This document shows, one piece after another, positions 1-64,000 of a DNA stretch of 64,000 bases. Made by a program: the position numbers and the translations under genes. Each line of letters starts with the position of its first letter. Position 1 is the first letter of the stretch. Where the stretch lies: assembly GCA_001789205.1 (NCBI GenBank), contig MFYT01000004.1:1-64000 (forward strand). The letters run 5' to 3'. The notes beneath the pieces are model-generated. The model saw only the letters and a list, made by a program, of their open reading frames with translations. It made no database searches and was not told the origin of the DNA. The stretch is from Candidatus Raymondbacteria bacterium RIFOXYA2_FULL_49_16 (GTDB lineage: Bacteria > Fibrobacterota > OXYB2-FULL-49-7 > XYB2-FULL-49-35).

Positions 1-1
1 A

Positions 2-309
2 AAAATTCCAGCCGGCATTACCGAAGGACAGCAAATTCGTTTGGCAGGACAGGGCGGTTTAGGTATGAATGGCGGTGCAAGTGGTGATTTATATTTGGAA
101 ATAATATTGCTGCCGCATCCGCTTTATGCTGTTGAGAGAAAAGATATTATGTTGAGTTTACCGATTACGCCTTGGGAAGCAGCGTTAGGTGCAGCTATTG
201 AAGTGCCGACCTTAGGCGGAAAAATCAAATTAAAAATTTCAACAAATTCACAAACAGGACAAAAGCTGCGTTTGAAAGGACGAGGTTTGCCGGGCAAAAT
301 ACCGGGCGG
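2..309 (+). CDS. CbpA/DnaJ-type co-chaperone, C-terminal fragment, probably foreign
   Basis: An open frame entering from the left edge reads KIPAGITEGQQIRLAGQGG, then GDLYLEIILLPHPLY, AALGAAIEVPTLGGK and LRLKGRGLPGK. These are the conserved blocks of the DnaJ/CbpA C-terminal substrate-binding domain, closest in flavour to gammaproteobacterial CbpA. The family resemblance stops abruptly near base 300-309, before the last ~40 residues of a normal CbpA. The frame stays open to 775 but the remainder has no family resemblance and lies antisense to the next gene. Codons are AT-rich (TTA, TTG, GCA), unlike almost everything downstream. I read it as a truncated fragment joined to unrelated DNA, not a functional gene of this chromosome. 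Confidence 0.75.
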
Positions 310-415
310 ACCCGCCGGTGCGGTAGGTGCAGCGGTCTTTCAGCGAAACGTTCTGTTCAAGGGAAAAACGCGGGTCCATTCGGAGGAAAATATAACATGT
401 TGCCGCGTAAAAATC
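303..415. other. Probable sequence junction and short intergenic stretch
   Basis: Base composition changes sharply here, from the AT-rich CbpA fragment to ordinary sequence. An imperfect palindrome (ACCGGGCGG A CCCGCCGGT) lies at about 302-320, just where the CbpA homology ends. I see no gene in the rest of this interval. It is the downstream flank of the minus-strand serine hydrolase that ends at 416. Confidence 0.4.
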
Positions 416-1840
416 CTATCTCACCAATACTATTCGTTTTGTCACCCTGTAATCGCCCGCGTTAAATTTAAGCGCATATATGCCGCCTGGCGCCTCACAC
501 TGTCTCTCGTCCCTGCCGTCCCAGTCTATCGCATGCCTGCCCGCGTCCATCTCACCCTCAATCAATCGTGTGACGATTCTTCCGTGTACATCATAGATAG
601 CCGCCGTTACTGTTACGTGCCGGAACACATTAAACGTTATGTTCGTTGCTTGATTGAACGGATTCGGATAACTGTGTACAAGAACAACCCCGGACGAATT
701 CATACGATCATATTTTTTTTCCTCGATGCCCGTCATACAGATGCTTTCACATTTCCGCCTGACAAGATCGCATAATTTAAAATATGTGTACATAACCTGT
801 GTAATGGGGGCATAGGTGAATATCATGCCTGAAACATTCCGGCACCGGTCAATCCACGGATACGCGCCCCATGCTCCTGGACCGCTTATGTGTTCCACGT
901 AGCCATTGCTTGGGTTTTCAACATCAATAAAATTTCCCAGGCCATATCGGATAGTGTCCGCATTATACGGGTGATACGGAGGAGAAAAAGGATAGGGAAG
1001 GTATTTGACCGGAACGTTGTTTGTCTGGTCTTTATAAAATTCACTGATTGACTGAGCGCTTAATACTGTGGCGCCATTAAAAACGCCATTATCAAAAAGC
1101 ATGCGCACAAAATTCATATACTCATTCAAACTCGAATAAGCGCCGCCCGCAATCCAGGGATTCGATGGCGTACTTTTCACATATTCAGTATGCGGCATCT
1201 GGCACTTTGACGCAATTTTTTCAAAAAAAAGCGTGTCCCAATCCTTGCCGGAAACAATTTCAGCTATGCGTCCCGCAACCTGCATTGATACGGAGCCATA
1301 ATTAACGCACGAACCAGGCGGATCTTCCAAGGGGACGTGTACCGCGATACTATCCACGGACTGAGCCAATGACAACGAATCCGAGTTTTCATAATTTTGT
1401 TCAGAATAACCGGAAAGACCGGATGTATGAGATAATAGCTGCCGGATGGTGATACGCCCTTTCCCATATTGCGTAAATATTGGCAGAAAAGAACCTATTG
1501 TATCATCCAAGGAAAGACGATTGTCATCAACCAAGCTCAACAAAGTGGCCGCGGACAGCCACTTTGTTGACGAGTAAATAGGCTTGACTGTATTCTCATC
1601 ATATGTCCCGTTTGTACGGGAATAGATAATGGTATCATTTCTCTTTATGATCACCGCATAGCTGCTAAAAGGATTTAACAGCGGGAAATGAAAGTTGGAC
1701 AAAGAATCTTGCAGAAGCGTGTCGATTGAACTGAGATCCGGGCCATATTGGGAGACGGCCGGAAAAGGCGTCATGACAAAAAAAAACCATGCATAGGCAA
1801 AACTGAAGGCCAAATAGAACAAATTTTTTTTAAAATACAT
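416..1840 (-). CDS. Secreted serine hydrolase (class C beta-lactamase/PBP4* fold) with C-terminal sorting domain
   Basis: A 474-residue exported protein. Residues 1-30 form a hydrophobic signal peptide. The serine beta-lactamase-like fold follows at about 45-360: nucleophile motif S90-S-T-K93, LLSHTSG at 136-141, a YGS motif at 181-183 replacing the usual YxN, and HISG near 317-320. Residues 384-474 form a FlgD-like sorting module starting SYPNPFN and ending KRIVLVR. Family members hydrolyse peptides or esters; the substrate is unknown. The ATG follows a GAGGGA ribosome site, and a good promoter lies just upstream. The gene is more AT-rich than most of the window. It reads toward the suspect left-edge join but ends in a natural TAG. 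Confidence 0.82.
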   Translation of the reverse strand: MYFKKNLFYLAFSFAYAWFFFVMTPFPAVSQYGPDLSSIDTLLQDSLSNFHFPLLNPFSSYAVIIKRNDTIIYSRTNGTYDENTVKPIYSSTKWLSAATLLSLVDDNRLSLDDTIGSFLPIFTQYGKGRITIRQLLSHTSGLSGYSEQNYENSDSLSLAQSVDSIAVHVPLEDPPGSCVNYGSVSMQVAGRIAEIVSGKDWDTLFFEKIASKCQMPHTEYVKSTPSNPWIAGGAYSSLNEYMNFVRMLFDNGVFNGATVLSAQSISEFYKDQTNNVPVKYLPYPFSPPYHPYNADTIRYGLGNFIDVENPSNGYVEHISGPGAWGAYPWIDRCRNVSGMIFTYAPITQVMYTYFKLCDLVRRKCESICMTGIEEKKYDRMNSSGVVLVHSYPNPFNQATNITFNVFRHVTVTAAIYDVHGRIVTRLIEGEMDAGRHAIDWDGRDERQCEAPGGIYALKFNAGDYRVTKRIVLVR

Positions 1841-1862
1841 ATTCCCTCGATTATGTTATTTA

Positions 1863-1891
1863 AGTATAACAATTTATGGATTAAAAATCAA
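1863..1891 (-). promoter_or_regulatory. Sigma-70-type promoter of the serine hydrolase gene
   Basis: On the minus strand, TTGATT (1886-1891) is separated by 17 bases from TATACT (1863-1868), followed by a short leader and GAGGGA before the ATG at 1840. Confidence 0.65.
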
Positions 1892-2036
1892 CCGCATTCC
1901 GACGGGCTAAAAAGATGGCGGCGCCATTGCGATGCCCTGCCGCCGCGCTATCAGGCAACTTATTTTTTGTATTGGTTAACCGGAGAATATTATTTTGCAG
2001 GTATTGTTTTTAAAAATTCTTAAAAAATGGACCGCC

Positions 2037-3827
2037 ATGAATATTAAAAAAACAACCGCCATAGTCCTCTTCATTGTCGCTGGGATTCTGCTCCCCTTCA
2101 GCTGGGTCTATAACAACGCCAGCGCGGACGGCGACGACTTCTATGAAAGCATCATCCGCTTCGACGACATTATCCGGAAGATAAAGACCCACTACGTGGT
2201 CGATGTTCCGGCCGAAAGCCTCATTGTCTACGCAGTTGATGGCATGCGCGACATACTCGACCCGCACACCAACTACTTCAAGGAAAAGGAATATAAGGAC
2301 CTCATGGTGAAAACCAAGGGAGAATTCGGCGGCCTGGGCATCACCATCGGCATCCGCGAAAACATACTGACCATCATTGCGCCGCTCCCCAATACCCCCG
2401 CGTCAAAAGTGGGTCTCATAGCCGGGGACCGCATTGTTAAAATCAACGGCAAGTCGACCGCTGGCATCCAGATAGACGAGGCGGTGGAAAAGCTCCGCGG
2501 AAAAAAAGGCACCACAGTCACCATCACCATTGAACGCCAGGGTGTCATCGACCCCTTTGACGTCACGGTCGAACGGGACATCATCAAGATCAAAAGCGTG
2601 CAGTATTCGGGCATGATCGACGAAAAGAACAAGGTCGGATACATTCTCCTGGTCAGTTTCACTGAAAAGTCGTCCAGTGAAATGGAGGCGGCCCTCCGCG
2701 CGTTGCAGGCCCAGGGCATGGCCAGCCTCGTCCTTGACCTGCGTTCCAATCCCGGCGGCCTGCTCAAGCAGGCGGTCGAGGTGTCGGAAAAATTCATTGG
2801 CCCGGGTAAAATGATCGTTTTTACCAAAGGCAGGGACAAGAGTTCCATGGTCGAATTCAAGGCCCAGATCGGGCCAACGTTGTCCGATAAAACACCGCTG
2901 GTAGTGCTGGTCAACGAAGGCAGCGCCTCGGCGTCTGAAATCGTGGCAGGCGCAATCCAGGACCACGACCGCGGAGTTGTCATGGGCAGCCAGACCTACG
3001 GCAAAGGATCGGTCCAGACCATTCTTCCCCTCGAAAACAACCACGCGCTCAAACTCACCACCGCTTATTATTATACGCCCGTGGGCCGCTGCATCAACAT
3101 GCTCGCGAACGATGTTGGCCAAAAACGCCACGAGGAGCAAAACGCCGAAGCGGAAATGGACGAGGAAGGCAATCCAATAGAGCCAAAAAAAGATTCGGTC
3201 AAGACGCAAAAAGAGGAATTCAAGACCCTCACCCTTGGCCGCTCCGTATACGGCAGCGGCGGCATAACGCCGGACGTGGACATTGACCCCGAGCACTTCT
3301 CACGCCTAGAGATCGAGATAGTGCGCAAGTCTATGTTTTTCAATTTCACGGTCGCCGAGATAAACCGCATGAAGGCGAAAAAACAATCCATTGATGAAAA
3401 AACATTCAAGGTATCGGATGACATTTACACCAATTTCATCGCCTATCTCCAGAAGGAAAAGTTCGAGTACAAATCACCCGAGCAGACCGTACTCGAAGAA
3501 CTGAAGAAAACCGTGTCCGGCAGCCGCAAGGACCCTGCCGACACGTCAAAAATCCTGCAGGGACCCTATGACAAGGACATGGACCGGAAAATAGCTGAAG
3601 TAGAGTCGCTGACTGTCAAAAATCGCGACTATGCCTTTACCCGGTACAAAAAAGCGATTGTCGACAGGCTCACGCGCGACTTTCTCAACTTCGGCGTGAG
3701 CGAAGAGGCCTTTTACCGGTATGCCCTTAGAAAAGACAAGTTCGTCATTACAGCCATAGATTTGCTCAAAGACCAGAAGCGGTACAATCGCATTCTCAGC
3801 AAGGATTTCAAGAAAGAAACGCCTTAA
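2037..3827 (+). CDS. C-terminal processing protease, S41 family (CtpA/Prc-like)
   Basis: A 596-residue periplasmic serine protease. Residues 1-30 are a signal anchor. A PDZ domain lies at about 95-180 (FGGLGITIG, GDRIVKING). The S41 core is at 195-350, with LRSNPGG, the catalytic Ser298 in EGSASASEI and Lys323 in QTYGKGSVQ; the 25-residue spacing matches the Ser/Lys dyad of the family. A long charged C-terminal extension (about 355-596) resembles longer Prc-type members. I chose the ATG at 2037 because it opens directly into the signal sequence; a TTG at 1995 would add 14 residues. The gene ends 4 bases into the convergent Omp85-like gene. Family members trim C-termini of envelope proteins; the target here is unknown. 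Confidence 0.93.
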   Translation: MNIKKTTAIVLFIVAGILLPFSWVYNNASADGDDFYESIIRFDDIIRKIKTHYVVDVPAESLIVYAVDGMRDILDPHTNYFKEKEYKDLMVKTKGEFGGLGITIGIRENILTIIAPLPNTPASKVGLIAGDRIVKINGKSTAGIQIDEAVEKLRGKKGTTVTITIERQGVIDPFDVTVERDIIKIKSVQYSGMIDEKNKVGYILLVSFTEKSSSEMEAALRALQAQGMASLVLDLRSNPGGLLKQAVEVSEKFIGPGKMIVFTKGRDKSSMVEFKAQIGPTLSDKTPLVVLVNEGSASASEIVAGAIQDHDRGVVMGSQTYGKGSVQTILPLENNHALKLTTAYYYTPVGRCINMLANDVGQKRHEEQNAEAEMDEEGNPIEPKKDSVKTQKEEFKTLTLGRSVYGSGGITPDVDIDPEHFSRLEIEIVRKSMFFNFTVAEINRMKAKKQSIDEKTFKVSDDIYTNFIAYLQKEKFEYKSPEQTVLEELKKTVSGSRKDPADTSKILQGPYDKDMDRKIAEVESLTVKNRDYAFTRYKKAIVDRLTRDFLNFGVSEEAFYRYALRKDKFVITAIDLLKDQKRYNRILSKDFKKETP

Positions 3828-5245
3828 AAGCGGGTTGAAAGACTGCCGTAGAGCATGGCCGCGTAATCGTCGCTGAGTCCAGGTTTTCGTCCATAGAGCG
3901 TGATCCCCATGGAACCAATATAGCCCAGCTTTGGATAGACCAGGCTGGCGCCGATACCCGTGCTGGTGTAGAGATCGTTCGCAAGACTGACATCAGAAAA
4001 CTTCAGGTACCTGTTCTGCGGATAGGTGTATCCCCAAAACATGCCATTATCGATAAAGGCAAAGGCAAAGGCTGTGTATGAAACGCGGTTAATGAGCCGC
4101 ATGGTCCGTTTGTCGAAATACTCCTCTAGTCCCATGGTAGAGTAGTCGACCTCGAAGAGGCGGTACCGGTACTCAATGTTGGCAAAAGCAACATTGGTCC
4201 CATAGAGATACCTGAATCCCCTGAACTGGGTGCCGTCGTCATAAAAGAGGAGACGGTGGCGCAGGGCAATATTGTCAAAGTCCTGCCGGGCAATGGCGCG
4301 CACCTGCATGGCAAAGGTCTGCCGGGAAAACGGGGTTGCATAGGCGCGGGCAATGCCTGACGCCTGATTGAAGGGGGAACCCACGTCATTCGACCGGTTA
4401 TACACCCAAAACCTGGCCGCCTCGGCAAAGAGATAGAAGCCGCGGGTAGGTATCAGATAGTGGTTCCTCCTGTCAAGAGTGGCGGAAAAAGCCGCGGAGG
4501 GCACGCTTTCAGTGCGGGGATACCAGGGCGATGCGCCAGCGAACATCGAGGGATCGAGTACGAAAATATGCCAGTCAAGGTCGCGCCATTTATCAACATT
4601 GATCCACCAGGTTTTGGAGAGATCGTACGAGAAGGTGGCCCGCAGCTGGAAGGTCTCCCACACGGCCTTGGCCACATACGCGGAAACAGAGGCGTTTTGC
4701 GCATAGTACGGGGAATACTTGTAGGGTCCGGTGCGCGCGTTTAAGTTAAGGCCGCTTTTAATTGTGCGCGACGGAAACGAGGTGGCGCTCCACAGGACCG
4801 TGGCCGCATAAGCGTAGGGCGCGGTGATCATGAGGTCCAGCCGCTGGAGACGATTGAAGAGGTAGAGCTGTTTTACGCCGGGTGTCGCGGAAATCCAGTA
4901 TTTGTCCTCGCCGAACATGGTAGCGTTCAGGCTGCCGCCATAGGGGAAAAAACCGCGGCGTTCGAGTTCCTTCACATAGACCCAGACCTTCATGGCGCCT
5001 GAATCGCCGGGAAGAGTGCGTGCATACACGGTATCGAACCAGCCAGAAGCCATGAGCCCGTTTACCGAGCGACGGACCATGGCCGTATCAGCCTCTTTTC
5101 CCTGATAAAGGTCCATTTCATCGAGTATGAACCGCTCCCGCACGTGCGTATTGCCGAACACGCGGACCTCGGTGAGTACGCCCGCATGCGCCGCATACAC
5201 CGCAAAGAGAACAACAAAGGCCCTAAAGATCATGGTTTTTCTCAC
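3824..5245 (-). CDS. Omp85/BamA-family outer-membrane protein with one POTRA domain
   Basis: A 473-residue protein. A signal peptide (about 1-21) is followed by a single POTRA-like domain at about 23-90 (VLTEVRVFGNTHVRERFIL). The remainder is a surface-antigen D15-type beta barrel, rich in aromatic residues and ending in the F-terminal signature GSLSTRF. Barrel landmarks include YLIPTRGFYLFAE and the loop FRGFRYLYGTNVAFANIEYRYR, which resembles the conserved RGF/Y...G motif. It is much shorter than BamA (about 800 residues, five POTRAs), so it is more likely a specialised Omp85 member such as a TamA-, patatin- or D15-type translocator. Its substrate is unknown. It is convergent with the CtpA gene. 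Confidence 0.85.
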   Translation of the reverse strand: MRKTMIFRAFVVLFAVYAAHAGVLTEVRVFGNTHVRERFILDEMDLYQGKEADTAMVRRSVNGLMASGWFDTVYARTLPGDSGAMKVWVYVKELERRGFFPYGGSLNATMFGEDKYWISATPGVKQLYLFNRLQRLDLMITAPYAYAATVLWSATSFPSRTIKSGLNLNARTGPYKYSPYYAQNASVSAYVAKAVWETFQLRATFSYDLSKTWWINVDKWRDLDWHIFVLDPSMFAGASPWYPRTESVPSAAFSATLDRRNHYLIPTRGFYLFAEAARFWVYNRSNDVGSPFNQASGIARAYATPFSRQTFAMQVRAIARQDFDNIALRHRLLFYDDGTQFRGFRYLYGTNVAFANIEYRYRLFEVDYSTMGLEEYFDKRTMRLINRVSYTAFAFAFIDNGMFWGYTYPQNRYLKFSDVSLANDLYTSTGIGASLVYPKLGYIGSMGITLYGRKPGLSDDYAAMLYGSLSTRF

Positions 5246-5260
5246 ATGCCAAGGGAAAAA

Positions 5261-5632
<372 letters not shown>

Positions 5633-5638
5633 GGAATT

Positions 5639-5667
5639 AAATTAACAATAATTGGAAGGGAAATCAA
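5639..5667 (-). promoter_or_regulatory. Promoter of rnpB
   Basis: Minus strand: TTGATT (5662-5667), a 17-base spacer, then TAATTT (5639-5644). The predicted first G of RNase P RNA lies 7 bases downstream, at 5632. Confidence 0.65.
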
Positions 5668-5709
5668 CGTATATTTTATTTTCATCTGCACACCCTCAAG
5701 GAACCGCCT

Positions 5710-6891
5710 ATGCGAAAAAAAACCTTTGTACTCACCGACCTCTCCCAGCGCGTTCATGTCCCTGATTTTTTCCTCTGTCCGGAAGACCTTGGTAAAAAAA
5801 GCGGGGTTCCCTGGTCAGTCATAAAAACGACCCTGCACGGCGGCCCGTCTGAAGGCGTTGAAGCGGTCGTTATTGACAACGGGGCCCTTTCTTTCATGGT
5901 CCTTCCCTCGCGCGGCATGGGCGTGTGGAAAGGTGAGTATCGCGGCATGCCCCTGGGCTGGGACTCACCGGTCACAGGGCCAATACATCCCGCTTTCGTG
6001 GACAGCGCCGCGCGCAGCGGCCTCGGGTGGCTTACGGGCTTCGATGAAATGATCGTCAGGTGCGGGCTCGAATCAAATGGCCCGCCTGTGACCGACCGCG
6101 TGCTCGACAACCAAGGCAATCCTGTTGATGTTCAATTGACCCTGCATGGAAGAATCGCCAATATTCCCGCATGGTACCTGAGCATTGCGGTGGACAATGA
6201 TGTCATCACAGTAAAAGGCATAACAGACGAAACCGGGCTTTTTCATCCCCGCTTCAGGCTAGAAACTACGGTTGAAACCAAGATCAACTCAAACGCCGTT
6301 ACCATGCGTGATACGATCGTGAACCTGAAGAGCATCCCGTCTGAGCTCCAACTGCTGTATCATTGCAATTTTGGCGAGCCTTTTCTGGGAAAAAATTCAC
6401 ACCTGGTCATGCCGTTCAGGCAATTTGCTCCACGCGACAGCGTGGCTGCCCGTGACAGCGATACCTTTGATATATATAAGGGGCCGACAACCGGATATGT
6501 GGAACAATGCTACTATTGCACACCTTTGGGTGATACTACTGGCCGCACATGCGCGCTCCTGCGCAATGGTGCTGCAACCAAGGGTGTGGCTGTCAGATTT
6601 AATACACGGCAGTTGCCTTGTTTTACTCTATGGAAGAACACTGCGGCAGTGAGTGATGGGTATGTAACCGGCCTTGAACCTGCGACAAACTATCCTAATC
6701 CCAAACCCTTTGAGCGAAGCCAGGGAAGGGTTGTGAACATGCCCGCAGGAAGCAGCTACAAAGTGTCGCTCACACTCGAGGTGTATGACACAGCCGCAGG
6801 TGTTTCAGGAGTGGAAAAGGAGATTGCCAGGATTCAGAAGCGGGCAAAACCAGTGGTGCACCAGCAGCCTGTAGCGGGGTTATCGTTCTGA
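5710..6891 (+). CDS. DUF4432 family, aldose 1-epimerase-like protein
   Basis: A 393-residue cytoplasmic protein with the galactose-mutarotase-like beta-sandwich pattern of DUF4432. Landmarks are LPSRGMGVWKGEYRGMPLGWDSP near 74-96, GLGWLTGFDEMIVRCGLESNG near 111-131, the LHGRI block, and LLYHCNFGEP near 215-225. The family binds sugars; some members act in sugar-acid utilisation, but no substrate can be assigned here. The start ATG has AAGGA 7 bases upstream. The stop codon TGA (6889-6891) is the first three bases of a TGATCCCCCC repeat, a feature shared with the next two genes. Confidence 0.8.
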   Translation: MRKKTFVLTDLSQRVHVPDFFLCPEDLGKKSGVPWSVIKTTLHGGPSEGVEAVVIDNGALSFMVLPSRGMGVWKGEYRGMPLGWDSPVTGPIHPAFVDSAARSGLGWLTGFDEMIVRCGLESNGPPVTDRVLDNQGNPVDVQLTLHGRIANIPAWYLSIAVDNDVITVKGITDETGLFHPRFRLETTVETKINSNAVTMRDTIVNLKSIPSELQLLYHCNFGEPFLGKNSHLVMPFRQFAPRDSVAARDSDTFDIYKGPTTGYVEQCYYCTPLGDTTGRTCALLRNGAATKGVAVRFNTRQLPCFTLWKNTAAVSDGYVTGLEPATNYPNPKPFERSQGRVVNMPAGSSYKVSLTLEVYDTAAGVSGVEKEIARIQKRAKPVVHQQPVAGLSF

Positions 6892-6920
6892 TCCCCCCTA
6901 CCCCCCTTAGAAAGGGGGGA
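6889..6920 (+). repeat. REP-like palindromic repeat, copy 1 (class A)
   Basis: Begins TGATCCCCCCTA and continues into a hairpin of CCCCCCTT paired with AAGGGGGG at 6901-6919. Its leading TGA is the stop codon of the DUF4432 gene. It matches the copy at the end of selA (57254-57284). Confidence 0.7.
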
Positions 6921-7007
6921 GTTCCTTTGTGAGATCAAGAAAGTTAAACTCACGAGTTAATCTCCTATTCATCGTTGCCGATGCTCTACTATAAATAGAT
7001 TAAAATG

Positions 7008-7061
7008 TGATCCCCCCTTCATAAGGGGGGCAGACTGCATAGAGCACTTTCGGGGGGATCA
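7008..7061 (+). repeat. REP-like palindromic repeat, copy 2 (class B)
   Basis: A 54-base unit with inverted ends, TGATCCCCCC and GGGGGGATCA, and an inner CCCCCCTTCATAAGGGGGG hairpin. It closely resembles the copy at 7560-7611. It is intergenic. Confidence 0.7.
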
Positions 7062-7069
7062 ATTGGCAC

Positions 7070-7111
7070 TGATCCGGGGGTGTTCCTTTAAGAGCGCTCT
7101 CGGGGGGATCA
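7070..7111 (-). repeat. REP-like palindromic repeat, copy 3 (partial)
   Basis: Read on the minus strand it starts TGATCCCCCCGAGAG. It abuts copy 2 in tandem. Its TGA (7109-7111) is the stop codon of the DUF559 gene. Confidence 0.6.
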
Positions 7112-7543
7112 ATCCCCAGAGTCCAAGACCGCACGAGCCCTTTCTTCAATAGCCATGCATACCCGGTCAAAGTCCTTTAGAACTTCGTCATTTGCAAATC
7201 TTAACACCGTAACCCCATGACCCTTCAAAATCACAGTTCTCTCCCGGTCTTTTGCCATACCTTCTTTAGTGTAGTGTTGCCCACCATCCAATTCAACAAC
7301 CAAACCAATGGAAGGGCAATAAAAATCAACAATGAAATTATCAATCGGCCTCTGCCTGTGAAATCTGCATCTGAATGTCCGCAAGAATTCATACCAAAGT
7401 TTCTGTTCTGCCTTGGTCATATTTTTTCTGAGTGTTTTGGCCCGTTCAACGAGTTTAGGATTGTATGGCAAATGATGCCAGTTAAAAATGAGACCTTGCC
7501 TCTTCAGCATCACTGGATCTGTATTGCCTCTGGATTTATTCAT
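7109..7543 (-). CDS. DUF559 domain protein, Vsr-like endonuclease fold
   Basis: About 144 residues from the chosen ATG at 7543. The core is a complete DUF559 domain: MTKAEQKLWYEFLR, RFHRQRPIDNFIVDFYCPS, the catalytic-like block VVELDGGQHY, and VTVLRFANDEVL. The fold belongs to the PD-(D/E)XK/Vsr group; biochemical function is generally undefined. A longer frame from 7630 would translate straight through the repeat at 7560-7611, so I reject that start; GGAG immediately before 7543 is a poor but real alternative. The gene is boxed between copies of the same palindromic repeat and takes its stop codon from one of them, suggesting it travels with the repeat. Confidence 0.85.
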   Translation of the reverse strand: MNKSRGNTDPVMLKRQGLIFNWHHLPYNPKLVERAKTLRKNMTKAEQKLWYEFLRTFRCRFHRQRPIDNFIVDFYCPSIGLVVELDGGQHYTKEGMAKDRERTVILKGHGVTVLRFANDEVLKDFDRVCMAIEERARAVLDSGD

Positions 7544-7559
7544 CTCCGTCTTTCTTTCG

Positions 7560-7611
7560 TCACCCCCCTTCGTAAGGGAGGTGACCGAACAGAATGCTTT
7601 CGGGGGGATCA
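7560..7611 (-). repeat. REP-like palindromic repeat, copy 4 (class B)
   Basis: On the minus strand it begins TGATCCCCCCGAAAG and ends in a CCTCCCTTACGAAGGGGGG hairpin. It aligns with copy 2 along its length. Its TGA (7609-7611) is the stop codon of the DUF401 permease. Confidence 0.7.
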
Positions 7612-8901
7612 CACAAACCGGATGGCGCAATAGAGCAGCACGCCGCCGCTGAGCATGGCAAGGGCGGGCTTGATGAGCTGGACAATTGAATCAGCAAGGC
7701 GAGTATTGAAGTGCTGGTTGGAAACGATAAGGCACACATGCACGGGCGAGAGGATCATGCCCATGTATCCTGAACAATAGGCAAGCACAGTAGTGGCCAT
7801 GAGTTCGCGCGTTGACGGATGCGCACCAAGCACGGCCATGACAATGGGAAAGCTCGCGCCCACAAACCCAATGGCAAGGCCTGAAGTAAAACCCGCGATA
7901 AACGGCACCAGCATAATCACCAGCACCACGGGAATGCCCCAGGCATAGAGCTCGTTCCGCATGCTGTCCATAAGCAGCGAGCCATCGGGCAGCCGGGCCT
8001 CGAGAAAGGCGCCATAAACCCGGATAAACAGGACGATCGCTGCCATGGCAATGGTTTTACGCGAAAAAAGTATATCACGCCACTCTTGAACGGGAAGCGG
8101 CCGTTGAAACTGGAGCAACGCCATGGCAATCACCAAGCCAATAATCATTGGCAAATATTCGCTTATACGCGCCAAGTCTGGACAGATAAACTTGAGAACA
8201 ATATAAGTGCCAATGACAATAATGATGGGAAGTACCAGTTTCAGAAACCTGTCGCCTTTGGCAGCCTGGGCAGCCGCATCTTCGTGTATCTCCGTGCTTC
8301 CCGTGCCCCTGAGCAGAAAAAAGTAACCCGCGATCACGGCAAAAATGCTCAGCGAAATCTGCAAGGCCATGAATTTTGACATGGGGATGCCGGTGAGGTC
8401 ACGGGCAAGAAGTACGCCCGGATAGAGCGGCCACCAATACTCCCAGATATGCCGGAACCAGTAGTTTATCTTTGTTTTAAGAATTGCCGGAAGCGATTTG
8501 TCGTGGTCGCAGTCGTCGACAAGGGGCGCTGAAAAGATAGCGCCTCCAGGCATGGGCAAAAGACCAATGACCGCAGGCAGAACTGCCAGGGCGTGGCGCT
8601 GGCTGATACGCGCGCGCACGGCAAAGACCAATTCCTTCATACTGCCGGTCTTTTCCATCTGTGCGCTAAGCCACACCACCTGGAATATAATGCCCATAAG
8701 AAAAAACATGTCCAGGGACCATATGCGGCCCCAGGCAATGGCGCCTATGACGCGAAAAGAATGGCCGCTCCATACGGCAAGCACAAGGGTACCAAGTATC
8801 GAGGCCAAGCCAAGCTGGTTAAAGAGTTTATTGAAGAACAGGATAACGAAAAGCGATCCAAGCACTTTCACAATCAGGGGTGCATGTATTATGGTTTCCA
8901 T
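7609..8901 (-). CDS. DUF401 family integral membrane permease
   Basis: A 430-residue protein with roughly ten to twelve hydrophobic segments and the DUF401 signature GLLPMPGGAIFSAPLVD. Other family-like blocks are ILKTKINYWFRHIWEYWWPLYPG and GYMGMILSPVHVCLI near the C-terminus. The architecture resembles anion/carboxylate permeases of the ion-transporter superfamily; the substrate is not known. The stop codon comes from repeat copy 4. It is divergent from the pyrG operon across 142 bases. Confidence 0.85.
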   Translation of the reverse strand: METIIHAPLIVKVLGSLFVILFFNKLFNQLGLASILGTLVLAVWSGHSFRVIGAIAWGRIWSLDMFFLMGIIFQVVWLSAQMEKTGSMKELVFAVRARISQRHALAVLPAVIGLLPMPGGAIFSAPLVDDCDHDKSLPAILKTKINYWFRHIWEYWWPLYPGVLLARDLTGIPMSKFMALQISLSIFAVIAGYFFLLRGTGSTEIHEDAAAQAAKGDRFLKLVLPIIIVIGTYIVLKFICPDLARISEYLPMIIGLVIAMALLQFQRPLPVQEWRDILFSRKTIAMAAIVLFIRVYGAFLEARLPDGSLLMDSMRNELYAWGIPVVLVIMLVPFIAGFTSGLAIGFVGASFPIVMAVLGAHPSTRELMATTVLAYCSGYMGMILSPVHVCLIVSNQHFNTRLADSIVQLIKPALAMLSGGVLLYCAIRFV

Positions 8902-8912
8902 GGTAATTGGTT

Positions 8913-8942
8913 AAAATAATGAAGTTCCAAAGGGGTTTTCAA
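8913..8942 (-). promoter_or_regulatory. Candidate promoter of the DUF401 gene
   Basis: Minus strand: TTGAAA (8937-8942), an 18-base spacer, TATTTT (8913-8918), close upstream of the ATG at 8901. This would give a very short leader. Confidence 0.4.
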
Positions 8943-8996
8943 TCGCATAAGAAATTCTAATATGGAAATATTCATTCTGCCGATAAAGTCTTTGCC

Positions 8997-9025
8997 TTGT
9001 TTCAGACACAAAAAGCATATTATAC
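8997..9025 (+). promoter_or_regulatory. Promoter of the pyrG-carB-purF-carA operon
   Basis: TTGTTT (8997-9002), 17 bases, TTATAC (9020-9025). Transcription would start near 9032, giving a leader of about 12 bases, so attenuation of the kind known for some pyrG leaders is unlikely unless an upstream promoter is used. Confidence 0.55.
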
Positions 9026-9043
9026 GCGGCTCAAAACCAGAAG

Positions 9044-10696
9044 ATGAAACAAAAATCATCCAGTACCCCCAAGTTCATAGTAGTTACCGGGGGTGTCATC
9101 TCTGGGCTGGGCAAAGGAATCGCCGCTGCCAGCATCGCACGCCTCCTCTCCTCAAAACTCAAGATAGTCCCCATCAAATGCGACGGGTATCTTAACACCG
9201 ATCCCGGCACCATGAACCCCATTGAACACGGCGAGGTCTTTGTGCTCGACGACGGGGGTGAAGTGGACATGGATTTTGGCCATTATGAGCGCTTTATCGG
9301 GTGTACTGCCAAATTCGAATGGAACCTTACCATGGGAAAGGTCTTTAAGCGAATCTTAGAAAAAGAACGCCATGGAGACTACCTGGGAAGCACTGTGCAA
9401 TTTATCCCTCATGTTACCAACGAAATAAAATCCATGTTCCACACCATTGTGGAAAAAGAAAAGGCCGACCTTGCCCTCATTGAAATCGGGGGTACTGTGG
9501 GCGATCTGGAGAATCAATTCTATATCGAAGCAGTACGCCAGCTCAAGAATGAGGTGGGCAGAGATAATATTCTTTTCATCCATCTGACCTATGTACCCAT
9601 TCCGAGCGGGGTGAATGAGCAAAAGACAAAACCGACCCAAATGAGCGTTAAGGCATTGAATGAATTGGGGATAGAGCCTGATATTATCATAGGGCGCTGC
9701 CAGGAATACCTTACCCAGAAAATTAAGGAAAAGATCTCATTATATTGTAATATAGACACAGATGAGGTCATTTCCGGACCCGACACCAATTGTGTATACG
9801 AAATTCCGCTTATTTTTGAAAATGAAGGCCTGGTCGCCAGTCTGCATAAAAAATTAAGCATCTACAGCCCACCGTATCTTAAGGAATGGCGCGAACTCGT
9901 GGAAAGAATCAAGAAAAACATATCTGAGCCTTCCCGCCAGACAACCATTGCCATCTGCGGCAAATACACTGCACTCGAAGATTCATATGCCAGCATCATC
10001 GAAGCGCTCACCCACTGCGGCGCCCAACTCGATATCAAAGTAAACTTAAAATGGGTCGACACCGACGAGATTGAAAAAGGCACTGTTGGACCTGCAGAGG
10101 CACTCGAAGGTATTGGCGGCGTTATTGTACCCGGCGGTTTTGGCGTGCGCGGGGTCGAGGGAAAAATCACGGCCATCCGCTATTGCAGGGAAAATAACAT
10201 CCCCTTTTTGGGCATCTGCTATGGCATGCAGCTGGCTGTGGTTGAATATGCGCGCAACAAATGCGGTATCAAAGAGGCGCACACGGCCGAGGCAGAGGCT
10301 GACGGTAAAAAAGTGAAGAACGCGGTCATTGACCTACTGCCAGAGCAGAAAAAAATCAAGGACAAAGGCGCCACCATGCGGCTGGGCGGCCACGATGTCA
10401 TTATAAAGAAGGGTACCCTGGCACACCGCATTCTCAAGGCCGATACGGTGCGGCGCCGCTTCAGGCACAGATACGAAGTCAACCCGCAATACATCCAGAC
10501 GCTGGAAAAAGGCGGCATCATTTTTTCAGGATGCGCAGGAGACAAACGGATCATGCAGATCATGGAACTCGAAGGTCATCCGTATTTTGTCGGATGCCAG
10601 TTTCACCCCGAACTCACCTCCCGTCTCGAAGTCCCAGACCCCTTTTTCCTCCATTTGGTGAAAAACTCACTTACTCCTGAAAAAAAAGGAAACTGA
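9044..10696 (+). CDS. pyrG: CTP synthase
   Basis: A 550-residue enzyme of normal family length that aminates UTP to CTP using glutamine and ATP. The N-terminal synthase domain (about 10-275) opens with FIVVTGGVISGLGKGI and contains IEIGGTVGDLE. The class I glutamine amidotransferase domain (about 300-545) has the nucleophile Cys392 in LGICYGMQ and the C-terminal CQFHPELTSR with the catalytic His and Glu. It heads a four-gene operon; carB starts 3 bases after its stop. Confidence 0.98.
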   Translation: MKQKSSSTPKFIVVTGGVISGLGKGIAAASIARLLSSKLKIVPIKCDGYLNTDPGTMNPIEHGEVFVLDDGGEVDMDFGHYERFIGCTAKFEWNLTMGKVFKRILEKERHGDYLGSTVQFIPHVTNEIKSMFHTIVEKEKADLALIEIGGTVGDLENQFYIEAVRQLKNEVGRDNILFIHLTYVPIPSGVNEQKTKPTQMSVKALNELGIEPDIIIGRCQEYLTQKIKEKISLYCNIDTDEVISGPDTNCVYEIPLIFENEGLVASLHKKLSIYSPPYLKEWRELVERIKKNISEPSRQTTIAICGKYTALEDSYASIIEALTHCGAQLDIKVNLKWVDTDEIEKGTVGPAEALEGIGGVIVPGGFGVRGVEGKITAIRYCRENNIPFLGICYGMQLAVVEYARNKCGIKEAHTAEAEADGKKVKNAVIDLLPEQKKIKDKGATMRLGGHDVIIKKGTLAHRILKADTVRRRFRHRYEVNPQYIQTLEKGGIIFSGCAGDKRIMQIMELEGHPYFVGCQFHPELTSRLEVPDPFFLHLVKNSLTPEKKGN

Positions 10697-10699
10697 TCA

Positions 10700-13600
10700 G
10701 TGCCCAGAGACCCTTCAATCAGAAAAACCCTGATCATCGGCTCTGGCCCAATCGTCATCGGTCAGGCCTGCGAATTCGATTATTCAGGTACGCAAGCGTG
10801 CCAAGTGCTCAAATCCGAAGGCATAGAAGTGGTCCTGGTGAATAGCAACCCGGCCACGATCATGACCGATCCTGAAATGGCCGACCGCACCTATATCGAA
10901 CCCATAACCCCCGAAGTCATTGAAAAAATTATAATCCAGGAAAAGCCCGATTCCCTCCTTCCCACCTTGGGAGGCCAGACCGGACTGAACATGGCCGTGG
11001 CGCTGGCCGAAAGCGGCGTCCTGAAACGCGAAGGCGTGCGCATGCTGGGCGCCAATATCGAGGCTATTAAAAAAGGGGAAGAACGCGATCTTTTTAAAAA
11101 GGTGATCCACGATATTGGGCTTCAGGTCCCCCGTTCCGGCTTTGCCCATTCCTACGACGAGGCGATGCAGATTATTGACCATGTAGGTTTTCCGGCTATC
11201 ATACGGCCCTCGTTCACCCTTGGCGGCAGCGGCGGCAATGTGGCCTACGACATCGAACAGTACAAGCGCTGCGTGGAATGGGGCCTTACCCTTTCGCCGC
11301 GTTCCCAAATACTGGTCGAGGAGTCGGTCATTGGATGGAAAGAATTCGAACTCGAGGTCATGCGCGACAAAAAAGACAACGTGGTCATTGTCTGCTCCAT
11401 TGAAAATCTTGATCCCATGGGCATCCATACCGGCGACTCCATTACCGTGGCGCCCGCGCAAACCCTTACGGACCGCGAATACCAGGACATGCGCGACGCG
11501 TCCATCAAAATAATCCGCGCCATAGGTGTTGAGACCGGCGGATCGAACATCCAGTTCGCCATAAATCCGGCGAATGGGCAAATGTACGTCATTGAGATGA
11601 ACCCGCGCGTGTCACGTTCGTCAGCACTCGCTTCCAAAGCCACAGGTTTTCCCATTGCCAAAATCGCGACCAAGCTCGCCATTGGCTATACGTTGGACGA
11701 AATCCCCAACGATATCACCAAAAAAACGCCTGCCTGTTTTGAACCGACCATTGACTACTGTGTTGTCAAATGGCCACGCTTTACATTTGAAAAATTCAAG
11801 AACGCCGATCCTACACTCACCATACAAATGAAGTCCGTGGGCGAAGCCATGGCAATCGGCCGCACCTTCAAGGAGGCGCTGCAGAAGGCCATTCGCTCGC
11901 TCGAAATCGGACGATTTTCGCTCGACAGCAAACATATCGAAGCCGAGTATCGCGACCCCGCAACGCCGGACACCTTTCTGAAAGAACGCATCAGAAAATA
12001 TTTCTGGGATCGGCTTTGGTACGTTGCCGAAGGGATCCGCCGAAACATATCAATCCAGGAATTGTACGGCATTACGGGCATAGACCCATGGTTCCTCAAC
12101 AATATCAAGGACATTGTGGACATGGAGGCCGCGCTCAAGGCGGCGGCTGGAAGTGCAGAAACATTCACGCGCGACCAAATCCAACAGGCAAAGGCCTTTG
12201 GCTTTGCCGACAATTATCTTGCCTCACTGCTGAACATTTCCGAACCCGAGTTTCGCCACACGCGGTTGTCGCAAGGATTAAAAGCCGTGTACAAGACCGT
12301 GGATACCTGTGGCGCCGAATTCGAAGCCTACACACCGTATCTGTATTCCACCTATGAGAAAGAATGCGAAGCAGCGCCCACAACAAAACGTAAGGTGGTC
12401 ATTCTGGGCGGCGGTCCCAACCGTATTGGCCAGGGCATTGAATTCGATTACTGCTGCGTGCACGCCAGCTACGCCTTGCGCGAAATAGGTATCGAGTCCA
12501 TCATGGTCAACTGCAATCCGGAGACCGTGTCCACCGATTACGATACGTCGGACAAACTCTATTTCGAACCTCTCACATTTGAAGAGGTGATGAACATAAT
12601 TGACACGGAAAAACCCGACGGCGTCATTGTGCAGTTCGGCGGCCAGACGCCATTGAAACTCGCCAAGGCCCTTAAAGAGGCCGGGGTTCCCATCATCGGC
12701 ACATCACCCGAATCCATTGACCGAGCCGAAGACCGCAAACTTTTCTGGGAAGTGATAGACAAATTGAAACTCCGGCAGCCGGAAAGCGGGACGGCCCGCA
12801 GCTACGAAGAAACGCTCGTCATAGCCAAACGGCTCGGCTATCCGCTGCTCATACGGCCCTCCTTTGTTTTAGGCGGCCGCGCGATGGAAATTGTATACGA
12901 CGAAGCTTCGTTGCGCGCCACGGTTGAGCAAGCCATTGAAGCGTCTCCCGAACACCCTATCCTCATCGACCGCTTTCTTTCGGACGCGGCCGAAGTTGAT
13001 GTCGACGCCATTGCTGACGGGCACATGGTCGTTGTCGCGGGGATCATGGAGCACATTGAAGAGGCTGGCATCCATTCGGGCGACTCCGCCTGCTCGCTGC
13101 CCGCAGTCACGCTCAAAGCAGAAATCGTTGATGAAATCAAACGGCAAACCATCCTGCTCGCGCACGAGCTGGATGTCCGCGGCCTCATCAACGTGCAGTA
13201 TGCGATCAAGGACGATATCGTGTACATCCTTGAAGTCAACCCGCGCGCCTCCCGCACCGTGCCCTTTGTCTCAAAAACCATCGGCGTTCCCTTGGCAAAA
13301 CTCGCGGCAAAAATACAAGCAGGCCAAACCCTTGCCGAACTGGGTTTTACCACGGAAAAGCCGCTCAGCCATGTTGCGGTAAAAGAAGCTGTCTTTCCCT
13401 TCCTGAAATTCCGCGGAGTCGATCCCATCCTGGGACCCGAGATGCTTTCCACGGGCGAGGTCATGGGCCTGTCCGACAATTTCGCCATGGCCTACGCGAA
13501 GTCCCAGATGGCCGCCTTCAACACCCTGCCCGAAAAAGGGAGGGTGTTTATATCTGTCAAGGACGATGACAAGCTAAAAATTGTTGAGATCGCCCGCGAA

Positions 13601-13960
13601 CTGCACAAGCTCGGATTTGCCATTGTAGCAACAAAAGGGACATGCCTTGAGCTGATAAAAAACAACGTCCCCTCGGAATTTGTGCTCAAGGTCTCCGACG
13701 GCCACCCCAACATTGTGGACATGATCCTGGAAAGCAAAATTGACTTTATAATAAATACCACTATTGGAAAGCAGTCTATCCTCGACTCCTATCCCATGCG
13801 CCGCACTGCTCTCGAAAAAAGCATCCCCTATGTCACCACAAAGCGCGCGGCCACCGCGGTCGTTCAGGCGCTGTGCATGCTCAAGAAAAAACCCATGGCA
13901 GTCAAACCCCTGCAGAATTATTACCAAAGTAAATTAAAAGGAACCCTCCATGGCCGATGA
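10700..13960 (+). CDS. carB: Carbamoyl-phosphate synthase, large subunit
   Basis: A 1086-residue protein that makes carbamoyl phosphate from bicarbonate, ATP and ammonia channelled from CarA. Two homologous ATP-grasp halves are visible, at about 1-400 ([20 protein letters not shown]) and 560-940 ([16 protein letters not shown]). An MGS-type allosteric domain lies at about 945-1080. The start is GTG with AGGA about 9 bases upstream. The 3' end overlaps purF by 11 bases. Unusually, its partner carA is not adjacent: purF lies between them. Confidence 0.98.
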
Positions 13961-15362
13961 AATCCATGAAGAATGCGGCGTTATAGGGGTCTTTAACGGC
14001 AACAAGGCCCTCGATCTTGCCGTGCTGGGTCTCCACGCCCTGCAACATCGCGGTCAGGAAAGCGCCGGCGTGGCGGTCAGCGACGGCAGAGCCATCCATT
14101 CCTACCGTTCCCTGGGATTGGTAGCCACTATGGCGCGAAAAACCAAACGTTTCATGGAGCTCAAGGGGCACATCTGCATCGGCCACACCAGGTATTCAAC
14201 AACGGGCACCAGCAATCTCATCAATTCGCAACCCATTCTCATTGATTATAAAAGGGGCCAGCTTGCGGTGGCCCACAACGGCAACCTTATCAATGCCGAC
14301 ACGCTTCGCTCGGACATGGAAGAGCAGGGATCCATTTTCCAATCCACAAACGACAGCGAAGTATTCCTCCATCTAATCGCGCGCTCGAAAAAACCGTCGC
14401 TGGTCGAAATGATCGCGGAATCACTGAAAAAAGTGAAAGGCGCGTTCTCGCTCCTCTTTCTCAGCGAAAACGAACTCTTCGCGGCGCGCGATCCGCACGG
14501 AGTACGGCCGCTCTGCCTGGGGGTCCTCGACAAAAAAACGGCCGTGGTGGCTTCAGAGACGTGCGCACTCGACATCATGGGCGCCCGCTATGTCCGCGAT
14601 ATCGAGCCCAGTGAACTGGTCTGCATCAGTAGCAAAGGCATCCAGTCGTTTCGTTTCGCCCCTCCGGGAAAAAAAGCCCACTGTATCTTTGAATACATCT
14701 ATTTTTCGCGGCCCGATTCGCGGATATTCAACCACAGCGTTGACCGCCTGCGCCGCGCTTTTGGCCACGAACTTGCCCGCGAACACCCGGCAAAGGCTGA
14801 TATTGTCATTTCAGTGCCCGACTCAAGCAATACCGCGGCCCTCGGCTATGCCCACGCCTCGGGCATTCCCTTCGAGATCGGACTCATCCGCAATCACTAT
14901 GTGGGCCGCACATTCATCAGTCCTGCACAGGGCGACCGTGAGGCAAAAGTAAAGCTTAAGTTCAACCCGGTCCGCGGCGTACTCAAAAACCGGCGCATCG
15001 TACTTGTAGAAGATTCGATAGTCCGGGGTACCACTCTCAGACAGCTGGTCTCCCTTATCCGTAACGCTGGCGCAAAAGAGATCCACATCAGGGTCAGTTC
15101 TCCTCCAATAAAATTTCCCTGTTATTACGGCATGGATTTTCCCAGCTTCGACGAACTCATTGCGAACAACAAAACCATTGAGGAAACGCGCCAGTTTCTT
15201 GGTGTGGATAGTTTGGGCCATCTCTCTATCAACGGGTTGCGAAAATGCATGCAGGAAGAACCGAACAATTACTGTTACGCCTGTTTTTCCGGGGCCTATC
15301 CCCTTGGTGCGCTTAAAACAAGTAAAAATATTTTTGAAAACAGGAAAAAACAGAGGACATGA
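13950..15362 (+). CDS. purF: Amidophosphoribosyltransferase, iron-sulfur type
   Basis: A 470-residue enzyme catalysing the first step of purine synthesis, converting PRPP and glutamine to phosphoribosylamine. An eight-residue leader precedes Cys9 (EECGVIGVF), which becomes the N-terminal nucleophile of the Ntn amidotransferase domain after cleavage. The PRPP-binding loop is [12 protein letters not shown]. Cysteines in [21 protein letters not shown] and [12 protein letters not shown] match the 4Fe-4S ligands of the Bacillus-type enzyme, so it should be oxygen-sensitive. Its ATG lies inside the end of carB, and its stop overlaps carA as ATGA. Confidence 0.97.
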
Positions 15363-16495
15363 AAGCAGTACTCCTTCTCGAAGACGGCACCCTGTTCGAA
15401 GGCACGGGTTTTGGCGCGCAAGGCGAAACCCTGGGGGAGGTGGTATTCAATACCAGCATGAGCGGCTACCAGGAAATCCTCACCGACCCGTCCTATTGCG
15501 AACAGATTGTCACCATGACCTACCCGCTCATTGGGAACTACGGGGTCAATCCCGACGATACTGAATCGGCAAAAATCCAATCCGCCGGTTTTATCGTGAA
15601 AGAGGCCTGCCCCTATCCCAGTTCGTGGCGCTCCAAAACATCGCTCGATGAGTACCTGGCCAAAGCAGGCATTACCGGTATTTCGGGCATTGACACGCGC
15701 ATGCTGGTGCGTCACATCCGTACCAAGGGCGCCATGAACGGCATTCTCTCTTCTGTTGACACTGACCCGGCCAGTTTAAAGGCAAAGTTAAAAAAATATC
15801 CGGGCCTTGTTGGACGCGATCTGGTTGAAAAGGTGACTGTCAAGAAACCATACGCATTCACCAAAGGGCTCTACAATCCCTATACCGGAAAGACAGAGCG
15901 ACCAAAAACAACGTTCAAAGTAGTCGCCTTTGACTTTGGGATCAAAACCAACATTTTGAGGTTGCTCTGCCACCACGGATGCCATGTCACTGTGGTCCCC
16001 GCAAATACACCAGCGGAAAAAATAATGAAACTCAAACCACACGGGGTGTTCTTAAGCAATGGCCCCGGCGATCCCGAGGGCGTAACCTATGCCATTGGGG
16101 CCATCAGGGACCTCTTGGGAAAAGCCCCGATTTTCGGCATCTGCCTGGGCCACCAGCTACTTGCCATTGCGCTAGGCGGGAAGACCTATAAACTCAAGTT
16201 CGGCCATAGGGGCGCAAACCATCCGGTAAAAAACCTTAAAACCGGGAACATAGAAATCACCAGCCAAAACCACGGTTTTTGCGTTGATATCGACTCCCTT
16301 AAAGGAAAAAAGGTCGAAGTAACCCACATGAACTTGAACGACAACACGGTCGAAGGTTTCCGGTGCGCCAAACTACCCGCCTTCTGCGTGCAATACCATC
16401 CCGAAGCCTCTCCTGGCCCTCACGACTCAGCCTATCTTTTCCAGGACTTCATCAAACTCATGGAAGGTTTCTGGAAGAAAAAAAAGAAACGGTAA
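15359..16495 (+). CDS. carA: Carbamoyl-phosphate synthase, small (glutaminase) subunit
   Basis: A 378-residue protein that hydrolyses glutamine and passes ammonia to CarB. The N-terminal domain (about 1-180) starts LLLEDGTLFEGTGFG and includes NTSMSGYQEILTDPSY. The class I amidotransferase domain has SNGPGDPE, the nucleophile Cys in IFGICLGHQ and the His in CVQYHPEASPGPHD. It shares an ATGA overlap with purF, so translation is probably coupled. It is the last gene of the operon. Confidence 0.98.
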   Translation: MKAVLLLEDGTLFEGTGFGAQGETLGEVVFNTSMSGYQEILTDPSYCEQIVTMTYPLIGNYGVNPDDTESAKIQSAGFIVKEACPYPSSWRSKTSLDEYLAKAGITGISGIDTRMLVRHIRTKGAMNGILSSVDTDPASLKAKLKKYPGLVGRDLVEKVTVKKPYAFTKGLYNPYTGKTERPKTTFKVVAFDFGIKTNILRLLCHHGCHVTVVPANTPAEKIMKLKPHGVFLSNGPGDPEGVTYAIGAIRDLLGKAPIFGICLGHQLLAIALGGKTYKLKFGHRGANHPVKNLKTGNIEITSQNHGFCVDIDSLKGKKVEVTHMNLNDNTVEGFRCAKLPAFCVQYHPEASPGPHDSAYLFQDFIKLMEGFWKKKKKR

Positions 16496-16535
16496 AAAGA
16501 TTCGTCCTGCATTTGGAAATTAAAAACATTCAATA

Positions 16536-18134
16536 ATGCAAAATTCACTCAAGTACTTCCACCCTGCATGGATACAAAAGGACACCCGTATACTGCATGC
16601 GGACCTGTGCGTATATGGCGGGACTTCAGCGGGCATTATCGCTGCTGTCAAAGGCAGGCGACTCGGATTGTCTGCGATTATATGTAATCCAGGATTGCAC
16701 CTTGGCGGTCTTTCAAGCGGCGGGCTTGGTTTTACCGACTTTGGTAATAAAGTGATCATCGGCGGTTTGTCGCGTGATTTCTACAAACGTATTGGCCTTC
16801 GATACGGACTTCCTGAAATCTGGAAATTCGAACCGCACATTGCGGAAAGCGTTTTTCATGAACTGATTAAGGAATTCGATATTCCGGTATGTTCCGCGGC
16901 GTATCTTGACCATGTTGATATGACAGCCAAACGCATCACTGAGATATCATTCCTCGGCGGGCTTCGCGTCAAAGCCAAATCGTTCGTCGATGCGACGTAC
17001 GAGGGCGATCTTATGGCCAAAGCGCGGGTATCCTATACCGTAGGGCGCGAAGACAACACGCAATATGGGGAAACATGCAATGGGTTCCAAATTCATAACA
17101 AGCACCAGTTCGATTATCCGGTCGACCCCTACATTATTCCCGGCCATCCCGGCAGCGGGCTGCTGTCCGGCATACGCGGTGAAGACGCTGGCCCTGAAGG
17201 TCGCGGCGATTCACTTTTGCAGGCGTATAATTTCCGTGTCTGCATGACGGACGACCCGGAAATTCGCGTACCCTTCCCGAAACCTGAACACTATGACCCA
17301 AAGGAATATACGCTATGCGCACGCTGGCTCGCGTCGTTGATGAACTCCGTCAAGGCACATGAGAGCAATTTTCTCGATGATGCTATATTCCGGAAATTCG
17401 ATAGGATTACCGCGGTAAAAACGGACACCAATAATCACGGGGCGTTTTCCACGGATTATATCGGCGCCAATCACCGCTGGCCAGACGCAGGATATGAGGA
17501 GCGCGAAGGGCTTTTCCAAAAACATGTGACCTATCAGCAGGGGCTCCATTGGTTTATGGCAAACGATCCCTCGGTTCCCGGACCAATACGCGGCACATAT
17601 GCAGCATGGGGACTTGTGAAAGATGAATTCCTCGATACTATGCATTGGCCTCATCAGTTGTATATTCGCGAAGCGCGGCGCATGGTATCGGATATTGTCA
17701 TGAGCGAAAGGCATTGCGTGGGCGCCATGAACGTAGACGATCCTGTGGGCATGGGCGCCTATCAAATGGACAGCCATAACTGCCAGCGTATTGTGCGCGA
17801 TGGACATGTGCTGAATGAGGGGGATGTCCAGATGCGCCTTGAAGCGCCCTATGCCATAAGCTATCGAGCGATCATTCCCAAGACCGGTGAATGTGAAAAC
17901 CTCTCCGTGCCTGTGTGCGCTTCCGCCAGCCATATCGCGTTCGGTTCCATACGCATGGAACCGGTGTTCATGATCCTCGCGGAATCAGCCGTGGAAGCGG
18001 CGGCGCTGGCGCTTAAAAACAATGCATCGTTGCAAGACGTGCCGTATAAAAGCCTTAAGGAAAAAATTCTGCAATCAGGCCAGATCGTCAACGTGCAGAC
18101 GAAAAACAGTGGCCCGTCAAATCCCAACGATTGA
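16536..18134 (+). CDS. FAD-dependent oxidoreductase (FAD_oxidored family)
   Basis: A 532-residue protein with an N-terminal dinucleotide-binding motif at about 24-50 (LCVYGGTSAGIIAAVKGRR), followed by HLGGLSSGGLG and the SFVDATYEGDLMAKA block typical of PF12831. C-terminal conserved parts are YIREARRMVSD and ALKNNASLQDVPY. There is no signal peptide. Relatives are often linked to carbohydrate or secondary metabolism, but the substrate is not assignable. It begins 40 bases after carA, with no recognisable ribosome site, and appears to be a separate function. Confidence 0.85.
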   Translation: MQNSLKYFHPAWIQKDTRILHADLCVYGGTSAGIIAAVKGRRLGLSAIICNPGLHLGGLSSGGLGFTDFGNKVIIGGLSRDFYKRIGLRYGLPEIWKFEPHIAESVFHELIKEFDIPVCSAAYLDHVDMTAKRITEISFLGGLRVKAKSFVDATYEGDLMAKARVSYTVGREDNTQYGETCNGFQIHNKHQFDYPVDPYIIPGHPGSGLLSGIRGEDAGPEGRGDSLLQAYNFRVCMTDDPEIRVPFPKPEHYDPKEYTLCARWLASLMNSVKAHESNFLDDAIFRKFDRITAVKTDTNNHGAFSTDYIGANHRWPDAGYEEREGLFQKHVTYQQGLHWFMANDPSVPGPIRGTYAAWGLVKDEFLDTMHWPHQLYIREARRMVSDIVMSERHCVGAMNVDDPVGMGAYQMDSHNCQRIVRDGHVLNEGDVQMRLEAPYAISYRAIIPKTGECENLSVPVCASASHIAFGSIRMEPVFMILAESAVEAAALALKNNASLQDVPYKSLKEKILQSGQIVNVQTKNSGPSNPND

Positions 18135-18321
18135 GCTGGATTGGGAGCAACAGATGTTTGCGTGATATATGATAAGCATAAAACCGGCCTTGTATCCGTA
18201 CCTGATGTAATTTTAAACCAGGCTACTCTTCGCCATTTCTAAAAGCTTCTCTAACTGGCCGACCCAATCGAGTAAAATATCTATTGAACGTACTCCATAA
18301 TTGTCGTATATTTATGGTAGT
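18135..18321. other. Intergenic stretch with a possible gene remnant
   Basis: No promoter or RNA stands out. On the minus strand a short frame at about 18224-18310 reads YGVRSIDILLDWVGQLEKLL and then stops at TAA. It has no start codon and is preceded by a stop, so it could be a decayed gene end or chance. Confidence 0.2.
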
Positions 18322-19488
18322 ATGTTCCAGAGAATCATAACTTATTCAAAATCAAACAGTTTCTTTTTGTTCGGTCCGAGAGGAACGGGTAAAACCACCC
18401 TTGTCCATAAACGATTCAGTCCGGACAATACACTCTTTATTGATTTGCTCAACCCCGAGGAAGAAAACACTTTTATTCTTCACCCAAAGGAACTTGAACA
18501 GCGAATCAACCAATTCGGTCCCCATCTTCAGAACGTTATAATTGATGAAGTCCAAAAAGCCCCAAAACTGCTTGATTGCGTTCATGGGCTCATCGAAAAT
18601 CACAAGCCCCCCCTGCGCTTTGTCCTTACCGGATCCAGCAGCCGTAAACTAAAAAGAGGCGGTGCCAATCTTCTAGCGGGTCGCGCATTCGTGTACACAC
18701 TGCATCCCCTGACCAGTGTGGAAATAGGTGAGGATTTCGACCTTGAAACTGCCCTGGCTTGGGGTACACTCCCGAAAATCTTCACGCTGCCAGGTGTTTC
18801 CGATAAAACCGATTTTCTTCGCGCCTATGCGCTCACGTATATTAAGGAGGAAATTTCAGCCGAGCAAGTAGTCCGAAAACTCGATCCTTTCCGCAGGTTC
18901 CTTGAAATCACCGCTCAGATGAATGGCAAGCCGGTCAATTTCTCCTCCATCGCCCGGGATACAGGGGTTGATATTAAAACCATCCAATCATATTTTGAAA
19001 TACTTGAAGACACCTATACCGGTTTCCTGCTGAACGCCTATCATTCATCAAGCCGGAAAAGCCTCAGGTTTGCTCCCAAAGCGTACCTTTTTGATACGGG
19101 TGTAAAAAGAGCGCTGGAGCGCACTTTAAGCGGCGCATTGACTCCCGGAACTTACGCATACGGTGAGGCGTTCGAACATTTCATAATCCTTGAAATCAGA
19201 CGGCTCGCTTCGCTCCGATATCCCGATTGGGAGTTCTCCTTCCTGAGAACCAAAGATGGCGTTGAAATAGACCTGATTATTGATCGTCCAGGTATGCCCA
19301 TCGCGCTCATTGAGATAAAATCCGGCACAACAGTCACCGAACAGAATACGGCAACCTTGAACAGAGTACAATCGGAATTCCCAAAAGCGGAATCATACTG
19401 TTTAAGCCAGGATGTCTCGGCCAAAAAAATCGGTGCGGTCCATTGTCTTCACTGGCAGGAGGGATTAAAAAACCTTGGCCTCGCTTAG
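18322..19488 (+). CDS. AAA-family ATPase with DUF4143 domain
   Basis: About 388 residues from the ATG at 18322 (a TTG at 18301 would add seven). The N-terminal ATPase has Walker A FGPRGTGKTT, Walker B NVIIDEVQK and the sensor FVLTGSSSRKLKRG. The C-terminal half is DUF4143, with an endonuclease-like fold suggested by DGVEIDLIIDRPG and ALIEIKSG, matching the PD-(D/E)XK pattern of this family. Such genes are common, solitary and often horizontally mobile; their role is unknown. It lies between housekeeping regions without an operon partner. Confidence 0.88.
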   Translation: MFQRIITYSKSNSFFLFGPRGTGKTTLVHKRFSPDNTLFIDLLNPEEENTFILHPKELEQRINQFGPHLQNVIIDEVQKAPKLLDCVHGLIENHKPPLRFVLTGSSSRKLKRGGANLLAGRAFVYTLHPLTSVEIGEDFDLETALAWGTLPKIFTLPGVSDKTDFLRAYALTYIKEEISAEQVVRKLDPFRRFLEITAQMNGKPVNFSSIARDTGVDIKTIQSYFEILEDTYTGFLLNAYHSSSRKSLRFAPKAYLFDTGVKRALERTLSGALTPGTYAYGEAFEHFIILEIRRLASLRYPDWEFSFLRTKDGVEIDLIIDRPGMPIALIEIKSGTTVTEQNTATLNRVQSEFPKAESYCLSQDVSAKKIGAVHCLHWQEGLKNLGLA

Positions 19489-19537
19489 CGGTTATCTATT
19501 GTCACCTTACCTGCTTTTAACATATATTTCATTTGGT

Positions 19538-20371
19538 ATGAAAATAACATGCTGGGGCTGCAGGGGTTCCCTCCCCACGCCGGGTTCCACTACGGTGAAA
19601 TACGGCGGCAATACCACGTGTTTTCAAATCAATTCAAAAGACGGTCACCTGATCATCATTGACGCGGGATCGGGTATGCGCATGCTGGGCAATTATTTGC
19701 GCAAAAACGATCCCCGCCGCATCATCCACCTGCTCATCACCCATGCGCACTGGGACCACCTCATGGGCTTTCCCTTCTTCATGCCCGCCTACCTGAAGAA
19801 CTACTCCATCAAGGTAAAGGGGTATATCGACGCACACCACAAACTCAAGGACATCATCGCGCACCAGTTTGAAAGTCCCTATTTTCCCGTTGATTTCAGG
19901 GTCCTCAAATCGCGCCTTGAATTCACCGAACTGAAGAAAAAAAAGTTTAAGATAGGCAATGTCTCAATCGAAACCATCAGGCTCAACCATCCCAATGGCG
20001 GTTTCGGGTTCAAATTCAGGGAAAACGGCAAGGCCTTTGTCTTTCTCACCGACAACGAACTCACCTACAACCATGGTTCAAAAATGAACCGGTGCGATTT
20101 TATCGAGTTCTGCCAAGACGCGGACCTGCTTATCCACGACGCCCAATACCTCGAAAGCGAATACAACCATTTCAACCGCGGCTGGGGCCACTCCACCTTT
20201 GACGATGCCTTTGAATTGGGCCGCGACGCGGGCGTCCGCCGCCTGGGATTCTGCCATCACGACCAGGAGCGTAACGACCGCGACCTCGACGCCATCGAGA
20301 AAAAATACGCGCGCATCTCAGGCCGCATGAAGTGCTTTGTAGTCAAGGAACACGATACCTATACGGTCTGA
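19538..20371 (+). CDS. Metallo-beta-lactamase-fold hydrolase
   Basis: About 277 residues from the ATG at 19538, which opens with the family start MKITCWGCRGSLPTPG. The zinc motif is THAHWDHLMGFP, with further ligands in FLTDNE, LLIHDAQY and the late GFCHHDQ. It resembles stand-alone cytoplasmic MBL proteins of the RNase Z/phosphodiesterase-like group (PhnP or cyclic-nucleotide phosphodiesterase relatives). No substrate can be named. A longer frame from 19475 overlaps the preceding gene and adds an unlikely leader. Confidence 0.85.
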   Translation: MKITCWGCRGSLPTPGSTTVKYGGNTTCFQINSKDGHLIIIDAGSGMRMLGNYLRKNDPRRIIHLLITHAHWDHLMGFPFFMPAYLKNYSIKVKGYIDAHHKLKDIIAHQFESPYFPVDFRVLKSRLEFTELKKKKFKIGNVSIETIRLNHPNGGFGFKFRENGKAFVFLTDNELTYNHGSKMNRCDFIEFCQDADLLIHDAQYLESEYNHFNRGWGHSTFDDAFELGRDAGVRRLGFCHHDQERNDRDLDAIEKKYARISGRMKCFVVKEHDTYTV

Positions 20372-20375
20372 CCCC

Positions 20376-21230
20376 TCACTTATCAAAATCGAAAAGCAAC
20401 CCTCCCCCTTTCTTGCCGTAGATTGTTATGGATCCGTTGCGGTCTGTGCGCAGCACAACAGCGTTGGTCTGCGCCAGGCGCGCGATCGCCTCGTCCGAAG
20501 GATGGCCGAAAGGATTGCCGGATCCAACTGAAACCACGGCCGCGTCGGGCGCCACCGCGGCAAGAAAGGCCGTTGACGAAGAAGTCTTTGATCCGTGGTG
20601 CGGCGCCTTCAGTATGGTTGCGGATAGCTCGCCGGGACAATCGAGCAAGCGTTTCTCCGACTCAAAATTGATGTCAGCGGCCATAAGCGCGGTACAGGTA
20701 CCATTGCTGATGGAAAGCACCAGGGAGAGGGCGTTGCATGTGTCGCTCTCCGTTATGACCGCCGCCGTATCGGGCCACAGGCACGTTACACGCTGTGACA
20801 CGCCGCCGGGCGCCTGCCGTCCCCTGAACATGACAATGGTGTCAATACCCAGGGTATCGGCCACAAGCCGTACAAATGCCGCGTACGCTTTGTCTCCCGG
20901 CCAGGTGCCTCGCGCCGAAAGCCATACGCGCTCCACGGTGAATTGACGGCAGACCAATCCCGCGTTGCCGTAATGGTCCTCGTGCGCATGGGTAACCGCC
21001 AGGTCGTTAATGACGTGAATATTCCGGTTTGTCAGAATGGTGTCAATACCGCTTCCATACGAACCCGCATCGATGAGCAAGGTTGTGCTGTCGGAAAAAC
21101 GCACCAGCGCAGCGTCACCCTGGCCCACATCGCAAAAGGTGATGGAAAAACGCGGTTCTTGGTCCGGAACACTGACCGGAGAACACGATACAAAAACAAG
21201 ACAAAACCCAAGGGCGCACACCCAGTTCAT
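20376..21230 (-). CDS. ComEC/Rec2-like metallo-beta-lactamase hydrolase, exported lipoprotein
   Basis: A 284-residue protein. A signal peptide ends in the lipobox-like FVSCS, so it is probably lipid-anchored outside the cytoplasm. The mature part matches the C-terminal MBL domain of ComEC: ITFCDVGQGDAALVRF, LLIDAG, LAVTHAHEDHYGN, LMAADINFESEKRLL and the terminal ILKAPHHGSKTSS. In competence, this domain of ComEC is a candidate nuclease that degrades one DNA strand. Here it stands alone, without the ComEC channel. Its ATG overlaps the stop of the outer-membrane barrel gene as ATGA, so the two are translationally coupled and probably act together. Confidence 0.87.
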   Translation of the reverse strand: MNWVCALGFCLVFVSCSPVSVPDQEPRFSITFCDVGQGDAALVRFSDSTTLLIDAGSYGSGIDTILTNRNIHVINDLAVTHAHEDHYGNAGLVCRQFTVERVWLSARGTWPGDKAYAAFVRLVADTLGIDTIVMFRGRQAPGGVSQRVTCLWPDTAAVITESDTCNALSLVLSISNGTCTALMAADINFESEKRLLDCPGELSATILKAPHHGSKTSSSTAFLAAVAPDAAVVSVGSGNPFGHPSDEAIARLAQTNAVVLRTDRNGSITIYGKKGGGLLFDFDK

Positions 21231-22912
21231 GGCCTGCTCCCTGCGGGCAGGGCCATAATAAGGGAAAGGCCCATGGCTGCTGGTGAAAAAAGCGGCTCAT
21301 CCGCGCCAAACGACAGCACGCCAAAGGCCTTGAGGTGTCCTGCTTTTCCGACTGACATGCTTTCTTCGAGAGAAAACGCGCCTTCGAATGTATGGCCCTT
21401 TCCGGAACGGGAGCTGATGAACAGGCATTCGGGCGACAACGCAATGCCCCGGCCCGCGGGAAATGTGCAGCACACGCGCGCGGATACACGTTGCGCGTCT
21501 CCCGCATCAGCGTACCGCGCGCCAGCCTCAAGGCTGCCGCCATTGATAAATCGCTTTGCGTACAGCCCCGATGCGTAGGGACTGTCCGAGGAGTTGGTGT
21601 CTGTACGCACTGATGTAATTCCCTGAATGCCGGTAAGGGTATATGAGGCTCCACTGCCAGTCCATTCCTCGCGCCATTCAAGACAATACCTGTTTTCCCT
21701 GGACAGGCTGGAACGGGCGGCAGTGGCGGCTGGCCCAAAGGAAAGGCCACGTGCCTCCCATGTGGCCCACATTTTTGCATACTGTTCACTGGTACGCGCA
21801 CCCGTAATCAGAGCTGAATCAGTTTCATTATATGCATACACCGACCGCCGGGAAAAGGCGGACTGGCCCCTGCCTGCGGGATTGCAATAGCCGGCGCCAT
21901 AGGCGGCATAGCCCAGGCCAGCCCCAAGCCTGCCCGACCGCTGGGAGGCGTCGATACTGATCGCCGCACCGCTGTCCGCGTACGAGACCTCGGCGTCCAC
22001 CCTACCCTGACCGGTGCGCGCGCCGCCATACGCGCCAACAGCCGCCATGTCAATATTGCCGTTTCCCTGGCCTGGCAGCCGCATGCCCGCCACCGCGATG
22101 CCCGCATAGGCGGCGCCCTGTCTGATATCGCATCCGCCGCCGGCAAGACCAGCCAGACGGCCGGCAGCAGTCCGTTCACGCGCAGCCGAAACAAAGGCAA
22201 AAGGCGCGCAGCGCTGTAATGACAAAGACAGGGAAAGACCGTTGAACTCCGTTGTACGGGGAAAAAGGGCGCTTTCCGGAAAATCGCGCGCATAGGCCTG
22301 GTTCGAAAAGAGCTGGGGCGCGCCGCCAAGGGTGATGCCGCGACCCTTGCGCAGGCTGAAATTGCCCAAAGTTGCGCGCAGCCCGGTACAGGCCGGTGAA
22401 ACGGCAATGGACCGCGATTGAAAATACCCGTTGCCAAAGGCGTCAGAACGCTGCTCCGCGGAAAATGAGACTCCAGCCGCCTGCGCAAAAACGCCAAGCC
22501 CGTGCTCCTTCTCGAACATGGTCAGAGTGTCATCAAGGTTGCGGGAAAAATCATACGCCACCCGTACGGCGGCCGGCGTGCCTTCGTCCGGCGATAGGAC
22601 AAAGGGCGCTATCTTTACGCGCAGGCCGCGGGGGATTGACTCCCAGTCAACGGCCGCGGAACCGCACGCGTTTTCGAGCAGTGAAAGTTCCTCCTGCGAC
22701 ACGCCCGGCACCAGCGCCAGTCCATCGAGTGAAACGCACAGGCCGCGCCTGTTTTCGCACATATCATACAGTATGGCATAGGCGTTTCCGTCAAGGTATC
22801 CTTCGCGGTAAAGCCAGTACAGGCCACCCTTCGAGTCGATGCGCTGCGCATCTACCTGGAGCGCACCGCACCCAAGTAGCGCGCATATGATGAATAATCG
22901 GCAATACTGCAC
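21227..22912 (-). CDS. Outer-membrane beta-barrel protein with N-terminal helix-hairpin-helix-like segment
   Basis: A 561-residue exported protein starting at GTG. After the signal peptide (about 1-22) comes a short helical region with an HhH-like element, LDGLALVPGVSQEELSLL (about 63-80), followed by a region resembling pre-barrel linkers. From about 115 on it is an alternating, glycine- and aromatic-rich barrel with many short strands. The block LGNFSLRKGRGITLGGAPQ resembles the conserved GDY...GQGL segment of ComEA-like HhH outer-membrane proteins found in Bacteroidetes/Chlorobi-type genomes. I infer a DNA-binding-related or assembly role; function is not established. It is the first gene of the pair with the ComEC-like hydrolase. 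Confidence 0.65.
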   Translation of the reverse strand: MQYCRLFIICALLGCGALQVDAQRIDSKGGLYWLYREGYLDGNAYAILYDMCENRRGLCVSLDGLALVPGVSQEELSLLENACGSAAVDWESIPRGLRVKIAPFVLSPDEGTPAAVRVAYDFSRNLDDTLTMFEKEHGLGVFAQAAGVSFSAEQRSDAFGNGYFQSRSIAVSPACTGLRATLGNFSLRKGRGITLGGAPQLFSNQAYARDFPESALFPRTTEFNGLSLSLSLQRCAPFAFVSAARERTAAGRLAGLAGGGCDIRQGAAYAGIAVAGMRLPGQGNGNIDMAAVGAYGGARTGQGRVDAEVSYADSGAAISIDASQRSGRLGAGLGYAAYGAGYCNPAGRGQSAFSRRSVYAYNETDSALITGARTSEQYAKMWATWEARGLSFGPAATAARSSLSRENRYCLEWREEWTGSGASYTLTGIQGITSVRTDTNSSDSPYASGLYAKRFINGGSLEAGARYADAGDAQRVSARVCCTFPAGRGIALSPECLFISSRSGKGHTFEGAFSLEESMSVGKAGHLKAFGVLSFGADEPLFSPAAMGLSLIMALPAGSRP

Positions 22913-22970
22913 GGCGTCAAAATATTAAAAATGTTCCATTTATAGCGCAACAAAGTTATTTTTTATTCTC

Positions 22971-24077
22971 ATGCAGACTCGCATATCATCATTTTTTTCC
23001 GGAATCGGTGTTCTCGCGCTTGTGCTGCTTGCCTGCATGGTCCTCGACCAGATCGCTTTCCAGGTCTACACCGGTTTCATCAAGAAACCCGGCTCCCTGA
23101 AATACTCCATGGCCGACCTCAAGAAGGCCTATCCCGGCCTCAACGAACAGGAGATCACCAGACTGCTCACCGAAACCTGGACCCGGCAATTCAAATATTT
23201 CCCCTATACCCAGTTCCTTGAAAAAGAGTACTCGGGCAGGTACGTAAATGTGGATGCGCACGGCATCAGGTCTGGCAGGCAAAAAACCATCTGGCCTCCC
23301 GATACCGCAAAGACAAACGTCTTCGTTTTTGGCGGGTCAACAACTTTCGGCTGCGGTGTCGCCGATACGCAGACCATCCCCTCGTACATAGGCGATGTGC
23401 TGGGCCCTTCCTGCGCGGTCTACAACCTCGGATGCGGCCATTATTTCGACACACAGGAGCGGATCAGGTTCGAGCAACTCGTGTACGGCGGATTCCGGCC
23501 CGACATCGCAGTTTTTATCGATGGCATCAACATGTTCGACAAAGTCGCGGAAGGGCCCCGGTTCACGAAAACGCTGAACGCGCACTTTGAGAACAGCGTC
23601 GAGAGCCTGCTTGCCTTCCTGCTCCAGCAGAGTTTCGTCACGTACTCCTTCACTTCGCTCAAGAAACACTTCACCAACACCACTGTAGGCAGCGAACTCG
23701 AGGAATATGGCGATGGGCCGGCATGCGTAGAGCGGTACGAGACAAACATCGCGGCCATCGAACGGACGGCCCGGTCCTACGGAATCAAAACGTTCTTTGT
23801 CCTGCAGCCATCGCCTCTCTACCTGCACGATTATTCAACCGACCCGTTCATCCGTTTCGACCCGAACAAGGCGTCGCCATACAAGGACGGCTACGAACTT
23901 CTTAAAAATAAAATTGCGGACAGTATGTTCTCCGCTCCCCCGGGCTTCATCGATCTCTCCGGTATCCAGGAAAAAAGGTCTGACCTGTTATACGTGGACG
24001 CGGTCCACTACGCCAGCCGCTTCTGCAGGGAAATCGCGGATTCAATCTGCGCGCAGATCGCCATGGCGCAGCACTGA
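22971..24077 (+). CDS. Membrane-anchored SGNH/GDSL-like hydrolase
   Basis: A 368-residue protein with an N-terminal membrane anchor at about 10-32. An SGNH-like domain begins with VFVFGGSTTFGCG; Ser123 in the GGST motif is the expected nucleophile, and the late YVDAVHYA supplies the Asp/His pair. FIDGINMFD resembles the block with the Asn. Such proteins often modify or de-acylate surface polysaccharides, which fits the neighbouring transferase and flippase genes. Substrate unknown. It is divergent from the barrel gene. Confidence 0.7.
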   Translation: MQTRISSFFSGIGVLALVLLACMVLDQIAFQVYTGFIKKPGSLKYSMADLKKAYPGLNEQEITRLLTETWTRQFKYFPYTQFLEKEYSGRYVNVDAHGIRSGRQKTIWPPDTAKTNVFVFGGSTTFGCGVADTQTIPSYIGDVLGPSCAVYNLGCGHYFDTQERIRFEQLVYGGFRPDIAVFIDGINMFDKVAEGPRFTKTLNAHFENSVESLLAFLLQQSFVTYSFTSLKKHFTNTTVGSELEEYGDGPACVERYETNIAAIERTARSYGIKTFFVLQPSPLYLHDYSTDPFIRFDPNKASPYKDGYELLKNKIADSMFSAPPGFIDLSGIQEKRSDLLYVDAVHYASRFCREIADSICAQIAMAQH

Positions 24078-24096
24078 GCGCGCGGCCAGGCCCTTT

Positions 24097-25221
24097 TTAT
24101 AAAAACAACTCCAGAAACCGTTCCTCTTCATTTTCCCAGCGCATATCGCGCGCCATGGCAAGTGCGTGCGTGCGATATTCGGCCAAGTGCGCGGACGATA
24201 CAAGCAGATCATTGAGCGCCCGCGCAATGGCGTCTGGATGGGGCGCTTCGATATAGACGCCAAACCGGTAGCGGCCATTCACCTTCTCAATCTCGGGAAG
24301 CCGGCTGACAGCCATGGGAAGCCCGGCCATGGCATAGTCAAAAATCTTATTGGGAAGCGCATTGGCGAAACTGGCGCCGTCAGCGGCTCCAGTGAACACG
24401 CCAACATCGGCCGAGCACAGCAGACCGTGCAATTCCGTAAAGGGAACCGGCGGCAGCCAGGATACCCGCTGCGCGCGATTATTATCTCTCAGCGCCTTGC
24501 GTACTCGCGGCGCTTCGGGACCATCACCGATAATGACCAGGTGGGCGCGGGAGACCGCGTCCATGGCGCACACCAGTTCATGCACACCGCCCGACCTGAG
24601 CAGCGATCCCTGGAAAACAATGATTGGCATGTCCCCGGACACGCCGCATTGTTCGCGAAGGGCGTTGTTCGGCGCATACGGTTTATACAGAGGAAGATTG
24701 CGCACCACCACAGGAGCAAGACAGTTGTATTTCCGCGCAAGATCGCTGCGATCTGATTCGCATACCGTGATTGAACGCACGACATGGCGCACGGAAAAGC
24801 CCTCAAGCAGCCGCCATACGGCCTTCTTGAAAGGCGAACGATGCACATCAGGGAGTTCCGTGTACAGCTCGCGCGAATCGTACACTACTGACCCGCCCCG
24901 CAGCAGGGACGCGCACACACACGGGAAAAGCGCGGGCAAATCGCAGGCAAGATAAAAGGCCGGACGCGCGTGCAAAGCCATGAAAAAAAGACGGATCATA
25001 TACAGGGCGAAAAAGAGAACGCCAGGAAGACGGGAGCGTGAAAGCCGTATCAGGCTGATTGAAAGACCCGCCCAATGCCCAAGCGCCGGTACCTTTTCCG
25101 GGTCAGCGTACGATACAACCCGAACGTCACAACCCTGCCGAACCAGGGACCTCGCCTGCCGGTACAAACGGTACTCGGTGGTCAGGTCGGAAATACATGC
25201 GGCAAAAACAGTGGTCTTCAT
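24097..25221 (-). CDS. Glycosyltransferase family 4
   Basis: A 374-residue cytoplasmic GT-B enzyme. The N-terminal half has YDSRELYTELPDVHRSPFKK; the C-terminal donor-binding half has IVFQGSLLRSGGVHELVCAMD, LVIIGDGPE and the loosely conserved EX7E-like region around GAADGASFANALPNKIFDYAMAGLP, shortened in places. It retains PNKIFDY(A/M)A, typical of family 4 members acting on surface glycans. It overlaps the flippase stop as ATGA and follows it in the same operon. Confidence 0.85.
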   Translation of the reverse strand: MKTTVFAACISDLTTEYRLYRQARSLVRQGCDVRVVSYADPEKVPALGHWAGLSISLIRLSRSRLPGVLFFALYMIRLFFMALHARPAFYLACDLPALFPCVCASLLRGGSVVYDSRELYTELPDVHRSPFKKAVWRLLEGFSVRHVVRSITVCESDRSDLARKYNCLAPVVVRNLPLYKPYAPNNALREQCGVSGDMPIIVFQGSLLRSGGVHELVCAMDAVSRAHLVIIGDGPEAPRVRKALRDNNRAQRVSWLPPVPFTELHGLLCSADVGVFTGAADGASFANALPNKIFDYAMAGLPMAVSRLPEIEKVNGRYRFGVYIEAPHPDAIARALNDLLVSSAHLAEYRTHALAMARDMRWENEEERFLELFL

Positions 25222-26654
25222 CTGCGCGTCAGAAAGGCCTTTGCCTTTGCGATCTCTTCCTTGTCAAAAAACCGGACCGCATACAGAAGGGGGACAAAGG
25301 CCGCAACGCCGATGATACGGACCAGGGTGCTTCCAAGAACGAGCGCTGGCACATAAACCAGGGCGGTAAGCAAGGCCAGGGTGGCAATGCGGCGCCACTC
25401 ATAAGGTATAAAATAAAGTTTCATGGAAATTGGATACAGTATGGCGGCCATGGCCATGTAAGAAATCAGGGTGACAATGGCCGCGCCCATGATACCAAAG
25501 CGCGGAATAGCGAAAAGATTGCACCCCACGTTGATGATCGCGCCCGCGCAGGTAATAAGCGGAATGTACCGGGTCTTCTCGCGCGCATATATGCCCACGA
25601 TGAAATTGGAATAGATGCCGCAAAAAAGATAGGCCAGCAGCAGCACCGGGATAACCGGCAGGCCGGCCGCGTATTTCGCGCCCACTAGGGTAAAGTTCCT
25701 GAAACCAAGGCCCGCGATCTCCCGGTAAAAAAGCCCTACTGTCAAAAACACAAGGGTAGTTACAAACACATAATAGGTGAAGACCCGCGAAAACATGCGC
25801 GCCCCTGATTCGTCCTTCATGTGCGTAAGAAAAAACGGGGTCCAGGCGGTCTGAAAGGCGTAGACAACCAGGAACATGATGACCCCGAGCTTTGCCGCGG
25901 CGCTGTAGAGCCCCACCTGTTCAGCGCCCAGCATGCGATTGACAAGAATGCGATCGATAAGGTCGATGATAATGACAAAAACAACGTTGGGGATATAAGG
26001 CAGCCCAAAGCCAATCATGCGCTTCATGAGGCTGCCGGGAGCGCTGCGCCGCAGATTTTTGGCATAGAGCGGTATGAACACGCCTACCACCAGGCACGAG
26101 GCCAGGGTGTTTGCCTGGAGCACGGACACGACCGTGGTATTGTGCCGCAGATAAATAAGGTAAAAACAGGTGGAAAAATGGATGGTGACGTGCACAATTT
26201 TCATGATAATGAACGACAGTGGCCGCTTGTCGGACTGGAGCAACGTATAGGGCGCGACTGTAAGCGCGTCAAAAACCAGGATGGCAAGCATATACCCGTA
26301 CGCGCCGGGCGCGTCGAGTCCCATGACGCCCAGCAGAAATCCCGCGGAGAGCTTAAGTACAAAGAACCAGAAGATGCTGGCCGCGACTATCCAAGCGACT
26401 CCCGCGGTAAAGGCCGCATCGCGGCTGGTTTCGTCTTTGACACGGTAGCGCATGATGGCCTGGCGCATGCCGCACATGAAAAAGACTTCGGCAATGCCTA
26501 TGAAGGTCTGGATGACCCCCAGCTTCCCGAACTCCGAGGGCGCCATGCTGTTGGTGAGCAGGGGCAGCAGCATGAAATTGATGCCGCGAGAAATAAAACC
26601 GCCAAGGCCATAGATGACCGAGTCGGATAAAAGGGACCTGATTTTCTGGAACAT
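25218..26654 (-). CDS. Polysaccharide/lipid-linked oligosaccharide flippase (MOP superfamily, Wzx-like)
   Basis: A 478-residue protein with about 12-14 hydrophobic segments. The start resembles the Wzx/RfbX family: FQKIRSLLSDSVIYGLGGFI, then LLPLLTNSMAPSEFG. Later segments include VGLYSAAAKLGVIMFLVVYAF and CNLFAIPRFGIMGAAIVT, both family-typical. It should move lipid-linked glycans across the inner membrane. Its ATG touches the stop of the propeller-protein gene, and the following glycosyltransferase overlaps its end. Confidence 0.85.
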   Translation of the reverse strand: MFQKIRSLLSDSVIYGLGGFISRGINFMLLPLLTNSMAPSEFGKLGVIQTFIGIAEVFFMCGMRQAIMRYRVKDETSRDAAFTAGVAWIVAASIFWFFVLKLSAGFLLGVMGLDAPGAYGYMLAILVFDALTVAPYTLLQSDKRPLSFIIMKIVHVTIHFSTCFYLIYLRHNTTVVSVLQANTLASCLVVGVFIPLYAKNLRRSAPGSLMKRMIGFGLPYIPNVVFVIIIDLIDRILVNRMLGAEQVGLYSAAAKLGVIMFLVVYAFQTAWTPFFLTHMKDESGARMFSRVFTYYVFVTTLVFLTVGLFYREIAGLGFRNFTLVGAKYAAGLPVIPVLLLAYLFCGIYSNFIVGIYAREKTRYIPLITCAGAIINVGCNLFAIPRFGIMGAAIVTLISYMAMAAILYPISMKLYFIPYEWRRIATLALLTALVYVPALVLGSTLVRIIGVAAFVPLLYAVRFFDKEEIAKAKAFLTRR

Positions 26655-29288
26655 TTATCGGATAATCGCCAGTTTCCCGGTCCGGACCTGCTTATCAGGC
26701 GCCGTGAACCGGTAAATATATATTCCTGTGCGTACGTATGTCCCGCCCGGGTTTTTCGTGTCCCACTGACAGCTGGACTGGTGGCTGGGCAGCGCCTTCT
26801 GGAACACCAGCTCGCCCGCCAGCGTGAAGACCACGATGGACGCGCCGTTCACGCGGGTATTGAAAAAAACAGGGCGGACGCCCCGGCAGAGCACCGGGTA
26901 GGCGTATCCAGATTCGACCGCGTCGGTAAGCCGCACGCCTGATTCGAATTCCTGGAGCCCGTTTTCGAACCCCAGAAACACCTTCCCTGTGCTGCGGTGC
27001 ACAGCGACTGAAAACACCCGGTCGTACATAAGGCCCTTTGACTTGTCGTAGGAATCAATAAGAATGCCGCTCCGGTCCACATCGCCCACGTCCACGGCGC
27101 TGGTCGGATACCGTGCCGTGGCATAGTGGAGCATCTTTACCCCGTATTCGTCCGTGGCTATCCAAATATTGTTCAGTGAATCAAAATCAAAGTCATTGAT
27201 GCCCACGTCAGGCAGGAAATACCGCCAGAGCCCGTCCACGTTGCTATATATCTTTGTACCGCTCAACGGAGGATAATAGTCCTTTCCTTCGGCGTAATAA
27301 TATAGTCCCGATGTGGTGCTTATCCATATATCACCGTAAAGGTCGGTCTTGACCTTTTTCGCCGTCTTGTTGGCAAGGTACGACTGCAGGCCCCTTTTAG
27401 ATTCGGGCAGCCCCTTGGTGGACGCTGACTGTATGCACAGATTCTTGTATGTCGAAAGGTTATCAAAAATCAGGGAATCGCGTGTGCTCAGTTCGCGGCG
27501 CAGGCCGAACGCGTCAATATCGCCCCTTCCCTGGGCGATAGCCCAGATATTTCCCGCGCCGTCCACGGCCAGGCTGTTGTAGTGGCCGTCGGCCTGAAGC
27601 CGGTTGCGCGTGTCCACGCGGCAAAGCTGTTTAAACCCGCCCGTGGCGCCCGAGTAATCGGTCATATTGACCATGTATCCCTGGTAGGACCTCTGTCCGT
27701 CAAGGGACTGGTCCCGGTACACCCTGATGCCTCCGGGATTGGTCCATTTGCCGCTGATGTATTCGTTCTCAGACTGCGAGAAGTAAAAATTGCCGGCCGC
27801 GTCAAAGCACAGTGCGGTGGGAGTAAAGGCCGTGACCCAGGAATAGATTTCCGGATTCGGCGCGTTCATATAGATGCTCGGGTGCATATAGTTTACCGGC
27901 CCAAACTGCTGCCTGAACTCCCAGATTGCGGGCCCATAGGTCCGGTTGCCCAGCGTCGTTTCTTCCGTGAGAAAGGGGTTGTCAATAGAGATAAAACCAT
28001 GGTGCCAGGTGTCTGTGCAGAACGAGGCGAAAATACGGTTATTTTTATCAACCACAAACGCGTTCATGCCCGCAATGGTAGTGGGGTCGTATCCAGCGAA
28101 AATATGGGTCCATTTGTGTCCATCAAATTTCAGGATCCCCATGCTCTTCTCTTTGTTCGCCCATGAGTCGCCGGGAATGTCCGTATTGTTCGCGTACACA
28201 TTGCCGTACTGATCAACCGCAATGGACCTAATGAGGCTGAATGTTTGTTCATCGCCGTTCCAGAACCAGCCCTGGCTCAGCGGCGCAAAGGGCATGAAGA
28301 GGCCCCGTCCCTTTGTGCCAACGTAAAACCGCCCCCGGTTGTCCACGGCAAGGGAGGTGTAGGCTGACACGCCCACATGGTCCTTTGAGAAACCGTAAAT
28401 TTTTCCAGCGGTGATGGTGTCGTACCTGAATCCATCATTGATGATAGTGATCCACGCTGAATCATTGGTGTAGGAAACAGCGTAAACAGCGCCAGAATCG
28501 TCGGTGAAAAGATCGGCGCACACGCGGCCAGCAATGGCATTTCCCTGCAGGTAGAAATGGTCATATCCCACAGTGTCCCACTCACCCGGCGCTGTTTCAA
28601 CACGATACGCGAAATCTCCCTGGTTGGCATTAGTGGTCCAGAGTGATGGGTCGTTCAGATTGAAAGTGCTGTTTGACCGCACCATGGGTTGTGTCCAGTT
28701 GAGCTTGAGTTTTGCCCAGAAGAGCCGTGTGAGCGCATATATGGTGTCCTGGCGGACAAAAACATCGCGGACCGGGGTTTTGTCCTGCACCAGCACCTTG
28801 ATCGAATATCCGTTGGTGTCGGTCCCGAACTGCCTGAACGAGGGCTCGACAATGGCGCCTCCGGCTTCGGAAAAAAGCCCCAGTCCCTCGTTTGTGGCAA
28901 TAAGCAGGGTACCTTTGTATACATGCAGTTTGTTGAAGACAATGTCTTTTTGGCTTTTAAAGTCCGTATAAACGCGGAATTGACCCTTGTCGAAAACCGT
29001 GATGTTGCCGCCATCCATGCCCATATAGAGTTTGCCGTTCTGTTTGTCCACGGCAAGCTTGGCAATACCAGTCCCGCCAATGCCGTCAGTCAGCGAATAT
29101 GTTGTCTCGCTCCCGTCAGCCACGTCAATGCACAACAGGCCTCCGGCCGTTGCCGCGTACAGGGTCCCGCGCGAATAGACCGCATCGCGCACTTCCGCCA
29201 TGGATGTGTGCACATGCCATTGTCCGTCAATGGCAAAAAGCGGTACAACACATACTGCCGCAAATAGAATCAGAATAAGGTTTTTCAT
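26655..29288 (-). CDS. Large secreted beta-propeller protein with C-terminal sorting-like domain
   Basis: About 877 residues from the ATG at 29288, which begins the signal peptide MKNLILILFAAVCVVPLFA. The body consists of repeated propeller-like blades of the two-component-regulator type, such as GTLYAATAGGLLCID, LYMGMDGGNITVFDKG and GDIWISTTSGLYYYAEG. The last 80 residues (WDTKNPGGTYVRTGIYIYRF, ending GKLAIIR) match the FlgD-like sorting module, although the usual PNPF is not present. It is likely secreted or surface-attached; function is unknown. It is placed first in the operon with the flippase and glycosyltransferase. Confidence 0.78.
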   Translation of the reverse strand: MKNLILILFAAVCVVPLFAIDGQWHVHTSMAEVRDAVYSRGTLYAATAGGLLCIDVADGSETTYSLTDGIGGTGIAKLAVDKQNGKLYMGMDGGNITVFDKGQFRVYTDFKSQKDIVFNKLHVYKGTLLIATNEGLGLFSEAGGAIVEPSFRQFGTDTNGYSIKVLVQDKTPVRDVFVRQDTIYALTRLFWAKLKLNWTQPMVRSNSTFNLNDPSLWTTNANQGDFAYRVETAPGEWDTVGYDHFYLQGNAIAGRVCADLFTDDSGAVYAVSYTNDSAWITIINDGFRYDTITAGKIYGFSKDHVGVSAYTSLAVDNRGRFYVGTKGRGLFMPFAPLSQGWFWNGDEQTFSLIRSIAVDQYGNVYANNTDIPGDSWANKEKSMGILKFDGHKWTHIFAGYDPTTIAGMNAFVVDKNNRIFASFCTDTWHHGFISIDNPFLTEETTLGNRTYGPAIWEFRQQFGPVNYMHPSIYMNAPNPEIYSWVTAFTPTALCFDAAGNFYFSQSENEYISGKWTNPGGIRVYRDQSLDGQRSYQGYMVNMTDYSGATGGFKQLCRVDTRNRLQADGHYNSLAVDGAGNIWAIAQGRGDIDAFGLRRELSTRDSLIFDNLSTYKNLCIQSASTKGLPESKRGLQSYLANKTAKKVKTDLYGDIWISTTSGLYYYAEGKDYYPPLSGTKIYSNVDGLWRYFLPDVGINDFDFDSLNNIWIATDEYGVKMLHYATARYPTSAVDVGDVDRSGILIDSYDKSKGLMYDRVFSVAVHRSTGKVFLGFENGLQEFESGVRLTDAVESGYAYPVLCRGVRPVFFNTRVNGASIVVFTLAGELVFQKALPSHQSSCQWDTKNPGGTYVRTGIYIYRFTAPDKQVRTGKLAIIR

Positions 29289-29410
29289 TACCCTAATAAA
29301 ATACAAACTTGCAGAGCCCGGAGGCGAAGGGTCGGTATGCACAGAGAGAGACTACATACCAAAGATAATGAGTATTGTCCCTTCACTCTCCAGCCCGCTC
29401 CTCTCTCCCA

Positions 29411-29440
29411 TTGCTTTCCCTTCCCGCTATTGGGTATTTT
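29411..29440 (+). promoter_or_regulatory. Candidate promoter of prfB
   Basis: TTGCTT (29411-29416), an 18-base spacer, TATTTT (29435-29440). The leader would be only about 11 bases and no ribosome site is visible before the ATG at 29458. Confidence 0.35.
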
Positions 29441-29457
29441 CATAGTAAAATTTACCT

Positions 29458-30534
29458 ATGAAAGAAACCATCCAGGATCTGTCCGATAAGCTCAAAGATC
29501 TGTACGCCATCCTGAAAATCGAGGAGCGCACGGCAAAAGTCGCTGAACTCGAAAAACAGAGCATGGCGTCCGATTTCTGGAACTCCCAGGAGCGCGCCCA
29601 GAAAGTGCTCAAGGCCATCAAAATTGAAAAGAAATGGCTCAACGACTATGCCGCTGCCGGAAAGACCATTGCCGACGCCACTCTCTTTCTCGAAATGCTC
29701 AACGAAGGCGACGATCCTGAGACGCGCGCCGAACTCGAGCGCTCCCTTAAAACCGCGGGCGCGCAGGTCGAGGCGCTGCAGCTTGCCAAAATGCTTGGCG
29801 GTGAAGACGACGCGTGCGACGCCATCTTTGAAATCAACGCGGGCGCAGGCGGCACCGAGGCCCAGGACTGGGCCAGCATGCTCCTGCGCATGTACACCCG
29901 CTATTGCGAGCGCAGGGGGTTCGAGGCCCAGCTGGTCGATGTCCAACCCGGCGAAGAAGCGGGCATAAAAAGCGCAGTGCTCGAAGTCAAAGGCGATTTC
30001 GCGTTCGGCTATCTCAAAGCCGAGGTGGGCGTGCACCGGCTGGTGCGCATCTCCCCCTACGATTCAAACGCCCGGCGCCATACCTCCTTTGCTTCAGCCT
30101 ATGTCATTCCAATCCAGGAGGAAGTCGACTTAAAAATCGAGGAAATGGACATTCGCGTCGACACCTACCGTTCGGGCGGCGCGGGTGGCCAGCACGTGAA
30201 CAAGACCGATTCAGCCGTGCGCATGACCCACATTCCTACGGGAATCGTGGCGCAGAGCCAAACCGAACGCTCACAGCTGAAAAACCGTGACAGCTGCTTC
30301 AAACTCCTCAAGGTGCGCGTGTTCCAGCACTTTCGCGAACAGCAGGAAAAAGAGCGCGATAAAAAATCGTTCGAGAAAAAAAAGATCGAATGGGGCAGCC
30401 AGATACGCTCCTATGTCCTGCACCCCTACAACTTGGTTAAAGACCTGCGCACCGATGTTGAAACATCAAACACCTCGGCGGTGCTCGACGGTGACCTTGA
30501 TGATTTCATCAGGTCCTTCCTGCTGAAATTCTAG
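29458..30534 (+). CDS. prfB: Peptide chain release factor 2
   Basis: A 358-residue factor that releases peptides at UGA and UAA stops. It contains INAGAGGTEAQDWASMLLRMY, the recognition segment ISPYDSNARRHTSFAS (SPY rather than the SPF of E. coli) and the catalytic GGQ at 243-245 (GGAGGQHVNKTDSAVR). The frame runs uninterrupted from MKETIQDLSDKLKDLYAIL, so there is no programmed +1 frameshift. Because this organism also reads some UGA codons as selenocysteine, this factor competes with SelB. Confidence 0.97.
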   Translation: MKETIQDLSDKLKDLYAILKIEERTAKVAELEKQSMASDFWNSQERAQKVLKAIKIEKKWLNDYAAAGKTIADATLFLEMLNEGDDPETRAELERSLKTAGAQVEALQLAKMLGGEDDACDAIFEINAGAGGTEAQDWASMLLRMYTRYCERRGFEAQLVDVQPGEEAGIKSAVLEVKGDFAFGYLKAEVGVHRLVRISPYDSNARRHTSFASAYVIPIQEEVDLKIEEMDIRVDTYRSGGAGGQHVNKTDSAVRMTHIPTGIVAQSQTERSQLKNRDSCFKLLKVRVFQHFREQQEKERDKKSFEKKKIEWGSQIRSYVLHPYNLVKDLRTDVETSNTSAVLDGDLDDFIRSFLLKF

Positions 30535-30568
30535 GGCCGCGCGTCACGGCTGTCCGCGGAGCCTCTGC

Positions 30569-32146
30569 ATGACCGAATCGGCGAAAAAAAACCTTCCCTT
30601 GTTCCTGACGGCGTGCCTTTTTACGCTGTCGCGCCTCCTTTTCCTGTCCGCAACCCCCTACGAATGGGATTCAGTAAACTATGCCCTTGCCTTGGACAAC
30701 TTCTCCATTCCCGACAGCCTGCCCCACCCACCCGGCTACATTTTCTATGTGCTCGCGGGCCGGTTCTTCGCCCTCTTCACCGGCGACCCTGTGCGCGCCC
30801 TGGTCGCGGTGAACATAGTTGCCGGTCTTGTCACCCTGGTCTTCATCTACCGCACGTGCAGGCTCTCGGGTTCGCGCCGCGCGGGAACGGTTGCCGCGCT
30901 CCTTTTTACTTTGAATCCCCTCAGCTGGTTTTATGGTGAAGTTGCAGAGATCTATGCCATGGAAGCCGCGCTATCCGTATGCACGGCTTATTTTTTCCTT
31001 AAGCACCATAAAATACACCGGCATTATCCCATGATACGGGGCACGCTGCTCCTGGGCATTGCGGGCGGATTCAGGCAAAACACCGAGATTTTCCTCCTGC
31101 CCCTCTGGTTTTTCCTCATCTTTTCAGGAGCAAGCACTGCCGGATACCGGATAGCGCACCTACTTCTGCTGGCCACGGCCACCAGTCTCTGGTTTGTGCC
31201 CACAATCCTCAACTGCGGCGGTATTGCGGCCTATCTTAAGCTATCGAGCGATACGGTACTCCCTTTTTTCAGGGACAGCTCGCTCTTCTATGGCGCGCCG
31301 CTGGCGCACCATGCGATCATGGCGGCGAAACTGGCCTTCTGGATCGCCCTCTATTTCGGCCTCTGCCTTGCAGTATCGTTTCTTGTTAAAAAACAGACAG
31401 GTCTTGAGCCCCTAGACCGTGACGAACGCCGCTTCTTCGCCCTTTGGACCCTGCCAGCCATTCTCTTTTTTGCCTTGGTATATATCGCAAAGCCCGGGTA
31501 TCTTCTCTTCCTGCTGCCTCCCGTGGTAATCGCCGCGGCGCTCCACCTCTCCGCTTTTGCCCCCCAGGTCCGGAAACTTGCGCTTCTCACCGTGCTCATC
31601 ATTCTTCCCGGACTGCTCTATTTTTTTTCTCCCGGTGTTGGCGGCAATGAGATGAAGCTGCGGCTTTTACCCGACGCACCGGTCCTGTCCAGCGGTTTCA
31701 AACGGCTTTTTAGATACACGGCCGCGGACATCCGCTTTTCGGACAAGAAGAACAACGCCTTCAGGGACTGCGTCGCCCATGGTATGCGCGATCCATCCGC
31801 AACGGCCTTTGTTTTCACCAACTTCTCTGACTGGAGTTTTCGGACCGCCACCTACTTCTTTCCCGAAGTAGAATCGCACTATTTTGTCCTCGATCCTTCG
31901 TACAACACCCTCTGCCATACCCAGTATCAATACGGGAAACTCTTCGATTTTTCCGACGACAGCGTCCTGATAAAAAACGAACGGATTTTTCTTTTTATCA
32001 GCGAGTATTCGGTCCATGCCAGCCAACTACGCTCAGCAGGGTATGCCAGGCACGAATGTAAAAACGGCGCAGGGTATTACGTTTTCAAGGAAAATACCGT
32101 GAGCGGACTCTCATTCGCACACGGAACAGTGTCGGTCCTGCCCTAA
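30569..32146 (+). CDS. Polytopic membrane protein, GT39/DUF2723-like glycosyltransferase
   Basis: A 525-residue protein with about ten hydrophobic segments. The N-terminal loop ATPYEWDSVNYALALDNF and the motif HPPGYIFYVLAGR match the lipid-phosphate-sugar transferase (PMT/GT-C) superfamily, where an acidic residue in the first loop is catalytic. EVAEIYAMEAA resembles a second loop motif. It probably transfers a sugar from a polyprenyl donor outside the membrane; acceptor unknown. It starts 34 bases after prfB and seems unrelated to its neighbours. Confidence 0.75.
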   Translation: MTESAKKNLPLFLTACLFTLSRLLFLSATPYEWDSVNYALALDNFSIPDSLPHPPGYIFYVLAGRFFALFTGDPVRALVAVNIVAGLVTLVFIYRTCRLSGSRRAGTVAALLFTLNPLSWFYGEVAEIYAMEAALSVCTAYFFLKHHKIHRHYPMIRGTLLLGIAGGFRQNTEIFLLPLWFFLIFSGASTAGYRIAHLLLLATATSLWFVPTILNCGGIAAYLKLSSDTVLPFFRDSSLFYGAPLAHHAIMAAKLAFWIALYFGLCLAVSFLVKKQTGLEPLDRDERRFFALWTLPAILFFALVYIAKPGYLLFLLPPVVIAAALHLSAFAPQVRKLALLTVLIILPGLLYFFSPGVGGNEMKLRLLPDAPVLSSGFKRLFRYTAADIRFSDKKNNAFRDCVAHGMRDPSATAFVFTNFSDWSFRTATYFFPEVESHYFVLDPSYNTLCHTQYQYGKLFDFSDDSVLIKNERIFLFISEYSVHASQLRSAGYARHECKNGAGYYVFKENTVSGLSFAHGTVSVLP

Positions 32147-32150
32147 GCGC

Positions 32151-32180
32151 CCCCGCACTATCCCACACTATCCTGCGGGG
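32151..32180 (+). terminator. Possible transcription terminator hairpin
   Basis: A hairpin of CCCCGCA (32151-32157) with TGCGGGG (32174-32180) lies just after the GT39-like gene. The T-run is weak (AATGTTTACT), so this is uncertain. Confidence 0.35.
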
Positions 32181-32260
32181 AATGTTTACTTCATCGCCGC
32201 TGATTTTGTATTTTAATTGTGTTCTATCCGTCGCAATCACCACAACAAGGAGAAACGTTT

Positions 32261-33511
32261 TTGAAGACAACGGTATCTGAAAAAGACCCCTGCACCCGTT
32301 CCATAGCCGTCGAGGTCGACGAGGAACAGGTACAGAAGAAAATCGAGGAACTGCTCGGCAAGTATAAGAAAAGCGTCCAGGTCCCCGGGTTCAGGCCCGG
32401 TAAAGTACCCCGCGAAATTATCGAGAAGCGTTTTGGAAAAGGCGTCCGCGACGAAGCGATCGAGGATGTTGTCAGCGACTCGTTCAAAGAAGTCTGCGCA
32501 AAGGAAAATCTGCGGCCCATCAACCGTCCGGTCATTACATCGCTGAAGGCCGATGAAGGCGCGCCCCTGTCGTATCAGGCGGACGTTGAAATCGACCCGC
32601 CGCTCGAACTGAGCGTATACAAAGACCTGGGTGTCACCATTGAAAAAAAAACAGTGGCGGACAAGGACGTCGATACCGTGGTTGAAGAACTGCGTGACCG
32701 TCTGGCCACACTCACCACGGTCCAGCGCCCCCTGCGTGCGGGCGACTTCGCCCTGCTCGAATACCGGAAAGTAGTTATCGGCGGCGTTGAAAAAAAAGAC
32801 GCTGAAAATCCAAAATATCCTGTTGAAATCCGTAAAGGCGCTCCGGACGATTTCCAGCAACAGCTCATCGGTTGCGCGGCAGGAGAGGAAAAGACCGTTA
32901 CATTCACTTTCAAGTCCGATTATAGTGTCAAAGATCTTGCCGGAAAAGACGCCTCATTTACCATATTTGTTAAAGAGGTCAAGGAGAAAAACCTTCCCAC
33001 AGCCGACGACGCCTTTGCCAAGGAGGTCAACCCTGAGGCCGCGACCATGGTGGACCTGCGCGAACAGCTGAAAAAAGAGCTGGAGCAGGAAAACGCCCGG
33101 GCCGCCCTGGGCAAGGCGCACACCGAAGCCATTGCCGCGATCGTGGCGAAAAACACCATACACATTCCCGCGTCACGCTTGCAGAGCTTCCTTTCGCTTT
33201 CATACGATAATTTTAAGAACCAGTATAATAACACCACTATTTCCTTTGAGGAGTTCTGCGAAAAAAACAGGGAGCCCGCGATCACCGAGCTCAAACGGTA
33301 CAAGATCCTCGACTGGGTTGCGGCAAAGGAAAACATCAAGGCCTCCACCGAAGAGGTCGACGCCGAAATCCGGCGCCTCGCTGCCATGCGGGGAGCGTCA
33401 TTCGACGAAACCAAGGCGGCATTGCGAAAAAACGGCGCCATTATCAACATCCGGGACGATCTCCGCGAGCGCAAGGCCCTAAACTTCCTGGTAAACCACA
33501 CGGGAGACTGA
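32261..33511 (+). CDS. tig: Trigger factor
   Basis: About 416 residues. The chaperone and peptidyl-prolyl isomerase binds nascent chains at the ribosome exit. The ribosome-binding signature is [19 protein letters not shown] (about 39-57), followed by the FKBP-like domain ([12 protein letters not shown] region) and the helical chaperone domain. I set the start at TTG 32261 because a perfect AAGGAGA lies 8 bases upstream and the protein then begins [10 protein letters not shown] as in homologues; a frame from GTG 32219 would add 14 residues. It heads the tig-clpP-clpX operon. Confidence 0.95.
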
Positions 33512-33512
33512 C

Positions 33513-34094
33513 ATGCTTATTCCAATGGTCATTGAACAGACCGGCCGCGGCGAACGGTCGTACGACATTTATTCCCGCCTTCTCAAGGAGCGCATCATCT
33601 TCATTGGCACTGAAATCGACGACAACGTAGCCAATCTGATCATGGCGCAACTCATCTTCCTGGAATACGAGGATCCGGACAAGGATATCAGCCTCTATAT
33701 AAACAGTCCGGGCGGCATGGTGTCCGCAGGTCTGGCCATATACGACACTATGCAGTTCGTGAAACCCGATATCTCGACCATCTGCATGGGCCAGGCCAGC
33801 AGCATGGGAGCGATTCTTCTCTGCGCCGGCGAAAAGGGCAAGCGTTTCGCGCTGCCCAACTCCCGGGTCATGATCCACCAGCCCATGGGCGGCATTGGCG
33901 GCCAGGCAACGGACATCCAAATACACGCCAAGGAAATATTGAACATTAAAACCCGCCTCAACCAGATTCTTGCCGCGCATACAGGTCAATCCGCGGAAAA
34001 AATCGCGCACGATTCTGACCGCAACTTCTTTATGAACGCCGAAGAGGCGCTCACCTACGGCATCATTGATGAAATAATCAAGGACAGGAAATAA
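33513..34094 (+). CDS. clpP: ATP-dependent Clp protease, proteolytic subunit
   Basis: A 193-residue serine peptidase with nucleophile Ser97 in [11 protein letters not shown], His122 in [11 protein letters not shown] and the catalytic Asp near 167 (AHDSDRNFF). Length and spacing match ClpP of other bacteria. It assembles into a double heptamer fed by ClpX. It begins 2 bases after tig and is followed by clpX 5 bases later, the standard gene order. Confidence 0.98.
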
Positions 34095-34099
34095 CCTCC

Positions 34100-35341
34100 A
34101 TGGCCAACTACACGCGGCTTGCTTGTTCGTTCTGCGGCAAGGCATCGGCTGAGGTGGGAAAACTCATCACCGGTCCGGACGTCAACATCTGCGACCGCTG
34201 CATTACCATGTGCAATGAGATCATCGCGGACGAGTCGCGCGCAAAGACCGGCCAGACCGCCATTGCCATGCCCACGCCCGCGCAGATCAAGGCCGACCTC
34301 GACCGGTACGTGATAGGCCAGGAAATCGCCAAACAGAACCTCGCGGTCCTTGTCTACAACCATTACAAGCGGATCAACGAACCGGCTTCCGCCACCGTTG
34401 AGATCGAAAAATCGAATATTCTTCTTATGGGCCCCACTGGTTGCGGCAAAACGCTCCTGGCCCAAACCCTGGCGCGGTCGCTCAAGGTCCCGTTTACAAT
34501 CGCCGACGCCACAGTGCTTACCGAAGCCGGGTATGTGGGCGAAGATGTTGAAAACATTCTGGTGCGTCTGCTGCAGGCCGCCAACCACGACGTGGCAGCC
34601 GCGGAACGGGGCATTGTGTATATCGATGAAATCGACAAGATAACCCGGAAATCAGCCAATCCATCAATAACGCGCGACGTATCGGGTGAAGGTGTGCAGC
34701 AGGGCCTGTTGAAGATCCTCGAAGGATCGGTCACCGCAGTGCCGCCAAAAGGCGGCCGCAAGCACCCCGAGCAAAACCTCATCAACATCAACACGAAAAA
34801 CATCCTCTTTATCTGCGGCGGCGCCTTTGAAGGACTCGAGGACGTGATCGCGCGCCGGACTGGCAAAGGCCGCATGGGATTTACGGGCAAGGAACGGCGG
34901 TCCATTATCCGTGAGCGCAACGACCTGCTGGCCCTGGTCGAGCCCGAGGACCTTATCCACTACGGCCTTATTCCCGAGCTCGTGGGAAGGCTTCCGGTCA
35001 TCACGCCCGTGCAGGAGTTGGACAAAGACGCCTTGCGCGCCATCCTCACCGAGCCGCGGAACGCCATCATCAAACAATACCGCCGCCTGCTTGAACTGGA
35101 CGATGTTGAGCTTACCATCACGGACTGCGCGCTTGATGAAATCGTGAAGATCGCCCACAAAAAAAAGACCGGCGCACGTTCCCTGCGCCTGGTCCTTGAA
35201 AAAATCATGATAAAGGTGATGTACGAGATCCCGGAACAGAAAGAGATCCGCGAGGTGGTCATCGACGCTGGGGTCATTCAAGGCGAGAAGCGGCCCACAT
35301 ACGTCTATCGTGAACAGAAAGCGAAAAAACTCGCCTCATAA
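34100..35341 (+). CDS. clpX: ATP-dependent Clp protease, ATP-binding subunit ClpX
   Basis: A 413-residue AAA+ unfoldase. The N-terminal zinc-binding domain uses Cys9, Cys12, Cys31 and Cys34. Walker A is GPTGCGKT at about 112-119, Walker B is [10 protein letters not shown], and the conserved [11 protein letters not shown] and RRTGKG loops are present. It recognises substrates and threads them into ClpP. Its end overlaps the convergent Gfo/Idh/MocA gene by 6 bases. Confidence 0.98.
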
Positions 35342-36346
35342 CCGGTTTTCATAGATCGCCAGCACCACATCAGTTGCCATGCGCGCGGATTCTCCGGATA
35401 TTGCCGGTTCCCTGTTGTTTTTGACAGCATCGATAAAGTCCCGGATAATGGCCTCGTGCCCTGCGGTCTCTTTTACCGCCGCGCTGGTCGCGCTATCGTG
35501 GACGGCAAAACCCTTGGATTGCGTGGGATTTTCCATGCCTTCGATGTTCCACACGGTTATCACATCGTTCTCCATGATAAAAGCGCCTTTGTCCGTATGA
35601 ATATGCAATTGCGCTGGAAATCCGGGCTTTGCCGCTGTTGAGGCAATAACGGTCGCGATCATGTTGTTGGGATACATCAGCAGGGCCGCCCCATGGTCTT
35701 CGACTTCAATATCGTGTGCATAGGTCCCCAGGGCGCTGACAACGCGTAATGGTTTGCCGAAAAACCAGCAGAGAATATCGATGTTGTGCGCGGCCTGGTG
35801 CATGAAGGGCCCGCCGCCATCGTATTTCCGCGAACCCCGGTAGGCCGCGCTGTTGTAATAGGCCTGGGGCCGGTAAAATTTTGCGATAAGGTCCGCAGCA
35901 AACACACGTCCAAGGGCGCCTGAATCGAGCAGCTGCTTTACAACAACATTGTCCGGACTCATGCGCCGCTGAAAAGCGACACTGAGTTTTACCCCATGCT
36001 CCTTGCACTCGCGGATCATGAGGTCCATTGCTTCACGGGTTACATCGAGCGGCTTTTCGGTGAGCACATGCTTGTTCAGGCGCGCGGCGGCAACCGCACC
36101 TTCGTGGTGCAGTCCATTTGGCGTGGTGACAATGACCGCGTCACAGGTATCGGCAAACGCTTCGAGCGAAAAGGCGACGGGGACTGCCGGATGGCCCTCT
36201 GGTACCACTGGCGCGGTGGCGCTCCGTGACACCACGCCTGTCACGCATGCGCCTGGAATGGCGCGTATTGCCGCGCAATAGGTGCGGCACATGCTGCCCG
36301 AACCAATGATCACGAACCTGAAATTGTTTTCCAAGGATACGGTCAT
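35336..36346 (-). CDS. Gfo/Idh/MocA family oxidoreductase
   Basis: About 336 residues. The N-terminal Rossmann domain has [17 protein letters not shown], and the active-site motif [15 protein letters not shown] carries the conserved Lys. The C-terminal domain includes [20 protein letters not shown], typical of sugar-linked dehydrogenases. It is NAD(P)-dependent; the substrate is unknown. I choose the ATG at 36346 because it overlaps the stop of the DUF362 gene as ATGA, indicating coupling; a longer frame from 36451 would lie deep inside that gene. Confidence 0.88.
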
Positions 36347-38619
36347 TTCAGATATATCAGCTGCCGTGTCAGGACAGCATTGTTGGCCTTTAAACACGCG
36401 AAATATACTCCGCTCATGACTTCTTTGCCGTTTGCGTCTGTTCCATGCCACAAAACCGCCTGGCGGCTGGCGGCCCTGCGGCTTTTGTATATGTCTGCCA
36501 CCTTACGTCCGGAAGCGTCGTATATCCCGAGCAATACAGGCGCATTGCTCTTTGGCAAAGTAAAGGATATTTTCACCGTGCTGTTGAAGGGATTGGGGCT
36601 GCTGGCCAATATCATTTTTGTTCCTTGGGCAACACCCGCCTTCTCAACCGCCACGTCTGATCCCAGGTGGTAGAACGTGCCCCAAAGCGTACGGCCGCCG
36701 AAATAGGACATTTTTTGGGCCGCGGTAAAGGTGTCCGGCGTACCGAGCGTCCAGCTTGACGAACTATGCGGAACATAGCCATTGCGCTCCGTGAGGCCGC
36801 CGATATTCACCACGGCAAGGCTGAAGCCATACTCGGATCCTGACCGTCGCATCTTCACGAGAATACGATTGTCGCCTTGTTGTAAGTTTACAACGGGGAA
36901 CGAAGAGACCCTGTCATAAGTAAGATAACTCGCGTTCGTGAGCGCCTCACCGTTAATATATATCTTAATATCTCGTACCCCGCCGGCATACAACATGCCG
37001 CTCTGCGCGGTTTTGGAATAAATCCTGGAGAAAGCGTATATGATGCTGTTCGTCGCCGTATTCTGGTCCGCCACGGTCAGATCCACGTAATCCGAGGGAG
37101 AAATATATTCGGTCCATGTCTTGCCGTCCTCCTGATCGCCAGCCATGGGATTCGCGTCAGTCTCGGCAATCGCTTCGGAATCGTTTGTCGATGCGTTGAA
37201 AGGACCGAGCAAAAGCCATCTCCGGCAGCCGCGTCCATAATAATGCATAGAATGAAAATCGGTATAATTGCCCGCTCTGCCTATGGGCGCCATAAAATCA
37301 GTCCGCACGCTGCCAATGGAATCGCCGATGACCGCAATTTGGTCAAGGAACATGGTGCCGGTTCCCTTGGCATGTTCCCAGCGAAGCAGGTCAAGGTCCA
37401 TGGGGTTGATGTTTATTGTGGCGCAGGCCACGGCCTCGACGGCCACAGGATCGCCGCCTGTCATAATGAAGTTGCGGCGAAGAAACCCCGTGGACCTTCC
37501 GTTGGGATGGGAGCCGTCGCCCTCAAGAGACGCTATGCCGTCAATAACGCAATAATCCGTGGGATGGTAGGCGAACAGGTTTAGCACGGTTTCCACAAGC
37601 TCGTCATGGTCGAGCAGACTCAGCGAGTTAACGCGCGGCCGCGGATAGGTGTCGCCCACCGCATACACGCCGCGCGACACCGAGCCTATGTAGTTCTTGT
37701 GCACGCAATTAAGAACAAGATGGTCGTTAAAAGTCGTTTTCAGGACAGGAACATTGACAAGAATATCGCAATTGAGCACAGCGTCGCATGGGACATAGCC
37801 ATTGTCAGCCGTGGTGTTCGCGGTCGTCAGCGCCCCCAGGCCTATCTGGTTATTGTCCGGCACCGGATATATCTGCGGCGCCATGCCCGCCCTTTCCGAG
37901 TCGGGAATCTCATTGTAGGGCCGGCCGTCGCTCATTATTTCATTGAAATTTAAATTTATACAGTCAATTATTTTGCCCGGGTGGCGAACCCTGGCGGAAT
38001 CAGCAATCGATCCGAGCGTAAAATCGGAGTGCAGGCCTGGAAAGAAGTCTGCCCAGGTATACGAACCGAATTGAGCCAGCTCGAATATGTCAAATTCCCC
38101 ATAGCCAGCATACCCTCCGCCAGCAAGCAAGCTGATGCGTTGTGCGCCGGTACTGTCGGCTATATAATCAAGCACAGCCTGGATAATGCGTGGATCCGTC
38201 TGGTCTCCGGGCATATATTTCTGGCCTGGACAATACACAATGTTCGGCATTATGGCCACCCAGCATCCGGCGCCTTTGCCGTCAATTTTGTATTTCAATT
38301 CCGGGATGAGCGTTCCGAAATGTCTGTCCCCTGCAAGGGCCTTGAAGACCATCTCCCGCACCTCAGCCGGTGTGAGGTCCGCGGTGTCGCCCTTGGAAAA
38401 TGAAAGGAGCGGGTTGCTGGCTTTTATGATGGACACGTGCGTCTTGATGGAAGCGCCCGTAACACCATCGTAGTCATCATTCTCTCCGGAATCGTAGAAG
38501 TAACTGTCGACCACCGGGTCGTTTCCCGCGTTGTTGCGCGACGTGACAATATCAACGGCCACAAGGCATGTGACCGCAACGGCGGCAAAAAAGACCTTCT
38601 TCCTTTTGACAAATCGCAT
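36343..38619 (-). CDS. Secreted DUF362-domain protein with C-terminal sorting domain
   Basis: About 758 residues from the ATG at 38619, which has GGAGGGG six bases upstream; a GTG at 38637 is less likely. A signal peptide (VFFAAVAVTCLVAVDIV) opens the protein. The DUF362 part spans about 60-430 (LLAGGGYAGYGEFDIFE, CDILVNVPVLKTTFNDHLV, MTGGDPVAVEAVACA). A beta-rich middle follows, and the end is a FlgD-like sorting module starting SSPNPFNSTVKISF and ending RQLIYLK. DUF362 proteins often resemble ferredoxin-linked enzymes, but no iron-sulfur motif is evident here. It is coupled to the oxidoreductase gene. Confidence 0.8.
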   Translation of the reverse strand: MRFVKRKKVFFAAVAVTCLVAVDIVTSRNNAGNDPVVDSYFYDSGENDDYDGVTGASIKTHVSIIKASNPLLSFSKGDTADLTPAEVREMVFKALAGDRHFGTLIPELKYKIDGKGAGCWVAIMPNIVYCPGQKYMPGDQTDPRIIQAVLDYIADSTGAQRISLLAGGGYAGYGEFDIFELAQFGSYTWADFFPGLHSDFTLGSIADSARVRHPGKIIDCINLNFNEIMSDGRPYNEIPDSERAGMAPQIYPVPDNNQIGLGALTTANTTADNGYVPCDAVLNCDILVNVPVLKTTFNDHLVLNCVHKNYIGSVSRGVYAVGDTYPRPRVNSLSLLDHDELVETVLNLFAYHPTDYCVIDGIASLEGDGSHPNGRSTGFLRRNFIMTGGDPVAVEAVACATININPMDLDLLRWEHAKGTGTMFLDQIAVIGDSIGSVRTDFMAPIGRAGNYTDFHSMHYYGRGCRRWLLLGPFNASTNDSEAIAETDANPMAGDQEDGKTWTEYISPSDYVDLTVADQNTATNSIIYAFSRIYSKTAQSGMLYAGGVRDIKIYINGEALTNASYLTYDRVSSFPVVNLQQGDNRILVKMRRSGSEYGFSLAVVNIGGLTERNGYVPHSSSSWTLGTPDTFTAAQKMSYFGGRTLWGTFYHLGSDVAVEKAGVAQGTKMILASSPNPFNSTVKISFTLPKSNAPVLLGIYDASGRKVADIYKSRRAASRQAVLWHGTDANGKEVMSGVYFACLKANNAVLTRQLIYLK

Positions 38620-38714
38620 GATCCCCTCCCCCTCCACCCGAATGATTATAGAACAAATATCAGTATAAATCTAGATAATTACTCAATGAAAAACAAACGA
38701 ATTTTCACCTGATT

Positions 38715-39950
38715 TTATAGCAGATGGTCCACCTTCTCATCAGCGCTAAATATCAACACAAACCCGTCCACATTGTTCATGGATAAAATATCCATGACCT
38801 CTTTTTGCGTGTTGAAGACCATGAACTTGCCAGACATGCCGCGTATTTTTTTATTGAGGTTTTTCAAAAACTGCATGAACGTGGCGTCAATGTCGTCCAC
38901 GCCCTCAAAATCGAACGCTATGTTTTGCGATCCCAACGCGAGCATCTCCTGGATGCGCAGCTTGACCGGAATCATGGAATAGGCGTTCAGCCTGCCGCGC
39001 AGTTTGAGGATCCTGAAATACTTGCTCGCCTTTTCCTCGATCCCCACCTGCGATGTTTTCACAACAGCCGCTTTGAACCCTTTGCCGGCCGACCCTCTCT
39101 TTTTTCCCTTCTGCCGCGTCGAGGGATCCGCGATCTTCTTGCGCGCCAGGTAGTAATTAGTACTTACCAAAGGGCTGGTGTCGCGGTCCAGGCGCCCGAG
39201 CAGCTGGGCAAGGGGCTGGCTCTCAATCCCGATCTCGCCAATGACCCATGCGGCGCTGGCGCGCATGAGTTCAGACGGACTGGTGACCATTTCCTTTAAG
39301 TCCTTTTCCACATCGTGGTAGCCCAGGCTCCAGAGCGCTTTTACGACATTGGCGCGCACCCGGTTGTTGGTGTCGTTTTTAATGCGTAACAGCACACTCA
39401 CGCTGTTCTTGTTCTCGGTCTCCTCAAGCGCCTCCACCGCATTGGCGCGCACGCGCGAATCAGCGTCCTTGAGATAGGTGACAATGATGGCCGGCTCCTT
39501 CTTGCGCGCCATGGTGCCCAGGGTCTTCACGGCTGCGGCCCGGATCAGCTTGTTACTGTCGTTGAGCGCTTGCTGGAGAATGTCCGAGGCTGTGCGCACG
39601 CTGTTCATGGAGCGGAGCAGAAAGAGAGAATCGAACCGTTTCTTTAAGTCTGTGGAAAGAAAATCAGCGCGCAACCGTTCGAGGATTTCGGGTTCAAACT
39701 TGAGCAGAAGACCCACCAGCACGTCGCGCGTACCCGGTTCAATGGCGTTGTCCATGCTGCGCAACGTCTCCTGGATCACCGATGACGCAATACGCATAGC
39801 CTCGTCCGCGGGCATGCCTTTTTTCCCGCGGATGATCTCCATGATCATGGGCAAATTGACGTAGAAATTGTCGCGGGTTATCTGGCGAAGTCCCTCGAGC
39901 TGTTCTGTTTCCAGGGGGCTTAAAAGCAGTTCCTTGAGCGAAGCGTTCAT
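38715..39950 (-). CDS. HEAT-repeat protein with C-terminal STAS domain
   Basis: A 411-residue cytoplasmic protein. Residues about 90-290 are HEAT/PBS-type repeats (LIRAAAVKTLGTMARKKEP, DSRVRANAVEALEETENKN, NNRVRANVVKALWSLGYHD). After a basic linker, residues 310-405 form a STAS fold (YFRILKLRGRLNAYSM, IAFDFEGVDDIDATFMQFL) like anti-sigma-factor antagonists; an Asp-Ile-Asp-Ala-Thr stretch sits where a phosphorylatable Ser normally lies. I infer a regulatory or scaffold role. It is the last gene of a five-gene coupled operon and overlaps pdxA as ATGA. Confidence 0.82.
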   Translation of the reverse strand: MNASLKELLLSPLETEQLEGLRQITRDNFYVNLPMIMEIIRGKKGMPADEAMRIASSVIQETLRSMDNAIEPGTRDVLVGLLLKFEPEILERLRADFLSTDLKKRFDSLFLLRSMNSVRTASDILQQALNDSNKLIRAAAVKTLGTMARKKEPAIIVTYLKDADSRVRANAVEALEETENKNSVSVLLRIKNDTNNRVRANVVKALWSLGYHDVEKDLKEMVTSPSELMRASAAWVIGEIGIESQPLAQLLGRLDRDTSPLVSTNYYLARKKIADPSTRQKGKKRGSAGKGFKAAVVKTSQVGIEEKASKYFRILKLRGRLNAYSMIPVKLRIQEMLALGSQNIAFDFEGVDDIDATFMQFLKNLNKKIRGMSGKFMVFNTQKEVMDILSMNNVDGFVLIFSADEKVDHLL

Positions 39951-40927
39951 ACTGTTTTCCCTTTCCGCGCCATTGTGGCGGCAAGCGTAATAGCGTCGAT
40001 CATGCTGCCAGGATCAGCCACGCCCTTGCCGGCAATATCAAACGCCGTACCATGGTCGACTGACGTGCGTATAAAAGGAATGCCCAGGGTCACGTTCACC
40101 CCTGCGGTGCGGCCGCGGCGCTCGGTAAGGCTGAAGAGCGCTGTCTTGAAGGCCACGTGGCCGTGGTCGTGGACCATGGAAACCACCCCGTGAAACTTGT
40201 CGCCAAAAAGCTGCGCAAACACCACGTCGGGCGGCACAGGCAGGGACGCGCGTATCCCCTCCCTGTTTAATTGCTTGACAGCAGGAACAATCTCCCGCTC
40301 CTCCTCCGCGCCGAACATTCCTCCCTCGCCCGCATGGGGATTGAGGCCCGACACGCCGATGCGCGGCGCGCGCACGCCAATGCCCTTGAGAAACCCATTG
40401 AGGAGCCTGGCCGTGGCAACCACCCGTTCACGCGTCACCATCCTGATGGCTGTGCGCAGGGGCTCGTGTAGAGTGACAAAGGCGATGGTCTTTCCGGCCG
40501 CGTACAAGGCAAGGCAATACCGTTTAATTCCCGCATACTCCGCGATGTAATCCGTGTGACCATGGAAGCCCTTTACTCCCGAAAGGGCCACCGCCTCCTT
40601 GGACAGCGGGGCCGTGGCAATGCCGTCTATCTGCCGCGCGGTCACCAAGCCCAGGGCCGCATTGAGCGCGATGAGTGCCTCCCTGCCGGCGCGCGCCTCG
40701 GTTTTGCCGTACCGCGGAACACGCGCGCACGGGTCACTGTTGAAAAGGGGGATCCTGGACAGGGAAACGCCCAGACATGCGGCCGCGCTGCCGATTGCGG
40801 CTGCGGAGCCAATAATCAACGGCGAACAGATCGCCCGCACTGGCCGATGGAGCGCCGCCTTGACCGCAAGTTCGGGACCAACACCATTGGGGTCGCCCGC
40901 GGTGATGCCGATAACCGGTTTTTTCAT
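39947..40927 (-). CDS. pdxA: 4-hydroxythreonine-4-phosphate dehydrogenase
   Basis: A 326-residue enzyme of the PLP (vitamin B6) pathway that oxidises 4-phosphohydroxy-threonine using NAD. Landmarks are VIGITAGDPNGVGPEL at the start, metal-binding His residues in GFHGHTDYIAEYAG, VSMVHDHGHVAFKT and TSVDHGTAFDIAGKGVADP, and SGLNPHAGEGG. Length and motif order fit PdxA. ATGA overlaps on both sides, with the MFS gene upstream and the HEAT-STAS gene downstream, show tight coupling. Confidence 0.95.
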   Translation of the reverse strand: MKKPVIGITAGDPNGVGPELAVKAALHRPVRAICSPLIIGSAAAIGSAAACLGVSLSRIPLFNSDPCARVPRYGKTEARAGREALIALNAALGLVTARQIDGIATAPLSKEAVALSGVKGFHGHTDYIAEYAGIKRYCLALYAAGKTIAFVTLHEPLRTAIRMVTRERVVATARLLNGFLKGIGVRAPRIGVSGLNPHAGEGGMFGAEEEREIVPAVKQLNREGIRASLPVPPDVVFAQLFGDKFHGVVSMVHDHGHVAFKTALFSLTERRGRTAGVNVTLGIPFIRTSVDHGTAFDIAGKGVADPGSMIDAITLAATMARKGKTV

Positions 40928-42150
40928 AATACCGTCCCTTTACGCTCATCAACAAGGAATAGAAGCGCAATGCCAATGACAAAGAAACCCGCGGTCATGA
41001 GTATGGCCGAACGGATGTCCCCGCCAGAAAATGACAGGAAGAGCCCGAAGGTAAAAAGACCACACAGGGCCGCGGCCTTGCCCGCAAAGCCCCAGAAGCC
41101 ATAAAATTCAGCTTCCTTTCCCGCAGGCGCAAAGAGGCCCACAATGCTGCGGCTCGCTGACTGGCTTGCGCCCATGGCAAAACCCACCGCATTGGCCACC
41201 ACCCAGAAGCTCTCCCGCTCCTTTACAAAATATGCTCCCAGCACCGCGGAAATCCAGAGGAAAAGCGTTATGAAGAGCGTACGGCGCGCGCCAATACGGT
41301 CCTGGACAAAACCAAACACAAAGGCGCCCGCAGCCGAGGTGACGTTCGCGGCCAGGATGAGGAGAATGATCTCCTTCTGCGAAAAATGCAGCGCCTCCTG
41401 GGCAAAAATCGCTGCGAATGAGATCACCGTGGCTGTGCCGCACGTGTAAAAGAAAAACGAGAGCAGGAAGAAAAACAACTCGCGATAGTGCCTGATGTCC
41501 CTGAACGTGTCGCGCAGACTGCTGAACCCCGCCTCGGGAATGGTCTTGTTCGACGGTGGAAGCGGTGCCGCGGTCCGTTCTTTTAACAGAAAAAAGACCG
41601 GCAGGGCGAAAACCCCGAAAAAAAGCGCGGTAAGAACAGGTGTGAACCTCAACGCGTTCTCGCCATAGCCTGCGTGTGAGAGATACGCGAGGCAGAGCAG
41701 AAGCGAGGAAATGCCGCCCACATATCCGAACGACCACGCGTACCCCGATATGCGGCCAATGGTATGGCGCGACGCAAGGCCGGGTAGAAAGCTGGAAACA
41801 AAATTCTCGGACAGGGCAAAGCCGAAATTCGAACAGATGACCATGGCGCAGGCGAGGAATACGTGTTCGCTGCTCCCGAAATAGAGCAGCGCGGTTGACG
41901 CAACACAGATCGCGTACGACGCGAAGAGAAAGCGCTTGCGGCTGTTGCCAAAGTCGGCCATGGCCCCGGCGATGGGGCTGGCGATAATGACAAAGAGATA
42001 TGAAAGCGAGAGGGTCAGTGACCAGAGAAAGGGTGTACCAATAGCCGAGACAAAATAAGCGTTGTATACGGCCGTGATGATGACCGTGGTGTAGCCAGAA
42101 TTGGCGAAATCAAAGAGGCAGAAGCCGAAAATTTCACGTTTTGCCGCCAT
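40924..42150 (-). CDS. MFS transporter, UMF1/Atg22-like
   Basis: A 408-residue carrier with about 12 hydrophobic segments. FGFCLFDFANSGYTTVIITAVYNAYFV at the start and PIAGAMADFGNSRKRFLF (the loop between helices 2 and 3) match the UMF1 family, related to yeast vacuolar Atg22. GASQSASRSIVGLFAP lies in a late loop. The transported compound is unknown. It lies 6 bases after the HAD gene and overlaps pdxA as ATGA. Confidence 0.85.
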   Translation of the reverse strand: MAAKREIFGFCLFDFANSGYTTVIITAVYNAYFVSAIGTPFLWSLTLSLSYLFVIIASPIAGAMADFGNSRKRFLFASYAICVASTALLYFGSSEHVFLACAMVICSNFGFALSENFVSSFLPGLASRHTIGRISGYAWSFGYVGGISSLLLCLAYLSHAGYGENALRFTPVLTALFFGVFALPVFFLLKERTAAPLPPSNKTIPEAGFSSLRDTFRDIRHYRELFFFLLSFFFYTCGTATVISFAAIFAQEALHFSQKEIILLILAANVTSAAGAFVFGFVQDRIGARRTLFITLFLWISAVLGAYFVKERESFWVVANAVGFAMGASQSASRSIVGLFAPAGKEAEFYGFWGFAGKAAALCGLFTFGLFLSFSGGDIRSAILMTAGFFVIGIALLFLVDERKGTVL

Positions 42151-42156
42151 GCACGC

Positions 42157-42804
42157 CTATGCTTCCAAAAACCGGACAATGTCCACCAGACCAGCGGCCA
42201 CGGTTTGCACCGCCAGGTCAGCCTCGCCCAGGTCCTCGGGATAGGGGCCGGTATGCACGCCCACCACACGCGCGCCCGCTGCCTTTGCCGCGCGTATCCC
42301 AATGACCGAATCCTCAAAGACCGCGCAGGCGGCGGGCGGCCTGCCCACCCGTTCTGCGGCAAGAAGATACCCTTCGGGGTCGGGCTTGAAGGCCCGCACA
42401 TCCCCCGCGTGGACTCGTACGGGAAAATACGTCTCCAGCTCCGTGGAACGCAGCACCGCCTCAACGGTTTTCTGCGCGCTCGCGCTCACCAGCGCAATGG
42501 GAACCCGGCCATGGTAGCGTTCCAAAAGATCCCTGATACCCGGCAAAGGATCTATGGGCCCTTCAAGCAGTCTGACAAAAAGATCGTGCTTTTCGCGCAC
42601 GGCTGTATGCAATGGCACGGGAAAAGGGTGCACCGCGTTCACATCCGTAAAAATCGACACAGTGTTTCTCCCCTTGACCGGGATATGCCTGACGTCCGTG
42701 GCTGGGATGCCATAGGCGCGGTAGACCGCTTGACGCGCTGCTTCGTGGACCGGCTCGGTGTCGACCAAAACCCCATCCATGTCGAACATGAGCGCCTGGA
42801 TCAT
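42157..42804 (-). CDS. HAD-family sugar-phosphate phosphatase/phosphoglucomutase-like
   Basis: A 215-residue haloacid-dehalogenase fold protein. Motif I is MFDMDGVLVDTEP with the nucleophile Asp, motif II is ALVSASAQ, and motifs III/IV are FKPDPEGYLLAAERVG and CAVFEDSVIGIRAAKAAGARVVG. It groups with beta-phosphoglucomutase-like members. The substrate is not determinable. It overlaps the amidohydrolase stop as ATGA and precedes the MFS gene. Confidence 0.9.
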   Translation of the reverse strand: MIQALMFDMDGVLVDTEPVHEAARQAVYRAYGIPATDVRHIPVKGRNTVSIFTDVNAVHPFPVPLHTAVREKHDLFVRLLEGPIDPLPGIRDLLERYHGRVPIALVSASAQKTVEAVLRSTELETYFPVRVHAGDVRAFKPDPEGYLLAAERVGRPPAACAVFEDSVIGIRAAKAAGARVVGVHTGPYPEDLGEADLAVQTVAAGLVDIVRFLEA

Positions 42805-44021
42805 ACAAGCACCTCCTTCCCATTTACCAAAACAAAAACCACGTCGCGGTCTTCGGTTAGAATCTCCTCAACCACGTCGCCGCTGGAGCATTCATGAAGT
42901 CGCACGCCGATAAGATCGGCCAGAAAGCCCTGCCGCACTTGTCCCAGCACCCCATTGAGCCCAATGGCGCGCGCGCCCCCCTGAATGGCAAGACAGAGGA
43001 TTTCCTCGCCCGAAAGCGCCGGGGCAAGGGATTTCAAGCAGAAAAGCTCGTCAAAGAGGTTGAGCGAATCGACCGTGGCAAGGCTGTCCGTACCCACACA
43101 GACATTGATGCCGCTGGCGCGGAATTTTTCCAGGGGAAAGGGGCCATGGTTGAACCGCTGCCAGCTCCGAGGGCAGATAACCACAGAGACCTCTTGACGC
43201 GCCATGCGGGCAATCTCCTGGTCTGAAACGAAATTCGCGTGCGCCACGATCATTTTCCGGGGAACCAGTGAACGCGAAAACAGATACGAGACTGGAGACT
43301 CGCCTATGGGGCACGACAACCCCATGCCATGCCTGCTGAGGGCGGCATTGAGTCCGCCTGTGCCGTACAGAAAGAGATCGTGCTCCTCTTTGCTCTCGGC
43401 CACATGGCTCAAAACAAAGACATTCTGTTCAGCGGCATAAGCAAGGCACTGCCTGAAAAGCTCTTCAGGGACCGAATAGGGCGCATGGGGGCAAATACCC
43501 CAGTTAGACAGCTCATTTGCCAAAAAGCCGCTCGCTTTGGCAAGGGTGTCGGCAAAAATGGTTGCGGGATCCTTACCCCCGGCAAGGGAAAACTCAAGGA
43601 AAATGATCGACCGAAGCCGTTCGTTGAAAAGTATCTTGAACGAGGCGCCGCTATAGCTGGAGTCGAGCACGGTCGTTGTGCCCGAATTGAGGCATTCAAG
43701 AACGCCCAGGTGCACGGCATTGATCTCTTCATCGAATGAAATCTCTTGTCTCTTATGCAAAAAATCAGACAGCCATATTGAAAAGCTACTCGAATAATCG
43801 ATAACGTCCCGGAGAGGACCATATTCAAGGTGCGTATGAGCATTGATGAGACCGGGCAGCAGCGCCGTATTCTCAAAAAAGAGCTCGTGGTCATTTGGAT
43901 ATTTATCCTTAAGCAGCCTCCAGGCGCCCACATCGACTATCCGTTTATCCACAACCCTCACACAACCGTCATTAATGACACCCTGGTGCAGCGTAATAAT
44001 CTTGGAGGCCCCGTAAAGCAT
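42801..44021 (-). CDS. Amidohydrolase of the MtaD/ATZ-TRZ group, possibly aminodeoxyfutalosine deaminase
   Basis: About 406 residues from the ATG at 44021; a TTG at 44063 would add 14. It is a metal-dependent TIM-barrel hydrolase with GLINAHTHLEYGPLRD (metal His-x-His), GICPHAPYSVPEE, VLSHVAESKEEHDLF and GTDSLATVDSLNLFDE. These features fit the family of purine/aminofutalosine deaminases, and aminodeoxyfutalosine deaminase of the futalosine menaquinone pathway is one plausible role; S-adenosylhomocysteine or methylthioadenosine deaminase is another. It heads the five-gene operon. Confidence 0.8.
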   Translation of the reverse strand: MLYGASKIITLHQGVINDGCVRVVDKRIVDVGAWRLLKDKYPNDHELFFENTALLPGLINAHTHLEYGPLRDVIDYSSSFSIWLSDFLHKRQEISFDEEINAVHLGVLECLNSGTTTVLDSSYSGASFKILFNERLRSIIFLEFSLAGGKDPATIFADTLAKASGFLANELSNWGICPHAPYSVPEELFRQCLAYAAEQNVFVLSHVAESKEEHDLFLYGTGGLNAALSRHGMGLSCPIGESPVSYLFSRSLVPRKMIVAHANFVSDQEIARMARQEVSVVICPRSWQRFNHGPFPLEKFRASGINVCVGTDSLATVDSLNLFDELFCLKSLAPALSGEEILCLAIQGGARAIGLNGVLGQVRQGFLADLIGVRLHECSSGDVVEEILTEDRDVVFVLVNGKEVLV

Positions 44022-44081
44022 GCTCAAAAAATAAGTTACATGACTTGATGAAAGCAAAACCAACCGTTCTGCGGGAAACCC

Positions 44082-44110
44082 TTGCCCTTTGGGGTGAGAA
44101 ATTATATTTT
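44082..44110 (+). promoter_or_regulatory. Promoter of the STAS-PEGA gene
   Basis: TTGCCC (44082-44087), a 17-base spacer, TATTTT (44105-44110). A second perfect -10, TATAAT at 44125-44130, has no convincing -35. AAAAGGA lies 9 bases before the ATG at 44160. Confidence 0.5.
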
Positions 44111-44159
44111 AATATAAATCTTTGTATAATTTAAACTTTTTATAAAAGGACCTATTCTC

Positions 44160-45923
44160 ATGGAAATGCGCATTCATTCCCTGGGTATCTTCGAGGTCAT
44201 TGTGCCCGAACTTGGGGCCGACCAAATTTTCGACACGGAAAAACTCAAAGATTTTTTCACTTCAGCGCTCAACCGCGGGGTCCGGAATTTCTGCATCGAC
44301 TTCTCGCGTTTTTCATCGCTCGATAAGGCGGTAATAAAATCTATCATAAGCTTGAATAAGGTTGTTTTGCGCTCAACCGGCAGACTCACCATTCTCTCCA
44401 CCAACAGCGCCATCACAGAGACGCTCGACCATTCGGGCATTTCCGGCATTATCCGCGTCTATCTGTCCGAAGATGAAATCAGCGCAGATTCAAAAGAGAT
44501 CCTGAAACAGACCGAATCATTCTACATCGGCAACATCAAGCAGGCCGAACCCCCCAAACACCTGAAGAAAGAGGACACGCCCGAATCCAAGGTAAAAGCC
44601 GACACACCGCCAAAAGACCAGTTTGATACGCTCAAGGCTGAACTTTCGAGCCTCATCTCATTCGATACCGATGAACCTGAAACGCCATCCACTACCCCGC
44701 CACCGCAGCAGCAACCGAAAAAAGAGGAGAGCGTACTCGAGACCATTCCGGAGAGGAAAGAACAACCCCGGGAAAAAAGCGAACCCGATACTGGGTGGCT
44801 TAAAAAAGACCTCTCAGCCCTCTTTTCCGATTCCTCCGAGCCCGAGAAAAAACCAGAACCAAAACCCGAGCCGCCAAAGCCAAAGGAAGAAGAAGCGCCT
44901 TTTATCTCTTCAGCGCCAAAAACTTTCAAACAAGGTGAACCCAGGTATCACGCGCCTCGCGCTGTGGAACAACCTGCGCAGTCGCCGAAAAAGCCAGCAC
45001 CCGCAATGGACCCAGGGTCCCGCAAAACCGGGGAAGGGCCTGTTCCCGAGAAAAAGAAATCCGGCGTTCCCAAGGCAATACTTGTCATTTTACTTCTTTC
45101 CGTTATGGCCGGGGCCGTATATATGTTTGTTTTAAAGCCAGCGGACGAGAACGCCCCTATCGAGCGTCCAACTAAATATACCGCGGAACAGCCGCCTGTG
45201 GAAAAACAACCCTTGGCGCCTCCTGAGGCCGCTCCTGTTGTTCCTGAAAAACCTGCTGAAGCCGTACCACAACCCGAAGAACAAGTAGAACCTGAAAAAA
45301 CAGTTAAACCCGAGTTCAGGCCTGCTCCCATGAAGCCGGAGTTCAAACCCGCTCCTAAGCCTGAACCCAGACCAGCTCCAAAGCCTACTCCAAAGCCAGA
45401 ACTTAAGCCTGAACCCAAGCCTGCACCCAAACCTGAGCCTAAGCCCGAACCCAAGCCTGCACCCAAACCTGAGCCTAAGCCCGAACCCAAGCCTGCACCA
45501 AAACCTGAGCCTAAGCCCGAACCTAAACAGGAAGCAAAACCTGCTCCGGCAAAAGCCGCGCCTCAACCTGAAAAAAGCATTGAGGAAGAGGCTGATGATC
45601 TTTTTGCCGATGAACCAGCAACAGCGCCTGCTGCAAAAGCCGCTCCAGTTCCGGCCGCTCCAGCCCCCGCTCCAGCAGCAGCTGCTCCGGCGCCTGCGGC
45701 TGCCGGAGGCGGAAGTAGTACTGGGGCAATCTTCATCTCATCGTCTCCGCCAACTGCCGAGATCATTTATGATGGTAAAGTGGTGGGTACGGCAAACCGC
45801 GCGCCGGTCACGCTTCCGGTTGGCACCTACAAAATTACCCTGCGCAAGGGTTCCATTGAGACTGAAGTCGAAATCGAAGTGCTCGAAGGCAAGAACAAAC
45901 CCAAGTTCATCAAGCTGAAATAA
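44160..45923 (+). CDS. STAS domain-transmembrane-Pro/Lys repeat-PEGA protein
   Basis: A 587-residue protein with an unusual order. Residues 1-105 form a STAS-like domain (NFCIDFSRFSSLDKAVIKSI, DHSGISGIIRVY). A charged linker (130-300) leads to one transmembrane segment at 302-325. A TonB-like stretch at about 380-470 repeats KPEPKPAPKPEPKPEP, encoded by a 36-base tandem repeat. Residues 515-587 form a PEGA domain (ISSSPPTAEIIYDGKVVGTA) ending in a short basic tail. The STAS part should be cytoplasmic and the PEGA part periplasmic. It could carry a cytoplasmic signal to the cell wall; not established. The M23 peptidase follows 5 bases later. Confidence 0.8.
   Translation: MEMRIHSLGIFEVIVPELGADQIFDTEKLKDFFTSALNRGVRNFCIDFSRFSSLDKAVIKSIISLNKVVLRSTGRLTILSTNSAITETLDHSGISGIIRVYLSEDEISADSKEILKQTESFYIGNIKQAEPPKHLKKEDTPESKVKADTPPKDQFDTLKAELSSLISFDTDEPETPSTTPPPQQQPKKEESVLETIPERKEQPREKSEPDTGWLKKDLSALFSDSSEPEKKPEPKPEPPKPKEEEAPFISSAPKTFKQGEPRYHAPRAVEQPAQSPKKPAPAMDPGSRKTGEGPVPEKKKSGVPKAILVILLLSVMAGAVYMFVLKPADENAPIERPTKYTAEQPPVEKQPLAPPEAAPVVPEKPAEAVPQPEEQVEPEKTVKPEFRPAPMKPEFKPAPKPEPRPAPKPTPKPELKPEPKPAPKPEPKPEPKPAPKPEPKPEPKPAPKPEPKPEPKQEAKPAPAKAAPQPEKSIEEEADDLFADEPATAPAAKAAPVPAAPAPAPAAAAPAPAAAGGGSSTGAIFISSSPPTAEIIYDGKVVGTANRAPVTLPVGTYKITLRKGSIETEVEIEVLEGKNKPKFIKLK
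45396..45530 (+). repeat. 36-bp tandem repeat encoding Pro-Lys-Glu tract
   Basis: A 36-base unit beginning CCTGAGCCTAAGCCCGAAC recurs from 45432 and again from 45468 and 45504, with near-identical sequence; diverged units flank it. It encodes PEPKPEPKPAPK per unit in the STAS-PEGA protein and is prone to copy-number change. Confidence 0.85.
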
Positions 45924-45928
45924 AACCT

Positions 45929-47161
45929 GTGCGCCGTTTTTTCATTACCGGCGGCTCAACGGCCATTGGCCTTGTGGTCGCCCTTATGGCTTTTTCCTCT
46001 CCCTTTGACCGTGCTCCGGGAAGTGTGCCCGTTATCAAGGCCGCGCCCCCGCGAATACAAGGGCTTGGCGCGCCACTGGGAAGCGTTGTCCAGAAAGACC
46101 AGACCCTCTCACAGATACTAGCTGCGCAGGGGATAAAACCGGACAGACATGCGCGCATTGTCCAAACATTGAAGGGCGTCTATGCGACCCATATTTTCCC
46201 TGGCCAGGAATACAAAATCACAACAACCCCCGATTCGCTCCTCACGACGCTCACGCTAAAATCACGCGACCGGTGCACCGTCTACCGGGTGACGGCCAAT
46301 GATACCGGCCTGTGCGCGGACTCTCTTGCGCTGCCACTTACCAAAATAACACGGTCGCTTTCGGGCACGCTGGAATCATCTCTCTACAGCGCCATTTCCT
46401 CCCTGGGCGAATCGCCCGAACTCATCCAGGCCATGATCGACCTTTTCTCCTGGGACATCAACTGGTTCTTTGATCCGCGCGAGGGCGACCATTTCTGCCT
46501 CGTCTACGAAAAATATTATTGCGGCGAAGAATTCATGAAATACGGACGGATCCTTGCCGCAACGTACGTGAACGGCGACCGCAGGTTCACCGTCTACCAT
46601 TTCAACCCGGACAGCGTGGTCAACGGCTATTTCAACGAGAACGGCGTATCTGCCAAAAAAGCGTTTCTCAAGGCGCCTTTGACCTACCACCATATCAGCT
46701 CCCGGTTCAGCCGGAGCAGACTGCATCCCATACTCAAGGTCTACCGGCCCCATTTTGCCGTTGATTATGCGGCTGCCACAGGCACGCCGGTCAAAGCGGC
46801 CGCGGATGGCGTTGTTACCAGCGCGGGTGCGCATGGCGGGTATGGAAACATGCTCTCACTCCGCCACGCGGGCTCCTATAATTCTTATTATGGCCACCTC
46901 TCAGGTTTTGCGCGGGGCATCCATTCGGGTAACAGGGTGCGCCAGGGCGATATCATCGGCTACGTGGGAAGCACCGGCCTTGCCACTGGTCCGCACCTTG
47001 ACTATCGCATATCCCTGAACGGCCGCTTCATCGATCCATTGAAAATGGCGCCGCCGTCACTCTCCAGCGTACCCGCTCTCTTTGCCGGCGCTTTTGATGA
47101 AGTTAAGGAAAAATACCGGCACAAACTTCTTTCCGGCGAACCAGCCTATGCAGACAAATGA
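45929..47161 (+). CDS. M23-family peptidoglycan endopeptidase (LytM-like)
   Basis: A 410-residue exported protein starting at GTG. After the hydrophobic leader and a region with an OapA/LysM-like character (GSVVQKDQTLSQILAAQG), the C-terminal M23 domain shows metal His/Asp in RPHFAVDYAA, the His in YYGHLSGFARG, and GPHLDYRIS where many relatives have HLHYE. It should cut peptide cross-links in cell wall. Its gene lies 5 bases after the STAS-PEGA gene, suggesting linked cell-wall functions; its 3' end overlaps the next gene by 14 bases. Confidence 0.9.
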   Translation: MRRFFITGGSTAIGLVVALMAFSSPFDRAPGSVPVIKAAPPRIQGLGAPLGSVVQKDQTLSQILAAQGIKPDRHARIVQTLKGVYATHIFPGQEYKITTTPDSLLTTLTLKSRDRCTVYRVTANDTGLCADSLALPLTKITRSLSGTLESSLYSAISSLGESPELIQAMIDLFSWDINWFFDPREGDHFCLVYEKYYCGEEFMKYGRILAATYVNGDRRFTVYHFNPDSVVNGYFNENGVSAKKAFLKAPLTYHHISSRFSRSRLHPILKVYRPHFAVDYAAATGTPVKAAADGVVTSAGAHGGYGNMLSLRHAGSYNSYYGHLSGFARGIHSGNRVRQGDIIGYVGSTGLATGPHLDYRISLNGRFIDPLKMAPPSLSSVPALFAGAFDEVKEKYRHKLLSGEPAYADK

Positions 47162-47558
47162 CACCTACATACGCCGCATCGAGACCGCTGTGGCAAAAGA
47201 TCCCCGCTATAAAATGCAGGCCTACCTCTTCATCCTCGGCGGCCTCGAATACACGCTGAAAAAACTCTCGAAAAAGGGCCGGAAGGCCGACCCGAAAAAA
47301 CAAGTCACCGGCCAGGAACTCTCCCATGGGATCAAGGAATACGCCCTGGCGCAGTTTGGGCCCACGGCAAAAATGGTTTTTGACCACTGGGGCATACGCG
47401 GTTCCGGCGATTTTGGCAATATCGTCTATAATCTGATTGACACGGGTCTCATGGGCAAAAGTGAAACAGACCGGATCGAAGACTTTAATAATGTCTTCAG
47501 CTTCGAGGATGAATTCGTGAACAACTACCGATTCAAGGTGGATCCGCGGCGCCTCTAA
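47148..47558 (+). CDS. Minf_1886 family protein
   Basis: About 136 residues from the ATG at 47148 (a frame from 47082 is inside the peptidase gene). It matches the Minf_1886 family: IETAVAKDPRYKMQAYLFIL, GLEYTLKKL, VTGQELSHGIKEYALAQFG and DFGNIVYNLIDTGLMGKSE. Function is unknown; the family is small, cytoplasmic and widespread in Planctomycetes, Verrucomicrobia and relatives. Its stop overlaps the next gene by one base (TAATG). Confidence 0.85.
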   Translation: MQTNDTYIRRIETAVAKDPRYKMQAYLFILGGLEYTLKKLSKKGRKADPKKQVTGQELSHGIKEYALAQFGPTAKMVFDHWGIRGSGDFGNIVYNLIDTGLMGKSETDRIEDFNNVFSFEDEFVNNYRFKVDPRRL

Positions 47559-48445
47559 TGGATGCCCCTTTCGTCAGCATCATTGTTCCCACTCTCAACA
47601 GGCCCGATTTTTTACGCCAAACTCTGTCCTGCATCCAGCAACAGACCTACCGTGCGTTTGAAGTGATCGTGGTTGACCAATCAACACCCGCGCGTCCTAC
47701 GCAGTGCGCGGATATCCCCGACTTCAGGTATTTCCATCTTCCAAAGCAAAACCTGCCCGCTGCACGCAATCTGGGTATCAGCAATACCCGTGGAAGCATC
47801 GTCCTCTTCCTGGACGACGACGTCTCCTTTGGTCCCCTGCTGGCGGCCGCGCATGTTCGCGCCCACGCCGCCAACCCAGGGGCAGGCGCGGTGACCGGAA
47901 GGATACGGCTGAATCCGCCGCATTTTTATCCGCCGCAGAAAACCTATGCCCTGCTCGATCCGAAAAGCGGAAAGTATTCGGCCAACTGCGACCTGGACGC
48001 AGCAGGCTTTGTCACCTGCATGAGCGGCTGTAATATGTCGCTGAAAAAAAAGGCTCTGGACGCGGTCGGGCCTTTTGATGCCAACTACCGGGGCAATGCA
48101 TTGTACGAGGAAATTGATTTTTCCCTTAGGCTTACGCGTAAAGGTTTTCACATCTGGTTCGAACCCGCGGCCAGCCTCACCCATTTCAGGGCTGACAATG
48201 GCGGTTGCAGGGCAAGTGCGGGAACAGCCTACCTCAGGGCCAAATTCAGGAACACTGGTTACTTTTTCTCAAAAAACCTCTCTCTGCTTCCCGGGCCCGC
48301 GTTTTTTATAGCGCTGAAAAATGAAATCGAGTTTTACACAAGGGAAAAAGAGGGGGGCCACAGACTCGGCGAGGCGCTGCTCCACTTCTTTTCAGCCTGC
48401 CGAGGCCTGGCGCGGGGAGCGCTCAAACGTCTTTCCGGCCTGTAG
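47558..48445 (+). CDS. Glycosyltransferase family 2
   Basis: A 295-residue GT-A enzyme. It starts VSIIVPTLNRPDFLRQTL, with the metal-binding DxD-like FLDDDVSFGP at about 86-95, the MSGCNMSLKKKALDAVGPFD acceptor block, and the EIDFSLRLTRKGF catalytic base region. It probably transfers a sugar in surface polysaccharide synthesis. It overlaps the Minf_1886 gene by one base and runs 23 bases into the convergent GT4 gene. Confidence 0.9.
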   Translation: MDAPFVSIIVPTLNRPDFLRQTLSCIQQQTYRAFEVIVVDQSTPARPTQCADIPDFRYFHLPKQNLPAARNLGISNTRGSIVLFLDDDVSFGPLLAAAHVRAHAANPGAGAVTGRIRLNPPHFYPPQKTYALLDPKSGKYSANCDLDAAGFVTCMSGCNMSLKKKALDAVGPFDANYRGNALYEEIDFSLRLTRKGFHIWFEPAASLTHFRADNGGCRASAGTAYLRAKFRNTGYFFSKNLSLLPGPAFFIALKNEIEFYTREKEGGHRLGEALLHFFSACRGLARGALKRLSGL

Positions 48446-49577
48446 CATTGACCAGCAATCCATATATTCGGGCAAGCTCGCTTCCCAAAACCTCTTCGGT
48501 GAACTTTTGACCATGAAGCGCACCCTGGTCAATCATGCTCTTGCGAAGCGCTGCATTGCTAAGAATGCGCTCCAGGGCATTGGCAAGCGCACTATCATCG
48601 AACGGGGCAACATACAGGCTTGCGGCGCCTCCTGCTTCGGAAAAACAGCTTCCCCTGCTGGTGATCACCGGTACCCTGCTTGCAAGGGCCTCGGCAATGG
48701 GCAAACCAAAACCTTCGAACACTGAGGGATAGGCGAACACTGAAGCCCCCTGATATAATGCGGGCAGGTCGCACGGATCAGCGTGGCCCAGGAACACAAC
48801 CGACGCCTCAAGCTTCTTGCCGGTAATATACGATTTTACGGAACTAAAATAGCTCCCCGATCCACTGCCGCAGACAACAAGGGACATTGGCACGCTGGCA
48901 CGCACGCGCTCAACCGCCTTGACCAGAGAAAACAGATTCTTGCGCCGGGTAATTGAACCCACGGAAAGAATGTACTGACCTGAAAGACCATAGCGGCCCC
49001 GCACTTCGGTTATCGCCTCTTCAGAAAGGGGAACAAAATAGGCCGGATCCACGCTGGGATACACCACGCGTATCTTTTCCGGATCACAGTTAAGAAAGGC
49101 GCACAGATCGTCCCTGGTCTGGCGGCTGTCGGCAACAACGCAGGAAGCAACGCGCACCGCATGCCTGCACTTTGCCGCATACACCTTTCTATCGACAAAT
49201 GGATAGGTCTCCGGATAGCGCAGAAAGATGAGATCGTGGATGGTGACCACGCTCCGGGTCCTGGTTTTTTCAATGCCCCAGGGCAGTTCATTGGTCAATC
49301 CATGGTAGATATCCAGCGCATCGCGCCCTATTTCAGATGAAAGAAAGAGCGAACGCCAGAGGGGATGGAGGGCCTCCAACACCCGCGTACGGGGCGTCCG
49401 GAAAACAGTGTTGCCCGATAGGGAAAACGCTCCGCCTGGTACAGGCTTTTTTGGACAATACAAAAACAGTTTCGCATCGGGCAATTGGCGCTGCACAGCG
49501 CGAAGCGCCGCACGGCTGTAGGCGCCAAGGCCAGTGGCATTGAAAAAAGCGCGCTTTGCGTCAAATCCGATATTCAT
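48423..49577 (-). CDS. Glycosyltransferase family 4
   Basis: A 384-residue GT-B enzyme beginning MNIGFDAKRAFFNATGLGAYSR, a typical family 4 start. The C-terminal half has ILSVGSITRRKNLFSLVKAV, VFLGHADPCDLPALYQGAS and the EX7E catalytic block around VFEGFGLPIAEALASRVPVI. It is the last gene of the four-gene transferase operon and overlaps the heptosyltransferase stop as ATGA. Confidence 0.93.
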   Translation of the reverse strand: MNIGFDAKRAFFNATGLGAYSRAALRAVQRQLPDAKLFLYCPKKPVPGGAFSLSGNTVFRTPRTRVLEALHPLWRSLFLSSEIGRDALDIYHGLTNELPWGIEKTRTRSVVTIHDLIFLRYPETYPFVDRKVYAAKCRHAVRVASCVVADSRQTRDDLCAFLNCDPEKIRVVYPSVDPAYFVPLSEEAITEVRGRYGLSGQYILSVGSITRRKNLFSLVKAVERVRASVPMSLVVCGSGSGSYFSSVKSYITGKKLEASVVFLGHADPCDLPALYQGASVFAYPSVFEGFGLPIAEALASRVPVITSRGSCFSEAGGAASLYVAPFDDSALANALERILSNAALRKSMIDQGALHGQKFTEEVLGSELARIYGLLVNATGRKDV

Positions 49578-50545
49578 AGGCGCTGCGGTCCTTTTTTATC
49601 CCAGGCAATGATAACGGCAAGCACCTGTTCCACGGAAATGTCCGCAGGATCGGGGGCTGATACTGTGGATGCCCGACTGCCCACAGGCGCCCATCTGCCC
49701 GGATGCGTGGGAGGCCGGTCTGTATGTATGCCAAGCACACGGCGGCCAAGGGCAGCGGCTATGTGCGCCGGACCTGTACTCGATGCGACAAACCCATCCG
49801 ATGCCGCGATAAAGGAGATAAGCCCCGAAAGGTCTGTCTCGGGTAGAAGCCTGCAGGCCGCAACGCCAAAGGCCGTCCGTATCTGTTCCCGTTCATGGCC
49901 ATTGCCCGATAAAACAACATTGAATCTTTCCGATGGAAGGCGCGCTGCAAGATCGACAAAATGCTCCATAGGCCATACCGGAGCGCTTCCGCGCGACCCT
50001 GGGTGAAGAACCAGATTGAACCGCGCCGGATCGATGCACTTGGCCAGAGTTGGGTGCAGTTCGGGCACTCGCGTAAGGCCATACAATAATGGAATACTTT
50101 TAAGCGGGAATCCGGCAGGGCCAATGATGGGCGCAAGCAAAAGTAGGTTCAACTGCGCCTCGTGCAGGCGCGATCCTGACCGTTTTACCATGACACGCCG
50201 GTTGCAGGTAAGCCAATGATACCATCGCCGCAGCGTGCCAATGCGCAGCGGTATGCGCGCCCGTGAACACAGCCGGGCTATCCAGGGAACGGGGAACACA
50301 TGCACAACCGCGTCAAAACCCGCTTTTTTGAGGCGTTCGGCGGCCCTGTCCAATCCCGCTGCCTCAAGCTCCTCGCGCACGATAATCTCATCCACGTTTG
50401 CGCATACGGCAACCAAGGGCTGCACATGCGCGCTGCAGAGAAATCCGACCCTGCATGCCGGTTGCCACGCCTTAAGCGCGCCCGCAAGCGGTAGCGTGCA
50501 GACGACATCACCTATTTTATCCGTGCGGCTGATGAGTATCTTCAT
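49574..50545 (-). CDS. Glycosyltransferase family 9 (heptosyltransferase-like)
   Basis: A 323-residue GT-B enzyme. It starts MKILISRTDKIGDVVCTLPL, the family 9 signature, and the donor-binding part has LVLHPGSRGSAPVWPMEHFV and FVASSTGPAHIAAALGRRVLGIHT. Such enzymes add ADP-heptose to lipid A-core. Its presence argues for an LPS-bearing outer membrane. It overlaps the upstream GT2 stop by 29 bases and the downstream GT4 by ATGA. Confidence 0.9.
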   Translation of the reverse strand: MKILISRTDKIGDVVCTLPLAGALKAWQPACRVGFLCSAHVQPLVAVCANVDEIIVREELEAAGLDRAAERLKKAGFDAVVHVFPVPWIARLCSRARIPLRIGTLRRWYHWLTCNRRVMVKRSGSRLHEAQLNLLLLAPIIGPAGFPLKSIPLLYGLTRVPELHPTLAKCIDPARFNLVLHPGSRGSAPVWPMEHFVDLAARLPSERFNVVLSGNGHEREQIRTAFGVAACRLLPETDLSGLISFIAASDGFVASSTGPAHIAAALGRRVLGIHTDRPPTHPGRWAPVGSRASTVSAPDPADISVEQVLAVIIAWDKKGPQRL

Positions 50546-51290
50546 GGTTCAAACGGTACAAGCCCGCGTATTTAAGGTAATTTGCCAATGCGGAAACCAG
50601 CGCAATGGTGAGTCCGTCCCTTCCATCAAGGAACCCGAGACGGAACAGATAGTCCCGGACAAAGCGCGCCGCTGGCCTGAGTAATACGCCAGCGCGCGAC
50701 ACCCGCCTGCCCCGTGCGTGCAATTCGCTGATGGCGATCTTAGTAAAACGCGAGGCTTGCCGGACATGCTCGTCCAATGATTCGTACGAACAGTGGACCA
50801 GGTCGCCGCGAATCCTGACAATGCGTGAACCCGGCTTCATGACAACGGCGTTGTGCGGGTTGACGCCGCCGAATTCACCGCAATCCGTCCGCCACAACCG
50901 AACCTTGCGGTCAGGGTACCATCCGCCATGGTTGACCGGCTTTCCGCAATAAATGTTGCGGCGGTTGAACGCATACGCGTCTGCGCTGAAATCTTTTTTT
51001 ACTTCAATAATTGATTGCCGCAATTCTGGAGAAAGGTATTCATCCGCATCAATGGAAAGTACTTGCGGGTTGTTGGCCTGTGCCACGGCAAACCGTACCT
51101 GCTCCACATAACCCTCAAAGGCATGGGTGACAACACGGGCGCCTTTCTGGCGGCAAATCTCGACCGTATTGTCCATTGATCCCGAATCGACCACTACAAT
51201 CTCGTCCGCAACTGGCGCCACTGAATCCAGACACCTGCCTATCTTCTCTTCTTCGTCCTGGGCTATGATTATAACCGACAACTTGATCAT
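50517..51290 (-). CDS. Glycosyltransferase family 2 (WaaE/KdtX-like)
   Basis: About 257 residues from the ATG at 51290, where the domain begins IKLSVIIIAQDEEEKIGRCLDS. The DxD region is LSIDADEYLSPELRQSI and the acceptor block contains GWYPDRKVRLWR and GDLVHCSYESLDEHVRQASRFT, typical of LPS-core beta-1,4-glucosyltransferases of the WaaE/KdtX group. The ATG overlaps the stop of the upstream GT4 gene as ATGA. Confidence 0.9.
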   Translation of the reverse strand: MIKLSVIIIAQDEEEKIGRCLDSVAPVADEIVVVDSGSMDNTVEICRQKGARVVTHAFEGYVEQVRFAVAQANNPQVLSIDADEYLSPELRQSIIEVKKDFSADAYAFNRRNIYCGKPVNHGGWYPDRKVRLWRTDCGEFGGVNPHNAVVMKPGSRIVRIRGDLVHCSYESLDEHVRQASRFTKIAISELHARGRRVSRAGVLLRPAARFVRDYLFRLGFLDGRDGLTIALVSALANYLKYAGLYRLNHEDTHQPHG

Positions 51291-52408
51291 TGGCGCACTG
51301 CCTTCTTTTCCGTATCCTGGCAGAGACGCTCCCATGCACGGCCAAACTCCTTCATGTTGAAAGGACCGCGCGCCTGCTCTTCATTGAACCTGCCGAACCT
51401 AAGCCGCTTGCTCCTGTCGTCCGCCAGCTGTTTTATTGCGTCGGCAAGGGCATGCCCGTCCCGCGGCCGTACCACAATACCGCCCTTGCCGTTTTGTACG
51501 ATCTCAGGAACGCCATGCACATTAGTAGCAACCAGAGGCAGGCCAAAACACATCATCTCAAGACCAATGCGGCAGATTGCCTCTGATCCGACCGAAGCCA
51601 CAACACCGATAGTAAGGGAAGGAAGAATCTCACGTACATCAGCGGCGCGCGGAAGAAAAAAAACATTGGCCCGCGCTTCAGGCCGCAGCAACGCTTCAAG
51701 GTCTGTTCGTTTTACCGCGCACTCCTCGCCGCTTACCAGGAACTTAATATCAGGTCTTCCGGAAAGGAGGTTCGCGGCCTCCATGAGATACCGATGGCCT
51801 TTGACCGGATCGAGCCGGGCGACAATGCCCGTAAGAACAACGTCATCAGCAAGGCCCAATTCGCTGCGCACGTTTCTTTGCGGTGCAAAATCCCTGAACC
51901 CGGCGCAATCAATGGGCTGGGGAACAACCGTGACCATGTCTGGTCCAATGCCAAACCCCTCATAATACCCTTTCATGAACAAGGAGGGGACCACCTTTGT
52001 ATCAATGATTTTTTTATACAGAAAACGGTTCAGAGGATTGTCGCGGGGCTGCCTGATATCAGCGCGAACATCAATGGTACGCAATCCTGTCCGGGAAAAA
52101 GGCGCGGCTGCTGCTGCCAGCAGGCGGTCCTCGCCCCGGTGGGTCACCATCACATCGATCTGATTATCATGGATAAACTTCCTGAGCCGCACGACTGAAA
52201 GACACAATTTAATGGGGTTGAATGAATTGGGGTAGATACCGGATACCGTGGGGAAGTTGCGCGTCTGCGCCGCGGAGATGATTGGTGAACCCGCGATGCC
52301 GCTGAAAAAGACCTCCGCGCCCTGACTGCGCATGGCAAGGCCCGCGTCGAGCGCGTATTGCGCGCACGCATTGAACCACCGGACGGAAATGAGATGAAGT
52401 ACACGCAT
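51287..52408 (-). CDS. Glycosyltransferase family 4
   Basis: A 373-residue GT-B enzyme beginning MRVLHLISVRWFNACAQYA. The C-terminal half has VVLTGIVARLDPVKGHRYLM and the EX7E-like block SEAICRIGLEMMCFGLPLVATNVHGVPEIV. It is the first gene of the LPS/surface-glycan operon. Its ATG lies only 8 bases after the 3' end of tRNA-Sec (TTATTTAT), leaving no room for a ribosome site or terminator; the mRNA is therefore probably released by tRNA 3' processing. Confidence 0.88.
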   Translation of the reverse strand: MRVLHLISVRWFNACAQYALDAGLAMRSQGAEVFFSGIAGSPIISAAQTRNFPTVSGIYPNSFNPIKLCLSVVRLRKFIHDNQIDVMVTHRGEDRLLAAAAAPFSRTGLRTIDVRADIRQPRDNPLNRFLYKKIIDTKVVPSLFMKGYYEGFGIGPDMVTVVPQPIDCAGFRDFAPQRNVRSELGLADDVVLTGIVARLDPVKGHRYLMEAANLLSGRPDIKFLVSGEECAVKRTDLEALLRPEARANVFFLPRAADVREILPSLTIGVVASVGSEAICRIGLEMMCFGLPLVATNVHGVPEIVQNGKGGIVVRPRDGHALADAIKQLADDRSKRLRFGRFNEEQARGPFNMKEFGRAWERLCQDTEKKAVRQ

Positions 52409-52416
52409 ATAAATAA

Positions 52417-52511
52417 CCGGAAGAGGCAGGAATCGAACCCACCACGGACAGTATTATCCGCCCGCATACGGTTTTGAAGACCGCTGGAGACACCAGTCCC
52501 CGTCTCTTCCG
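52417..52511 (-). tRNA. selC: tRNA-Sec (anticodon UCA)
   Basis: A 95-nt tRNA without encoded CCA. It folds as a bacterial tRNA-Sec: 8-bp acceptor CGGAAGAG/CTCTTCCG, two linker bases, a 6-bp D stem GGGGAC/GTCTCC closing a TGGT tetraloop, anticodon arm GCGGT-CTTCAAA-ACCGT with UCA in the loop, a long variable arm and T arm GTGGG-TTCGATT-CCTGC. The 6-bp D stem with 4-base loop and the long extra arm separate it from a suppressor tRNA-Ser. It has its own promoter upstream. Confidence 0.95.
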
Positions 52512-52516
52512 TCAAT

Positions 52517-52546
52517 AGTATATTATTTTCCCGGAAAATGGGGCAA
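52517..52546 (-). promoter_or_regulatory. Promoter of selC
   Basis: Minus strand: TTGCCC (52541-52546), 18 bases, TATACT (52517-52522). tRNA base 1 lies 6 bases downstream. The downstream glycosyltransferase operon is probably transcribed from here too. Confidence 0.6.
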
Positions 52547-52575
52547 GGAACAATCGCGGAGTTGACACAAAAATA

Positions 52576-54564
52576 TTATTTGCAGCAGCGGAAATAGACT
52601 TCGGCGCCAGGTTCGCCGCGCCGCGGCACTTTCGAGGCCTGGCACTTTTGGCCAAGCGGCGACTTGGGGGCGCCGTCATAGGCATAGTCAATATCGTAGG
52701 GCGGCTGCATGCGTGAAGGATCTGTGGCCCATTCGGTTATATCGCCGCTCATGTCGAAGATAAGCCCGCTTGCGGTGTCGAGAAACGAGGTGCTGCACGC
52801 CTGCGCCCACTCCCAGGTATCGCAGAGCCGTTTGCCGTGCGCTACGCATGAATCGCCCGCGGCGACAAATGAAATATTGTTCATGGGTACCGCGTCTTTC
52901 CTAAAGACTTCCTTGTCAACACAATACCCGTCGTGGAATATTTGGTCGTCTGCGCACTTGCCGCCTTCGGCGGGAACTTCCACGGTCAGCTGCGAGGTCC
53001 ACGGCGACCATGCGCTGGAAGTATTTATCGCGCACATGCGAAATAAATACTGAGTTCCCGTCATGGTCGTACTATCGATATATTGGCGCGCCGCAGGGCT
53101 TGCCTGGCCCAGGTAGGCCCAGTCTGCTCCGCCGTTGTCAGAGCGCTGGATTTCGTACCGGTCAATATTGGTATTATCGCCATAGTCCCATTGGAGCATG
53201 ACCTGGTTGCCGTTCTCGAATATAAAGCGGAAATTTCCCGGCGTCTGAGGTCCGCTCGAAGAACCCGTATATATCTGCGCGTTGTTTGAGCAGTATTCCG
53301 AGGCGCCTTCAACAGCGCAGACCTTGTAGTCGAGCAGCGTGGTCACAGGGGCTGAAAAATCGTCCCACGAACGGGTTGAGGGAGCAGGTAGCGCAAGCGG
53401 CCCGCTCCAGGTGGTCCCACCGTTGGTTGAACGGAAAATCCTGAATTCTGTCAAACGGTATTCTTCGGACTGGGGGACATTCCAGGCAAGCGAAACCTTG
53501 CCGCCGTCCCAGACCGGCGTATTGAGGGTAACGTTGATGGCCGAGGCGCCTGCGGACACGTACACGGTCACTACATTTGAATAGGGTGACTCGCTATTGG
53601 CCGGTGCCGGACCGATTGCCTTGAGACGATACCAGTAGGTGTTCTGCTGGGCTGTCGAATTATCCGTAAAAATGGTGGTCGCACCTGCGGGGTGGTTGAT
53701 GACCGTGAAAGGCCCTTTTTTGCCAACCGACGAACGCTCCAGGACAAACTGCGCTATTTCCGCGGGACGGCCATAGCTCCATTGCACTTCGACAGATCCG
53801 GACGAAAGGGAACGCGCCTCCTCGAGAAAGGGGATCTCGAGCGCGGCTGAAAAACCAGCGGTCGTGGCCTTGATTTCCTGTATGTTGGAGACCGCTGTCA
53901 CACTCCCCCGTTCGAGCCTGAGCCGGTACTGGTATGTGGTGATCGCGGCATATTTGTTGATATTATTCTGATCTACAATCTCGCGCTGTTCGCCGTTCAG
54001 CCTGCCTACTTCAATCCAGCTTGTCCCACCCTCGGAACGTTCGAGAATGCAGGCGTCCCACGAAGCGATGTTCCAGACCACCCAGGATAGCCTGATAGCC
54101 GTGGCAGTGACCTGGACCGGCGCGGCCAGATACGGTTTTACCGTATCCGCGGGTTCGACCGGAATATCGGGAGTCGCGGTCTGGTTGGCTTGGACCCGCA
54201 CCTCGACGGAGCCGCCCATGATAGCGTTACCCATATTGTCAATAGCGTTAACCTTCACCGTGGCCGCGCCCTCCGCAACGCCATCGATCTCAGCGCTCTT
54301 GGCCTCGTAGTCGAATTCCTTGCTTATTTTTCCTTCGGCGGTGGTTATTTCGATCCGTACCATCCTGAGCGATGGCCGGATGTCCTGGTCAAAAGAGATT
54401 TGCGCCGGGGCGGACTGTTTGAACAGGATATGGGGCGCGACAGATCCGGTCGCGGCGTCGCGGGCCGACTCGGGATTGCGCAGCGCGCACCTGACAAAAA
54501 GGCAGGCGCACAGGAGCGCAAACGCGGCCACGGCGGCCGTTGGCAGGCATGTTCTTAGTCCCAT
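52576..54564 (-). CDS. Exported fibronectin type III-repeat protein with FGE-like C-terminus
   Basis: A 662-residue protein with a hydrophobic leader and weak lipobox candidates at Cys21 or Cys26. Four FN3-like modules follow at about 140-540 (TYQYRLRLERGSVTAVSNIQ, NTYWYRLKAIGPAPANSESP, LLDYKVCAVEG, QYLFRMCAINTSSAWSPW). The last 110 residues resemble a shortened formylglycine-generating-enzyme/sulfatase-modifying fold: CVAHGKRLCDTWEWAQACS, GDITEWATD and the ending VYFRCCK. It is probably a surface adhesion or scaffold protein. It overlaps the CsgG-like gene by 10 bases. Function is inferred. Confidence 0.72.
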   Translation of the reverse strand: MGLRTCLPTAAVAAFALLCACLFVRCALRNPESARDAATGSVAPHILFKQSAPAQISFDQDIRPSLRMVRIEITTAEGKISKEFDYEAKSAEIDGVAEGAATVKVNAIDNMGNAIMGGSVEVRVQANQTATPDIPVEPADTVKPYLAAPVQVTATAIRLSWVVWNIASWDACILERSEGGTSWIEVGRLNGEQREIVDQNNINKYAAITTYQYRLRLERGSVTAVSNIQEIKATTAGFSAALEIPFLEEARSLSSGSVEVQWSYGRPAEIAQFVLERSSVGKKGPFTVINHPAGATTIFTDNSTAQQNTYWYRLKAIGPAPANSESPYSNVVTVYVSAGASAINVTLNTPVWDGGKVSLAWNVPQSEEYRLTEFRIFRSTNGGTTWSGPLALPAPSTRSWDDFSAPVTTLLDYKVCAVEGASEYCSNNAQIYTGSSSGPQTPGNFRFIFENGNQVMLQWDYGDNTNIDRYEIQRSDNGGADWAYLGQASPAARQYIDSTTMTGTQYLFRMCAINTSSAWSPWTSQLTVEVPAEGGKCADDQIFHDGYCVDKEVFRKDAVPMNNISFVAAGDSCVAHGKRLCDTWEWAQACSTSFLDTASGLIFDMSGDITEWATDPSRMQPPYDIDYAYDGAPKSPLGQKCQASKVPRRGEPGAEVYFRCCK

Positions 54565-55292
54565 GTGATCTTCACAGTTCCGGCTGGTTTTTCCTCGGGG
54601 GCCGCATCGTCCTGTTGCGACAGGATAAAAGCCGCAGCAGCGCCGCCCGCGCCAAGAACTCCTAACCCGATATAAAGCATGGAATGCGACTTTCCTTTTT
54701 TAGGAGGTATGTTTTTTGTTTCAGAAGCCTGGGCCGGCATTGCGGCAACCACGGGTTCGGGTTGTGAAATGCCGGCAAGCTCGTTTGCGATATCAGGCAG
54801 CACGTCGGACAAAAGCCCGTCGATTTCACCCTTGAAAAGTTTGGTGACTGTGCGCGTGATCTCGCCAGTCTTAACGCTGATGAACCGAACATTGACAGAA
54901 TAAGTACCGCCTACCCTGCCAATGCTGCCGGCAAGAATGTTGTCCACGCCCAAAAGCTGGCCCATTTCAACAATACACGCTTCGTCGGAACAGGCGCCCG
55001 AACTCTGAAATCCCTGCTCCTTGAGCACCTCGTCCATTTTTCCCCGTTCCATGACGCGAAAAGCATTGGTATTGATAAGGTATGACCTGAAAGCGTCGGA
55101 AAGCGTGCTCCCCTCACCCTGCTCAAGGCCGCGGCCTTCGAAATCAGCGGCGGCAACCACCTGCTTGACTGGATTCTTGTATCCCTGGTACTTCATATAT
55201 CCCTTGTCCTCGGCGAAAAGAGAGGCGCTGACAAAGGCCAGACAGAACAAAACCAGCAGTATTTTCACACCAAAAGCTTTTTGGACATGCAT
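54555..55292 (-). CDS. CsgG/LpoB-like exported protein with C-terminal hydrophobic segment
   Basis: A 245-residue protein. After the signal peptide (about 1-27), residues 40-165 show the CsgG/TolB-N-like fold (FEGRGLEQGEGSTLSDAF, NAFRVMERGKMDEVLKEQ, LGVDNILAGSIGRVGGTYSVNVRFI). A linker leads to a hydrophobic segment (MLYIGLGVLGAGGAAAAFIL) near 205-225 and a short tail. The CsgG-like fold occurs in outer-membrane lipoprotein channels and cell-wall regulators; no lipobox is clear. Coupled with the FN3 protein downstream. The ATG at 55292 sits about 8 bases after its -10, so the message may be leaderless. Confidence 0.72.
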   Translation of the reverse strand: MHVQKAFGVKILLVLFCLAFVSASLFAEDKGYMKYQGYKNPVKQVVAAADFEGRGLEQGEGSTLSDAFRSYLINTNAFRVMERGKMDEVLKEQGFQSSGACSDEACIVEMGQLLGVDNILAGSIGRVGGTYSVNVRFISVKTGEITRTVTKLFKGEIDGLLSDVLPDIANELAGISQPEPVVAAMPAQASETKNIPPKKGKSHSMLYIGLGVLGAGGAAAAFILSQQDDAAPEEKPAGTVKITWD

Positions 55293-55300
55293 ATATAAAT

Positions 55301-55329
55301 AATATAATTCCCTGAATCAAAATTCGCAA
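55301..55329 (-). promoter_or_regulatory. Promoter of the CsgG-like gene, giving a near-leaderless message
   Basis: Minus strand: TTGCGA (55324-55329), 17 bases, TATATT (55301-55306). Only 8 bases separate the -10 from the ATG. Confidence 0.5.
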
Positions 55330-55346
55330 GGCCCACGGAATGTTTT

Positions 55347-57239
55347 TTAGAGTTTTTTTCTGAGTATTCTCAGGTCGCCCTGGCGTATCAGCACTCCCTG
55401 CGCTTCATAATAATTGAGCAGGGGAATGGCGAATTTTCTGGATGTGTTGATGACCTGGCGCAGCGCGGAAACCGTTGCTGGCCCGTTTTTTTCCAGGTAT
55501 TGGGTGAGTAGCGCCCTGCCTGTTTCCAGCGCAGCCCCGCTAAAAATCATGCCTTCAATGACAACCAGTTCCTTTTCCCTGATCATGGCGTCGATGACGC
55601 TGCCCGCCCGTTTGTCGCGGGCCTGCGCAACCGCCTCCTGCCTGCTGGGCGGCGAAAAATGCGCTGTGCCAAAAAAATCCCGCACCTGTTGTTTCAATTG
55701 GCCATCGCGTTCTGTTGCCTGCGCTTCCCACAACGCGAGCGCGCATGTGCCTGAAACGTCCTTGAATACAGACCCGTCAGTGAGCCGCGTCCAAAGCGCG
55801 GCAAATAACGGCTCTGCCAGGTGTATGCCAAAAAAAGCCTCACACTTCTGTTTTATTGCCGGCCTATCAGCGCCTTGCGCAACCAGGGGATGCTGCGCAT
55901 GGAATTCGAGCACACCCGGTTGTATGCTCTGGACCAGGCGGGCAAACTGTTCATTACCAAACGCATACCATTCTGTCCCGGTTTTGATGATAACGGCTTG
56001 TTTCCGTTCCTCGATAGTATTGAGCGCGGCCAGGACCGCTCCTTGTTCCATGGTGAGTCTGGCGCATAGGTTGGACCGGGAACTATGCGCCTTTGCCTTG
56101 TTGATTTCCATCAGGACCAGCGCCTCCGGACCAGCCTGTATGAGCGCTTCCACGTCCTGCGAATGAACATTTTTTTTCCGCTTGTGCCGCAGGGGATGGG
56201 GATCGAGTATTTCCCCGCCGCCAAGAGTATGTTCCGCGCCCTGGTCCCTGACAATAAAACGGTCGCCTTTTATCGCCACGCACTGTTCGGCCAGGGTAAT
56301 CTGGACAAGGCTGTTTTCGAAAAAATAGATGCGGCCATTGATCTCATTGGTGCCCAAATGGAACTTGATATGACCACCCTGTTTGAGGCGCACACCCGCT
56401 TCAAGGCGTGCGAATCGGCCGTCGACCATGCGCGTGGGAATAAAATAGCCCGGCGTACATACTATGCTGCCACGCGCAACATCGCTTTTTGCAACCTGGG
56501 CCAGATTGAGGGCCGCACGCTGGCCAAACAAGGCCTCCGCTGCCTGCTCCTTATGCACCTCAATGCGCCGTACCTCGGTCTCAAGTCCCTGGGGCAGGAC
56601 AATGACCCGGTCATTGGTCTTAACCGCGCCTGAGAAAACCGTGCCTGTGACAATGGTGCCAAATCCGGCAACACTAAACGAGCGATCAACGGGCATGCGG
56701 AAGAGACCCGCCGCGGCGCGATCAGGCATGGTGCGCGCCATGGTCTCGATGACGCGTTTGAGGATGTCCATTCCCTCGCTCGTAAGAGCCGAGACTTTGA
56801 CTAGTGGCGCTTGTTCGAGAAAGCTGCCCGCGGCCAGCGCACGAACATCATGGATAACCTCCTCTATCCTGGCAGGTTCAACAAGGTCTATCTTGTTTAT
56901 GACAATTATACCCGCGCGTACGCCCAAAAGCCGGACAATGTCAAAGTGTTCGCGCGTTTGCGGCATGACCGAGTCATCGGCAGCCACCACGAAAAGGACA
57001 AAATCTATGCCCGCAACACCCGCAAGCATGGTTTTTATAAAACGCATATGGCCGGGAACATCAACCACTCCCAAACGTGTGTTGTCTGGAAGGTCAAACC
57101 AAGCATAGCCCAGGTTGATGGAAATGCCGCGTTTTTTTTCCTCGGCAAGAGTATCCGTATCAATGCCCGTGAGCGCTTTTACCAGCGCGGTCTTGCCATG
57201 GTCAATATGGCCAGCAGTGCCAAGTACTAAATGTTTCAT
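55347..57239 (-). CDS. selB: Selenocysteine-specific translation elongation factor
   Basis: A 630-residue GTPase that delivers Sec-tRNA(Sec) to the ribosome at UGA codons marked by a SECIS hairpin. The EF-Tu-like half has [33 protein letters not shown] and INKIDLVEP. Two beta-barrel domains follow ([20 protein letters not shown]). The C-terminal ~270 residues are winged-helix domains that bind the SECIS element ([20 protein letters not shown] near the end). It starts 19 bases after selA; a repeat occupies that gap. Confidence 0.97.
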
Positions 57240-57253
57240 TGCTCTTCTCTTAT

Positions 57254-57284
57254 GCCCCTTAACAAGGGGGGTTAGGGGGGATCA
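57254..57284 (-). repeat. REP-like palindromic repeat, copy 5 (class A), overlapping the selA stop
   Basis: Minus strand TGATCCCCCCTAACCCCC followed by CTTGTTAAGGGG; it matches copy 1 at 6889-6920. It supplies the last seven codons and the TAA of selA. Confidence 0.75.
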
Positions 57285-58635
57285 GCCCCCGCACCCATTC
57301 GGCAATTTCCCGTTCCTCCCCTTTTAAAAGACTCCTGACATTGAGGGCAAAGGCGCCTTTAATAAAATCGCCGATAATGGGGAGCGTATGAGAGCGCGCT
57401 TTTTCAGCGAGTTGCCGGGGAGATAGCGCGGGATGCCTGACCAGAACAGCGTACGATGGTATCTCGGCGCCAGGCTGCGACCCGCCGCCCACAGACGCCG
57501 GAGCAGAAACAACAGATGTCTGAAGCGCGGGATTGGCCTGCTGTATCTTGCGCATGAGCGCACCAGCCCTTCGTTTTACCTCAGGGTCTGACAGGGCATA
57601 GCTGGTAAAAAGGGGGGCCTGAAAAACGCCTGTCGGATTGATAAAAGGAATGAGCGCTGCCTCAAGCGCCACAAGGTCCAATTTGCCCATCCTGAGCGCG
57701 CGCATCATGGGATTGCGCTTCATTGCGTCGATGTATTTCTTTTTTCCCAGAACAATGCCCGCCTGGGGTCCGCCCAAAAGCTTGTCGCCGCTCATGCACA
57801 CCAGGGCAGCGCCAAGCCTGACGCTTTCGCGCGGGTCAGGTTCGTTCTCAAAACGCCATGCCTTGGAATCAACAAACAGACCGCTCCCTGCGTCGTGCAG
57901 GACCGGGACCCGCATTTTTTGCCCTATGGCAATCAGTTCCCGTATGCCCACTTCCTGGGTAAACCCGGATATACGGTAATTGCTCGTGTGGATTTTCAGG
58001 ACAATACCCGTCTTTTTGGTGATCGCCCGCGCATAGTCGTTAGGTTTTGTCTTGTTTGTTGTGCCCACTTCCCTGAGCGTGCCACCCGCGCGTTCAATAA
58101 TTTCAGGCAATCTGAACGATCCGCCGATTTCAACCAGTTCTCCGCGTGAAACAACCACCTCTTTTCCAAGAGCAAAGGTGTTGATGGCCAGCATAAGCGC
58201 CGCGGCATTGTTGTTCACGGCCAGCGAGGCCTCACAGCCTGCCAAATGGTTCACCTTGGCCTCCACATGCACGGCCCGCTTTCCCCTGTTGCCTGTGGCA
58301 AGGTCGTATTCAAGGTCGCAATACCCGGACAAAGATCCCTGAATGGCCTCGAGAACGCCGCTGCCAAGCACGGCCCTGCCCAGATTGGTATGCACAAGTA
58401 TTCCTGTTGCATTGATGACCCTGCGCAGGCCAATAGTGCTCAGCGAATGAAGGACAGCGGCAAGATGCGCGGCAATTTCATTGGTCGGGGGAACAGCGTC
58501 CGCCATCCGGAGTTCCTGAAGATACGGCCGTATGGCGCGCACAACAGCCTCCCGCGAATGGGTCTGGACAAGCGCCTTAACCTCAGGGAGTTCGAGCAGT
58601 TTTGCCACCTGCGGAATGTTCCTGTTTTTATTCAT
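57259..58635 (-). CDS. selA: L-seryl-tRNA(Sec) selenium transferase
   Basis: About 458 residues from the ATG at 58635, which overlaps the hflX stop as ATGAATAA; a longer frame from 58842 lies inside hflX. It is a PLP enzyme that converts Ser-tRNA(Sec) to Sec-tRNA(Sec) with selenophosphate. The PLP lysine is in [29 protein letters not shown] and [14 protein letters not shown] are family signatures. The last seven residues (IPPNPPC) are encoded by a palindromic repeat and look like a non-native tail. Confidence 0.96.
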
Positions 58636-59764
58636 GAGGCTCTCCGGTTCTTTCACCCTTCCAGGCGCGGGCGAACATGCCAAGCGCTGCCTTGAATCCG
58701 TCAATGCCCTCTTTTTTTGACGCTGCGGTAAAACAGGCGTTTGGAAATTCATTCTGCAGCCGTTCGAGGAACTTCGGCTCCTGGACCAGGTCGATTTTAT
58801 TGAACACCAGAAGCCGCGGGATGTGCGTGGTCTTGAGTTCATTGAGCACGGTATTCACCACAGTGCTGTGGTCCTGGTAGCACGGGCTTGACGCGTCAAT
58901 GACAATGACAATGAGATCAGCGTCGGTGATCACCTCGAGCGTACTCCGGAACGACGCCACCAGATGATGGGGCAGCTTGCGGATAAAACCCACGGTATCG
59001 CTCAGAAGAATTTCGCCATGGTCCTGAATATACACGCGCCGTGTGGTTGCATCGAGTGTGGCAAAAAGTTTGTTCTGCACCAGTACCGATGCCTTGCTTG
59101 CCGCATTGAGAATGGTCGATTTTCCCACATTGGTGTATCCCACAATGCACGCTTTGAAGATGGCGCCCCGGTTCTGTTTCTGCTGAGAACGCTGCTGCTC
59201 AATATCTTTCAGCTCCTTGCGCAGTTCGGCCATGCGAGTTTTAATCAGGCGGCGGTCGATTTCAATCTGTTTTTCACCCGGGCCGCGGCGCGTGCCATGG
59301 CCGCCCGCCTGCTGGCCAAGGTGGCTCCACATGTGCGAGAGGCGCGGTGAAAGATAGGCAAGCTGCGCAAGTCCGACCTGCACCTTTGCCTCGTGCGTGC
59401 GTGCGTGCTGGGCAAAGATGTCGAGAATGAGCATGCTCCGGTCAATAACCTTGGTTTCACATATTTTTTCAAGATTGCGGAGCTGGCGGGGCGAAAGATC
59501 GCTGTCAAAAATAACCACATCAATTTTAAGCTCCTGGACAAGGAGCTTAATCTCCTCGGCCTTGCCTTTACCAACATAGTGGGCCGAATCGGGCGACTGG
59601 CGCATCTGGGTGACAGTGCCTGCGACAATCGCGCGGGCAGTATCGGCCAGCAAGGCGAGTTCTTCGATGTGTTCGGCCAGAACCTGGGGAGTGTCGTTCC
59701 CATATCCCACGCCCACTAGAATGGCCCGGTCCCATTGCTGCTGTTCTTTTTGTATTTCGTGCAT
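58628..59764 (-). CDS. hflX: Ribosome-associated GTPase HflX
   Basis: A 378-residue GTPase with an N-terminal HflX domain (YVGKGKAEEIKLL, DSDLSPRQLRNLEK, GPGEKQIEIDRR) and a G domain with VGYTNVGKSTILNAAS, DTVGFIRKLPHHLVASF and FNKIDLVQEP. It splits or rescues stalled ribosomes in stress. It lies immediately upstream of selA, so the two are probably co-transcribed; an 8-base overlap supports coupling. Confidence 0.96.
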   Translation of the reverse strand: MHEIQKEQQQWDRAILVGVGYGNDTPQVLAEHIEELALLADTARAIVAGTVTQMRQSPDSAHYVGKGKAEEIKLLVQELKIDVVIFDSDLSPRQLRNLEKICETKVIDRSMLILDIFAQHARTHEAKVQVGLAQLAYLSPRLSHMWSHLGQQAGGHGTRRGPGEKQIEIDRRLIKTRMAELRKELKDIEQQRSQQKQNRGAIFKACIVGYTNVGKSTILNAASKASVLVQNKLFATLDATTRRVYIQDHGEILLSDTVGFIRKLPHHLVASFRSTLEVITDADLIVIVIDASSPCYQDHSTVVNTVLNELKTTHIPRLLVFNKIDLVQEPKFLERLQNEFPNACFTAASKKEGIDGFKAALGMFARAWKGERTGEPHE

Positions 59765-59821
59765 GGGATGAAAATATAGTTTTTCAAGAGAACCGGGGCG
59801 TACCTTCGCCTGAGACGCTAT

Positions 59822-62797
59822 TTAAGGACAGTTACGCGCGCAGCGTACACCAACAATCTTGATATAAAAAAGCCCTGCATCGGGAGAGACGTCTACACGG
59901 TGATAGACGGGATGTGCGGGCCGGTCCAAACTCCGGTTTTCTGATCCAAGGGTAACACGGCCGCCGGGACCGGAACTATTGCAATACCCCACTCTGCCGT
60001 CCGCCTTGTGCTGCGCAAAAACATCCCAGCACCATTCAGAGAAAAGTGGGCGCATGCGGTCTTGTATCCACGCGTATTCCCATTCATCCTCAAGCGGCAG
60101 CCGGAAACCGTTTTTCCCAGGTTCAAACCGCAAGCCGGTGATGAGCGAGCACTTGAGCCCGCCCGCACGCGCCTGGGCGCTATAGGCCTGGTCGTACGAA
60201 TAACAGGTATCAAGTCCCTGGGCAATACTCCTGCGGTTGCAGTAAAGGAGCGCGTCGTACCAGGTGAGGTTTTCCACGGGCCGCGTAAGGTCCACGCCGT
60301 AATCACCGGGTGGATACTCCGTACGACTGCCGTTGAAATGCGATGGATTTGCGCCAGTGGCTTCAAAATACTGTTGCTGGGTCACGGGCTGGGAGTCGAT
60401 CCAGAAAGGCTCCACATACGCCGCATTGCCCCTTCTATCAATAAATACGCCACCTGCCAAAGCGACCATGCCCTTGGGCGCTGGCGCGCAGGGGGTTGCG
60501 CCATGAAGTATGCGCGCATGCAGGCTGACCGCGGGCCCGGCTGTTTCCGCCAGCCGCACCATCTCTATCGCGTGTTTTGCTTGGCCGCGCGCTGAAAAGG
60601 ACACGGCAAGGGAACGGCAAAGCGTATAAAAACCCTCTTTTCCAAGAAAAACCTCGAATTCCTCCGCGTTGCCCTGGACCTCTTCCGCAAGCGTGCGCGG
60701 ATTAACCAAATGATCCAGGCAAATCTGGCGCACCAGTGTCTGGCCGCCCCTGCTCTTGTCCTCTGCAACCAATCGCATCACTGTCACAATCCCGCTGTCA
60801 TTGACCTGGCGCACCCTGCCTTGTAACGCCGATTGTTTGAGCGCCCCCAGGATGACGTCCTTGACGCCGGGTTCGAGCAGGGTATTGTATCTGCCCTGGC
60901 CAATCCGAACGTAGTACCTTTCCGCGTCAACATACCGCTCCCGGTTGAGTATGACCGCGCACGCGCTCCGAAGCGCGATTGCCGCTGCCGGACAAGCCCC
61001 GGTGGATACTGTCAGTTGCTCATAAAATTCAAGCGCGTCAGCATAGAGTCCCCTGTTGTATAGGGCGTCGCCGATCCTGGTCACATTCACCATTTCCGCG
61101 TACTGCTGGCGGTATACCCTGAGATTGTCAAACGTGACCCTACCCGGAATATCGATCATAAGAACAAGCCCCCAGTACGCGTTGCTCTTTTCCTCATAGG
61201 GAAGAAGGAGGTCCGCGTCGGCAATGGTCACGCCGTCCGCAACGAGCCTGAGCCGGTAGTCCTCTTTTTCAGCAATAACATGGATCAGCTTCCCGGGTTT
61301 GAGCAAGGAGACTGGCTTGTTTAAAAGCACCTCAGCATTGCCGCGCATCCACCCCTTGTCAATCTTTACGCTTCCCCAATCCCAGCTCATGGAATAATAC
61401 CGCCCCATCCGGCGGATCAGGGAATCGCAGCACAGGAGCACGTTGATCTCGCCCCCTTCCCCGGCAATGGCGTCGAATTCCATGCGTATATTTCCATACA
61501 CCGGCTGCCGGCCGTACGCTTGAACGCCGTGCCCCTTGAAAACAAGCATATTGTCTTCAATGGCGGCCGTGCCCGTGGGGTTGGCCTTATACACCCATCC
61601 CTCGCCCAATTTTTCCCTGTTAAAATCGTCCTCAAAAGCGAGTATCCACCGGCTCATGGCGCGCCGCTGCTCCTCCTTGAGTTTCTCCCCGGTCTCGCGC
61701 GACCGTTGTCGCTCCCCGCGGATTTGCGCGGTGGACAGCCACCAGTAGGCGGCCAAGGCGGTTGAGGAGATTGCCAGCAGCGTCGCAAGCACAGCCACGG
61801 TCCTGTGCTTGAGTATCTTTTTACGCACCGTATAGAGCAGGCTGGGCGGCCGCGCAAGTATTGGCTCGCCATCAATATACCGTTGGATATCGCTGGCAAA
61901 CGCGCCCGCGGTCCGGTACCTGCGTTCGGGCCGCTTGTCCATGGCCTTTTCGCAAATTGTCTCGAGTTCGCGCGGCACGCGCGGATTGATCCGCCGAACA
62001 TTCGTCGGGTCTTCGTGCGCGATTTTGTGAAGCATATCGCCTATATTTGCGGTATCAAGAAAAGGGGGCCTGCCAGTAAGCATCTCGTAGAACATGGCGC
62101 CCAGCGAATAGATGTCGCTCCTCTCCCCTATCTCATGCCGCAACCCTTCAGCCTGCTCGGGACTCATATAGGCGGGCGTGCCCATAATCTGGCCGGTCAG
62201 CGTCACATCGCTCGGCGCGTCAATATGACGGGCAAGGCCAAAGTCCATGACCATGGGTTCGCCGGTCCGCGTAATAAGGATGTTCGAGGGTTTGAGATCG
62301 CGGTGGATAATGCCGCGGTCGTGCGCATGTTCTACCGCGCGTGTTACTTTCATCATGATCGCCAGCGCCTGGCTATGGGGCAGGGCATAATGGTAGCGCC
62401 TGCCCGGAGCTCCCGCGACCGCGATCTTTTTACGGGACATGATCAGCGTTACCAGTTCCCCAATGGTGGAGCTGTCCGAACCGGTCTCCCTTCCTTCGCC
62501 CAGAAGTTCGGCAAGGGTACAGCCATCAATGCAGTCCATGGTGAAAAAAGGCTTGTTGTCAACAACGCCGAATTCGTGGATGGCGACGATGTTGGGATGC
62601 TGGAGCGAGGCCGTGGCCTCGATCTCGCGGCGGAACATCTTGGCCTGCTGTGGGTCTGCAAGCGAGTCTGATCTCAGAAGTTTTAGAGCGACCGTGCGGC
62701 CCAGGTCCTTGTGCACAGCCCGGTATACAAGCCCCATGCCGCCCGATCCAACCTCTTCGAGCAGACGGTAATTGCCGAAATCAAAGGGAAAATCCAT
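59822..62797 (-). CDS. Transmembrane Ser/Thr protein kinase with ConA-like and FGE-like extracytoplasmic domains
   Basis: A 991-residue protein. Residues 10-310 are a complete PknB-type kinase: GSGGMG loop, catalytic Lys39 (VALKLL), HRDLKPSN with Asp167, DFGLAR at 185-190 and [10 protein letters not shown]. One transmembrane segment lies at about 332-354. Outside, residues 385-570 look like a concanavalin/LamG-type sandwich ([28 protein letters not shown]), then TPR-like helices ([19 protein letters not shown]) and a formylglycine-generating-enzyme-like domain at about 800-991 ([35 protein letters not shown]). Probably a receptor kinase; the ligand is unknown. Divergent from the FecR-like gene. 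Confidence 0.88.
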
Positions 62798-62966
62798 GCT
62801 GTGCCCTCACACATAAATATGCACTTCTTTCGCGGCACGGGCAAGTTTCGTATTTTGTTTATTGCCGATTACATTGTCCGCCAGGCGGAGGTGCCTTTCT
62901 TGTTATTTTACCCGGACACCACTGAACAACTATATTTATTAACGCTATACCAGGAGTTGATCCACG

Positions 62967-63647
62967 ATGAAAATGAATATTTCAAGCCTCGAACGCAACA
63001 CCCTTCTGGAATGGAAAGGATCCTCAGCCGTCATATTCCCGGAAGAGGAACAGCTGGCCGCGCTGTTAAAAAAGCATCCGGGCGGCGCAATTGACCTGAA
63101 CGAAAACCAGATCATCATTCTCTCATCGTGGGCCGAATCGACCGTGGACAAGCATTTTGGGGCAGGCGCCATAACCAATGTGGTCGAAGGCGGATTGCTG
63201 AAAAAAATAACCGATCTATATGAGAAGCTCCCCGCACCGGACAGCGCACAGAGAGGGGAAAAAACAACCGGAATTTCCCCAGGAGCAGGCCAGCCCGCGG
63301 ATACAGCGCACCAGAGGGTAAAAAAAAGCCGCGCACCCACTCTGATGCTTCGCATGACACTGGCGGTGCTGGTCGCGGCTGTTGCGATATATGTCTCGCA
63401 TAAGAAAGCCCCGGAACCCGAAGTTCTTCCTGAGCCGGCCGGACTTGCGGCCTATGGGGTTTCCTATGTTGTGGGCGACGTGTGTATAAAAAGGTCCGAT
63501 ACCTGGGTACAGCTCGAAATCGGCGACAAGGTAACGGTTGCGGACTCCCTCAAGACGGACAAAGCTTCGGAAGTGACAATCGCGAACAAGAACAAGTCGT
63601 TCACCATCTCCGAGGAAAAAATTCTCCAGGTAAAGGACCTGGAATAA
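62967..63647 (+). CDS. FecR-like single-pass membrane protein
   Basis: A 226-residue protein. The N-terminal 110 residues are probably cytoplasmic and unassigned. One transmembrane segment lies at about 125-144 (TLMLRMTLAVLVAAVAIYVS). The C-terminal ~80 residues show a FecR-type pattern: VVGDVCIKRSDTWVQLEIGD, ADSLKTDKASEVTIA. Such domains commonly sit in envelope signalling, here possibly with the divergent receptor kinase. AGGAG lies about 10 bases upstream of the ATG. The function is inferred. Confidence 0.65.
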   Translation: MKMNISSLERNTLLEWKGSSAVIFPEEEQLAALLKKHPGGAIDLNENQIIILSSWAESTVDKHFGAGAITNVVEGGLLKKITDLYEKLPAPDSAQRGEKTTGISPGAGQPADTAHQRVKKSRAPTLMLRMTLAVLVAAVAIYVSHKKAPEPEVLPEPAGLAAYGVSYVVGDVCIKRSDTWVQLEIGDKVTVADSLKTDKASEVTIANKNKSFTISEEKILQVKDLE

Positions 63648-63650
63648 CCG

Positions 63651-64000
63651 TTAGTCCCGGTTCTGGATCGCCTGCGCGAACAGCCTGCACGCCTCTTCGG
63701 GGTCTTTAGTTTTCAGGCCTACCTGCGATAAAATCATCTTTGTTGCACAGCCGTGTACAAAAGCGTCCAGACTCCCTTCATCAGGCTCTCCTTCTGCAAC
63801 CAGGTAATCTATTCCCGGAAGGTCCGCCTCTGAGAAAATCACCTTCCCTTTTCCCAGAATACGCCGCGCTTCGTCTATGGGCATGTCCTTGTCCGTCAGG
63901 TGCACGCCCGCTGCGTCAATAATGAAAGCGGCCACAACATGGTGCTTGATTATCAGCGGGACTTGGAAACGGTCGCATACCTCTTTGACCTTGAGCGCCT
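63651..64000 (-). CDS. ThiE/TenI-like protein, C-terminal part, running off the right edge
   Basis: A minus-strand frame entering from the right edge reads LKVKEVCDRFQVPLIIKHH, then AAGVHLTDKDMPIDEARRIL, resembling thiamine-phosphate synthase (PLIIND...GVHLGQEDMP). The rest ends KDPEEACRLFAQAIQNRD. The usual ND motif and the GPIFPT-type phosphate loop are missing, so it may be a divergent or non-catalytic relative. A GTG at 63935 would start inside the domain; the gene clearly continues upstream of the window. It is convergent with the FecR-like gene. Confidence 0.5.
   Translation of the reverse strand, partial: ALKVKEVCDRFQVPLIIKHHVVAAFIIDAAGVHLTDKDMPIDEARRILGKGKVIFSEADLPGIDYLVAEGEPDEGSLDAFVHGCATKMILSQVGLKTKDPEEACRLFAQAIQNRD

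Follow-up and report, generated by a model that had tools for sequence, protein, structure and literature searches.

The nearest characterized relative of the metallo-beta-lactamase (MBL) considered here is the C-terminal domain of ComEC, which in isolation is an Mn2+-dependent nuclease that requires the aspartates of motif II (PMC8579336). Transformation in Riemerella requires a helix-hairpin-helix (HhH) protein (PMC8459023), and true HhH outer-membrane barrels of 650-710 aa occur in the related phylum Bacteroidota, where 86 of 99 genomes contain some match. A further outer-membrane system is that of PlpD, which has a patatin-POTRA-Omp85 architecture with a periplasmic patatin domain and whose loss raises phospholipid levels (PMC11116518). 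The locus described below, from the phylum Fibrobacterota, couples a secreted, putative barrel to a ComEC-type MBL, and most of its relatives place that pair beside a gene of the PlpD type.

The window, i.e. the whole stretch of DNA that was analysed, comprises the first 64 kb of contig C4 in a genome of 5.43 Mb, and both open reading frames of the pair lie on its minus strand. The barrel gene (22912->21227; 21227..22912) has a GTG start and encodes 561 aa, whereas the MBL gene (21230->20376; 20376..21230) encodes 284 aa with an MBL fold like that of the ComEC C-terminal domain and is a predicted lipoprotein. As the initial annotation had stated, the two genes are joined by a 4-nt ATGA stop/start overlap (21227..21230, minus strand), and a Shine-Dalgarno-like GGGAG (21237-21241, minus strand) sits six bases upstream of the MBL ATG. 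A second, different MBL-fold gene (19475-20371, plus strand), which is RNase Z / cyclic-nucleotide phosphodiesterase-like (Lactamase_B_2, E=7e-17), is convergent with the ComEC-type MBL gene and ends four bases away from it. Upstream of the pair, the minus strand carries genes for a glycosyltransferase (24097-25221), a polysaccharide flippase (25218-26654) and a beta-propeller protein resembling PorZ, which weakly matches the CHU_C type IX secretion signal (26655-29342), a row (24097-29342) that looks like a type IX secretion/surface-polysaccharide cluster.

Judged from its sequence, the MBL is unambiguously a ComEC-type domain. It matches Lactamase_B in Pfam (E=8e-15) and positions 421-663, the C-terminal region, of the ComEC_Rec2 model TIGR00361 (E=1.6e-30), and its best matches in the PDB are solved ComEC structures (E=1.7e-22). 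The TIGR00361 score of 105.9 bits, which reflects domain coverage only, is far under the equivalog cut-off of 190 because the protein is a single domain, as expected for the stand-alone ComEC-type MBL that had been proposed. Like ComEC/Rec2 (TIGR00361; chains 30bt, 9ic4 and 9vc6), it belongs to the same MBL subfamily and has the motif III Asn and, in the alignment, all the metal ligands; in contrast to ComEC/Rec2, its 284 aa include neither the channel nor the OB domain, and it is secreted with a cysteine in its signal peptide. On the minus strand, the metal site comprises motif II, HAHEDH (residues 81-86; 20973..20990), which fits HxHxDH; motif III Asn166 (20733..20735), which in ComEC-type proteins takes the place of the canonical MBL His, with its role taken from PMC8579336; motif IV Asp186 (20673..20675), the predicted bridging ligand; and motif V His211-His212 (20595..20600). 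These ligands are retained in nearly all MBLs that are coupled to a barrel, so the HxHxDH site, which the initial annotation had singled out for checking, is not lost in homologues. Motif II reads H-x-[HD]-x-D-H in nearly all of them, with HTESDH in locus L357 as the single departure, and most of those in family f4 have the HxDxDH form that is also found in nuclease-active ComEC. At the second of these metal-binding positions, the window MBL has His and most ComECs have Asp, a difference that is not absolute: His occurs in 36 of 45 stand-alone proteins vs 20 of 68 ComECs, and Asp occurs in 42 of the 68 ComECs. Since Asp is frequent among barrel-coupled MBLs, the use of His vs Asp as a hallmark of stand-alone MBLs was dropped. 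An MBL tree was also set aside: in it the MBLs of the window and of genome G167 group together, but their branches are long and the grouping was flagged as possible false attraction. Searches of phage and defence libraries returned generic MBL matches only.

The lipoprotein assignment, also made in the initial annotation, can be kept with a reservation. A putative lipid-modified cysteine, Cys16 (21183..21185, minus strand), ends a hydrophobic signal stretch in the context FVS/C, and a Cys stands at the end of the signal peptide in all 25 of the barrel-coupled MBLs examined; however, the window lipobox is atypical, with F at -3 and an n-region that contains neither K nor R. The same genome also encodes a full-length ComEC (contig C40) and a ComEA-type HhH protein (contig C8), and the pair is therefore not needed to supply either of these.

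The barrel protein begins with a signal peptide, MQYCRLFIICALLGCGALQVDAQ (approximately residues 1-23; 22844..22912, minus strand), as read from the translation. It is followed by an N-terminal domain (approximately residues 24-115; 22568..22843, minus strand) that is probably helical, judging by its sequence pattern, and probably periplasmic, and whose counterpart in alignment A6 of the barrel family is the block LxEGxLDSxxWExLxPYYxxPLSVPxGELxxLxxFP...YxPWDxxxIxRFFxDYPxLxxFxPIL. The motif GNFSLRKGRGI (residues 183-193; 22334..22366, minus strand) is the equivalent of GNFxxxxxxGLFxGYFP in that family and of GDYxxxFGQGL in the HhH barrels of Bacteroidota. The window protein has no match in Pfam or NCBIfam, and BLAST does not link it to the Fibrobacterota barrel family, which itself lacks a Pfam entry and was reached through six further loci and then by profile search. 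With hhalign, the window barrel matched the six-member family profile at E=0.0068 and a 27-member profile at E=5e-4 over 315 columns, with none of 60 shuffles as good, these E-values being those of single comparisons. The similarity includes the GNF...GLFxGYF and WNG blocks, and the nine invariant columns of alignment A6, which itself includes the window barrel, are all present. Its score of 37.3 compares with a maximum of 26.2 for the other barrel and secreted proteins used as controls, two DUF3570 proteins aside; only these two, which had been preselected by a profile search of 297 Bacteroidota genomes, scored higher, and their matches span just 60-67 columns. Although it has diverged strongly, with 18 % identity to the first sequence of the family, the window protein thus appears, by profile comparison, to belong to the Fibrobacterota family.

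As to the fold, most family members have a terminal F/Y and there are local matches to DUF3570 profiles. DUF3570 outer-membrane proteins provide the best profile matches outside the phylum, at 60-70 columns late in the barrel, but they have no full-length similarity to the family. Single-sequence AlphaFold models of both barrels were of low confidence (pLDDT 33.5 and 27.5). Of the earlier claim of an outer-membrane barrel, then, a secreted barrel is supported by homology, while the fold itself stays a prediction. A search of IMG/VR for the barrel found nothing.

The initial annotation had also placed a ComEA-like HhH element at the N-terminus of the barrel, and this is the part of it that is not supported. 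Pfam gives no HhH match in the barrel, and a scan of the genome with HHH_3, which did find the true ComEA, returned no match to the barrel even at E<=5. When the N-terminal domain of the family was compared with ComEA, 11 of 100 column shuffles did as well, and against the HhH of the Bacteroidota barrels there was a bare match, equalled by 2 of 100; the positive control, ComEA vs the HhH domains of those same barrels, gave E=1.5e-27. A 24-aa stretch that resembles an HhH hairpin, RGLCVSLDGLALVPGVSQEELSLL (residues 55-78; 22679..22750, minus strand), did match the HhH profile of the Bacteroidota barrels in hhalign (E=9.6e-4, 0 of 200 shuffles as good), but 11 of 200 shuffles equalled its match to the ComEA profile, and the hairpin is not kept in the relatives of the window barrel. 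The outcome comes close to the refuting case named in the initial annotation, namely that the N-terminus lacks the HhH fold, and the element was dropped as an argument for DNA binding because the family domain does not match ComEA; the two may still share a diverged relation at the level of the fold.

Barrels that do carry an N-terminal HHH_3 domain of their own (E=2e-16), a domain undetectable in the window barrel, are those of Bacteroidota and KSB1. Their GDYxxxFGQGL motif resembles the GNFSLRKGRGI of the window, although the motif count was made with a pattern picked after viewing the sequences and is descriptive only, and there is weak, collinear profile similarity. The idea that the window barrel is a plain member of this group was rejected (HMMER E=25; hhalign E=0.08, 4 of 100 shuffles as good), which leaves the short motif and the weak collinear segments. 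Compared as whole families, the Fibrobacterota barrels and the Bacteroidota HhH barrels align at E=0.029 with none of 40 column shuffles as good, a relation that is suggestive only. The surroundings also differ: most Bacteroidota loci have a PorV-like barrel gene and a DUF4835 gene adjoining, and no MBL occurs within the 15-kb neighbourhoods searched around the Bacteroidota and KSB1 barrels. In loci L250-L269 (e.g. L261:4332-8164), the small PorV-like barrel commonly precedes the HhH barrel and the DUF4835 gene is divergent, whereas in locus L189 of KSB1 and in L180, labelled Caldithrix, an HhH is found at the C-terminus of the small barrel itself. One Fibrobacteraceae genome gives a strong match to the profile of the Bacteroidota barrels (L220; G135:C78:130-678; E=1.3e-29), which lies at a contig end and is probably bin contamination.

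Across Fibrobacterota, stand-alone ComEC-type MBLs are present in most genomes, and the profile search found the barrel family in 34 genomes from six other families (f4-f9); these genomes are related and do not amount to 34 independent events, and a marginal match in a 35th was left out. Many of the genomes are metagenome bins with frequent missing genes and contig ends. Among the 30 barrel loci read, two (L331 and L338) are truncated, and in 26 of the 28 that could be assessed an MBL lies directly downstream of the barrel on the same strand. By longest open reading frame, the MBL starts inside the 3' end of the barrel gene in 23 of these 26, the overlap lengths obtained in this way being upper bounds; gaps of 3, 38 and 219 nt separate the genes in the other three. 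The relative from the same order as the window has the same coupled arrangement, with a 13-nt overlap between the MBL and a barrel-like gene upstream of it. That barrel is still more divergent and has no significant match to the barrel family, to which position and short motifs link it. In at least seven families, order, strand and close spacing have thus survived divergence at the family level. The data as a whole support an envelope module that is conserved and whose ComEC-type hydrolase is intact.

The pair that the initial annotation had suggested looking for elsewhere is, then, found in other genomes, although the search for unpaired genes gave a mixed outcome. The MBL occurs without the barrel in Fibrobacteraceae and in families f10-f13, and the barrel occurs without the MBL in genomes G034 and G038, neither of which has any MBL match. 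Since each gene occurs singly, neither protein strictly needs the other. An early impression from 20 loci that pairing was restricted to the order of the window was overturned by the loci of stand-alone MBLs in f4 and f6-f9. An apparent barrel-MBL fusion in G041, a 716-aa open frame, proved to be an overlapping frame in high-GC DNA; the real MBL gene of that genome follows a Gfo/Idh-like gene and encodes a stand-alone lipoprotein.

A patatin-like gene on the opposite strand adjoins the barrel, or is no more than two genes away from it, in 21 of the 25 f4-f9 loci, a count based on the active-site motif with L344 and L300 added by Pfam. Three of the exceptions (L353, L355 and L356) lack the gene and the fourth (L306) meets a contig end. 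Pfam resolves the full Patatin+POTRA+Omp85 architecture in L300, L301, L339, L344 and L347, and the same-order relative has a divergent, adjoining Patatin+POTRA gene in which Omp85 is weak and which is cut by the contig end. A motif scan of the whole 64-kb window detected no patatin, and an SGNH-like gene stands where relatives carry the patatin gene. The PlpD-type protein is an outer-membrane protein with a periplasmic lipase domain that neighbours the pair in most relatives; it is encoded by a separate gene, not beside the window pair, and no homology to the barrel or the MBL is claimed for it. The loci that were inspected showed no competence gene next to the pair. Because a divergent PlpD-type gene is next door in most relatives, the neighbourhood favours a part in lipid turnover over one in DNA uptake and argues against a system dedicated to the latter. 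Downstream of the MBL, several f4 and f7 loci (e.g. L342:2034-5517 and L306:1475-3550) encode a histidine kinase that also has a receiver domain (HATPase_c + Response_reg in Pfam); in some of them, a secreted protein that lacks a Pfam match comes before it.

The best explanation of the pair, its conservation, its intact metal site, its signal-peptide cysteine and the patatin neighbour that relatives have and the window does not, is an outer-membrane module that would pair the barrel with a lipoprotein phosphodiesterase acting on envelope lipids or lipid-linked glycans, a tentative reading to which we assign a probability of roughly 0.42. Through coupled translation, the barrel and the MBL would be made in roughly equal amounts; the MBL lipoprotein, anchored in the outer membrane, would dock on the barrel, which may either hold it against its substrate or carry substrate or product through the membrane; and the two-metal, ComEC-type site would cleave phosphodiester bonds of envelope lipids or lipid-linked glycans. 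Membrane location, complex, barrel fold, catalysis and substrate are in this proposal all things that we infer. The nuclease activity of the nearest characterized relative (PMC8579336) counts against it, as does the missing patatin gene beside the window pair and in L353, L355 and L356, and the occurrence of the MBL without barrel and patatin in Fibrobacteraceae and elsewhere implies that the enzyme has some role of its own. Membrane-lipid processing is nevertheless at least as likely as DNA uptake to be the job of the pair, with the neighbourhood favouring envelope lipids or lipid-linked glycans and the ancestry of the MBL favouring nucleic acid.

That ancestry is the main strength of the rival in which the barrel takes up or holds extracellular DNA and the MBL cuts it, for nutrients or for the resident ComEA/ComEC pathway. 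The Mn2+-dependent ComEC nuclease (PMC8579336), the full set of metal ligands with the HxDxDH of nuclease-active ComEC in most f4 members, the 24-aa HhH-like stretch, the distant signal to the Bacteroidota barrels (E=0.029, 0/40) and the essential HhH protein of Riemerella (PMC8459023) would all suit it, but the family N-terminal domain has no detectable HhH, none of the loci inspected showed a competence gene next to the pair, the strong link is to patatin-Omp85 instead and the MBL is alone in many genomes; we consider DNA processing unlikely. Slightly more doubtful again is surface display, in which the barrel would be a dedicated exporter or anchor of the lipoprotein and the enzyme would act outside the cell on environmental polymers or degrade signals: the strict barrel-then-lipoprotein order, mostly overlapping, across families and the cysteine in 25/25 MBLs speak for it, yet MBL lipoproteins without a barrel exist in f10-f13 and the barrel stands without an MBL in G034 and G038. 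That the two envelope genes share a transcript by chance or through common regulation, with no joint function, would accommodate their single occurrences and the divergence of the window barrel (18 %), but it is hard to reconcile with an arrangement kept in at least seven families and is quite improbable.

Overall, the initial annotation stands as to a coupled envelope pair, a ComEC-type hydrolase and lipoprotein character, whereas its DNA reading loses the HhH leg and must compete with the patatin-Omp85 link; its fallback, that the domain pair was recycled for another role, is the stronger of its two readings. A bolder form of the lipid reading, rather unlikely as it stands, is that Fibrobacterota possess an undescribed, three-part outer-membrane machine: alongside a patatin phospholipase of the PlpD type and the new barrel family with its helical periplasmic domain, it would comprise an MBL lipoprotein that derives from the ComEC nuclease line and was recruited to cut envelope phosphodiesters. 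Ordinarily, annotation would call the MBL a competence protein and leave the barrel hypothetical, so that the pair would be taken for a DNA-uptake system or overlooked, and a 'ComEC-like' match by itself is weak evidence for competence. The barrel-MBL pair beside patatin-Omp85 is instead a lead on the use of ComEC-type hydrolases outside ComEC, as well as on the handling of outer-membrane lipids in a phylum with few genetic tools.
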